Origin: a bacterium
Lineage (GTDB): Bacteria > UBP6 > UBA1177
NCBI GenBank assembly: GCA_017538365.1
Contig: JAFYIZ010000013.1
Coordinates: 1-33,323 of the forward strand
Length of the DNA stretch: 33,323 nt
Direction of reading: 5' to 3'
Part shown: piece after piece, positions 1 to 33,323 of the stretch
Position numbering within the stretch: the first letter of the stretch is position 1
Layout: each line of letters opens with the position of its first letter
Notes under the pieces: model-generated
Databases searched by the model: none
Told to the model about the DNA's origin: nothing
The model's input: the letters and a program-made list of their open reading frames with translations, nothing else
Made by a program: the position numbers and the translations under genes

Positions 1-179
1 ATGACAAGTTTTGCTGCACAACAATAAAAATCGGCAATAAAAGATTCAATGATCCGCTGCTTATAAAATTTCACCGGATATTTTCTGAGAAACAAATACC
101 ACAACTTTCTTTCCTGCGGCGTCATATCCCGCCTTAGTTCTCTTGCTCTTTCAAGCATTTTATTGTTTTTCGGTATCAT
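1..179 (-). CDS. DUF559 endonuclease-like protein, N-terminal part (runs off left edge)
   Basis: Reading leftwards from an ATG at 177-179 gives 59 codons with no stop before the window edge. The protein has the typical start of DUF559 proteins (PD-(D/E)XK nuclease fold, related to very-short-patch-repair nucleases): ARELRRDMTPQERKLW at about residues 12-27, then a KFYKQRIIESFIADFYC segment leading into the catalytic core, which is cut off here. A Shine-Dalgarno GGAG sits 5 nt before the ATG, so this start is well supported. The gene follows a palindromic repeat array and is the leftmost gene of the defence operon. Its real function is unknown; family members occur alone, near repeats, and in restriction or defence loci. 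The active site is outside the window, so whether it is intact cannot be judged. Confidence 0.8.
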   Translation of the reverse strand, partial: MIPKNNKMLERARELRRDMTPQERKLWYLFLRKYPVKFYKQRIIESFIADFYCCAAKLV

Positions 180-197
180 GTTATCTCCGTCACTTCA

Positions 198-737
198 TTA
201 GTTTTGCCCTCTCAGACAACCTTCGGTTGCCAGCTCCCCCTGAGTGGGAGCCAAGTTACCCTCTCCGTCACTGCGTGACACCTCCCCCAAAGTGGGAGGC
301 AAGTTACCATCTCCGTCATCGCATTGCGATGCCACCTCTCCCTGGGTGAGAGGCAAGTCTTGGCTCGCCCTTGAGGGAGAGCTGTCGCAAAGCGACTGAG
401 AGGGGTTTGAAACATCAAACTTTTTGACTTCTTCCGGCAGTTCCAAGATTTTCACTGTACTTTTCACTGTACTTTTCACTGTACTTTTCACTGTACTTTT
501 TACTGTACTTTTCACTGTACTTTTTACTGTACTTTTTACTATACTTTTTACTATACTTTTTACTGTACTTTCCTTGGAATCAGTTTCGTCTGCTGTTTGG
601 GTAGTAGATTGGGTAGTTTCATTACTACCCGATCCGCTAAAATAATCCGGTTGGATCGGAGAGGGATTTCTTCGCCAATTCGCTACACAGTGTGTGGCGA
701 ATTTTAGAACCAAAAAAAATTGTTGCCTTTTCATCAT
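198..737 (-). CDS. Repeat-filled hypothetical ORF, possibly a remnant gene or non-coding
   Basis: An open frame of 179 codons ends 18 nt before the DUF559 start. Residues 1-55 lie over several inverted repeats. Residues about 56-95 are tandem Ser-Thr/Ile-Val-Lys tetrapeptides from ten 12-bp units. The C-terminal part is simply the translation of the palindromic array at 207-405. The start (ATGATG at 732-737) has no good ribosome binding site. The short stretch after the repeat, VKILELPEE, resembles the entry into the winged helix that follows similar linkers in AlbA_2/AAA-4 proteins. It may therefore be the debris of such a gene whose DNA-binding end was replaced by repeats. No domain is recognisable and no function can be given. 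It may not be translated at all. Confidence 0.3.
   Translation of the reverse strand: MMKRQQFFLVLKFATHCVANWRRNPSPIQPDYFSGSGSNETTQSTTQTADETDSKESTVKSIVKSIVKSTVKSTVKSTVKSTVKSTVKSTVKSTVKILELPEEVKKFDVSNPSQSLCDSSPSRASQDLPLTQGEVASQCDDGDGNLPPTLGEVSRSDGEGNLAPTQGELATEGCLRGQN
207..405. repeat. Structured palindromic repeat array, three direct units and one inverted unit
   Basis: Units lie at 207-258, 259-306 and 307-361, with a reverse-oriented unit at 359-404. Each starts CCCTCTC or CCATCTC, forms a first small hairpin, then a second hairpin, and ends GGCAAGT or GCCAAGTT. First stems differ but stay paired: CAACC/GGTTG, GTCA/TGAC, GCAT/ATGC and GTCGC/GCGAC. Second stems also pair in each copy: GCTCCC/GGGAGC, CTCCC/GGGAG, CTCTC/GAGAG. 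A broken partial unit (184-197) abuts the DUF559 gene. The family resembles palindromic repeats I remember from gut Firmicutes and other anaerobes. That resemblance is from memory, not from a search. Confidence 0.85.
451..570. repeat. 12-bp tandem repeat array, ten units (encodes STVK)
   Basis: Ten contiguous 12-bp units of the form TTYACTRTACTT, read on the minus strand as AGTACAGTGAAA (Ser-Thr-Val-Lys). Variation is confined to two transitions per unit, and similar variants cluster, as expected for slippage or unequal exchange. The unit length is a multiple of three, so copy-number change would not shift a reading frame. Confidence 0.95.
611..702. repeat. Cluster of three inverted repeats
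   Basis: Three inverted repeats follow one another: GGGTAGT/ACTACCC with a 6-nt loop (611-630), CCGATCC/GGATCGG with a 17-nt loop (629-659), and a 25-nt interrupted palindrome with arms ATTCGC-ACACA/TGTGT-GCGAAT (678-702). They lie under the weak ORF's N-terminal part and suggest structured non-coding DNA or mobile-element ends rather than protein code. Confidence 0.7.
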
Positions 738-750
738 AACAGCCTAATAA

Positions 751-769
751 CGACGCAGAAAGAACGTCG
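751..769 (-). terminator. Possible weak terminator after the TIR gene
   Basis: On the minus strand CGACG and CGTCG form a 5-bp stem around a 9-nt loop, followed by TTATT. It lies about 70 nt downstream of the TIR-like gene's stop. The stem is short and the T-run poor, so leaky termination at best. Confidence 0.3.
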
Positions 770-839
770 CCGGAAAATGCGAGGGTTTAAGAACCAGCAT
801 GTTTTTATGCGGTAGTCGCACCGGGAGTTCTTTCATTTT

Positions 840-1613
840 TTATCCTCTTTTCAGTTTGTTCAGATCTATCGTATATCCCATAGAATCAAGCTCTGTCAGT
901 ACTTCTAACTCCATTGATTTAGAATCGGTGTAAACTATGCCTTGCATATCAGAAGGAAGTTCAACACCGCGTTCAGCTATGATTATTACATGATCTCTCC
1001 CAAGGCGTCCCATAAAGAAACCCGCTTCAAAAACAACATTTTGACGTGCCCGTGTATTTTCCTGCTGTTCTGTCTTTGCCTTTCCGGTATCGTCAGCAAT
1101 AAACAGACATATCGCTGCTCCAACATCACTATTCTTCTCAAATTTTTCAATAATGGTTGCACCTTGATTTGGTTGTTCATGTAAAATTATAGGTTTAATC
1201 TCTTGATTTTCTATTAGACGGGCAATTTTATATTTCAATCCTTCATCGTGTCCGTGAACTATGAAAACTTTGGAGAAATCTAGATTTTCTTTAAATTTCA
1301 TTTTTTTCTCTTCCTTTTTTTCCTCCATCTCTTCTATGTATGCGGACAATTCTGCTTTGGTAACTTCTAAATGATGTTTGCAAGCCGCAATATAATCTCT
1401 GGTTGATGTTCTTCCTGGAATCACAATAATAGGATTAAACAATCTGCCAATAAAATCTTTATATTCCTTGCTTTGGTCTCCGTATTGGTTTGCCAAAAAT
1501 CGCTCCAACTTTTTATGCCATGTTATGAATTCAGGCGATGAAGTTGTAACCTGCTTAGCAATCAGATCATCTATTTCATCGTACAGTTTACGTAATTTCT
1601 CATAATCACCCAT
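840..1613 (-). CDS. TIR-like nucleotide-binding effector (Cap12/Pycsar-type TIR family)
   Basis: A 257-residue protein. Residues 1-110 are a helical, charged region of unknown role ending in a Glu/Lys-rich coiled segment (94-108). Residues about 113-255 match the TIR-like family PF10137: KVFIVHGHDEG at 115-125, PIILHEQPNQG at 141-151, TIIEKFE, a DVGAAICLF strand, RARQNVVFEAGFFMGRLGR at 188-206, and LPSDMQGIVY. The Glu in NVVFE (about 196) is the likely catalytic residue. Family members are often NAD+ hydrolases acting as abortive-infection effectors in CBASS- or Pycsar-type defence. No cyclase or sensor domain is visible here, so the trigger is unknown. The gene starts 11 nt after the hsdS stop with a TAGGAGAG ribosome site, so it is co-transcribed with the restriction system. 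Its base composition is AT-rich compared with hsdM. Confidence 0.85.
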   Translation of the reverse strand: MGDYEKLRKLYDEIDDLIAKQVTTSSPEFITWHKKLERFLANQYGDQSKEYKDFIGRLFNPIIVIPGRTSTRDYIAACKHHLEVTKAELSAYIEEMEEKKEEKKMKFKENLDFSKVFIVHGHDEGLKYKIARLIENQEIKPIILHEQPNQGATIIEKFEKNSDVGAAICLFIADDTGKAKTEQQENTRARQNVVFEAGFFMGRLGRDHVIIIAERGVELPSDMQGIVYTDSKSMELEVLTELDSMGYTIDLNKLKRG

Positions 1614-1624
1614 ATTTTTCTCTC

Positions 1625-2731
1625 CTACCCAAAATATTCCTGCATCAAGCCATCAAACAAAATCTGTGATTTTTCAAGGGATTTTTGAATATTTGCTTTA
1701 GTTTTGTCTATCTGAGAAACGAAGTCGGCAAATTGTTTCTGTAAATCTAATGGTGGTAAAGGTACTTTGAACTGTTTTACATCTTTCACATTTACATGTG
1801 CCACAGTAGAAGCATTATTTTTATCCAAGGCCTGTTTGTAAACATCATCTGAAATCACGGCATGAAGTAAATATTCAGAAGAAGTTTTTTTATAATTTGG
1901 TCTAAGTAACATAACTCTCTGTCCTAAACAAAATTTATATCCAGCAGGAAGTATTGCTGCATTTCCAAATGTTCCTTCTCGCCCATATACGATATCTCCA
2001 GCTTCTGGGCGAAGCCTAGCAATTCTTTCTTCATATTCATCATCAGAAACAAACTTCATAGATTCCCATGTAATATAGCCTTTTTTTATTTCTGAAGTTC
2101 TGATAGCAGGATTTTTTAATTCACCATCATATTTCGGTGTTGTGTGTGGACAATCTACTATTTCAGAACATAGTTCTTCAACAGACTTAAACTCATATTT
2201 TCCATCCCCAAACATCTCCACAAATCTGGCCTTGATGAGGTTGTCGAGCGCGGAAAGCTGCTGCTGACGTTTAGAGATGACAGATTTAACATTAGAAAGA
2301 ATATGTACTATTTCTCGTTGTTTTTCCAAATCGCATTTCGGTATCACCATTTGACGCATGGCGGCTTGAGTCAATTTCATTCTTGTTGCACCGTTTACCA
2401 AACTGCCTACATCGTAAAACATTAAAGAGTAACAAAGATAATCAACATCTAGACCCTCTTTAGGTTTGAGAACATGGGCGTGGTTGTTGACCCAACATTT
2501 GCCCGAAACACGATATGCAATAGGACGATCTTTTGATCCAAAATTGCCGCCATCTTCCGCCAATAAAACCAGTTCGTCGTCAAAAATATAATCATCAACA
2601 TAATCTTGAACCCCATTTGCTCCATAATAGGGATATTGACCTTCTTTTCTATCTGAAGCAGTTATAGGAATTCGCTTGGAATCCAATATTTCACAAACAT
2701 CCTCAAGTTTTACCATTTTCCTCTCACTCAT
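1625..2731 (-). CDS. hsdS: Type I restriction-modification specificity subunit HsdS
   Basis: A 368-residue specificity subunit that would give DNA target recognition to the HsdM (and HsdR) complex. It has the usual two halves: target-recognition domain 1 at about 5-140 (VKLEDVCEILDSKR start, YPYYGANGVQDYV), a central helical spacer at about 140-172 (QREIVHILSNVKSVISKRQQ, LDNLIKARFVEMFG), target-recognition domain 2 at about 178-325, and a second helical spacer at the C-terminus (PPLDLQKQFADFVSQID, ILFDGLMQEYF). It follows the lysine-rich ORF by 6 nt with GGGAAA before the ATG. An internal ATG at codon 6 also has an AGAGGAAA site, giving the more usual MVKLEDVC start, so either start is possible. 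GC falls sharply in target-recognition domain 2 compared with the central spacer, which suggests domain exchange. Confidence 0.93.
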   Translation of the reverse strand: MSERKMVKLEDVCEILDSKRIPITASDRKEGQYPYYGANGVQDYVDDYIFDDELVLLAEDGGNFGSKDRPIAYRVSGKCWVNNHAHVLKPKEGLDVDYLCYSLMFYDVGSLVNGATRMKLTQAAMRQMVIPKCDLEKQREIVHILSNVKSVISKRQQQLSALDNLIKARFVEMFGDGKYEFKSVEELCSEIVDCPHTTPKYDGELKNPAIRTSEIKKGYITWESMKFVSDDEYEERIARLRPEAGDIVYGREGTFGNAAILPAGYKFCLGQRVMLLRPNYKKTSSEYLLHAVISDDVYKQALDKNNASTVAHVNVKDVKQFKVPLPPLDLQKQFADFVSQIDKTKANIQKSLEKSQILFDGLMQEYFG

Positions 2732-2737
2732 TTTCCC

Positions 2738-3016
2738 TCACCCCGCAATTTCCTGTCCACTTTCTTTGTTTTTCTGTCCACTTTTCTGGCCACTTTTTAT
2801 TTTCTGGGTAGTTTTCTGGGTAGTTTTTAAAGTGACCTTTTCGGTGACTTTTTTGGTGACCTTCAGTCCGATTTTCTCCCTAGTTTTTTCAGTTTTCTCC
2901 CTAGTTTTTTCATTTTCTACCCTAGTTTTCTCGTTTTTCACCCTAGTTTTTTCCACAGTTTTCTGTTTTTTTCCACACTTCTTTTCCACAGTTTTATCGG
3001 ACATTTTTTCACTCAT
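2738..3016 (-). CDS. Small lysine-rich tetrapeptide-repeat protein (hypothetical)
   Basis: A 92-residue, very basic, low-complexity ORF between the AlbA_2 gene and hsdS. It starts MSEKMSDKTVEKK at an ATG overlapping the end of the upstream gene by 8 nt, with GGGGAAAG just ahead, and stops 6 nt before the hsdS ATG. Almost the whole body is degenerate four-residue units with lysine in one position: EKTR, VTEK, TTQK, SGQK. The underlying DNA is a degenerate run of the same 12-bp unit found in the AlbA_2 gene, including an identical stretch at 2779-2798. No known domain. The good start and tight spacing favour translation, possibly mainly to couple expression of hsdS; a DNA-contacting basic tail is conceivable. 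It could also be a repeat expansion that happens to stay open. Confidence 0.5.
   Translation of the reverse strand: MSEKMSDKTVEKKCGKKQKTVEKTRVKNEKTRVENEKTREKTEKTREKIGLKVTKKVTEKVTLKTTQKTTQKIKSGQKSGQKNKESGQEIAG
2760..3000. repeat. Degenerate 12-bp repeat tract
   Basis: A run of loosely conserved 12-13-bp units built on TTTTC plus a variable middle: TTTTCTGTCCAC, TTTTCTGGCCAC, TTTTCTGGGTAG twice, TTTTCGGTGAC, TTTTCTCCCTAG twice and TTCCACAGTT types. Unit types occur in blocks, as expected from local amplification. It makes up nearly all of the lysine-rich ORF. Confidence 0.75.
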
Positions 3017-4475
3017 TTTCTTTCCCCTGCACAATTTCCCAGTAACCGCCTTTGTCAGGACCGACACGGCGGATAAATTTTTCCTTTTGCATTTCCTGAA
3101 GAAGTTTTTTGACAGTTGTATGTCCTACTTTTAGCAGATGCTCCAATTGTGCGATTGTTACAGTCGGATTTTGAGCAATTGCATCAAGTATTTGTTGCGC
3201 TTTTTCTGGCCACTTTTCTGGCCACTTTTCTGGCCACTTTTCTGGCCACTTTTCTGTTTTCTGGCCACTTTTCTGGTCACTTTCTTCGTTTTCAGGGTCA
3301 TTTACAGTGCCATTTACAAGGTCATTTTTGGTGACACTGTCACCATTTTCAGCTTCTTTCATCAGCTCCAGATACACATCCGACGCATAGCAGCGTGCTG
3401 TTACGCCGCCCAGAGAAAGGTCTATCACCGGAAGTTTTGCGTTTTCTTCTTCGCAGTATCTTGTAATTTTTTTGAAGCCGCGAGCCCAGCTTTCAATCAT
3501 TCCGCATTTGAAGAAGACGTTCGCAAGATTCGGGTTGCACGGTTTTGAAACGTGTTCCTTATACAGATCTTCGACAGGAACTTCTTTGGGAAGCGCACCG
3601 TCGTTCCAGAGGCGGATCTTATCTTTGTAAATGCGTATCTGGATCGGCGTGGTGCACAGATAATCTTTGTGGATTACCGCGTTCAAAAGCAGTTCTCGAA
3701 AAGCGGATTTCGGAAAAAAGAATGTTTCCTTTCTGTAAATACCTTCATAGGAAATAAGAGCTTTCATGTATTTTGTATAAATCAGCTCCATTGTTTTTTC
3801 TACCTGAAGAATCAGCGGGCCGTGAATTTCATCCTGATAGAGAATGTCGGCATCATTTTCAAAGTAAGCGACTTTTATATATGCACCGGTCACCCACATT
3901 TCGGGATCGGGATGGAACGCAAGCATACAGGCACGGGTCAGATAATGGCCTTCAGTAATGTGCAGATTCTTAATGAGCGTTTCATTTGTCACATTCAGCG
4001 CATCGTCGTCAAGACGGCCTGAGTCTTTTGCCTTTTTCTTGAAAAGCCTGATCGCGTCATTTTCCAAATCGGCAACTGAAATATGCGGAACGGGAACAGA
4101 ATCCCAAGTGCGGCCCTGAACGCCAAGAATCATTTTATCAAGCTCGATTCCGCTTACTTCCTGAATGGTAGAGCCGGTGCGCTTGTAATATTTGCCGTGA
4201 TAACTGACAGGAAACGGATATTTTTCGGTGATGATTTCAAAATAATCGCGCCCCTCTTTTGAAAGCAGATTGACCGTGCAGATCAAACCCATCGAATTGC
4301 GGATCTTATTCGGAATATCTTCGCTCAGTTTGTGCGCCTCTTCCACGCCGCAGACAGTGCCGTCGTCCTTTACGCCGATATAGAGTTTTCCGCCGTTCGT
4401 ATTTGCAAAGGCGCAGATCCATTTGAGATATTCGTCACGCCACGCGCTTTTGTATTCAATATTCTGATTTTCCAT
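3009..4475 (-). CDS. AlbA_2 / divergent AAA-4 DNA-binding protein with ATPase-like and winged-helix domains
   Basis: A 488-residue protein of the RecG-like COG2865 type. The N-terminal AlbA_2 domain spans about 1-120 (NIEYKSAW; FANTNGGKLYIGVKDDG at 23-39). A middle domain includes FRELLLNAVIHKDYL (259-273), IRLWNDG and NPNLANVFFKCGMIESWARG (314-333), matching HATPase_c_4. Residues about 380-425 are a low-complexity linker with DQKSGQKT and four EKWP units, then a winged helix at about 427-480 (AQQILDAIAQNP, VGHTTVKKLLQEMQ). Such proteins are usually transcriptional or nucleic-acid-binding regulators and often sit inside type I restriction loci, but their exact role is unclear. It starts 3 nt after the hsdM stop. 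The linker length is set by a 12-bp tandem repeat and could vary between strains. Confidence 0.85.
   Translation of the reverse strand: MENQNIEYKSAWRDEYLKWICAFANTNGGKLYIGVKDDGTVCGVEEAHKLSEDIPNKIRNSMGLICTVNLLSKEGRDYFEIITEKYPFPVSYHGKYYKRTGSTIQEVSGIELDKMILGVQGRTWDSVPVPHISVADLENDAIRLFKKKAKDSGRLDDDALNVTNETLIKNLHITEGHYLTRACMLAFHPDPEMWVTGAYIKVAYFENDADILYQDEIHGPLILQVEKTMELIYTKYMKALISYEGIYRKETFFFPKSAFRELLLNAVIHKDYLCTTPIQIRIYKDKIRLWNDGALPKEVPVEDLYKEHVSKPCNPNLANVFFKCGMIESWARGFKKITRYCEEENAKLPVIDLSLGGVTARCYASDVYLELMKEAENGDSVTKNDLVNGTVNDPENEESDQKSGQKTEKWPEKWPEKWPEKWPEKAQQILDAIAQNPTVTIAQLEHLLKVGHTTVKKLLQEMQKEKFIRRVGPDKGGYWEIVQGKENE
3202..3280. repeat. 12-bp tandem repeat array in the linker of the AlbA_2 gene
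   Basis: Four perfect copies of TTTTCTGGCCAC lie at 3202-3249. A 7-nt partial unit (TTTTCTG) follows, then TTTTCTGGCCAC and TTTTCTGGTCAC to 3280. The partial unit shifts the repeat phase: the same DNA unit is read as Glu-Lys-Trp-Pro in the first block and Ser-Gly-Gln-Lys in the other. Confidence 0.95.
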
Positions 4476-4478
4476 TCC

Positions 4479-5978
4479 TCATTCTCCCAGCATCTTTTTA
4501 AGTTCCGCAAGTTCTTTCTGGATCTCGTTTTCGAGGTCGTCGATATTCTGCAGGATCTCGCTTGTCGGCGGATATTCCACAGCCACATATTCCGTTTTTT
4601 TGTATTTGTTGATGCTTAGGTCGTAGTCGTTGGCGCGGATTTCGTCTGCAGGAACGAAGAAGGACTGCTGAGTGCGGTCGCTGCCCTCATCTTTTAGCGC
4701 ATGAAACCGCGCGATTATATCCGGAATGTCGTTTTCTTTGATCGGGCTGCGCTTGTCGTCAAGCGAGAAACCGTCAGCCTTCATGTCGTAGAACCAGACT
4801 TTGTCGGTGCCGCCGTGCCCTGTTTTGGTAAATATTAGGATCGCGGTCGAAACTCCGGCATAAGGTTTGAAAACGCCCGATGGCATCGAGATCACCGCTT
4901 CAAGACGGTTGTTTTCGATCAGCTCCTGACGTATCGCCTTGTGTGCCGTGGAAGAACCGAAAAGGACTCCGTCTGGAACGATGCAGGCGCAGCGCCCGCC
5001 CACTTTGAGCATACGAATGAAAAGCGTGAGAAAAAGAAGCTCCGTCTTTTTGGTTTTGCACACTTTCAGAAGATCGGTCGAAACGATATCGGCATCAAGA
5101 CTCCCTTTGAAAGGGGGATTTGCGAGAATGAGAGTGTATTTTTCGCGGTCGGGATTCTGGTCGGAAAGACTGTCGCGGTATTCGATGAACGGATTTTCCA
5201 CACCGTGCGTCATCATGTTCATCGCGCCGATACGAAGCATCGTGCGGTCCATGTCGTAGCCGTGGAACATATTGTTCATGTAGTGATCCTTGTTCTGGCG
5301 GTTGAAAAAGACCTCCTGCTTGCGGTTTTCCTTGAGATAGTCGCTCACAGCAACAAGAAATCCCGAAGTGCCGCACGCAGGATCGCAGACGATCTCGTCA
5401 GCTTTAGGCTCCATCAGATCGACCATCATGCGGATGATGTGTCGCGGAGTGCGGAACTGACCGTTGACACCCGCCGTCGCAATCTTGGAAAGCAGATATT
5501 CGTAAATATCGCCGCGCGTGTCGGCCGCCTTGAGCTGGGACATCTGCTCGTAAATACCGTCCATCGCAGTCACTATCTTGTCGAGCATCAAAGGAGTCGG
5601 GATCTTGAAAATCGCATCACCCATATATTTGGAGTAGGCGCTCTCCTTGTCGCCGTGCAGGTTTTTGATGAACGGAAAGACCCATTCCTGCACCGTGGAA
5701 TACATCTTCGCAGCAGGAAAATCGTGAAAAACGCTCCACTTGAGCTGACTTCCGTCCACAGTGCGCTCACCGACCTGAACATCACCTGCAAAAATGCTTT
5801 CGTAAGCAAGCCCCAGCATCGCAGCCTCTTTCGCACGAGTGTTGTCGGCATCATCCAGATCGTGAATGAACATCAGGTAGGTCATCTGCTCGATGACATC
5901 AAGCGGATTCGTGAGACCGCCCGTCCAGAAAATTTCCCAAAGAGAGTCGATTTTGTTTTTAAGTTCGCCTGTGATCAT
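4479..5978 (-). CDS. hsdM: Type I restriction-modification DNA methyltransferase subunit HsdM
   Basis: A 499-residue adenine-N6 methyltransferase subunit. The N-terminal helical domain (about 1-150) begins LKNKIDSLWEIFWTGGLTNP. The S-adenosylmethionine motif I is CDPACGTSGF at 198-207 and the catalytic motif IV is NPPF at 287-290. QFRTPRHIIRMMVDLM (174-189) is the typical lead-in to the catalytic domain. The C-terminal helical end (ENEIQKELAELKKML) would contact HsdS. The length is normal for the family. It starts 9 nt after the Fic stop, with the stop TAG forming part of a TAGGAGC ribosome site. It needs HsdS (1625-2731) for target choice; the HsdR motor/nuclease is not in the window. GC is clearly higher than in hsdS and the TIR gene. 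Confidence 0.96.
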   Translation of the reverse strand: MITGELKNKIDSLWEIFWTGGLTNPLDVIEQMTYLMFIHDLDDADNTRAKEAAMLGLAYESIFAGDVQVGERTVDGSQLKWSVFHDFPAAKMYSTVQEWVFPFIKNLHGDKESAYSKYMGDAIFKIPTPLMLDKIVTAMDGIYEQMSQLKAADTRGDIYEYLLSKIATAGVNGQFRTPRHIIRMMVDLMEPKADEIVCDPACGTSGFLVAVSDYLKENRKQEVFFNRQNKDHYMNNMFHGYDMDRTMLRIGAMNMMTHGVENPFIEYRDSLSDQNPDREKYTLILANPPFKGSLDADIVSTDLLKVCKTKKTELLFLTLFIRMLKVGGRCACIVPDGVLFGSSTAHKAIRQELIENNRLEAVISMPSGVFKPYAGVSTAILIFTKTGHGGTDKVWFYDMKADGFSLDDKRSPIKENDIPDIIARFHALKDEGSDRTQQSFFVPADEIRANDYDLSINKYKKTEYVAVEYPPTSEILQNIDDLENEIQKELAELKKMLGE

Positions 5979-5987
5979 GTTTTGCTC

Positions 5988-7046
5988 CTATTTTTTGTTT
6001 CTATTCCAAACATATTTAGTGTATCTGCCGCCGCCGATTTTTATGATGTCTTCGGATGCCAGCAGCTCGGACAGAGCGCGTTCCACCGTTTTCTGGCTGA
6101 TGCTCGGACATTGGTTCATAATTTGGGATTTTGAGATCGTTCCTTTTGTGTTTTTGATGATCTCGCGGACCATGTCCGGCTTCGCGACCTTTTTTGCCGT
6201 AAAAATTTCGATCCTTGAAGCAAATTCGCGGTATGCGGCAACCACAACACCCAGCATATAACGGACAAAAGGAAGATAGTCGTTTTTCCCCTCATGCCAT
6301 TCTGCCGAGCTTTCCTGCAGCACCTCGTAATAAGCATCCTTGGTATCCGCTATCAGCTTTTCAATACTTATAAATTTGCCGACATCGTAACCGTTTTTAT
6401 AGAGCAGAAGCAACGTCAGAAGACGGCTCATTCTGCCGTTTCCGTCGTTGAAGGGATGGATGCAGAGAAAATCCAAAATAAACATCGGGATCAAAAGCAG
6501 CGGATCAAGTTCAGGATCGTTCTGAGCCTCCTGAAAAGCCGAGCATATATTTTCCATCGCATCCTTGGTCTCCCACGCAGGAACCGGCTGGAAACGGACC
6601 AGTTGAGTTCCGTCAGGCAATGTCTCGGCAATAACATTGTCGGAGTTTTTGAATTTGCCGCCAATAGAGAGGCTGCTGAAATTGTAAAGATCGCGGTGCA
6701 GCTGCAAAATCATCCCCGGTTTCAGAGGAATATACTCATAACTTTCATGGATCGTATTCAGAACATCGCGGTAACCTGCGATCTCCCGTTCACTGCGGTT
6801 TTTAGGCATTGTCTTATTCAGCATGATCTTTTTCAGCCGCTCTTCCGTAGTGACTATTCCTTCAATACGGTTTGACGCCTCGGTGCTCTGGATCTTTGCG
6901 ATATTCAGCAAGTCGGAAAGCGTTTCCTTGCGAACTCCGGCAAGTGAGTTCCGCTCGCCCTTCTGTTCATGTATCTGCGCCAAATACGAAACGATTTCAG
7001 GTAAAAGCAGCTTTTTGTATTCGATTTTGTAATCAAAACTTCTCAT
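5988..7046 (-). CDS. Fic family protein (AMPylase-type) with winged-helix C-terminus
   Basis: A 352-residue Fic protein. The signature HPFNDGNGRMSR begins at H197 and has the catalytic His and the anion-binding GNGR. An N-terminal helix carries the self-inhibition motif SNRIEG (58-63, pattern S/T-x-x-x-E-G/N), so the enzyme should be held inactive until relieved. The Fic_N region lies at about 1-90 and a helix-turn-helix at about 285-345 (SKSQIMNQCPSISQKTVERALSELL). Fic proteins commonly transfer AMP to target proteins; this multi-domain class is often found beside type I restriction genes. It is the first gene of the operon, with GGGGA 5 nt before the ATG and a plausible promoter upstream. 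The substrate is unknown; the helix-turn-helix suggests it could also regulate the operon. Confidence 0.93.
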   Translation of the reverse strand: MRSFDYKIEYKKLLLPEIVSYLAQIHEQKGERNSLAGVRKETLSDLLNIAKIQSTEASNRIEGIVTTEERLKKIMLNKTMPKNRSEREIAGYRDVLNTIHESYEYIPLKPGMILQLHRDLYNFSSLSIGGKFKNSDNVIAETLPDGTQLVRFQPVPAWETKDAMENICSAFQEAQNDPELDPLLLIPMFILDFLCIHPFNDGNGRMSRLLTLLLLYKNGYDVGKFISIEKLIADTKDAYYEVLQESSAEWHEGKNDYLPFVRYMLGVVVAAYREFASRIEIFTAKKVAKPDMVREIIKNTKGTISKSQIMNQCPSISQKTVERALSELLASEDIIKIGGGRYTKYVWNRNKK

Positions 7047-7089
7047 AGCATCCCCGTCTTTAATTTGACATAGTCATTTCAACGCGGCT

Positions 7090-7117
7090 ATTGTAGTTCA
7101 ATTACCTCAAAAATCAA
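7090..7117 (-). promoter_or_regulatory. Likely promoter of the fic-hsd defence operon
   Basis: On the minus strand TTGATT (7112-7117) and TACAAT (7090-7095) are separated by 16 nt, about 45 nt before the fic ATG. This is a good sigma-70-type match in an AT-rich gap of 136 bp. Confidence 0.55.
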
Positions 7118-7126
7118 GTCAATAAA

Positions 7127-7147
7127 GTCATTTATGGTAAAAATGAC
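7127..7147. promoter_or_regulatory. Operator-like inverted repeat upstream of fic
   Basis: GTCATTT and AAATGAC form perfect 7-bp arms around 7 nt, just upstream of the candidate -35. A further GTCATTT half-site occurs at 7074-7080, between the -10 and the gene. The spacing suits binding by a dimeric regulator, perhaps the helix-turn-helix of Fic or the AlbA_2 protein. There is no T-run, so it is not a terminator. Confidence 0.4.
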
Positions 7148-7182
7148 GTTGTTAAACAGTGGTTTTTATGGTTTGATTTTCT

Positions 7183-8715
7183 TTATTCCCACTCGATCGT
7201 AGCCGGCGGTTTGGAGCTGATGTCCATGACGACGCGGTTGATCCTTTTGACTTCGTTGATGATGCGGGAACTTACTTTTTTGAGGAACTTCGGATCAAAT
7301 TCAAACCAGTCGGCTGTCATGAAGTCGTCTGTTTTGACGGCGCGCAGTGCTACGACGTATTCGTAGGTGCGGCAGTCGCCCATGACGCCTACTGTTTTTA
7401 CCGGAAGGAGCACGACGAAAGCCTGCGAGATCTCGTCGTAAAGTCCTGCGTTTCTTATCTCCTCGATGAAAATGTGGTCGGCTTCCTTGAGTATGTCGCA
7501 CTTTTCGCCTGTGACTTCGCCCAAAATCCTGACTGCAAGGCCCGGTCCGGGGAAGGGATGGCGCTTGATGAGCTTTTCTGGAAGCCCGAGTTTGAGCCCG
7601 AGTTCGCGCACTTCGTCTTTGAAAAGGTCACGAAGCGGCTCTACCAGTTTCAGTTTCATGTTTTCGGGAAGTCCGCCGACATTGTGGTGGCTTTTTATCG
7701 TGGTCGAAGCACCTTTTTTGTTGACTGAGCTTTCGATGACATCGGGGTAAATCGTGCCCTGCGCTAAGAAATCTGCGTCTTTTATCTTGTTTGCTTCACG
7801 CTCGAAAACTTCGATGAAAGTGTTTCCGATGATTTTTCTTTTCTTTTCAGGTTCGGTGACTCCCGCCAGTTTGGTCAAAAATTCGTCGCGGGCGTCAACT
7901 ACGATGAGGTTGAGCATATCCTTGAAGTTCGCTTCGACTTCTTCACGCTCGTTTTTGCGAAGAAGCCCGTTGTCAACGAATATCGCTGTGAGGTTTTTGC
8001 CTATCGCCTTGGCCAGAAGCGCTGCTGTGACAGAGGAATCGACTCCGCCCGAAAGGCCGAGGACAACTTTTTTATCCTGGATCGTGTTCTTGATGTTTTC
8101 AGTCGCGATTTTTATGTAGTTTTCCATTTTCCACTCAGCCTTCGCGCCGCAAACTTCGAAAAGGAAGTTGGAAAGCATTTTGCGCCCTTCGAGAGAGTGG
8201 TTTACTTCAGGGTGGAACTGAACGGCGTAGATCTTTTTCTCGTCGTTTCCTATCGCTGCAAAGGGGATCGTGTCGGTCTTTGCGATCGGGTAAAATCCCT
8301 GCGGAATTTCAGAAACGTAGTCGCTGTGGCTCATCCAGACCTGTGTTTTAGGCGATATCCCTTTGAAAAAAGGTGAATCGGGAGCAAGGTTTTCGATGTA
8401 GGCGCGGCCGTATTCGCGGCTTTTCCCGCTGCTCAGTTTTCCGCCGAGGCGCGACGAAGTGAGCTGCATTCCGTAGCAGATGCCGAGTATCGGAATACCG
8501 AGTTCGAAAATCTTGGGATCGACATCGGGCGAACCTTCATCGTTTACCGACGAGGGACCTCCTGAGAAAATTATCCCGACCGGGTTAAATTCCTTAATGA
8601 AATCAAGTGTTACATCGAACGGTTTAAGCTCGCAGTAAACATTCATCTCCCTTATTCTTCTTGCGATGAGCTGATTGTACTGTGAACCGAAATCGAGAAT
8701 GAGAATCTTATCCAT
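7183..8715 (-). CDS. guaA: GMP synthase (glutamine-hydrolysing)
   Basis: Converts XMP to GMP using glutamine and ATP in purine synthesis; cytoplasmic. The start chosen is the ATG at 8713-8715, with GGAGG 5 nt ahead, giving 510 residues beginning [20 protein letters not shown]. An upstream in-frame extension is only the translation of a palindromic element. The glutamine amidotransferase domain has the nucleophile in GICYGMQ (C80) and the HPE pair in QFHPEVNHS (H168, E170). The ATP-pyrophosphatase domain has SGGVDS at 222-227. The dimerisation end has [16 protein letters not shown] and terminates KPPATIEWE as usual. All key residues are present and the length is normal. It follows pepD on the same strand with 81 bp between them. 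Confidence 0.98.
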
Positions 8716-8731
8716 AAAAACCTCCAATAAA

Positions 8732-8784
8732 ACCTCACCCCTTTTGTTCCCCTCTCCACTGTGGAGAGGGGTTAGAGGTGAGGT
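8732..8784. repeat. Palindromic dispersed element between pepD and guaA
   Basis: A perfect hairpin, CCCCTCTCCAC / GTGGAGAGGGG (11-bp stem, 1-nt gap, 8749-8771), is nested inside outer arms ACCTCACC / GGTGAGGT. It looks like a common bacterial interspersed palindrome; its translation gives the familiar [17 protein letters not shown] string. It could act as a processing or attenuation hairpin in pepD-guaA transcripts. Confidence 0.85.
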
Positions 8785-8796
8785 CAAAACCGCTCG

Positions 8797-10230
8797 TTAT
8801 AACGAAAGTTCTTTCAGCAGTTCAACACAGAAATCCCAGACTTTTCCTACAGTTGCAATCTCAAGTCTTTCGTCCGGAGTATGCGGGTTTTTGATTGTCG
8901 GGCCGAATGAAACCATGTCCATTCCTTCGTTTTTCGAACCGATGATTCCGCATTCAAGTCCTGCGTGGATGATCTCGACTTTCGGAGCATTGCCGAAAAG
9001 TTTGGTGTAAATTTCAACGCATTTTTTGTTGAGCGCGCTTTCCATATTGGGTTCCCAGCTCGGATAGCCGTCGCTTGTAGCCGTTTTCGCGCCTGCAGCG
9101 ACTGCGATTCCTTCGATTTTTCTTGAAAGCCAGTCAAGTCTGCTCTCAACTGAGCTTCTCTGGCTCGAAAGTATAGCAACAGTGTTTTCGGTCGTTTTTA
9201 TCGTTGCGAAGTTGTTGGAAGTCTCAGGAAGACCTTCGATATCCTTGCTCATTGCAGCGACGCCGTGAGGCATAGCCATCATGATGCCTGTGAATTTTTT
9301 GGAATCTTCAAGGCTCAGACCTTTCAAACCTTTGTTTTCTGCCGGGGTGAGGTCGATTTTCATTCCGGTTTCAGCGTAGCCGATTTCTCCGAAAATCTTC
9401 TCTTTGAGAGCGTTGAACTGAGCCGTGATGTCCTTGTCGGAAGCAAAACGGACGTTGGTTTCTCTCGGGATTGCATTGTGTGCGCTGCCGCCGTTGATGC
9501 AGACGATCTGCATTTTCGCGTTTCTCAAAAATTCATCGAGGAATCTTGCTGCGATGATGTTGGAGTTTCCTCTCGGAAGGTTGATGTCAACACCGCTGTG
9601 ACCGCCGTAAAGTCCCCATACTCTGAGGTCGTAAACTTTGTATGCAGCGGGAATCTCAGCCGGAGTGTAGCTCATTTCGATTTTTGTGTCTCTTCCGCCT
9701 GCGCAGCCGATTGTGAAAACGCCTTCGTCCTCGGTATCGATGTTGAGGAGAATCTTTCCTTTGAGCCAGCCCGGTTTAAGCGTGTTCGCGCCGGTAAGAC
9801 CGGTCTCTTCGTCGATCGTGAAGAGAAGTTCAAGCGGCGGATGAACAACGTCTTTATCTGTTGCAAGGAGCATGCCCATTGCGAGAGCGATACCGTCGTC
9901 AGCGCCTAGCGTCGTGCCGTCAGCCTTCAGCCATTCGCCGTCAACGATGCATTTGATCGGATCTTTGCTGAAATCGTGATTGCTTCCTGCGATTTTTTCG
10001 CAGACCATGTCCATGTGGCCCTGGATAACAACTGTCGGTTTGTTTTCGTAGCCGGGAGTTGCCGGAGCGTGGATGAGAACGTTCATCGACTCGTCTCTTT
10101 CAGCCTTGAGACCGTGTTTTTCAGCCCATTCTACAAGCCATTTGCTGATTTTTTCTTCGTGTTTGCTCTGTCTCGGAACCTTGTTGAGTTCTGCGAACAA
10201 ATCAAGAACTGCCTGGATTTTGTTGTTCAT
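8797..10230 (-). CDS. pepD: Aminoacyl-histidine dipeptidase (M20 family, PepD)
   Basis: A 477-residue zinc dipeptidase that cleaves Xaa-His and other dipeptides in the cytoplasm. Metal-site motifs are in the expected order: GHMDMV (H72, D74), GADDGIALAMG (bridging Asp 111), the catalytic pair in DEETGLTGA (E141/E142), NIDTEDEG (D165) and HAGLECGIIG near the C-terminus. GGHSGVDINLPRGN marks the dimerisation (lid) domain. The length is typical for M20C enzymes. The start has GGAGGG 5 nt upstream and is preceded by a good promoter. It is oriented towards guaA; the two may share a transcript, although the palindromic element lies between them. Confidence 0.96.
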   Translation of the reverse strand: MNNKIQAVLDLFAELNKVPRQSKHEEKISKWLVEWAEKHGLKAERDESMNVLIHAPATPGYENKPTVVIQGHMDMVCEKIAGSNHDFSKDPIKCIVDGEWLKADGTTLGADDGIALAMGMLLATDKDVVHPPLELLFTIDEETGLTGANTLKPGWLKGKILLNIDTEDEGVFTIGCAGGRDTKIEMSYTPAEIPAAYKVYDLRVWGLYGGHSGVDINLPRGNSNIIAARFLDEFLRNAKMQIVCINGGSAHNAIPRETNVRFASDKDITAQFNALKEKIFGEIGYAETGMKIDLTPAENKGLKGLSLEDSKKFTGIMMAMPHGVAAMSKDIEGLPETSNNFATIKTTENTVAILSSQRSSVESRLDWLSRKIEGIAVAAGAKTATSDGYPSWEPNMESALNKKCVEIYTKLFGNAPKVEIIHAGLECGIIGSKNEGMDMVSFGPTIKNPHTPDERLEIATVGKVWDFCVELLKELSL

Positions 10231-10271
10231 TTTTCCCTCCGAAATGATTGTTAAAAAAACAAAAACGAACG

Positions 10272-10299
10272 ATTATAGCGATTTTCTTTTTTACGGCAA
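10272..10299 (-). promoter_or_regulatory. Promoter of pepD
   Basis: On the minus strand TTGCCG (10294-10299), a 16-nt spacer and a perfect TATAAT (10272-10277) lie about 41 nt before the start codon. The sequence TTGCCGTAAA recurs at the same place in the promoter at 24278-24305. Confidence 0.65.
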
Positions 10300-10345
10300 A
10301 AATTATGAGATTCGGCAAAAAACAGGGGTGCTTTCCCGCCATTTC

Positions 10346-10372
10346 TTGATTTTTAAACATGGTTAATATAAA
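10346..10372 (+). promoter_or_regulatory. Possible promoter of the envelope operon
   Basis: TTGATT (10346-10351) and TATAAA (10367-10372) are 15 nt apart in the divergent gap facing pepD. The spacing is short, so this is tentative. Confidence 0.35.
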
Positions 10373-10407
10373 AATCGCGGTTTTTATTTATTGACATGGA
10401 GAAACTT

Positions 10408-11304
10408 ATGTCAGAAGAAAAGGAATTGCTTTATAAACTCCTTGAAGGTTGGGAGGACGCGCTTCCCGACAATCTTATTCCCGTTGTCAGAAATTTTGTC
10501 GATGCGCAGCCTGACAGTGCAGTTTCGGAGTTTCTTAAAAAATATGAAGTTGCCGGCGAGGACTGGGGATATTCGGAAGGTTCCGAATTTGTCCGCAGCA
10601 TTATGAAAGTGGTTCTCGATATAATGCTGAAATTCGATATCAAAGGCACTGAAAATCTTGATAACGCTTTGAATCTGCTGGCTGAAGGAAAGGCTGACAG
10701 GCTCGTTTTCGTGGCAAACCACGTCAGCTATTCCGATGCCAATATTTTTGCTGCGGCTTTTGATGAAGATTTCGCAAAAGCTGGGCTTGCAGGAAAACTT
10801 GCCGTAATCGCAGGGCCGAAAGTTTTTTCCCATCCTGTCAGAAAATTCGCGAGTATGCATTTCAATTCGCTTCTTATCGCCCAGTCGCAGACAGTTGCAT
10901 CGGTGCCTGTTCCGTATCCGATCCGCGTTATCGCCAGAGCTGCAGCAAAAGTTGCAGAAGACATCAAGGCGCGTGTTAAAATGTTCCTTGTTTTTCCTGA
11001 AGGCAAGCGCAGCCGCGACGGAAGCATCGACCACTTTCTTGCAGGAGTCTACAGGATGATCGACACGGGTGAAAACGTCATCGTTCAGCCGGTTTCGATT
11101 CTGGGCGGCGAAAAACTGCTCCCGATATCTCAGGGTAAACTTCATCCGTCAAATATAAGGATAAACGTCGGAAAAGCGGAATATGTTTCTGATATTCTTG
11201 ATGAAATCGGCGATGTTCAAGGAGTTAAGCAGGCGTTTATGGATAACCTCGGAAAAAAAGTCGCGTCTTTGCATCCCGAAGAGCTGCGCGGCGTCTACAA
11301 ATAG
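10408..11304 (+). CDS. PlsC-like acyltransferase (1-acyl-glycerol-3-phosphate type)
   Basis: A 298-residue acyltransferase of the PlsC/glycerophosphate family. The HX4D catalytic motif is in NHVSYSD (about 104-110) and the PEGxRSRDG substrate motif in FPEGKRSRDG (about 196-205). IQPVSIL-type sequence (VIVQPVSILGG) follows. The start at 10408 is preferred to an ATG 12 nt upstream because GGAG lies 6 nt before it and overlaps the alternative start. The long N-terminal region (1-95) before the catalytic core is not typical of short PlsC enzymes, so the acceptor could differ from lysophosphatidate. It is the first gene of a plus-strand envelope operon; its TAG stop forms part of the ribosome site of the next gene. 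Confidence 0.85.
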   Translation: MSEEKELLYKLLEGWEDALPDNLIPVVRNFVDAQPDSAVSEFLKKYEVAGEDWGYSEGSEFVRSIMKVVLDIMLKFDIKGTENLDNALNLLAEGKADRLVFVANHVSYSDANIFAAAFDEDFAKAGLAGKLAVIAGPKVFSHPVRKFASMHFNSLLIAQSQTVASVPVPYPIRVIARAAAKVAEDIKARVKMFLVFPEGKRSRDGSIDHFLAGVYRMIDTGENVIVQPVSILGGEKLLPISQGKLHPSNIRINVGKAEYVSDILDEIGDVQGVKQAFMDNLGKKVASLHPEELRGVYK

Positions 11305-11313
11305 GAGATTTTT

Positions 11314-12675
11314 ATGTCGAAAATTTTTCGTTTCCTGCTTCTTACGGCTTTTACAGCGGCGTTCATGTCCTGCGATTCGGACACGAAACTCATCTATCCG
11401 CCTGACGGAGTCGTAAACCGCATCACCGATTTTTACTTTTTCGATGACGGAAAAAGTTTCATCTATTTAAGCAGCAACATGAACCGCAAATACGATTTCG
11501 GCGAGCTGGTTCTCATGGAGATCGATGATGAAGGCGATCTAGTCTTCAAAAATTCGCTCCTTGTTCCTTCGATTGCCGGCAAAATGACTGTTTCATCCGA
11601 CGAGAAGGACATTTTTGTCACGACTCGCGACAAACACGGTGTTGTCAGAGCTAAAATCGCAGGAAAATCCGGAAGCTACAGACTTCAATACGACGAGGGA
11701 ACAAAAGGTGACTATCCCGATATTCTGAAAACCAAAAAAGAGCCTTACGCGCTCGCTCTCAACGAAGATGAGTCAAAACTCATGGTTACGCACGTTCTGA
11801 ACGGCGAACTTTCGGTCGTTGACCTTAAAGATTGGAAAGTGATAAAGACCTCAAAACTCAAATTCGGTGTTACCGAGATACTTTACGACAAAAATTCGGG
11901 CTATTTCCTCGCTTCTCACAGGAGTTCAGGCAACATTTCGCTTATCGAGGCAAAAGATACTCTTGAGGATTTTGTTGTTGCGGTGAAAGAGCTTCCGATA
12001 GATCTTCCGACGAAAGGTTTTGATGTCCGCTCGATCAAGCAGTCGGGCGACGGAGAGCTTTTCTACGCCGTTTTCCAGAACACTTACAACGAAGATACCT
12101 ATGAATACGCTTATGATGAAGACACTGCGCCGCAGATTGTCACTTTCAAAATCGAAGACAAAAAGCTTAAGATCGTGAAAACCCTCACTGTCAGCGGGAA
12201 TCTCGGTGAAATGGCTGTCCTTCCTTACAGTTCGGAAACTGCAGCAGATGATGACGATACGGTTGATGACAGCGATGCTGCGGAAGAGAGTGACGAAGAA
12301 GAGGAAACCGACGATGCTGATGTTTCCGAAAACAGTGTTGAAACCAGAGATACCGTGGAAGAGACGGCCGATGACAGCGATGCGGCCGAAACGGAAGAAA
12401 GCAAAACTTCGCAGCGTATTGGTGACTTGATTTTTGTTACGGCTCCGACTGACGAAAAAGTTATCATCATTGATTCTGCAAGAAATTCCGTCCGCGACGA
12501 AATCTCCTACAAAGACGACAAAAAAGAGTGCAAACCCTATCAGATCTACGCAAAAAGCTTGAGCAATACAACCGGTTATCTTTTAGTTTCCTGCTTCCAG
12601 AACGACAGGGCGTATCTCTACTCGATAGATCTTATGTCGGAAGAAGTCATTAAGAAAATCGGAGTTCTCGAATGA
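11314..12675 (+). CDS. Lipoprotein, probable beta-propeller with acidic insert
   Basis: A 453-residue predicted lipoprotein. The signal (1-19) ends with FMSC, so Cys20 is the likely lipidated residue. The rest has repeated strand patterns such as YALALNEDESKLMVTHVLNGELSVVDLKDW and GYFLASHRSSGNISLIEAKD, which resemble YncE/NHL-type propeller blades. At about residues 308-368 there is a very acidic low-complexity insert rich in Asp, Glu, Ser and Ala. I do not recognise a family. The context is envelope biogenesis: it lies between a PlsC-like gene and a second lipoprotein whose ATG overlaps its stop by 4 nt, so the two are translationally coupled and may work together at the cell surface or outer membrane. 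Confidence 0.85.
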   Translation: MSKIFRFLLLTAFTAAFMSCDSDTKLIYPPDGVVNRITDFYFFDDGKSFIYLSSNMNRKYDFGELVLMEIDDEGDLVFKNSLLVPSIAGKMTVSSDEKDIFVTTRDKHGVVRAKIAGKSGSYRLQYDEGTKGDYPDILKTKKEPYALALNEDESKLMVTHVLNGELSVVDLKDWKVIKTSKLKFGVTEILYDKNSGYFLASHRSSGNISLIEAKDTLEDFVVAVKELPIDLPTKGFDVRSIKQSGDGELFYAVFQNTYNEDTYEYAYDEDTAPQIVTFKIEDKKLKIVKTLTVSGNLGEMAVLPYSSETAADDDDTVDDSDAAEESDEEEETDDADVSENSVETRDTVEETADDSDAAETEESKTSQRIGDLIFVTAPTDEKVIIIDSARNSVRDEISYKDDKKECKPYQIYAKSLSNTTGYLLVSCFQNDRAYLYSIDLMSEEVIKKIGVLE

Positions 12676-14327
12676 GAAAGGCGTGCGGATTATTCATCGT
12701 TTTTGCGGTTTTTCTCATTGCCGTATCGTGCAGTTCAAGCGGTCAGAACTATGTTTTCGACAGTCCTGCGGCATACACGACCGTTAGCGGCATGATCTGT
12801 AAAAACGGAAAAACTTCATATATGGCTTTCGTCGTTGACAACACGGCAAAATACGGTGCGAGAATAAAGAAAATCAGCGGCTGCGAGAAAAAAATCGACA
12901 AAGGTTTCAAAGACAAGCGCGACAAAAAACGCGGGATATACGTCGGCGGAACGGGTGTTTCGATCGACAAAATAATTTCGAACGGAGAGGCTTTGGTCGC
13001 CGTCGCCTCCACAGGGCAGGTACTTTCCGAACATTGGAAGGATAAGAAAAAAGAGGAAATGCGTCTGCCGGCACACAAAGGAAGGATCGTTCTCAGAAAA
13101 TTCGACAACGAAATCGAGCATATAAAGGAGTTCAACCGCAGTTTTCTTCTCGATTTTTACCCTGAAATTTTGAAAAGTTACGAAGATGAGGGATTTTTCT
13201 TCTCAGGCTCCGATTTTGCGGCTTACTACATCGGTTTCGTCGATACGGAAGGAAACGGCGAGTGGGTACAGATCGATTTTCCGGTTGCCGAAATTGCCGT
13301 TATCGGCAAAAAAACCTACCTTTTCGACGATCTTACCGGCACTGTTTACACTGTCGGCAAAGATCTGAAACCAGAAGAAGCGGTGGTTCTCAGTGATTAC
13401 GCAGAAGGGAGAATGGTTCGTCTTTACGGCGGTAAACTCGCATTTTTCAAAGACAACAAGCTTGAAATATTCGATTCCGATTTGAATTCCCTGCACACAC
13501 TTGAAACACCGGAGGGCTTTGACATTTCGGCTGTAAACGTCTTCCCCTACGGTTCAAACTACAAATACAGAAAATTTGAGGGAGAGACGCTTTCCGAGAA
13601 GGTTCAGGTCTTCAAAAAAGACTTGAGCGACGAGGAAAAAGATGCTCTTTCCGAAGAAAATACCGAAATTTCATCTTCATGGGAAACGGTCGAAGCCGGA
13701 AGCGGCGACATAATCTGGATCGGCATGAAAAACGGATATGTCAGAGCTTACGATTTTGCCGCTTCAAGCTGGATGGTAGAACCTTTTGATTCGAAGGCGA
13801 CTTCAACTTACGAGCTTGAAATGAGACCGTATCTTGCTTCAAGTTACGCATCATTCCCGAAGAACAGCGTTACGACCTACGACAACGCACCTTTTATCGA
13901 CAAAATCGAAGTGGCACGCGGAATCACAACGCCTATGACCTACAGATTCGTCTACGAGGGGTTGAGTGAAGAAGGCTCGTCCACGAAAGGAGCCTACACG
14001 GTGACACGCGAAGTTTTCGGCAAAAAGAGTGATGCCGGCACGGCGACCGAGCTCGCAAGCGGTGATTCCGAGGATTCGTTCTCGTTCGAAGACGACTATG
14101 TTTCTGTGGCAATCAGGCGCGCCGATGACAGCTTTGAAACTGAACCCGAAACTTCTTTTTATTTCACGATCGGTCAGGGAATTCCGTTTGTCGGATTTGC
14201 TTCAGCCGACATAATGACTGACATCGAAAGCCCTGCGCCGATGAGATTTTTCGGTTTTTCGGCTCTCACGCGCAGATTTGTTGAATACGATATGGCTAAG
14301 GACGAAGTTGAAAAAGTCTACAAATAG
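12672..14327 (+). CDS. Lipoprotein of unknown function, partner of the preceding gene
   Basis: A 551-residue predicted lipoprotein with a signal at 1-19 and lipobox IAVSC (Cys20). The mature part is rich in beta-strand-like segments with charged turns and includes GSGDIIWIGMKNGYVRAYDFAASSW, again suggesting a propeller-like fold, and ends near FFGFSALTRRFVEYDMAKDEVEKVYK. No catalytic motif is recognisable. It starts within the stop of the preceding lipoprotein (ATGA overlap) and is followed 9 nt later by LolA, which is apt because LolA would carry such lipoproteins to the outer membrane. Composition matches its neighbours. Confidence 0.85.
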   Translation: MRKACGLFIVFAVFLIAVSCSSSGQNYVFDSPAAYTTVSGMICKNGKTSYMAFVVDNTAKYGARIKKISGCEKKIDKGFKDKRDKKRGIYVGGTGVSIDKIISNGEALVAVASTGQVLSEHWKDKKKEEMRLPAHKGRIVLRKFDNEIEHIKEFNRSFLLDFYPEILKSYEDEGFFFSGSDFAAYYIGFVDTEGNGEWVQIDFPVAEIAVIGKKTYLFDDLTGTVYTVGKDLKPEEAVVLSDYAEGRMVRLYGGKLAFFKDNKLEIFDSDLNSLHTLETPEGFDISAVNVFPYGSNYKYRKFEGETLSEKVQVFKKDLSDEEKDALSEENTEISSSWETVEAGSGDIIWIGMKNGYVRAYDFAASSWMVEPFDSKATSTYELEMRPYLASSYASFPKNSVTTYDNAPFIDKIEVARGITTPMTYRFVYEGLSEEGSSTKGAYTVTREVFGKKSDAGTATELASGDSEDSFSFEDDYVSVAIRRADDSFETEPETSFYFTIGQGIPFVGFASADIMTDIESPAPMRFFGFSALTRRFVEYDMAKDEVEKVYK

Positions 14328-14336
14328 GAGGAAATC

Positions 14337-15026
14337 ATGAAATTTATAAAAATTCTGTTCGTTCTGCTTTTTGCGGTTTCACCGCTTTTTGCAGCGGACG
14401 CCCCGAAGGAAGCGCCTAAAAATGAGGCTGAAAGCATCGCTCTGGCGATTTTGGGCAGATACAACAATCTTAAAAGTTTTTCGGCAAAATTCGACCGCGT
14501 TACGACTCAGAATGCTACGAAAAAAAAGAGTCACGACAACGGAACAGTAATGTTTGTAGCTCCAAGCGATATCAGAATGGACGCTCTCATGGGCGGCAAA
14601 ATGGTCGAACAGATCATCGTCGATTCCGAGAAAACATCCATCATCAATTTCGATAAAAAGAATGTCATGGTGAAAAAATCGGCAAACGAAGCTGCTGAAT
14701 ACCTCGCTTTCCTCAAAGGTTTGGACGAAGTCGGCAAAAAGTTCACGATAAGCGATTCTACCGGCACAATTGAAAAGGCGAAAACAACCGGAATGGTAAT
14801 AAAAGACGGCTCGAAAATGCTCAAACTCACCCCGAAAGCGCCCAATCAGCAGGTAAAATACATCTTCATCACCGCGATAGATAGCGAGATCGACAGCGTT
14901 ATCATCATCGATCTTATGAAAAACATGACGCAGTTCACTTTCAGCGACATCAAACGCGATCCCGCTATCGACAAAAAGGAATTCAAAGTGAATATTCCTG
15001 CCGGATTTGAAGTCACCGATTTCTAA
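14337..15026 (+). CDS. lolA: Outer-membrane lipoprotein carrier LolA-like protein
   Basis: A 229-residue periplasmic protein. A signal peptide (1-19/20) ends PLFAA. The mature part matches the LolA fold: a helix then ILGRYNNLKSFSAKFDRVT, GTVMFVAPSDIRMD, an IIVDSEKTSIINFDKKNVMV strand pair, LKLTPKAPNQQVKYIFITAID and the late TQFTFSDIKRDPAIDKKEFKV. LolA receives lipoproteins from the inner membrane LolCDE complex and shuttles them across the periplasm. It is placed after two lipoprotein genes and has a strong AGGAGG ribosome site whose first bases belong to the upstream TAG stop. Short LolA-like proteins with other ligands exist, so the exact cargo is inferred. Confidence 0.75.
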   Translation: MKFIKILFVLLFAVSPLFAADAPKEAPKNEAESIALAILGRYNNLKSFSAKFDRVTTQNATKKKSHDNGTVMFVAPSDIRMDALMGGKMVEQIIVDSEKTSIINFDKKNVMVKKSANEAAEYLAFLKGLDEVGKKFTISDSTGTIEKAKTTGMVIKDGSKMLKLTPKAPNQQVKYIFITAIDSEIDSVIIIDLMKNMTQFTFSDIKRDPAIDKKEFKVNIPAGFEVTDF

Positions 15027-15064
15027 AAAACAGAAAAATCATCAAAAAATTTCAAGGAGCTGAA

Positions 15065-17500
15065 ATGAAACAGAAAATTCCTGTGATCGAGTATAAAAAG
15101 GACTTTTCGTATACCGAGATAACCCTATGCTTTCCTGGCGGAAGCTCGCTCGAAGACGACAAAACGCTCGGTTTTGCACATTTCTGCGAGCATCTGGCGT
15201 TCAAACTCAAAGTCGACGGCGTTTCGATTTTTGAATTCGTTTCGGCTTTGGGCGGAAGCAGCAACGCATATACTTCTCACGATGTTATCGCCTTTGAGAT
15301 CATGGTGCAGAGCCGCTATGCTGCAGAGGTTCTCGCATTTTTAGAGAAGATTTTCAACACCTCTTTCATGACTATCAATAATGCTGACTTTACAGAGGAA
15401 AGGAGAGTCGTTCTTGAAGAAATGGCGATGTATGACGACAGCCCCGCAGACAATCTCCACGAAGCGCTGATGCACAATATCTACACGAAAAATACTTACG
15501 GACAGAAGATTTTGGGCGAAAACCGCACAGTCGGTACGGCTACCAAAAAAGCAGTCGCCGACTTCTGGAAAGAGCGTGTTTTCAATTCTCCCTATCTCGT
15601 TATTGCAGGCGGCTATGAGGGAATTCCGGCGATGGAACTTGACGTAAATCAGGAATGGAAAAAAGGAAAACTCACTCCGTGGAAAGGAGAAAAACGCTTT
15701 GAAATCACGAACGGGCAGAACAAGTGCTACTTTGCCGCAGGGTGGGATCTTCCGGCTCACACAGGCCGTATTGAAGCGATGATGAACCTTATAAGCGCGA
15801 TAACCTACAGCATGGATAGCGGTGTTTTATACAACGAACTTGTTTACGAGCACAACACGTTCGACACCTACACAGAAGGCACAGAAACGGGCGTTCTGGG
15901 CTCGACTTACGTTCAGCTCTGCGCAATGCCCGCAACAAGTGTGAAAAAACGCCTTGAAAAGTGGGCAAAAGTCTGGGACAGCCTTGAATTTACGCAAAGT
16001 CAGGTTGCAAAGGCGCGTGAAGTGCTCCTCAGCAAGGAATTTTTCAATTCGGAAGGTCTGGGAAACACTCCGGCAATCATGCAGAAAAGTTTCCTTCTCT
16101 ACAAAGATGCCGAAAAACTCGACCGCGACTATTTTTATGAATTTGTCCATCTTACGGCCGATGATTTAAACAGATTCAAACGGGAATATCTCGGTTTCGA
16201 CAAGGTTTACATCGGTTTTTCCAAGTCTCCGAAATGTACTTTCGATATAAATTCCTTTGAATTTCCGGCTTCAAAAAGTGCTGACAAAAACAACGACCAT
16301 GCAATTGTAAAAAGCGGAAAACTCAAATGTTTCATCAAAAAACTCGACGGTTCTCCCTTTGTCAGCGGCTGCATACTCAAGCGCGGCGGCGCCCAGATGA
16401 ACCTCAAAGGACTTCCGGGTTCTTTCAAACTTGCTGTCTCATCGATTTTCGCTTCGGCTGACGGAATGACTTTCGACGAAACCAACAGCTACCTTGATAA
16501 ATTCGGCATCAGGATAAAGCCGATCAACAGCAATTCATACGCAGGTCTTGAATTTACGGCGCGTGACAGTTTTGCAGATGAGGCGGTAGAAATCGTAAAA
16601 CGCTTTTTCGACAACAAAATCAAAGAAGAAGATTTCGAAAAAGAGAAGCTGAGTACACTTTCGAACCTTTCGATGATGTGCGAATACCCTGAATATTTCA
16701 TCAGGGAAGCGGCAAACAGAGAGCTTTTCGGCGGCACTCCGTGGGAATTTATTTCGGACGGAACAGTCGAGTCGGTTTCGAAGATGACAGTTGCCGACGC
16801 TCGGAAAGCGAGAGAAATTTTCCTCAACAAAAACGACTTCGTAATGGCGATATCGGGTGCGGCTGAAAAAGAGACTGCGGAAAAACTTCTTCGCTGCTTC
16901 AAAGAGGGCAGAAGCACGCTTGAAACTGTGCCTGCAAAACTCAAACCTTTGAGCGGAGAGACGATAAAAATTCCGGTAAAAGGCAAAGATCAGGCATATA
17001 TTTCGCAGATTTTCAGAGGACCGTCGCACTACGACAAGGATTTCGACACGATGCGCCTTCTTGAATGTTACCTGAACGGCGAGCGCTCGCCTCTTTTCAC
17101 GGAACTCAGGGAGAAAAACGGTCTCGTCTACACATTTTCATTTTCTATAACGAACACTCCAGTCGGCGGTGCGGTGAATTTCATGGCGATAACGAGTCCT
17201 GAAAAAATTCAGGCCGTGCAGGATGTCTTTGAAAAAGCAATCGATGACATCAGAAACGGAAAACTTCTCGAAGAGCGCCTCAACGAAACCAAAAACACTC
17301 TCGCCACATCGTTTGCGAAGGCGGTGCAGAGCAGCAGCTTCCACTCAAGTAATATCGTAATCGAAGAAGTTCTCGGCCTCAAAACCGGCACATACCTCAA
17401 ACAGCTTGAAATAATCAATTCTATCACTCCTCAGATGATCCGTGCAGCCGCAGAAAAATGGCTGAAACAAGGAAAATGGATTCTGAGCGGAGCAGTATAA
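15065..17500 (+). CDS. M16 family zinc metallopeptidase
   Basis: An 811-residue pitrilysin/insulinase-type peptidase. The inverted zinc motif HxxEH is HFCEH at 39-43, with the third ligand Glu in VVLEEM (118/119), about 76 residues on. The N-terminal half is thus catalytic; the C-terminal half (about 420-811) repeats the M16 fold without a zinc site and includes the usual RGPSHYDKDF and ELREKNGLVYTFSFS segments, which help close the cavity. No signal peptide is visible, so it probably acts in the cytoplasm on peptides or small unfolded proteins. AAGGAG lies 6 nt before the ATG. It is the last gene of the plus-strand envelope operon; a hairpin follows soon after the stop. Confidence 0.92.
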   Translation: MKQKIPVIEYKKDFSYTEITLCFPGGSSLEDDKTLGFAHFCEHLAFKLKVDGVSIFEFVSALGGSSNAYTSHDVIAFEIMVQSRYAAEVLAFLEKIFNTSFMTINNADFTEERRVVLEEMAMYDDSPADNLHEALMHNIYTKNTYGQKILGENRTVGTATKKAVADFWKERVFNSPYLVIAGGYEGIPAMELDVNQEWKKGKLTPWKGEKRFEITNGQNKCYFAAGWDLPAHTGRIEAMMNLISAITYSMDSGVLYNELVYEHNTFDTYTEGTETGVLGSTYVQLCAMPATSVKKRLEKWAKVWDSLEFTQSQVAKAREVLLSKEFFNSEGLGNTPAIMQKSFLLYKDAEKLDRDYFYEFVHLTADDLNRFKREYLGFDKVYIGFSKSPKCTFDINSFEFPASKSADKNNDHAIVKSGKLKCFIKKLDGSPFVSGCILKRGGAQMNLKGLPGSFKLAVSSIFASADGMTFDETNSYLDKFGIRIKPINSNSYAGLEFTARDSFADEAVEIVKRFFDNKIKEEDFEKEKLSTLSNLSMMCEYPEYFIREAANRELFGGTPWEFISDGTVESVSKMTVADARKAREIFLNKNDFVMAISGAAEKETAEKLLRCFKEGRSTLETVPAKLKPLSGETIKIPVKGKDQAYISQIFRGPSHYDKDFDTMRLLECYLNGERSPLFTELREKNGLVYTFSFSITNTPVGGAVNFMAITSPEKIQAVQDVFEKAIDDIRNGKLLEERLNETKNTLATSFAKAVQSSSFHSSNIVIEEVLGLKTGTYLKQLEIINSITPQMIRAAAEKWLKQGKWILSGAV

Positions 17501-17560
17501 ACCAAGTCATCTTGAGCAAAGCGAAAGATCTCAGATCCTTTCGGGCGTCGATATATCGAC
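17501..17560. repeat. Dispersed repeat (VILSEAKDL-type) with palindromes
   Basis: Directly after the M16 stop, a TCATCTTGAGCAAAGCGAAAG string matches a widespread intergenic repeat whose translation reads like VILSEAKDL. It contains a hairpin (17522-17543) and ends in the perfect 14-bp palindrome GTCGATATATCGAC at 17547-17560. Identification is from memory of the repeat family. Confidence 0.7.
17522..17543 (+). terminator. Hairpin possibly ending the envelope operon
   Basis: CGAAAG-ATC pairs with GAT-CTTTCG (9 bp with one bulged C, 3-nt loop) 21 nt after the M16 stop. There is no T-run, so it may rather stabilise or process the mRNA. A T-rich stretch further on (17602-17620) after GCTTAAGC could help termination. 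Confidence 0.35.
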
Positions 17561-17719
17561 ATGTTGCCACAAAAATATCGAAATAATATCAATGGCTTAA
17601 GCAATTTTTTTATTTTTTTTGAAATTTTTGTCAGAAAAATTGCCCTTTTGAGGAACTAAATAAAAGACGTTGGCATGTTCGTCAGCTTGTTTTTTGTTGT
17701 TTTATTTTGGAGGCAAGCC

Positions 17720-17797
17720 ATGGATAGTAGAACGTTTTTAGCAACTCTTCTTTCATTTGTACTGACCCTTGTTTTGATCGGATGCGGTTTAATATAG
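17720..17797 (+). CDS. Candidate 25-residue hydrophobic micro-protein with a lipobox
   Basis: In the 444-bp gap after the M16 gene, GGAGG stands 6 nt before an ATG that opens a 25-codon frame ending TAG. The peptide is MDSRTFLATLLSFVLTLVLI then GCGLI. The sequence LIGC is a textbook lipobox, so it could be a tiny entericidin-like lipoprotein with a mature part of only four residues. Alternatively it is a single-span membrane peptide of the type I toxin kind or a leader peptide. The strong ribosome site is the main evidence for translation. Nothing else in the gap is recognised apart from the dispersed repeat at its start and the promoter of the next gene at its end. Confidence 0.5.
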   Translation: MDSRTFLATLLSFVLTLVLIGCGLI

Positions 17798-17876
17798 CAT
17801 TCGAAACCATAATTATGCAAAATTAAGCATAACTTCATAAAAAATCTGTAAACCTAACGAAAATTTGAGTAAAAAA

Positions 17877-17905
17877 TTTGCAAAAATAATTTTTTTGCCT
17901 ACAAT
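17877..17905 (+). promoter_or_regulatory. Promoter of the outer-membrane protein gene
   Basis: TTTGCA (17877-17882), a 17-nt spacer and TACAAT (17900-17905) lie about 40 nt before the start codon. The preceding A/T-tracts look like an UP element, which suits a highly expressed envelope protein. Confidence 0.6.
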
Positions 17906-17944
17906 GCCGCCCGTAAATTTTTTGTTTATTTTAGGAGGAAAAAG

Positions 17945-19240
17945 ATGAAACGCTTTATGTTTTTGCTTTCAATCGTTTTTATTTTCGCTTCGTTGACGGC
18001 TCAGGAAGCTCCGGCAGAAGCTCCTAAAGCTGACGAAAACCAGCCCGCAGCAGAGCAGGCGGCACCTGCTGAAGAAGCTCCGGCAGCTGAACAGGCTGCT
18101 CCGGCAGAAGAACCTGCGAAGGAAGAAGCTCCGGCTGAAGAACCAGCTAAAGAAGAACCTGCAAAAGAAGAACCTGCAAAAGAAGAAGCTCCTGCTGAAC
18201 AGGCTGCTCCGGCAGAAGAACCTGCGAAAGAAGAAGCTCCCGCAGCTGACGCAACCGCAGAAGCTCCGGCTGACAACTGCAACTGTCCGAAATGCGACGC
18301 TCCGGCAGAAGAAGCTCCTGTTGCTGATCCGCATCACTTCATCTACTTCAAGCCGCAGCTTTCAGCAAGCTACATGCACAACAGCCACGTTGCAGGAAAA
18401 GCAGACGGTCACTACTTCCAGACGGATGCAAACATTGTTTTCAACTACAAGTACAAAGAGAGCATCCACGAAGTTCTTACCGACCTCAACCTTAAAGAAG
18501 GCGTAAGCCGCACTCCGGCATTTGACGGCTGGGTAATCGCAAACGACCTTTTCAAGTTCGACTTCCGTTACAACCTTATGTTCCACAAGATCGCAGGTTA
18601 CTACTTGAAAGCCGGTCTTGAAACCCACTTCCTTCCCGGTTATGACTACCAGAATGAAGACACTGACTACATTGTAAAAGGCGATGCTTCAAGAAATGCG
18701 AAAGGCAAGAGAATGTTCCAAACGGCTGAATCCGGCAAACCTCTCTATCTTACCGAAGGAACCGGTATCTTCGTTCGTCCGATCGAACAGGAAGAAGCTA
18801 ACCTTGAAGTTTATGCCGGTCTTGCAGCCAGAGAAGTTTTCGTAGGCAATACACTTGTTCTTGCTGACGATGACGACACTGCTGAACTTGATTTCAAAGG
18901 ACTCAACAATGTTTACGAAGTCGGCGGTGAAGCTGGTCTTACCCTTAACGGCTTCCTTAAAAACAGAGTTGTTGCTTACGATCTTACTGCGAAAGTCGTT
19001 ATGCCTTTCTATATGCCGGATGACACGAAAGACAACTACAAAGAGAATCCTGAAGATGATTTTGCATGGATTGATGCCCTTCAGTTCGAAACCCGCTTCA
19101 GACTTGACTTCAACGTTTACAAATACGTTGCTTTCAATTACGAACTCAATGTTAAGAGAGACTTCGCAGTCGTTCGCGATTGGCAGGTTTCAAACGCTCT
19201 TTACCTCTCGGTATTCTACGAACTCGACAAGAAATACTAA
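17945..19240 (+). CDS. Probable outer-membrane beta-barrel protein with long Ala/Glu/Pro/Lys linker
   Basis: A 431-residue secreted protein. The signal peptide (about 1-19) ends SLTA before QEAP. Residues about 20-110 are repeats of PAEEPAKEE, PAEQA and AEEAPA type, then a compact CNCPKC at 112-117, then a second short linker. From about 130 to the end the protein alternates short amphipathic, aromatic-rich strands (HHFIYFKPQLSASYMH, ALYLSVFYELDKKY), as expected for an outer-membrane barrel with a terminal aromatic residue. The charged linker could span the periplasm or hold peptidoglycan, and the three cysteines could bind a metal or form a disulphide. A strong AGGAGG site and promoter suggest high expression. 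No specific family is recognised; porin or structural roles are both possible. Confidence 0.85.
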   Translation: MKRFMFLLSIVFIFASLTAQEAPAEAPKADENQPAAEQAAPAEEAPAAEQAAPAEEPAKEEAPAEEPAKEEPAKEEPAKEEAPAEQAAPAEEPAKEEAPAADATAEAPADNCNCPKCDAPAEEAPVADPHHFIYFKPQLSASYMHNSHVAGKADGHYFQTDANIVFNYKYKESIHEVLTDLNLKEGVSRTPAFDGWVIANDLFKFDFRYNLMFHKIAGYYLKAGLETHFLPGYDYQNEDTDYIVKGDASRNAKGKRMFQTAESGKPLYLTEGTGIFVRPIEQEEANLEVYAGLAAREVFVGNTLVLADDDDTAELDFKGLNNVYEVGGEAGLTLNGFLKNRVVAYDLTAKVVMPFYMPDDTKDNYKENPEDDFAWIDALQFETRFRLDFNVYKYVAFNYELNVKRDFAVVRDWQVSNALYLSVFYELDKKY

Positions 19241-19251
19241 TCTCGTGATTG

Positions 19252-19271
19252 AGACGCGCCACGGCACGTCT
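19252..19271. terminator. Hairpin between the convergent OMP gene and miaA
   Basis: AGACG and CGTCT pair around a GC-rich 10-nt interior that can pair further (GCC/GGC). It is followed by TTT on the plus strand, 11 nt after the OMP stop and adjoining the miaA stop. It is plausible as a shared terminator, although the T-run is short. Confidence 0.45.
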
Positions 19272-20174
19272 TTACAGATCGGTTGATAATTCCAAAATAT
19301 TTTCAGGCTTTTTCCACACGACATAATCACGGTTCCTAAGCCATGTGAGCTGACGCTTCGCCAAGTGTCTCGTATTCTGCGCGATAAGTTCTGAAAGCTC
19401 GTCTATTGATGCGATTTCGCCTTTCAGATAACGTTCGGTTTCGATATAGCCGATAGAATTGAGCGCCTTGCAGTTTGAAGAATTGAAGCCTTTTTCGTTG
19501 ATTGCGCGGACTTCGTCAATTAAGCCCGATTCAAGCATGATTTTTGTGCGGAGATTTATCTTTTCGTAAAGTTTTTCTCGCGGAATATCAATGCCAAAAG
19601 CGACAAATTTGCCCTGATAAGCGTTTATCCTCGCCATTCTGTTCCATTCGGTAAGAGTTTTTCCGGTAGTTTTTGCGACGAAAAGTCCGCGTTTTATCCG
19701 CTGTCTGTCGTTTGGCGAAGAAATGTTTTCAGCCCACTCGGGATCTGTTGTCTGAAGTTCCGCAAAAAGTTCTTCAGTCGCAACGGGTGCGAATTTTTCT
19801 TCCCAAAACCGCATCGTTTCTTCATCTGCTGCAGGAACTGGCGAAAGACCGTTTATCAAAGCGTCGACATAAAAATTCGTTCCGCCGACCACGATCGGAG
19901 TTTTTCCTGATTTTTCTATTTTTTCTATTATCGGAAGAGCTTTAGATATGTAAATTCCAGCGCTTATTTCATCTTTGAGATCCCTCGTTCCGATGAGGTG
20001 ATGCGGGATTCCCTGCATTTCAACAGGTGTCGGAGCGGCGGAACCGATGACTAAATCTTTGTAAATCTGAACGGAGTCTGCGCCTACGATTTCTCCGCTG
20101 AGCTTTTTTGCAAGTTCGATTGAAAGGGAAGTCTTTCCCGAAGCGGTTGGGCCTAGGATAAATACAAGTGTCAT
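19272..20174 (-). CDS. miaA: tRNA dimethylallyltransferase
   Basis: A 300-residue enzyme that adds the dimethylallyl group to A37 of tRNAs reading UNN codons. It has the P-loop GPTASGKT (8-15), the substrate Asp in GADSVQIYKDL, the conserved HHLIG, VVGGTNFYVDAL, and RQRIKRGLFV followed by the tRNA-binding helices and the late TRHLAKRQLTWLRN. The length is normal. Its ATG overlaps the mutL stop by 4 nt (ATGA), so it is translationally coupled; mutL-miaA is a common pair in bacteria. It is the last gene of the operon, facing the OMP gene. Confidence 0.97.
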   Translation of the reverse strand: MTLVFILGPTASGKTSLSIELAKKLSGEIVGADSVQIYKDLVIGSAAPTPVEMQGIPHHLIGTRDLKDEISAGIYISKALPIIEKIEKSGKTPIVVGGTNFYVDALINGLSPVPAADEETMRFWEEKFAPVATEELFAELQTTDPEWAENISSPNDRQRIKRGLFVAKTTGKTLTEWNRMARINAYQGKFVAFGIDIPREKLYEKINLRTKIMLESGLIDEVRAINEKGFNSSNCKALNSIGYIETERYLKGEIASIDELSELIAQNTRHLAKRQLTWLRNRDYVVWKKPENILELSTDL

Positions 20175-22075
20175 CGTCTCTGCACTTTTTTCTCGAATTC
20201 GTTTTTAGTCATCACGAAGAAAAAGGGTCTTCCGTGCGGACACGAAAGGAAATCGCTCTTGTTTACGGCGTCAATCAGCACATCGATCTCTTCATCGGCA
20301 AGGACGTCATTTCTTCTTACCGAGGCTTTGCACGCTTTCTGCGCCAGGTGCGAAAGGAAAAACTTCTCCAATTCGAATGAATCGCTGTATGAAGAGAGCT
20401 CTCCAAGCATTTCTTTTATAACTTTTTCCCAGTTTGTTTCCAGTCCCAAAGCCGGAATCGCCCTCAAAGTCGCGGAACTTTCGTCGAACATATCAATGAC
20501 AAAGCCCGATTTTTTGAATTTTTCGCTGTTTTCTTCAAGTGTTGCTGCCTCAGTCGGAGAAAGCCTTATCAGAAGCGGCGTTATGAGCTCCTGCGAAAGG
20601 CCGTTATTCATAGAAACAGCCTTCTGCAGCGCGGTGTATGTTATCCTTTCGTGAGCCGCATGCTGATCAAGAAAAACGATTTTATCTTCCATTTCGATAA
20701 CGAGATAAACTCCGAAAACGACTCCGATTTTTTTGTAATTGCGGATCTTCATCCCGAAAAGGTTTCCGTGTTCAGGTTCTGGAATATAAGCCGGTTCCGG
20801 AATTTCGTTTTCGTGCTTCGGTGTATAAATCGGTTCGTTTTCTCTGATTTTGAAAGGATTTACAAAATTTTTAGGCAACGGTTCGTAAATATGGTCGCTG
20901 AAACCTGCATTGGAACCGGGTTTTCCTTGAATTTTGCCGTGAATGAACCCGTCATTTTTTTCTTGAACTGCATTAAATGAGGGTTTTTCGGCATTTTCAT
21001 TTTTTGCGGAATACTCGAAATTCTGCGGAACCTGCTTCGGTAAAGGGTTCTGCTGCGGTATCTGGTCTGTATTGCTCTCGTTTTTTCTGCAGTTTCTTAT
21101 GGACTGCAGCGCTTTGAGTATTGTTTCTCGTATCAGCGAGGTGACAAGCGAAGTGTTAAGAAAACGCACTTCCAGTTTCGCCGGATGAACGTTGACATCG
21201 ACAAAGTGCGGATCGGTTTTTATAAAAAGCATGACGGGGGATTTGAATTCACCACCGACAGCGTCACGGAAAGTGCTGAAAATCGCCGAATTTACTGCGC
21301 GGTCGGAAACTATTCTGCCGTTTACCGTGATAACCGAATGGTTTGGAACCGATTCGAGCGGACTCGGAATGAAAGCGTGAACAGAAACGGTGTTCTGATA
21401 CTCTGCAACAGCAGAACCGATAAGCTCTTTCGATATTTTCCAGACCGAAGAAATCCTTTCAAGCTGTGAATTTGCCGCGGCGTAACTGAAAATTATGCGG
21501 GAGTCGCTTTTGAATGAAAAGGCAGTCTGGTAGTAGGCTACGGCGAAATTCGTGATTATCTCGCGGATCTTGCCGTATTCGGTTTTTTCTTCCTTCAAAA
21601 ATTTTCTGCGCGCTGAGACATTGAAAAATATATCGTCGGCAACGATCTCGGTTCCTTTCGGCATCGAAACCGGCATATTTCTTACAACTGAATTGTTTTT
21701 TGTCTCGATTTTGAAGCCGTTTCCGTGCTTCTGCGCGCTTGATATCGAAAACTTTGTGACTGCGGCAATCGAAGGAACAGCCTCGCCGCGGAAACCCATT
21801 GTGGCAATATCTTCAAGGTCTTCGATTTTCGTGAGCTTGCTTGTTGCGTGGCTTTCGAGCGCCATGAAAAGGTCGTCTTCGCTCATTCCGCAGCCGTCAT
21901 CGCGCACCAGAATGTGTTTTTTGCCGCCGCCTTCGATTTCAACTTCAATGTTCTTTGCACCTGCGTCGATGCTGTTTTCAATTAGTTCCTTAACGATGGA
22001 AGCGGGGCGCTCGACCACTTCGCCTGCCGCGATTTTATTGATTATCGTTTCGGAAAGTTGTTTGATTATTCCCAT
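20171..22075 (-). CDS. mutL: DNA mismatch repair protein MutL
   Basis: A 634-residue mismatch-repair ATPase/endonuclease linking mismatch recognition by MutS to strand removal. The GHKL ATPase domain has ELIENSIDAGA (30-40), DDGCGMS (59-65) and GFRGEAVPSI (94-103). A long flexible linker spans about 330-440. The C-terminal domain has DQHAAHE at 470-476, an ACKASVRR motif and CPHGRP at 612-617, all typical of MutL proteins with their own nicking activity. The second Glu of the usual DQHA-x2-E-x4-E motif is replaced by Thr (481). It starts 6 nt after the stop of the membrane protein gene, without a clear ribosome site, so translation is probably coupled. Confidence 0.97.
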   Translation of the reverse strand: MGIIKQLSETIINKIAAGEVVERPASIVKELIENSIDAGAKNIEVEIEGGGKKHILVRDDGCGMSEDDLFMALESHATSKLTKIEDLEDIATMGFRGEAVPSIAAVTKFSISSAQKHGNGFKIETKNNSVVRNMPVSMPKGTEIVADDIFFNVSARRKFLKEEKTEYGKIREIITNFAVAYYQTAFSFKSDSRIIFSYAAANSQLERISSVWKISKELIGSAVAEYQNTVSVHAFIPSPLESVPNHSVITVNGRIVSDRAVNSAIFSTFRDAVGGEFKSPVMLFIKTDPHFVDVNVHPAKLEVRFLNTSLVTSLIRETILKALQSIRNCRKNESNTDQIPQQNPLPKQVPQNFEYSAKNENAEKPSFNAVQEKNDGFIHGKIQGKPGSNAGFSDHIYEPLPKNFVNPFKIRENEPIYTPKHENEIPEPAYIPEPEHGNLFGMKIRNYKKIGVVFGVYLVIEMEDKIVFLDQHAAHERITYTALQKAVSMNNGLSQELITPLLIRLSPTEAATLEENSEKFKKSGFVIDMFDESSATLRAIPALGLETNWEKVIKEMLGELSSYSDSFELEKFFLSHLAQKACKASVRRNDVLADEEIDVLIDAVNKSDFLSCPHGRPFFFVMTKNEFEKKVQRR

Positions 22076-22081
22076 GATTCG

Positions 22082-23359
22082 TTACGCTAAATTGTTAAGA
22101 AAATAAAGCAGTCCGAGTATGAAAAGCGCGTAAAACGCAAGTGCTCCGATTGCTATCGCGCGCTGTTTTGCAAGCGAGTTCGAAATCACTTCGCCGTCTT
22201 CGTCTTCGACAACTTTAATGTTTTTCAGCATGATGTAGCCGAAAAGGAAAAATCCGAGGACGGCAGAGATTATCAGCATTATGCGATAAGCTGAAAGCTC
22301 GGCATTCCGTGACGTGTTGAACTCTTTCTCAAGTTTTTCACCCGAAAATATCGTCGAAAGAGGCTGGAAAAAAGAAGAGTTGTATGAAGTTACGAAAAAT
22401 CTCTGTGCAGACTGCGAAAACTGCGGAAGTGCCTTTGAGAGAGGGGCAAAATAAGGATCGTCAATCTTTCCCAGAAGCGTTTTTGCACTTGTCAGAACCG
22501 CAAACATTGTGCCGGGAGAAGCGGAATTGAGGCTTGCCTGAACTGTATCGCAGCGTGTGTATGGTTCAGGGAGAACAAGCCCTTCGTAGCTGACCGAAAC
22601 GATGTCTGTACCGATCCATTTTCCATCGTTGAAACAGTCAATATGGACGTTTCTTGTATCGCTGAGGGAGGCTAAAGTGAGCGAATTTTGCGTTTTGTAG
22701 AATTTGAACATTTTTCCGGGGTAGGGAATTGGAATATAGCCGGAATCTCCGCTTTCAAACGAGATGTTTACGCCCTGATCTTTCCCGAAAACTGTCGAGA
22801 ATTTCATGAATCCGCCGTTCAGTTCGTGCTGCGAGCCGTCAAGAAATATTGAAGTGTCCGAACACGGTTTGTCGTTTTCGGTGCAGTACAAACCGACCGT
22901 CGTTTCAAATTCCGACACTGCCCTGAAATTTTCGGGAAGAAGAAAAATTTTTCTGTTTCCTACATTTATGATTTTTGCTTTTTCCGCTTCCTGACCAGTC
23001 GGTCTCAGCTTCTTCTGCGGAACAAAACTGTAATCTGCAACGTCTTTGTATTTGAGCGGAAATGCGGCTTCGGTAGTTCCGAAAACCACTTTTATCTCTT
23101 TCATGTCGGGGCGCAGATCAATCAGCGATGAAAGCTGTTTTACGCCGTTGACAAATACGACCGGATTGGAAACGAGTTCACCGTCGCGCGATAAAACCTT
23201 TACTAAAGCCTTCGAACCCGGGGCAGTGGATGTTCCGTAAAGATAGATGAAGTAGTCGTATTTATTCATCTGCGTGTTTACGAAAAGGCAGACCGAAACA
23301 AAAGCGGTAAGATACGTGACGATGGAGACAATTTTTAAAAGCAATGGTTTGCCCGGCAT
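22082..23359 (-). CDS. Membrane protein of unknown function (three predicted spans)
   Basis: A 425-residue protein with one hydrophobic segment near the N-terminus (about 8-28), a large mainly beta-type region facing outside the membrane (about 30-350), and two closely spaced C-terminal spans (about 356-378 and 400-423) separated by a charged loop, KNIKVVEDEDGEVI. Four cysteines lie in the large region (for example YCTENDKPC and ECF/CD pairs) and may form disulphides. No family is recognised. It sits between a GAF-domain gene (7 nt upstream) and mutL (6 nt downstream), so it is in the same operon, but that context does not reveal a role. Confidence 0.8.
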   Translation of the reverse strand: MPGKPLLLKIVSIVTYLTAFVSVCLFVNTQMNKYDYFIYLYGTSTAPGSKALVKVLSRDGELVSNPVVFVNGVKQLSSLIDLRPDMKEIKVVFGTTEAAFPLKYKDVADYSFVPQKKLRPTGQEAEKAKIINVGNRKIFLLPENFRAVSEFETTVGLYCTENDKPCSDTSIFLDGSQHELNGGFMKFSTVFGKDQGVNISFESGDSGYIPIPYPGKMFKFYKTQNSLTLASLSDTRNVHIDCFNDGKWIGTDIVSVSYEGLVLPEPYTRCDTVQASLNSASPGTMFAVLTSAKTLLGKIDDPYFAPLSKALPQFSQSAQRFFVTSYNSSFFQPLSTIFSGEKLEKEFNTSRNAELSAYRIMLIISAVLGFFLFGYIMLKNIKVVEDEDGEVISNSLAKQRAIAIGALAFYALFILGLLYFLNNLA

Positions 23360-23366
23360 TATTGCT

Positions 23367-24251
23367 TTAAATATTCTTTAATGATCTTAAATACTTGGTC
23401 AGTTTGTTTATGTAAAGGTAAGGTTCGAGAACATTCAAAAGTTCGTTTGCCTTTTCGTAGTCGTTGTTATCGAAAAGGAGCGAAACCATCTTATCGGAAA
23501 GGTTGAAAACGCCGGCGATTTTTTTGTTGAGGAATATCGGAATCGACATGAAATAGTCTTTTGCATAGCCGGAACCCGATTTTTTGAACCTCGGATCATC
23601 ATCGATGTTTTCGACGAAAATCGGTTTCATTGTGTTGACTACAGTCCATGCGACATTCTCGTTGCACGGCGGTATTTCTATGCCGACAATTTCTTTTTTC
23701 GTAGCAGCTTCAACAACAAGGTTTCCTTTTTCGTTGAGCAGCATGATCGAACCTCTTTCAGCATAAAGTATGTCAAGACTCATTGTAAGAACTTCGTCAA
23801 GGAACGATCTGAAATCGAGAGCCGATTTTTTGAAAGTTGCAGTCGCCGCTTCCCGGTATCTTTTTACTACAAGGCTTTTGTGCGCTTCGGCCAGGGCCGA
23901 CATTGTCTCAATCATCTGGGGCGCTATCATTCTGAAATTCATCAGACCGCAGTGAAAATATTTTTCCGGGAATTTTACGCCCTTGACCCAATCCTTGCAC
24001 TTCGAGTCAACTGCTGAAAGAACAACTGTCGGAATGAAGTTGAGATAGCATGAATTATGAAATTCGACCAGATTCAGAATCTGCGAATAGTTGTCTTCAA
24101 TGATAAAGACCTGATTTATTGATCTGTGTTCATTTACAACGTCGTCCATGTTGACGTTTGAATGGATCCAACCCGAATTTTCGATGATCTGAATGATTTC
24201 ATCTTCGATGGTTTTGTTTCTGATCGCTGTGCAGATTTTTAAGTTCTTCAT
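23367..24251 (-). CDS. GAF-domain signalling protein with receiver-like N-terminus
   Basis: A 294-residue cytoplasmic protein. Residues about 1-125 look like a degenerate receiver domain (QVFIIEDNYSQILNLVEF, FIPTVVLSAVD) without a clear phospho-acceptor arrangement. Residues about 145-280 form a GAF domain: SLDILYAERGSIMLLNEKGNLVVEAA, NVAWTVVNTMKPIFVENIDDDPRF, FMSIPIFLNKKIAGVFNLSDK. GAF domains bind small molecules or mediate dimerisation. There is no output domain such as a kinase or GGDEF, so it may act by protein contact. GGAGGT lies 5 nt before the ATG and a good promoter is upstream, making it the head of the operon leading to mutL and miaA. Confidence 0.85.
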   Translation of the reverse strand: MKNLKICTAIRNKTIEDEIIQIIENSGWIHSNVNMDDVVNEHRSINQVFIIEDNYSQILNLVEFHNSCYLNFIPTVVLSAVDSKCKDWVKGVKFPEKYFHCGLMNFRMIAPQMIETMSALAEAHKSLVVKRYREAATATFKKSALDFRSFLDEVLTMSLDILYAERGSIMLLNEKGNLVVEAATKKEIVGIEIPPCNENVAWTVVNTMKPIFVENIDDDPRFKKSGSGYAKDYFMSIPIFLNKKIAGVFNLSDKMVSLLFDNNDYEKANELLNVLEPYLYINKLTKYLRSLKNI

Positions 24252-24277
24252 GAGACCTCCGTCAGTTCAATCGGCGA

Positions 24278-24305
24278 AGTATATTGTTTATTAAATTTAC
24301 GGCAA
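24278..24305 (-). promoter_or_regulatory. Promoter of the GAF-mutL-miaA operon
   Basis: On the minus strand TTGCCG (24300-24305), 16 nt, and TATACT (24278-24283) lie about 26 nt before the ATG. The first ten bases, TTGCCGTAAA, are identical to those of the pepD promoter with the same spacing. GGCAA/TTGCC arms overlapping this site could be a weak end signal for the upstream activase gene. Confidence 0.6.
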
Positions 24306-24324
24306 GTTTTTAAATTTGCCTAAA

Positions 24325-27300
24325 CTACTCTTCTGAAATTTTCTGTTTTACCTGATGGGCGAATGCTTCGAGGCGGTTTTTGTTGTGAGTCGATTTAAGT
24401 CCTTCGTAGACTAAAGTGCAGATCGGAATGTCGTCCATCTCCTTTCTTAATGCCGGTGTGAGCGATTCCGTCACGGTTCCGAGCATGCAGTTGTGGCACA
24501 TGACATTGAGGATTCCGTCGGCATGAGCCTCGTGAAGTTCTCCGATACGGTTGATGTTGAGTGTCAACGCACGGTCGATGGTGATGTCGATGTGCTTCCC
24601 GACGGTTTTTTTGATGAAGTTGATGTCGCGCTCCTGCGGCGTTCTTATCGAGTCGGGGAAATAGCGGTCGATCAGAAGTTTGCACATTTTTACAAGCGGG
24701 AGAGTTCCTTTAGACAAAAAACTTTTGAAATTTTTCCCTTCTTTCAAAAAGTCGTCCGATTTAAGTTCGAGCGCCATGAAGGTGAGGTCAATCATTGAGC
24801 AGGAAGGCCAGACTTCGAAACCCATGTTTTTGAGGTTTTCAAAAAGTCTGCCGTTTGAGTGGGCGTTTATTCTGGTGTAAACATCTCCGACAACGCCGAT
24901 TTTCGGTCTTGTTCCCGCTTTGGGAGTGAGTTTGACCGCTTTCAGAGCGCGTACTCCGTGTTTTACAGCCTTGAAAAAGTGACCTGTTTCAAGCCCTTTT
25001 TCAATGTTTGATAAAACTTCGCGGTAAACTTTTTCAATGCTTCCTTTTTCTTCTTCGTAAGGCTCGATCTCTGTTTTCCACTTGAAAAAGCGGTCTATTG
25101 CGTAAATTCCGAGAGCCATTCTCGCAAGATACGCTGGCCCGAGTTCCTTCATGTTGGTTTCATCGGTGATGTTCATTATCGTAACTTCTCCGAGACCGAT
25201 TCTTTTTAAAATCAGGTGCATCGCGATGATATACTGCGGAAGAAGGCACGCACCGAAATACGACGGGCCGAAGTAGCACGCTTTTTCAGGCACGAAATCG
25301 GGACGTTTTGCCGCTTTGAGCAAATCTCCGACAAACGAAATAAACGGGTGACACTCTCTGCCGTATGCATATTTAAGCCCTAAATTCCAGCTTTCGTCGT
25401 CAGTCGGCGGAAGCAGAACGACTTTGCAGCCGCTTGCCTTGAGTGCACCGCTTATAGCGAGAGCGTGATCCATGAAACTCGGAATGTAGTAAGTGTATTC
25501 GCGAAGCGGAATTTTCGGTTTTCCCGGGTCGATTCCGTCAATAACAGATCTCTCTTTTTCTGCAATTTTGAAGTTGCGCGAAAACGCTTCAATCCTTGTT
25601 ACAAGGCCGGCTTCGGCGCGGTGATCATCAAATTCAACAGTGAGATTGGGAGTATCCGAAAGCTCGTATTCAAGATACTGGTCAATGAATGCGTCAGGGC
25701 CGCAGCCGAAATTAGTGACGGTTACCGCTCCGAGATTTTTGTGCTTTTTCAGAATACGCGCCGCCTGAATAAGCTTTCTGCCGTAGCCCCAGCGGACTCT
25801 GTCCCAGATTGACGGAAGTTTTTCTTCGGCAGTCGGAAGAAAATCTGCAGGGATCGTCGTTATTCCGAAGCTGTTCAGCCTTTTCGAGAGGTCTAAATTT
25901 ATGTGGCGGTCGGTCGTGTTGTAAGGTCGTCCCAAAACAACCACTCCGCGACCGTTTGTTTTTTCGATCTCTTCGATTATTTCGCGCCCTTTTGCAATGC
26001 ATTTGTTCGCAAATTCGCGCTGTGCCGCAGATGCTTTTGCAAGTGCGCAGTCGATTTCTTCAAATGTCAGATGAAGAGTTTTAGCGGTGTGTTCAATCCA
26101 GAATTTTTCTTCTCCCGCAATCGGATACTGTAAAGTCAGGATTTCGGCATCTGTTTCAAGATTTTCCTTAACGACATAAGGAGCCGCCTGAGTGTACGGG
26201 CAGGCATACTGCAAACCTTTCTTCGGCGGGGCGAAGAACTGCAGATGCGGAATGAAAATGCGCTTGTATCCTTTATCCAAAAGGGTGTGGACGTGCCCGA
26301 AAAGAACTTTCATCGGATAGCAGAACTCAGCCGGAACCCGTATTAGCCCCGATTGAACGATCTCAGTATCGGTTTTTGGCGAAAGAACAAGTTCGTAGTT
26401 TAGTTCGCCGAAAAATGCAGCCCAGAACGGCAGATGCTCAGTCATGTTGAGGGCAAACGGCATCGCTATAACTCCCTTGCAGTCAGGAGTCCGCGGGTTT
26501 TCTTCGTATTCTTTGAGATAAGATAAAAGCAGCTCTTCCCGGATCGCAAATCCGTCGATTGCTTTAGTTTCTTTTTGCTCGGTTTTTGGTGCGTAATGCG
26601 CTTCCATTGCCGAGATCGCAGCGCCGATCGCGCCCGAAATTTCAGGGTAGGGGTGAATGTTCACGGGTTTACACAAAAGTTTTGCAAATACCGCTGCAAC
26701 AGCTTTGTTTTTTGCGACTCCTCCCTGAAAAACGATATTTTCGCCGACTTTCATAGAACCTACGACTTTTTCGATGTAATTTTCGCAGGTCGCATAAGCG
26801 AGTCCTGCACACAGATCCTCAGTTTTCGCGCCGCGCTGGAGATGATGGACGAGGTCTGAATCCATAAAAACGGTGCATCTGCTTCCCAGTCTCACCGGGT
26901 GTTCGGAAGAAAATGCAAGGTTTGCAAAATCGTCTCTTATGCTGATTTTAAGGCGGTTCGACTGTTCTTCCAGAAACGAACCCGTGCCGGCGGCGCAGGC
27001 TCTGTTCATCTTGAAATTGCTGATCCTGCCTTGCTCCATTTTTATAAATTTTGAATCCTGCCCGCCGATTTCAATGATCGTGTCGCAGTTTGGGAAAAAG
27101 TGTCCGCAGGAGATAGACTGAGCAGAAATTTCATCGATCGTGTTCGTAGTTCCCAAAAATTTTGCCGCCAGGTGTCTTCCCGATCCTGTTGTCGCAACTG
27201 CCGCGAAAGGTGCTTGAGTAGGAGCTTTCGCGCGAATTTCAGCCATAACTTTTTCGACTGCTTCCAACGGTTTTCCCGCTGTCGGAAGGTATGCGCTTGC

Positions 27301-28314
27301 AATCACATTTTTGTTTTTATCGATAAGAGCTCCTTTGGTGCTGACTGATCCGACATCAATTCCTAAAAAAAGTGCTGAAAAATCTTCTGTTTTTTCTTCT
27401 TTTTGAGTTTCCAAGACATTTTCGAATTTTATCGGACTTAAATCGCTTTCTTCAATAAAATCAGAAGTTTGTTTAAAGTTTACGGCAATATCCGAGATTG
27501 AGAATTTTTTATGGTTTTTACTTTCAAAAGCTGAAAGTGCCGCTCCTATCGCCCCCATTACGCCGAAATTTTCGGGAATTATGAATTTGCTTTCACTTAG
27601 ATTCAGAATTTCTCTGAAAGCCCTCACAACTCCTTTGTTTGCGGCGACTCCGCCCTGAAAAAGTATCGGCGGCTGAGGTATTTTTCCGCGGCAAAGTGCT
27701 GAAAGATAATTCCTTGCAAGAGAAAAACAGAGCCCCGCCGCGATTTCATCTTTCGGAACTCCTTTCTGCTGCAGATGAATCATATCTGATTTTGCAAAAA
27801 CGGAACATCTTCCCGCGACACTCGGCACATTTTCGGCTGAAAAAGCGATTTTTCCGAGTTCTTCTGTTGTGAGTCCCAGCCTTTGTGCCTGCTGATCTAA
27901 AAATGCGCCTGTTCCTGCAGCGCAGAGCTCGTTGAAAGCGTGGTCTTTGAGATAGTGTCGGCCGTTTTTATCAATTCCGATAGTTATGAACTTTGAATCC
28001 TGCCCGCCGATCTCAAAAATATATTTCACATCGGGATAAAGCATCCATGCTGCCGTTGCGTGTGCGATGATTTCGTTTGTCGTCTCAAAACCGAACTGAC
28101 CGGACAAAAGTTCTTTGCCCGAACCGGTAACGCATGTGTTGTAAATCTCAATATTTTCACATGTTTGTTCCATTTCTGCAAAAAGTTCCGCAGCCGCTTT
28201 CAAAGGTCTGCCGTTTGTTCTTCTGTAGCTTTTGTAAACTATATTTTTATTTTCATCGAGTATGACGCAGTCAAGACTCACCGAGCCCAAATCAAGTCCT
28301 AAAAAATGTTTCAT
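24325..28314 (-). CDS. Giant acyl-CoA dehydratase activase (tandem BcrAD/BadFG ATPases plus DUF2229 and HgdB-like region)
   Basis: A 1329-residue fusion. Two ASKHA-type ATPase domains lie at about 1-265 and 313-590. Each has an IGGQDSKF motif and two cysteines expected to share a [4Fe-4S] cluster between subunits: C131 (ELCAAGTGAF) with C170 (GRCSVFAKSD), and C440 (RACAAGTGSF) with C480 (SRCTVFMDSD). From about 640 comes DUF2229 (MPFALNMTEHLPFWAAFF, GRPYNTTDRHINLDLSKR), then a C-terminal region like 2-hydroxyacyl-CoA dehydratase subunits (FGCGPDAFIDQ, GRECHPFI, GPSYFGACLLPQYI). Classic activators inject one electron into a dehydratase or benzoyl-CoA reductase at ATP cost. The substrate of these giant fusions is not known to me. 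The ATG overlaps the recD stop by 4 nt. The enzyme should be oxygen-sensitive. Confidence 0.92.
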   Translation of the reverse strand: MKHFLGLDLGSVSLDCVILDENKNIVYKSYRRTNGRPLKAAAELFAEMEQTCENIEIYNTCVTGSGKELLSGQFGFETTNEIIAHATAAWMLYPDVKYIFEIGGQDSKFITIGIDKNGRHYLKDHAFNELCAAGTGAFLDQQAQRLGLTTEELGKIAFSAENVPSVAGRCSVFAKSDMIHLQQKGVPKDEIAAGLCFSLARNYLSALCRGKIPQPPILFQGGVAANKGVVRAFREILNLSESKFIIPENFGVMGAIGAALSAFESKNHKKFSISDIAVNFKQTSDFIEESDLSPIKFENVLETQKEEKTEDFSALFLGIDVGSVSTKGALIDKNKNVIASAYLPTAGKPLEAVEKVMAEIRAKAPTQAPFAAVATTGSGRHLAAKFLGTTNTIDEISAQSISCGHFFPNCDTIIEIGGQDSKFIKMEQGRISNFKMNRACAAGTGSFLEEQSNRLKISIRDDFANLAFSSEHPVRLGSRCTVFMDSDLVHHLQRGAKTEDLCAGLAYATCENYIEKVVGSMKVGENIVFQGGVAKNKAVAAVFAKLLCKPVNIHPYPEISGAIGAAISAMEAHYAPKTEQKETKAIDGFAIREELLLSYLKEYEENPRTPDCKGVIAMPFALNMTEHLPFWAAFFGELNYELVLSPKTDTEIVQSGLIRVPAEFCYPMKVLFGHVHTLLDKGYKRIFIPHLQFFAPPKKGLQYACPYTQAAPYVVKENLETDAEILTLQYPIAGEEKFWIEHTAKTLHLTFEEIDCALAKASAAQREFANKCIAKGREIIEEIEKTNGRGVVVLGRPYNTTDRHINLDLSKRLNSFGITTIPADFLPTAEEKLPSIWDRVRWGYGRKLIQAARILKKHKNLGAVTVTNFGCGPDAFIDQYLEYELSDTPNLTVEFDDHRAEAGLVTRIEAFSRNFKIAEKERSVIDGIDPGKPKIPLREYTYYIPSFMDHALAISGALKASGCKVVLLPPTDDESWNLGLKYAYGRECHPFISFVGDLLKAAKRPDFVPEKACYFGPSYFGACLLPQYIIAMHLILKRIGLGEVTIMNITDETNMKELGPAYLARMALGIYAIDRFFKWKTEIEPYEEEKGSIEKVYREVLSNIEKGLETGHFFKAVKHGVRALKAVKLTPKAGTRPKIGVVGDVYTRINAHSNGRLFENLKNMGFEVWPSCSMIDLTFMALELKSDDFLKEGKNFKSFLSKGTLPLVKMCKLLIDRYFPDSIRTPQERDINFIKKTVGKHIDITIDRALTLNINRIGELHEAHADGILNVMCHNCMLGTVTESLTPALRKEMDDIPICTLVYEGLKSTHNKNRLEAFAHQVKQKISEE

Positions 28315-30092
28315 AATGCTTTTCCTGCTTTTTTCAAAGCCTCTTTGAATCCGCTGTTTCTCTCGGCTGTATTTCCGAGAGCGTATTCCAGAATCGCCTT
28401 GTTCGCAGCGATCGTTACTTTCTTTTTTGCCCTTGTTATCGCGGTGTAGATAAGTTCTTTCGTCAGCATCGGCATCTCTCTTTCAGGCAGAATGACGACT
28501 GCCGAATCGTATTCGCTTCCCTGGCTTTTGTGTACTGTAGTCGCATAGACCGTTTCAAAGGCTGAAAGTTTTGAAATGTCGAATGATTCAAGCATGCTGC
28601 CTTGGAGAAAATATGCTTTTGTCTTTCCGTCTCTTTTCAGAATTACGCCGCAGTCACCGTTCATCAGATTGTTTGCGTAGTCGTTTTTTGTAATCATTAT
28701 AGGTCTGCCGTTGTAAAAAGCGTCCGACTGCTTTATTTCCAAAGCGTTTTCGATTGCCGTGTTTATGTTGTCCACTCCGAAAAAATCCTCTTTTGAGGGG
28801 CACAAAATTTTGAAATCATTTAGCTTTTCAAGAATTTCCTTCGGCTCGAGGTCCTTGTCGGAAAGAAATTCGTATTTTTTTGCCGCATATTCGGCAATGT
28901 TTTCCATCTCCTTGTTTTTTCTCTCTTTTTTTATTTCGCGGTAGTTTAGATCGCACTCTTCTTCGCATATTCCGATTATTTCATGCGCTTTTTTCTGCCC
29001 GTTGACCGCACTAGCCAGTTTTCCGATGCCCGAATTTTCATCGAACCTGTGGCTTTTTGTCAGTTTTGCCATGATTTTGCGCTCGAAAAGGTTGTCTTCA
29101 GCCGCATCGCATATATCGCTGAAAACATTTCCGACACCGACGCTTGCGAGCTGATCCTTGTCGCCAAGCAGAATAAGCGAGGTTTTGTCGGAAACGGCAT
29201 CAAGCAGATCTGAAAACATGGCGATATCGACCATGCTCGCCTCGTCAATGATGACAAAGTCGGCTGTTATCGGATTTTGCCTGTTTCTTCCCGGTTTGCC
29301 GAAGCTCATGTCGAGAATTTTATGGATAGTCAAACCTTCAAGAGAGTTCATTTTTGCAAATATGGCGGCGTTTTCTATTTTGCCCGATTTTTCTATTTTT
29401 TCAGTCGCTCCGCGAAGCGCTTCGGTCATTCTTGCAGCCGCTTTGCCGGTAAATGAGGCGAGTATTATGCTGCTTTCAGGGTAAACGCTGAGAATTCCGG
29501 CGAGAATTTTTGCGACAGTCGTCGTTTTTCCTGTTCCAGGACCTCCTGTAATGACTGAAAAACGGTTTTCAACTGCAGTGACGGCGGCATTTTTCTGCTC
29601 AAAACTCTCCGAATCGAAAAGTTCGTCGAAAAATTTTTTTATTTTATCGGCATTTTCTGCGAATTTTCCTTTGTCTTTCGAAAGTTTGAGTACTTTTGCG
29701 GCAAGAGATTTTTCATAGAGCCAGTATTTGTAGAAATAAATTTTGTCGTCTGCAAAAACAAGCGGCGTCGGTTCGTTTTCAGGATTCTGCGTGCAGCACG
29801 AACTTTTGGTCATGACGTTTTTTATCTCTTCCCAATTCGGAAAAGCGGTTCCGGAAAGATCATCTCTGTTTGTTTTGATAAATGTTTCGATGTCGTTTTT
29901 TGTAATGCAGATGCTTCCGGAAGAGACCCATTCGGATAAAAGTGCTGCGGCCGCGGCCAAAACAGGCTTTTCTTCAGAAGAGAGATTTTTTTCGAGCCCG
30001 CAGAGAAATTCGGCGAGATTTTCGTCTGATCCTGCGATCAGTTTCTTTTCAGTAAGTTTGCTTAATATCTCTGTTTTATTGCCGAAAATCAT
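28311..30092 (-). CDS. recD: Exodeoxyribonuclease V alpha subunit RecD
   Basis: A 593-residue superfamily 1B helicase, the 5'-3' motor of RecBCD. Residues 1-165 are the N-terminal interaction domain. Helicase motifs follow: Walker A GGPGTGKTT (183-191), IIDEASMVD (motif II), LLGDKDQLASVGVG (motif III), TVHKSQGSEYD and YTAITRAKKKV (motifs V/VI). The length is typical. The start overlaps the recB stop by 4 nt, and the stop overlaps the activase start by 4 nt. It acts in double-strand break repair and degradation of foreign linear DNA. Confidence 0.95.
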   Translation of the reverse strand: MIFGNKTEILSKLTEKKLIAGSDENLAEFLCGLEKNLSSEEKPVLAAAAALLSEWVSSGSICITKNDIETFIKTNRDDLSGTAFPNWEEIKNVMTKSSCCTQNPENEPTPLVFADDKIYFYKYWLYEKSLAAKVLKLSKDKGKFAENADKIKKFFDELFDSESFEQKNAAVTAVENRFSVITGGPGTGKTTTVAKILAGILSVYPESSIILASFTGKAAARMTEALRGATEKIEKSGKIENAAIFAKMNSLEGLTIHKILDMSFGKPGRNRQNPITADFVIIDEASMVDIAMFSDLLDAVSDKTSLILLGDKDQLASVGVGNVFSDICDAAEDNLFERKIMAKLTKSHRFDENSGIGKLASAVNGQKKAHEIIGICEEECDLNYREIKKERKNKEMENIAEYAAKKYEFLSDKDLEPKEILEKLNDFKILCPSKEDFFGVDNINTAIENALEIKQSDAFYNGRPIMITKNDYANNLMNGDCGVILKRDGKTKAYFLQGSMLESFDISKLSAFETVYATTVHKSQGSEYDSAVVILPEREMPMLTKELIYTAITRAKKKVTIAANKAILEYALGNTAERNSGFKEALKKAGKAL

Positions 30093-33000
30093 TTTTTACC
30101 TTCAAAAAGTTCCTGGATTTTTCTTAATTCCGATTCTTCGGGTCTCTCGGAAAAAATGCCTGTTTCGCAGCTTCCCGCTTTGACTCCGCGAAGGAAAACG
30201 TATCTTATGCCGCCGAAATTTTCATAAGAATAGTTTTTGTCGACGCTCTGCATGTATCTGTCAAACGCAGCGAGATAAAGCATGTACTGCAGGTAGTAGT
30301 TGTGTTTTTTCATCTCTTTTCCGATTCCTTTTGCGTTGTAGGCGGAATAAGGATCTTCCGGATCGTCTGCTTCCTTCAGATTGTTCGATTTCCAGTCGAG
30401 GATGTAGTATTTGTCATCAACTTTTGCGACAAGGTCGATGTAGCCGTGGAGAAAGCCTTTCTTTACACTGTCGGCTTCAAGTTTTGCCGTTTTGTAGTTG
30501 TCTTCAATTATTTTCGAGAGCTTTCCTTCGAGAATGTCGTCTTTTATCGAAAGAAAAAATTCCATTTCGGCGGTTTTGCTGTTCTGAACATCTCTCAAAG
30601 TTCTGCAGCCATTGAAAATAGGGGCAGAAAAGACATTGTTGAGGCACTCGTTTACTATGGAAACACTCTTTTTAAGTTCTTCTTTGTTGAAATTCATCTT
30701 CTTTTTAAGGATGGTAGTGATGATTCCGGTGTTGTCTTCTGAAGAGAAATCGGCTTTTTCAAAAATCGAGTGAAGAACGGTTCCCGCATCGGTTCCGCTC
30801 GGAAAGAGCGCCATCGGAACGGATGATTCATTTGAGGTTTCGTGTTGTGCAGACTGGTCAGTGCTGTTTTCGGGATCGTCTTCTTCGTTTGCGAGTGATC
30901 CTTCGCCGGTTTGTCCATGAGACATTATTCCGCTGAAACTCGTCAGTGCCCATTCAGGTCTCATCGGACCTGCCGCTTCTTCAGGATGGCGCAGTTCTGT
31001 TTCGGGAGAATCCTGTTTTTCTGCGGCGGGAGCTGTGGTCGTACAGTTCGGGGCCAAAAGTTCGTCGCTGCTGACAGATTTTGACTTTTTATTGTCAAAG
31101 AAGAGTGAAGTTGCTTCAAGAAATTTCTTTGTTTCCTGCGTATAGCACACCGTGAGATATTTTGCCCGCGTTACGCCGACATATATCCTGCGCTTTTCTT
31201 CAAGTTCGTCGTCGTTCGGCAACTCTCCGTATCGTTTCGTTTCCGAGGCTTTTTCCAGAATCATTTCCCTTTCATATCCGCCGGATGCTTTTTTCCTGTG
31301 CTGAAGCACCCATTTGTCTCCTCTGTCCTGATTTAATATAAACGGGAAAAAGACGATGTTGAATTCAAGTCCCTTGCTTTTGTGCAGAGTCATTATCCTG
31401 ACGCTTTCGGTTTTTTCACCTTCAGTTCGGATGATTTCGTCCTCAGCGTCGCTTTTTGATTTTATTTTGCCGTTGAACCATTCCGGCGTCCATGCGGGAG
31501 AATAGCCTTCAGAAAGTTCGTGTTTGTGGATCAGTTCGGATAACTGTCGGATAATACTGGCAGTTCTTTCTCCTTTCGCCGCGATCTCCGCGATAATGCT
31601 TTCATCTTCGAGAAGTTTTGAAAAAGAGGCGGAAAAACCTTTCTGTTTCCAGTCTTCAAAGCAAGATTTGAAATTTTTGTGAAGTTCTGAAAGTTCGGAG
31701 GAGTTGCGTTCGTCTGCAATATACTCAACGGTTTTGTTGTAGAAAAAGGTGAGAAGAAACGTTTTAAACTCGGCAAAGCCGCCGGTGGAAGCTGCTGAGA
31801 GAAGTTTCTGCATGACAGAAGCCTCTTCCGAATAGAATATCGAGAGCCTTTTTGCAGTTTCAGCTTCAACTATTGCCGGAATCCCGGCTTGTTTCAGGTT
31901 TTCGCACACTTCAAGCGCAAAATCGTTTTTTGCAACCAGAACGGCGATATCTGAAGGTTTGACAGCTCTTTCGACCCTTTTTTCATTGATTTTGAATGGA
32001 GAATTTTTCGAAGTCATTTCCAGTATCAACTGTGAAATATGGCTGCAGATTTGTTTTTTAAGAACCTCTTTTGTGATTTTGGCGTCACAAATTTCATGCA
32101 CGAGCATTCCCGGGAGAGGTTTTCCGTTTTTTGTCAGAGAGTAATCTTCCGAAGTTTTGTCAGCCGATACGGTTTGATATTTTATCGGCGAGTTGTCGCC
32201 GAAACTGTCGGATTTATTGAAAATTTCGTTTGTAGCTTCCACGGCTGCAGCCGAAGATCTGTAATTTTTCTCCATCTCGTAAACGTTTCCGACTGCTTCT
32301 TTGGCCTCGATATATGAAAAAATATCGGCGTCTCTGAAAGAATAGATCGACTGTTTCGGGTCTCCGATAAAAAAGACCGTATGCCTGCCGTTGCAGAAAA
32401 GTTTTTTGAAAATGAAATATTGAAAAGGGTCTGTGTCCTGAAATTCGTCAATAAGAACAAGAGAATAGCTCTTTTCCATGATTTTTTGAAGCGACTCGGA
32501 GGTGCTTTCATTGTTTTTCAGAGCTTCGTAGATTATGAGCAGAATGTCGTTGAATCCCATGACGTTGTTTCTGTCGCGGCCGTCTTTGGCTATAACAGGT
32601 GCTTTTTCGGCAAAATCTTTATAAATTTCAGCTATTTTGTCTGCATAAGGGGTGTCGGAGACAGCAAGTTTTATATTTTTGTTTTCGATACCGATCCCCG
32701 CCTTGGAAATGAAATCTTTCAGCTTTTTTACGGAAATCTTTTCTCTGCTTTTTTTGTTGTTCAGAAGTTCGGTCGTTTCACAGTTTGTGATATTCTGCCT
32801 GAAAAAAGCCGTAGCCGTGTCGTTTGCCGGATCGGCATCTTCGGAAAGTTCCATTTTGAAGTCGATCCCGAGTTCGAAAGCGTGTTCCCTGATAAGTTTC
32901 TGGCAGAAACCGTGAATGGTGAATATTGAAGCTGTGTCGAAGTCATTTACAGCCTTTTTCAGCTTTGCAATCGCCTCATTTTTATCGGTGATGCGGCTGC

Positions 33001-33280
33001 ATACTTCTTCTATGGTTTCATCTTTGCAGTTTTCAGGTTTTTCAAAAAATTCAAGCCCTTTTTCAAGAAAATTGAGGATTCTCTCCTTGAGTTCGGCGGT
33101 TGCGTAATTCGTGAAAGTCACCGCAAGAACCGAATCGATCGGGTGATTCGTGCTCAATATCCAGCGGAGAACCATTATCGCAATTGAATATGTTTTGCCA
33201 GTTCCCGCAGCAGCCTCAATAAGGTTTTCCCCGGCAAGGCTTACGTTTAAAACATCAAATTTTTTATATTGGGTAGCCAT
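30089..33280 (-). CDS. recB: Exodeoxyribonuclease V beta subunit RecB
   Basis: A 1063-residue superfamily 1A helicase-nuclease. Motifs in order: Walker A AAGTGKT (24-30), LVLIDEFQDTDPFQYF (II), GDPKQSIYSFRDAD (III), TLHKSKGLEFNIVFFP (V) and IYVGVTRAKYLTV (VI). The C-terminal nuclease domain is intact: GYIDLV (Asp 949), then ILDWKSNN (Asp 962, Lys 964), then the QY motif in YYLQYMLYLAAF. A low-complexity acidic/Ser-rich stretch between about 740 and 840 separates helicase and nuclease. It is somewhat shorter than the roughly 1180 residues of the enterobacterial protein. The start is marked by the normal AAAGTGKT spacing; the ribosome site (GGTGAAGAA) is modest. RecC is expected upstream, beyond the right edge. 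Confidence 0.95.
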   Translation of the reverse strand: MATQYKKFDVLNVSLAGENLIEAAAGTGKTYSIAIMVLRWILSTNHPIDSVLAVTFTNYATAELKERILNFLEKGLEFFEKPENCKDETIEEVCSRITDKNEAIAKLKKAVNDFDTASIFTIHGFCQKLIREHAFELGIDFKMELSEDADPANDTATAFFRQNITNCETTELLNNKKSREKISVKKLKDFISKAGIGIENKNIKLAVSDTPYADKIAEIYKDFAEKAPVIAKDGRDRNNVMGFNDILLIIYEALKNNESTSESLQKIMEKSYSLVLIDEFQDTDPFQYFIFKKLFCNGRHTVFFIGDPKQSIYSFRDADIFSYIEAKEAVGNVYEMEKNYRSSAAAVEATNEIFNKSDSFGDNSPIKYQTVSADKTSEDYSLTKNGKPLPGMLVHEICDAKITKEVLKKQICSHISQLILEMTSKNSPFKINEKRVERAVKPSDIAVLVAKNDFALEVCENLKQAGIPAIVEAETAKRLSIFYSEEASVMQKLLSAASTGGFAEFKTFLLTFFYNKTVEYIADERNSSELSELHKNFKSCFEDWKQKGFSASFSKLLEDESIIAEIAAKGERTASIIRQLSELIHKHELSEGYSPAWTPEWFNGKIKSKSDAEDEIIRTEGEKTESVRIMTLHKSKGLEFNIVFFPFILNQDRGDKWVLQHRKKASGGYEREMILEKASETKRYGELPNDDELEEKRRIYVGVTRAKYLTVCYTQETKKFLEATSLFFDNKKSKSVSSDELLAPNCTTTAPAAEKQDSPETELRHPEEAAGPMRPEWALTSFSGIMSHGQTGEGSLANEEDDPENSTDQSAQHETSNESSVPMALFPSGTDAGTVLHSIFEKADFSSEDNTGIITTILKKKMNFNKEELKKSVSIVNECLNNVFSAPIFNGCRTLRDVQNSKTAEMEFFLSIKDDILEGKLSKIIEDNYKTAKLEADSVKKGFLHGYIDLVAKVDDKYYILDWKSNNLKEADDPEDPYSAYNAKGIGKEMKKHNYYLQYMLYLAAFDRYMQSVDKNYSYENFGGIRYVFLRGVKAGSCETGIFSERPEESELRKIQELFEGKK

Positions 33281-33323
33281 TTCTTCACCAAAAATATCCT
33301 TAGATGTTATAAAGAAAAAAAAT
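33281..33323. other. Right-edge leader of recB, no gene recognised
   Basis: The last 43 bp are AT-rich. On the minus strand they could hold the tail of an upstream gene (a TAA occurs in two frames) or a leader. Too short to judge. Confidence 0.3.

What the first reader, a model, noticed from the sequence alone, without database searches (positions are those of the whole stretch)
3202..3280. Same repeat unit read in two frames within one protein
A 7-nt partial unit at 3250-3256 shifts the phase of the array inside the AlbA_2 gene. The unit AGTGGCCAGAAA is read as Ser-Gly-Gln-Lys on one side and as Lys-Trp-Pro-Glu on the other, yet the frame stays open into a good winged helix. This argues that the repeat is maintained or amplified as DNA, not as a peptide, and that the protein tolerates any lysine-containing spacer there.
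Basis: seen in the sequence. Interest (0 to 1): 0.6.

Follow-up and report, generated by a model that had tools for sequence, protein, structure and literature searches.

The report
Self-encoded operator repeats beside DNA-binding domain
The repeat inside this defence-type gene looks like a row of landing sites, written in DNA, for the DNA-binding domain encoded directly next to it; this explains why the reading frame across the repeat does not matter, and it reveals a readable match between amino acids and DNA letters across many bacteria and archaea.

Summary
Observation confirmed: in the AlbA_2 gene (3009-4475, minus strand) two AGTGRCCAGAAA units are read SDQK/SGQK, a 7-nt spacer shifts the frame, and four more are read KWPE. 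It is not an assembly error: the same +1 switch occurs in about ten other genomes. 'DNA, not peptide' is supported; 'tolerated spacer' misses the point.

Of 107 AlbA_2 genes in the phylum, 89 carry such an array between the core and a C-terminal winged helix (wHTH). The unit differs from gene to gene, the period is mostly 12 nt but sometimes 11 or 13, and some units are read in all three frames. Across about 110 divergent wHTHs the recognition helix predicts the unit: residue 32 E/D goes with GG (40/41), K with CC (19 vs 3); rules fixed beforehand held on new loci (10/10, 6/6). The informative columns are mostly recognition helix and wing. In four related genes the same array also sits in the noncoding promoter.

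Best reading: each gene encodes binding sites for its own wHTH (inferred, about 0.85), probably for autoregulation (about 0.6). [Sites + wHTH] is swapped as a cassette between near-identical cores. Hosts are Schlafen/HATPase and Fic proteins, often in type I restriction operons. No binding has been measured.

The parts
3009..4475 (-). Gene with Schlafen AlbA_2 domain, HATPase_c_4 domain, disordered linker and C-terminal winged helix (488 aa)
   Evidence: Pfam hits; AlphaFold2 model mean pLDDT 83.7; Foldseek 3lmm, SLFN12/14, histidine-kinase ATPases and MarR winged helices
3270..3281 (-). Distal site AGTGACCAGAAA, read SDQK
3258..3269 (-). Distal site AGTGGCCAGAAA, read SGQK
3251..3257 (-). 7-nt spacer ACAGAAA that shifts the frame by +1; gives the 19-nt interval also seen in about ten other genomes
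3203..3250 (-). Proximal array, four AGTGGCCAGAAA sites read KWPE, abutting the winged-helix coding part
3033..3212 (-). Coding part of the C-terminal winged helix (residues 422-481)
3084..3122 (-). Coding part of the recognition helix (residues 452-464, HTTVKKLLQEMQK); K456 and K457 are columns 32 and 33 of the code
2732..3014 (-). Segment between the AlbA_2 gene and hsdS made of site-like units of several classes (ACTGTGG, ACTAGGG, GTCACC, ACTACCC) and three copies of this gene's own class at 2750-2761, 2771-2782, 2783-2794; open in frame with hsdS except for one stop; related segment in G018
4479..5978 (-). hsdM (type I modification subunit), directly upstream
1625..2731 (-). hsdS (type I specificity subunit), downstream
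5988..7046 (-). Fic protein of the SoFic type
198..737 (-). Open frame that looks like a decayed AlbA_2 tail with ten STVK units (sites of another class, AGTACAGTGAAA, at 450-569)

Best explanation
The repeat is an array of binding sites for the winged helix encoded immediately 3' of it in the same gene. Each site is about one winged-helix footprint, so sites follow one another every 12 (sometimes 11 or 13) base pairs as direct repeats. The DNA carries the function; the encoded peptide is a disordered linker, so any open frame will do. Array and winged helix form one cassette that is exchanged as a unit between near-identical Schlafen/HATPase cores, so an incoming DNA-binding domain brings its own sites with it. 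Most likely use: the protein binds its own gene (and in some relatives its own promoter) and limits its own expression, which suits a predicted RNase-type defence effector in a type I restriction operon. Shown: the arrays, the frames, the swaps, the residue-to-base correlation, the promoter arrays. Inferred: physical binding (about 0.85), autorepression (about 0.6), defence role.
For: Arrays in 89 of 107 AlbA_2 tails against a codon-shuffle null. 11-nt and 13-nt periods and three-frame reading. Unit similarity tracks recognition-helix identity after control for the rest of the domain: partial r 0.207, 0 of 2000 permutations, largest 0.077. In 110 protein-ascertained representatives below 70% identity: residue 32 E/D with GG 40/41, K with CC only 19 vs GG only 3 (Fisher 3.6e-13); residue 33 aromatic with ACT 20/23, K with RGT 26/31, R with AATG 25/34; most informative columns 33, 32, 30, 52, 17, 51, 29, 49, 50, i.e. 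mostly recognition helix and wing. Rules fixed held on 29 further arrays: E/D 10/10, K 6/6, aromatic 6/7, K33 6/7. Promoter arrays of the same unit: 3 of 150 genes with >=4 tandem sites in the 5' region, none in 40 foreign-unit controls, and L132 as a fourth. Cassette swaps: 45 of 78 pairs with cores >=80% identical have tails <55% identical, median break 3.7 residues before the array. In its own genome AGTGGNCAGAAA occurs eight times, seven of them at this locus.
Against: No binding, expression or defence was measured. Residue 33 R with AATG did poorly out of sample (4/11). The residue-to-base categories were chosen after looking at the first data set. The window's gene was not seen to have sites in a promoter of its own, and promoter arrays are found in only two gene families; overall enrichment of own sites in 5' regions is weak (mean percentile 0.556). 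Several classes (ACTACCC, ACTAGGG, AATGTC) are almost always in one frame, so peptide or junction constraints may also act.
Confidence: 0.8

Rival explanations
1. Neutral minisatellite in a tolerant linker: replication slippage creates repeats, and units look alike in related genes only because array and winged helix are inherited together.
For: Linker predicted disordered; copy number varies; many arrays are 12n and in frame.
Against: Recognition-helix and wing residues predict bases after whole-domain control and in representatives below 60-70% identity, and out of sample. The same unit sits in noncoding promoters.
Confidence: 0.1
2. Selection on the peptide: a lysine-rich tetrapeptide linker with a structural or binding role.
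For: Period is mostly four residues; most units contain a charged residue; some unit classes stay in one frame.
Against: Unit peptides are unrelated (KWPE, NDRI, TPVK, GEKL, APVN, SSEK). One DNA unit gives GGQK, WPE and VARK in one protein (L159), and 11-nt periods read all frames.
Confidence: 0.04
3. The array is mainly a recombination junction: in-frame repeats let the C-terminal DNA-binding domain be swapped, as in hsdS domain shuffling.
For: 45 of 78 near-identical-core pairs have replaced tails with breaks at the array, and the last residues are often restored. Mixed arrays occur (window, L134, L158).
Against: Different cassettes have different units, so the arrays give little homology to each other. 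It does not predict the residue-to-base code or the promoter arrays. Non-3n periods would break the frame.
Confidence: 0.06

Closest known systems
Replication initiators with binding sites inside their own gene: phage lambda O/ori iterons, plasmids pT181 and pSK41
   Same: Tandem sites or origins lie inside the gene of the protein that acts on them; for pT181 and pSK41 the peptide encoded there is dispensable for replication (PMC5703833). Lambda ori iterons as part of the O gene: own knowledge, compare PMC3349717.
   Different: Here the hosts are Schlafen/HATPase and Fic proteins, often in restriction operons, with no sign of an initiator; dozens of site classes; the cassette is swapped among cores; a residue-to-base code is readable.
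Bacterial Schlafen RNase + minimal histidine kinase + winged helix proteins (PMC12839542, citing a 2025 preprint on bacterial Schlafens in anti-phage defence)
   Same: Same domain order (AlbA_2, HATPase, winged helix) and defence context.
   Different: In the passages read there is nothing on repeats or self-encoded sites; RNase activity and defence were not tested here.
SoFic (Fic protein listed as a defence gene in PADLOC)
   Same: Its C-terminal winged helix is related to the AlbA_2 tail; Fic-like proteins L016 and L017 carry SGQK-class arrays.
   Different: The Fic gene in this window has no array.
TAEL repeats of EcoR124-type hsdS (own knowledge)
   Same: 12-bp in-frame repeat in a type I restriction operon.
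   Different: Not in hsdS; no change of restriction specificity by spacer length is implied.

Membership tests
SLFN_AlbA_2 / HATPase_c_4 regulator-like proteins | AlbA_2 domain above Pfam cut-off | tested here: met
   61.9 bits vs 25.3
SLFN_AlbA_2 / HATPase_c_4 regulator-like proteins | HATPase_c_4 domain above Pfam cut-off | tested here: met
   65.1 bits vs 26
SLFN_AlbA_2 / HATPase_c_4 regulator-like proteins | C-terminal winged helix | tested here: met
   MarR_2 25.2 bits, just below cut-off 27; winged-helix fold in the model and MarR/ZitR matches
Anti-phage Schlafen effector | RNase activity and defence phenotype | not testable with these tools
   needs experiment; context is a type I restriction operon
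Initiators with intragenic iterons (lambda O, pSK41 Rep) | Tandem direct repeats inside the gene next to the DNA-binding domain | tested here: met
Initiators with intragenic iterons (lambda O, pSK41 Rep) | The repeats are bound by the encoded domain | tested here: inconclusive
   indirect only: residue-to-base code and promoter arrays
Initiators with intragenic iterons (lambda O, pSK41 Rep) | Gene initiates replication of its replicon | not tested
   the gene lies between hsdM and hsdS with housekeeping genes on the contig; nothing suggests it
Phase-variable minisatellite genes | Repeat number changes switch the frame on and off | tested here: not met
   12-nt units keep the frame; 11-nt arrays also stay open as found; population-level variation not testable

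The most novel reading that the evidence does not exclude
A widespread, swappable cassette of [self-operator array + cognate winged helix] lets defence effectors exchange DNA-binding domains without losing self-control. The arrays provide many natural protein-DNA specificity pairs from which a winged-helix recognition code can be read directly from genomes.
Probability: 0.6. Interest if true: 0.88.

Novelty: new variant of a known kind. Interest (0 to 1): 0.8.

Why it matters
Binding sites inside a protein's own gene are known from a few replication initiators. Finding them as a modular, hypervariable system in Schlafen and Fic defence proteins across several bacterial phyla, archaea, plasmids and some viral contigs suggests a general way to keep dangerous effectors self-regulated while their DNA-binding domains change. 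Because each gene reports its own target, the family is a ready-made data set for winged-helix DNA recognition, and the predictions can be tested on DNA in a single experiment.

Tried and rejected
Assembly error of the 7-nt unit: rejected. My first idea that the switch was a fresh recombination junction between a resident SGQK array and an incoming KWPE cassette: weakened, since the 19-nt interval occurs in about ten other genomes and several core backgrounds, so the switch is old and inherited with the cassette; the orthologues G018, G024 and G025 look like later replacements on the same core. Within-genome orthogonality of units: no signal with the loose measure used (12.0% vs 10.7% of pairs alike). 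General enrichment of own sites in 5' regions: weak, strong only in two families. The count of modules read in two or more frames (57 of 156) includes some chance distant 7-mers and is an upper figure. 'of' with a locus id is not accepted by the genome search. The papers found on AlbA_2 and on intragenic sites did not describe these arrays; most subscription papers and all preprints are not held.

Full report
1. The observation. On the minus strand the linker of the AlbA_2 gene (3009-4475) reads AGTGACCAGAAA AGTGGCCAGAAA ACAGAAA then four AGTGGCCAGAAA. The frame gives SDQK SGQK TE KWPE x4 and stays open into the winged helix.

2. The protein. Pfam gives SLFN_AlbA_2 (2-107), HATPase_c_4 (276-353) and a MarR-like helix-turn-helix (428-473, just below its cut-off). 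The AlphaFold2 model has a disordered linker (379-412 below 50) and a winged helix at 422-481 with recognition helix 452-464. The nearest solved structure is 3lmm (DIP2311); Schlafen proteins, histidine-kinase ATPase domains and MarR-type winged helices follow. The gene lies between hsdM and hsdS, with a SoFic-type Fic gene and a TIR-type gene nearby.

3. The same DNA unit elsewhere. A scan of 84,980 species genomes for two tandem GTGGNCAGAAAA units gave 35 stretches in Bacteroidota, Treponema, Fibrobacteria, Lentisphaeria, archaea and others. In most, the array sits in front of a winged helix, read KWPE/KWSE in about 25 and SGQK in about 8-9, never only in the third frame. The shift seen in the window recurs in many KWPE genes with a 19-nt interval and different spacer letters, or a 13-nt interval.

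4. Sample chosen by protein, not by repeat. In the 28 genomes held of this phylum, HATPase_c_4 marks 111 genes. Of 107 usable tails, 89 carry a significant tandem array (codon-shuffle null), best period 12 nt in 63, 11 nt in 7, the rest composites such as 30 = 11+11+8. Units are very diverse: NDRI, NDSI, TPVK, GEKL, VTEN, NVQE, DATK, GGVT, SSEK, SSQK, KWPE and more. 11-nt units run through all three frames: AAGACTTCAGG x4 in L058, CTTCCCAAAGA in L098-L100, GTGCCCAAAAG in L089. L159 has the window's own unit at 13-nt period, read GGQK, WPE and VARK.

5. Cassette swaps. Among pairs with cores at least 80% identical, 45 of 78 have tails below 55% identity; the break lies at the array (median 3.7 residues before it), and in about 20 pairs five or six of the last six residues are identical again. 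The window core is 93% identical to that of G018, G024 and G025, whose tails are only 37-41% identical; the Treponema relative L008 has 90% core and 70% tail identity and the same KWPE unit.

6. The recognition code. Winged-helix-only queries over 386 genomes gave, with the earlier loci, 197 distinct modules, most with an array directly 5'. Unit similarity rises with recognition-helix identity: about 17% of pairs share 8 of 9 bases when 0-2 of 9 helix positions agree, 94-100% when 7-9 agree; partial Mantel given the rest of the domain, 0 of 2000 permutations. Residue by residue: position 32 E/D with GG, K with CC; position 33 K with AGT/GGT, aromatic with ACT, R with AATG. With loci found by protein only, E/D gives GG in 40 of 41 and K gives CC only in 19 versus GG only in 3; ranking the columns without prior choice puts 33, 32, 30, 52, 17, 51, 29, 49 and 50 on top, mostly recognition helix and wing. 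The categories were set on the first data; applied unchanged to 29 new arrays from plasmids, phage and viral contigs and further loci they gave 10/10 and 6/6 for position 32, 6/7 and 6/7 for aromatic and K at position 33, but 4/11 for R. The window fits: K456 with CC, K457 with AGT.

7. Noncoding copies. L093 and L059 have three to four tandem copies of AATGTCGGTNTG in the 5' region around a TTGACT/TAATAA promoter-like stretch. L133 and L132 have up to five copies of TGACAAGATAAA from a TTGACA box to the ribosome-binding site. Both match the unit inside the gene. Four or more tandem own sites occur in 3 of 150 5' regions and in none of 40 controls with foreign units. Most genes lack such promoter arrays.

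8. Privacy of sites. In the window's 2.32-Mb genome AGTGGNCAGAAA occurs eight times, seven at this locus; AATGATAGRATA seven times, six in its own gene; AGTTCGGAGAAA six times, five in its own gene.

9. Context. Plasmid hits place the same winged helix in AlbA_2 or Fic genes, or alone, within or beside type I restriction genes of Treponema, Arcobacter, Aliarcobacter, Azotobacter and Salinivibrio; Emticicia and Aeromonas hits lie in other settings. The Schlafen-HATPase-winged-helix architecture is described as a backup RNase of defence systems (PMC12839542).

10. Conclusion. The repeat is best explained as an array of DNA sites for the winged helix encoded beside it, moved together with it as a cassette. 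Autorepression is the likeliest use, since sites also cover promoters in two families; where the gene lies inside an operon, as here, binding within the gene could act as a roadblock (inference). Tethering of the effector to its own gene as a sensor is possible but untested.

Noticed in passing
window 198-737 (-): Open frame resembling a decayed AlbA_2 tail (20/32 identities over PIQPDYF..TADETDS to the gene in L126) with ten STVK units, the longest array of the window, and no winged helix behind it.
   Followed up: partly
window 2732-3014 (-): Segment between AlbA_2 and hsdS composed of site-like units of at least five classes, open in frame with hsdS; related in G018, with pieces in several other genomes. 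Could be remains of earlier cassettes or a compound operator.
   Followed up: partly
window 840-1613 (-): TIR-type gene (Pfam CAP12-PCTIR_TIR; PADLOC candidate PDC-S35) downstream of hsdS.
   Followed up: no
window 5988-7046 (-): SoFic-type Fic gene whose winged-helix end has no array in front of it, unlike other Fic-like genes found (L016, L017).
   Followed up: no
L158, L188, L134: Mixed arrays in which the units nearest the winged helix fit its class and the farther ones fit another class, as if left from an earlier cassette.
   Followed up: partly
L183, L147, L198: Two winged helices or two adjacent genes in tandem, each preceded by an array of the same class.
   Followed up: no
L107 versus L106: Near-identical gene in one genome (G027) in which the winged helix of one copy is read out of frame after ITDDGV.
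   Followed up: no
window 18098-18199 (+): 30-nt repeat coding for an AEEPAKEE-type stretch in a predicted secreted protein; looks ordinary.
   Followed up: no
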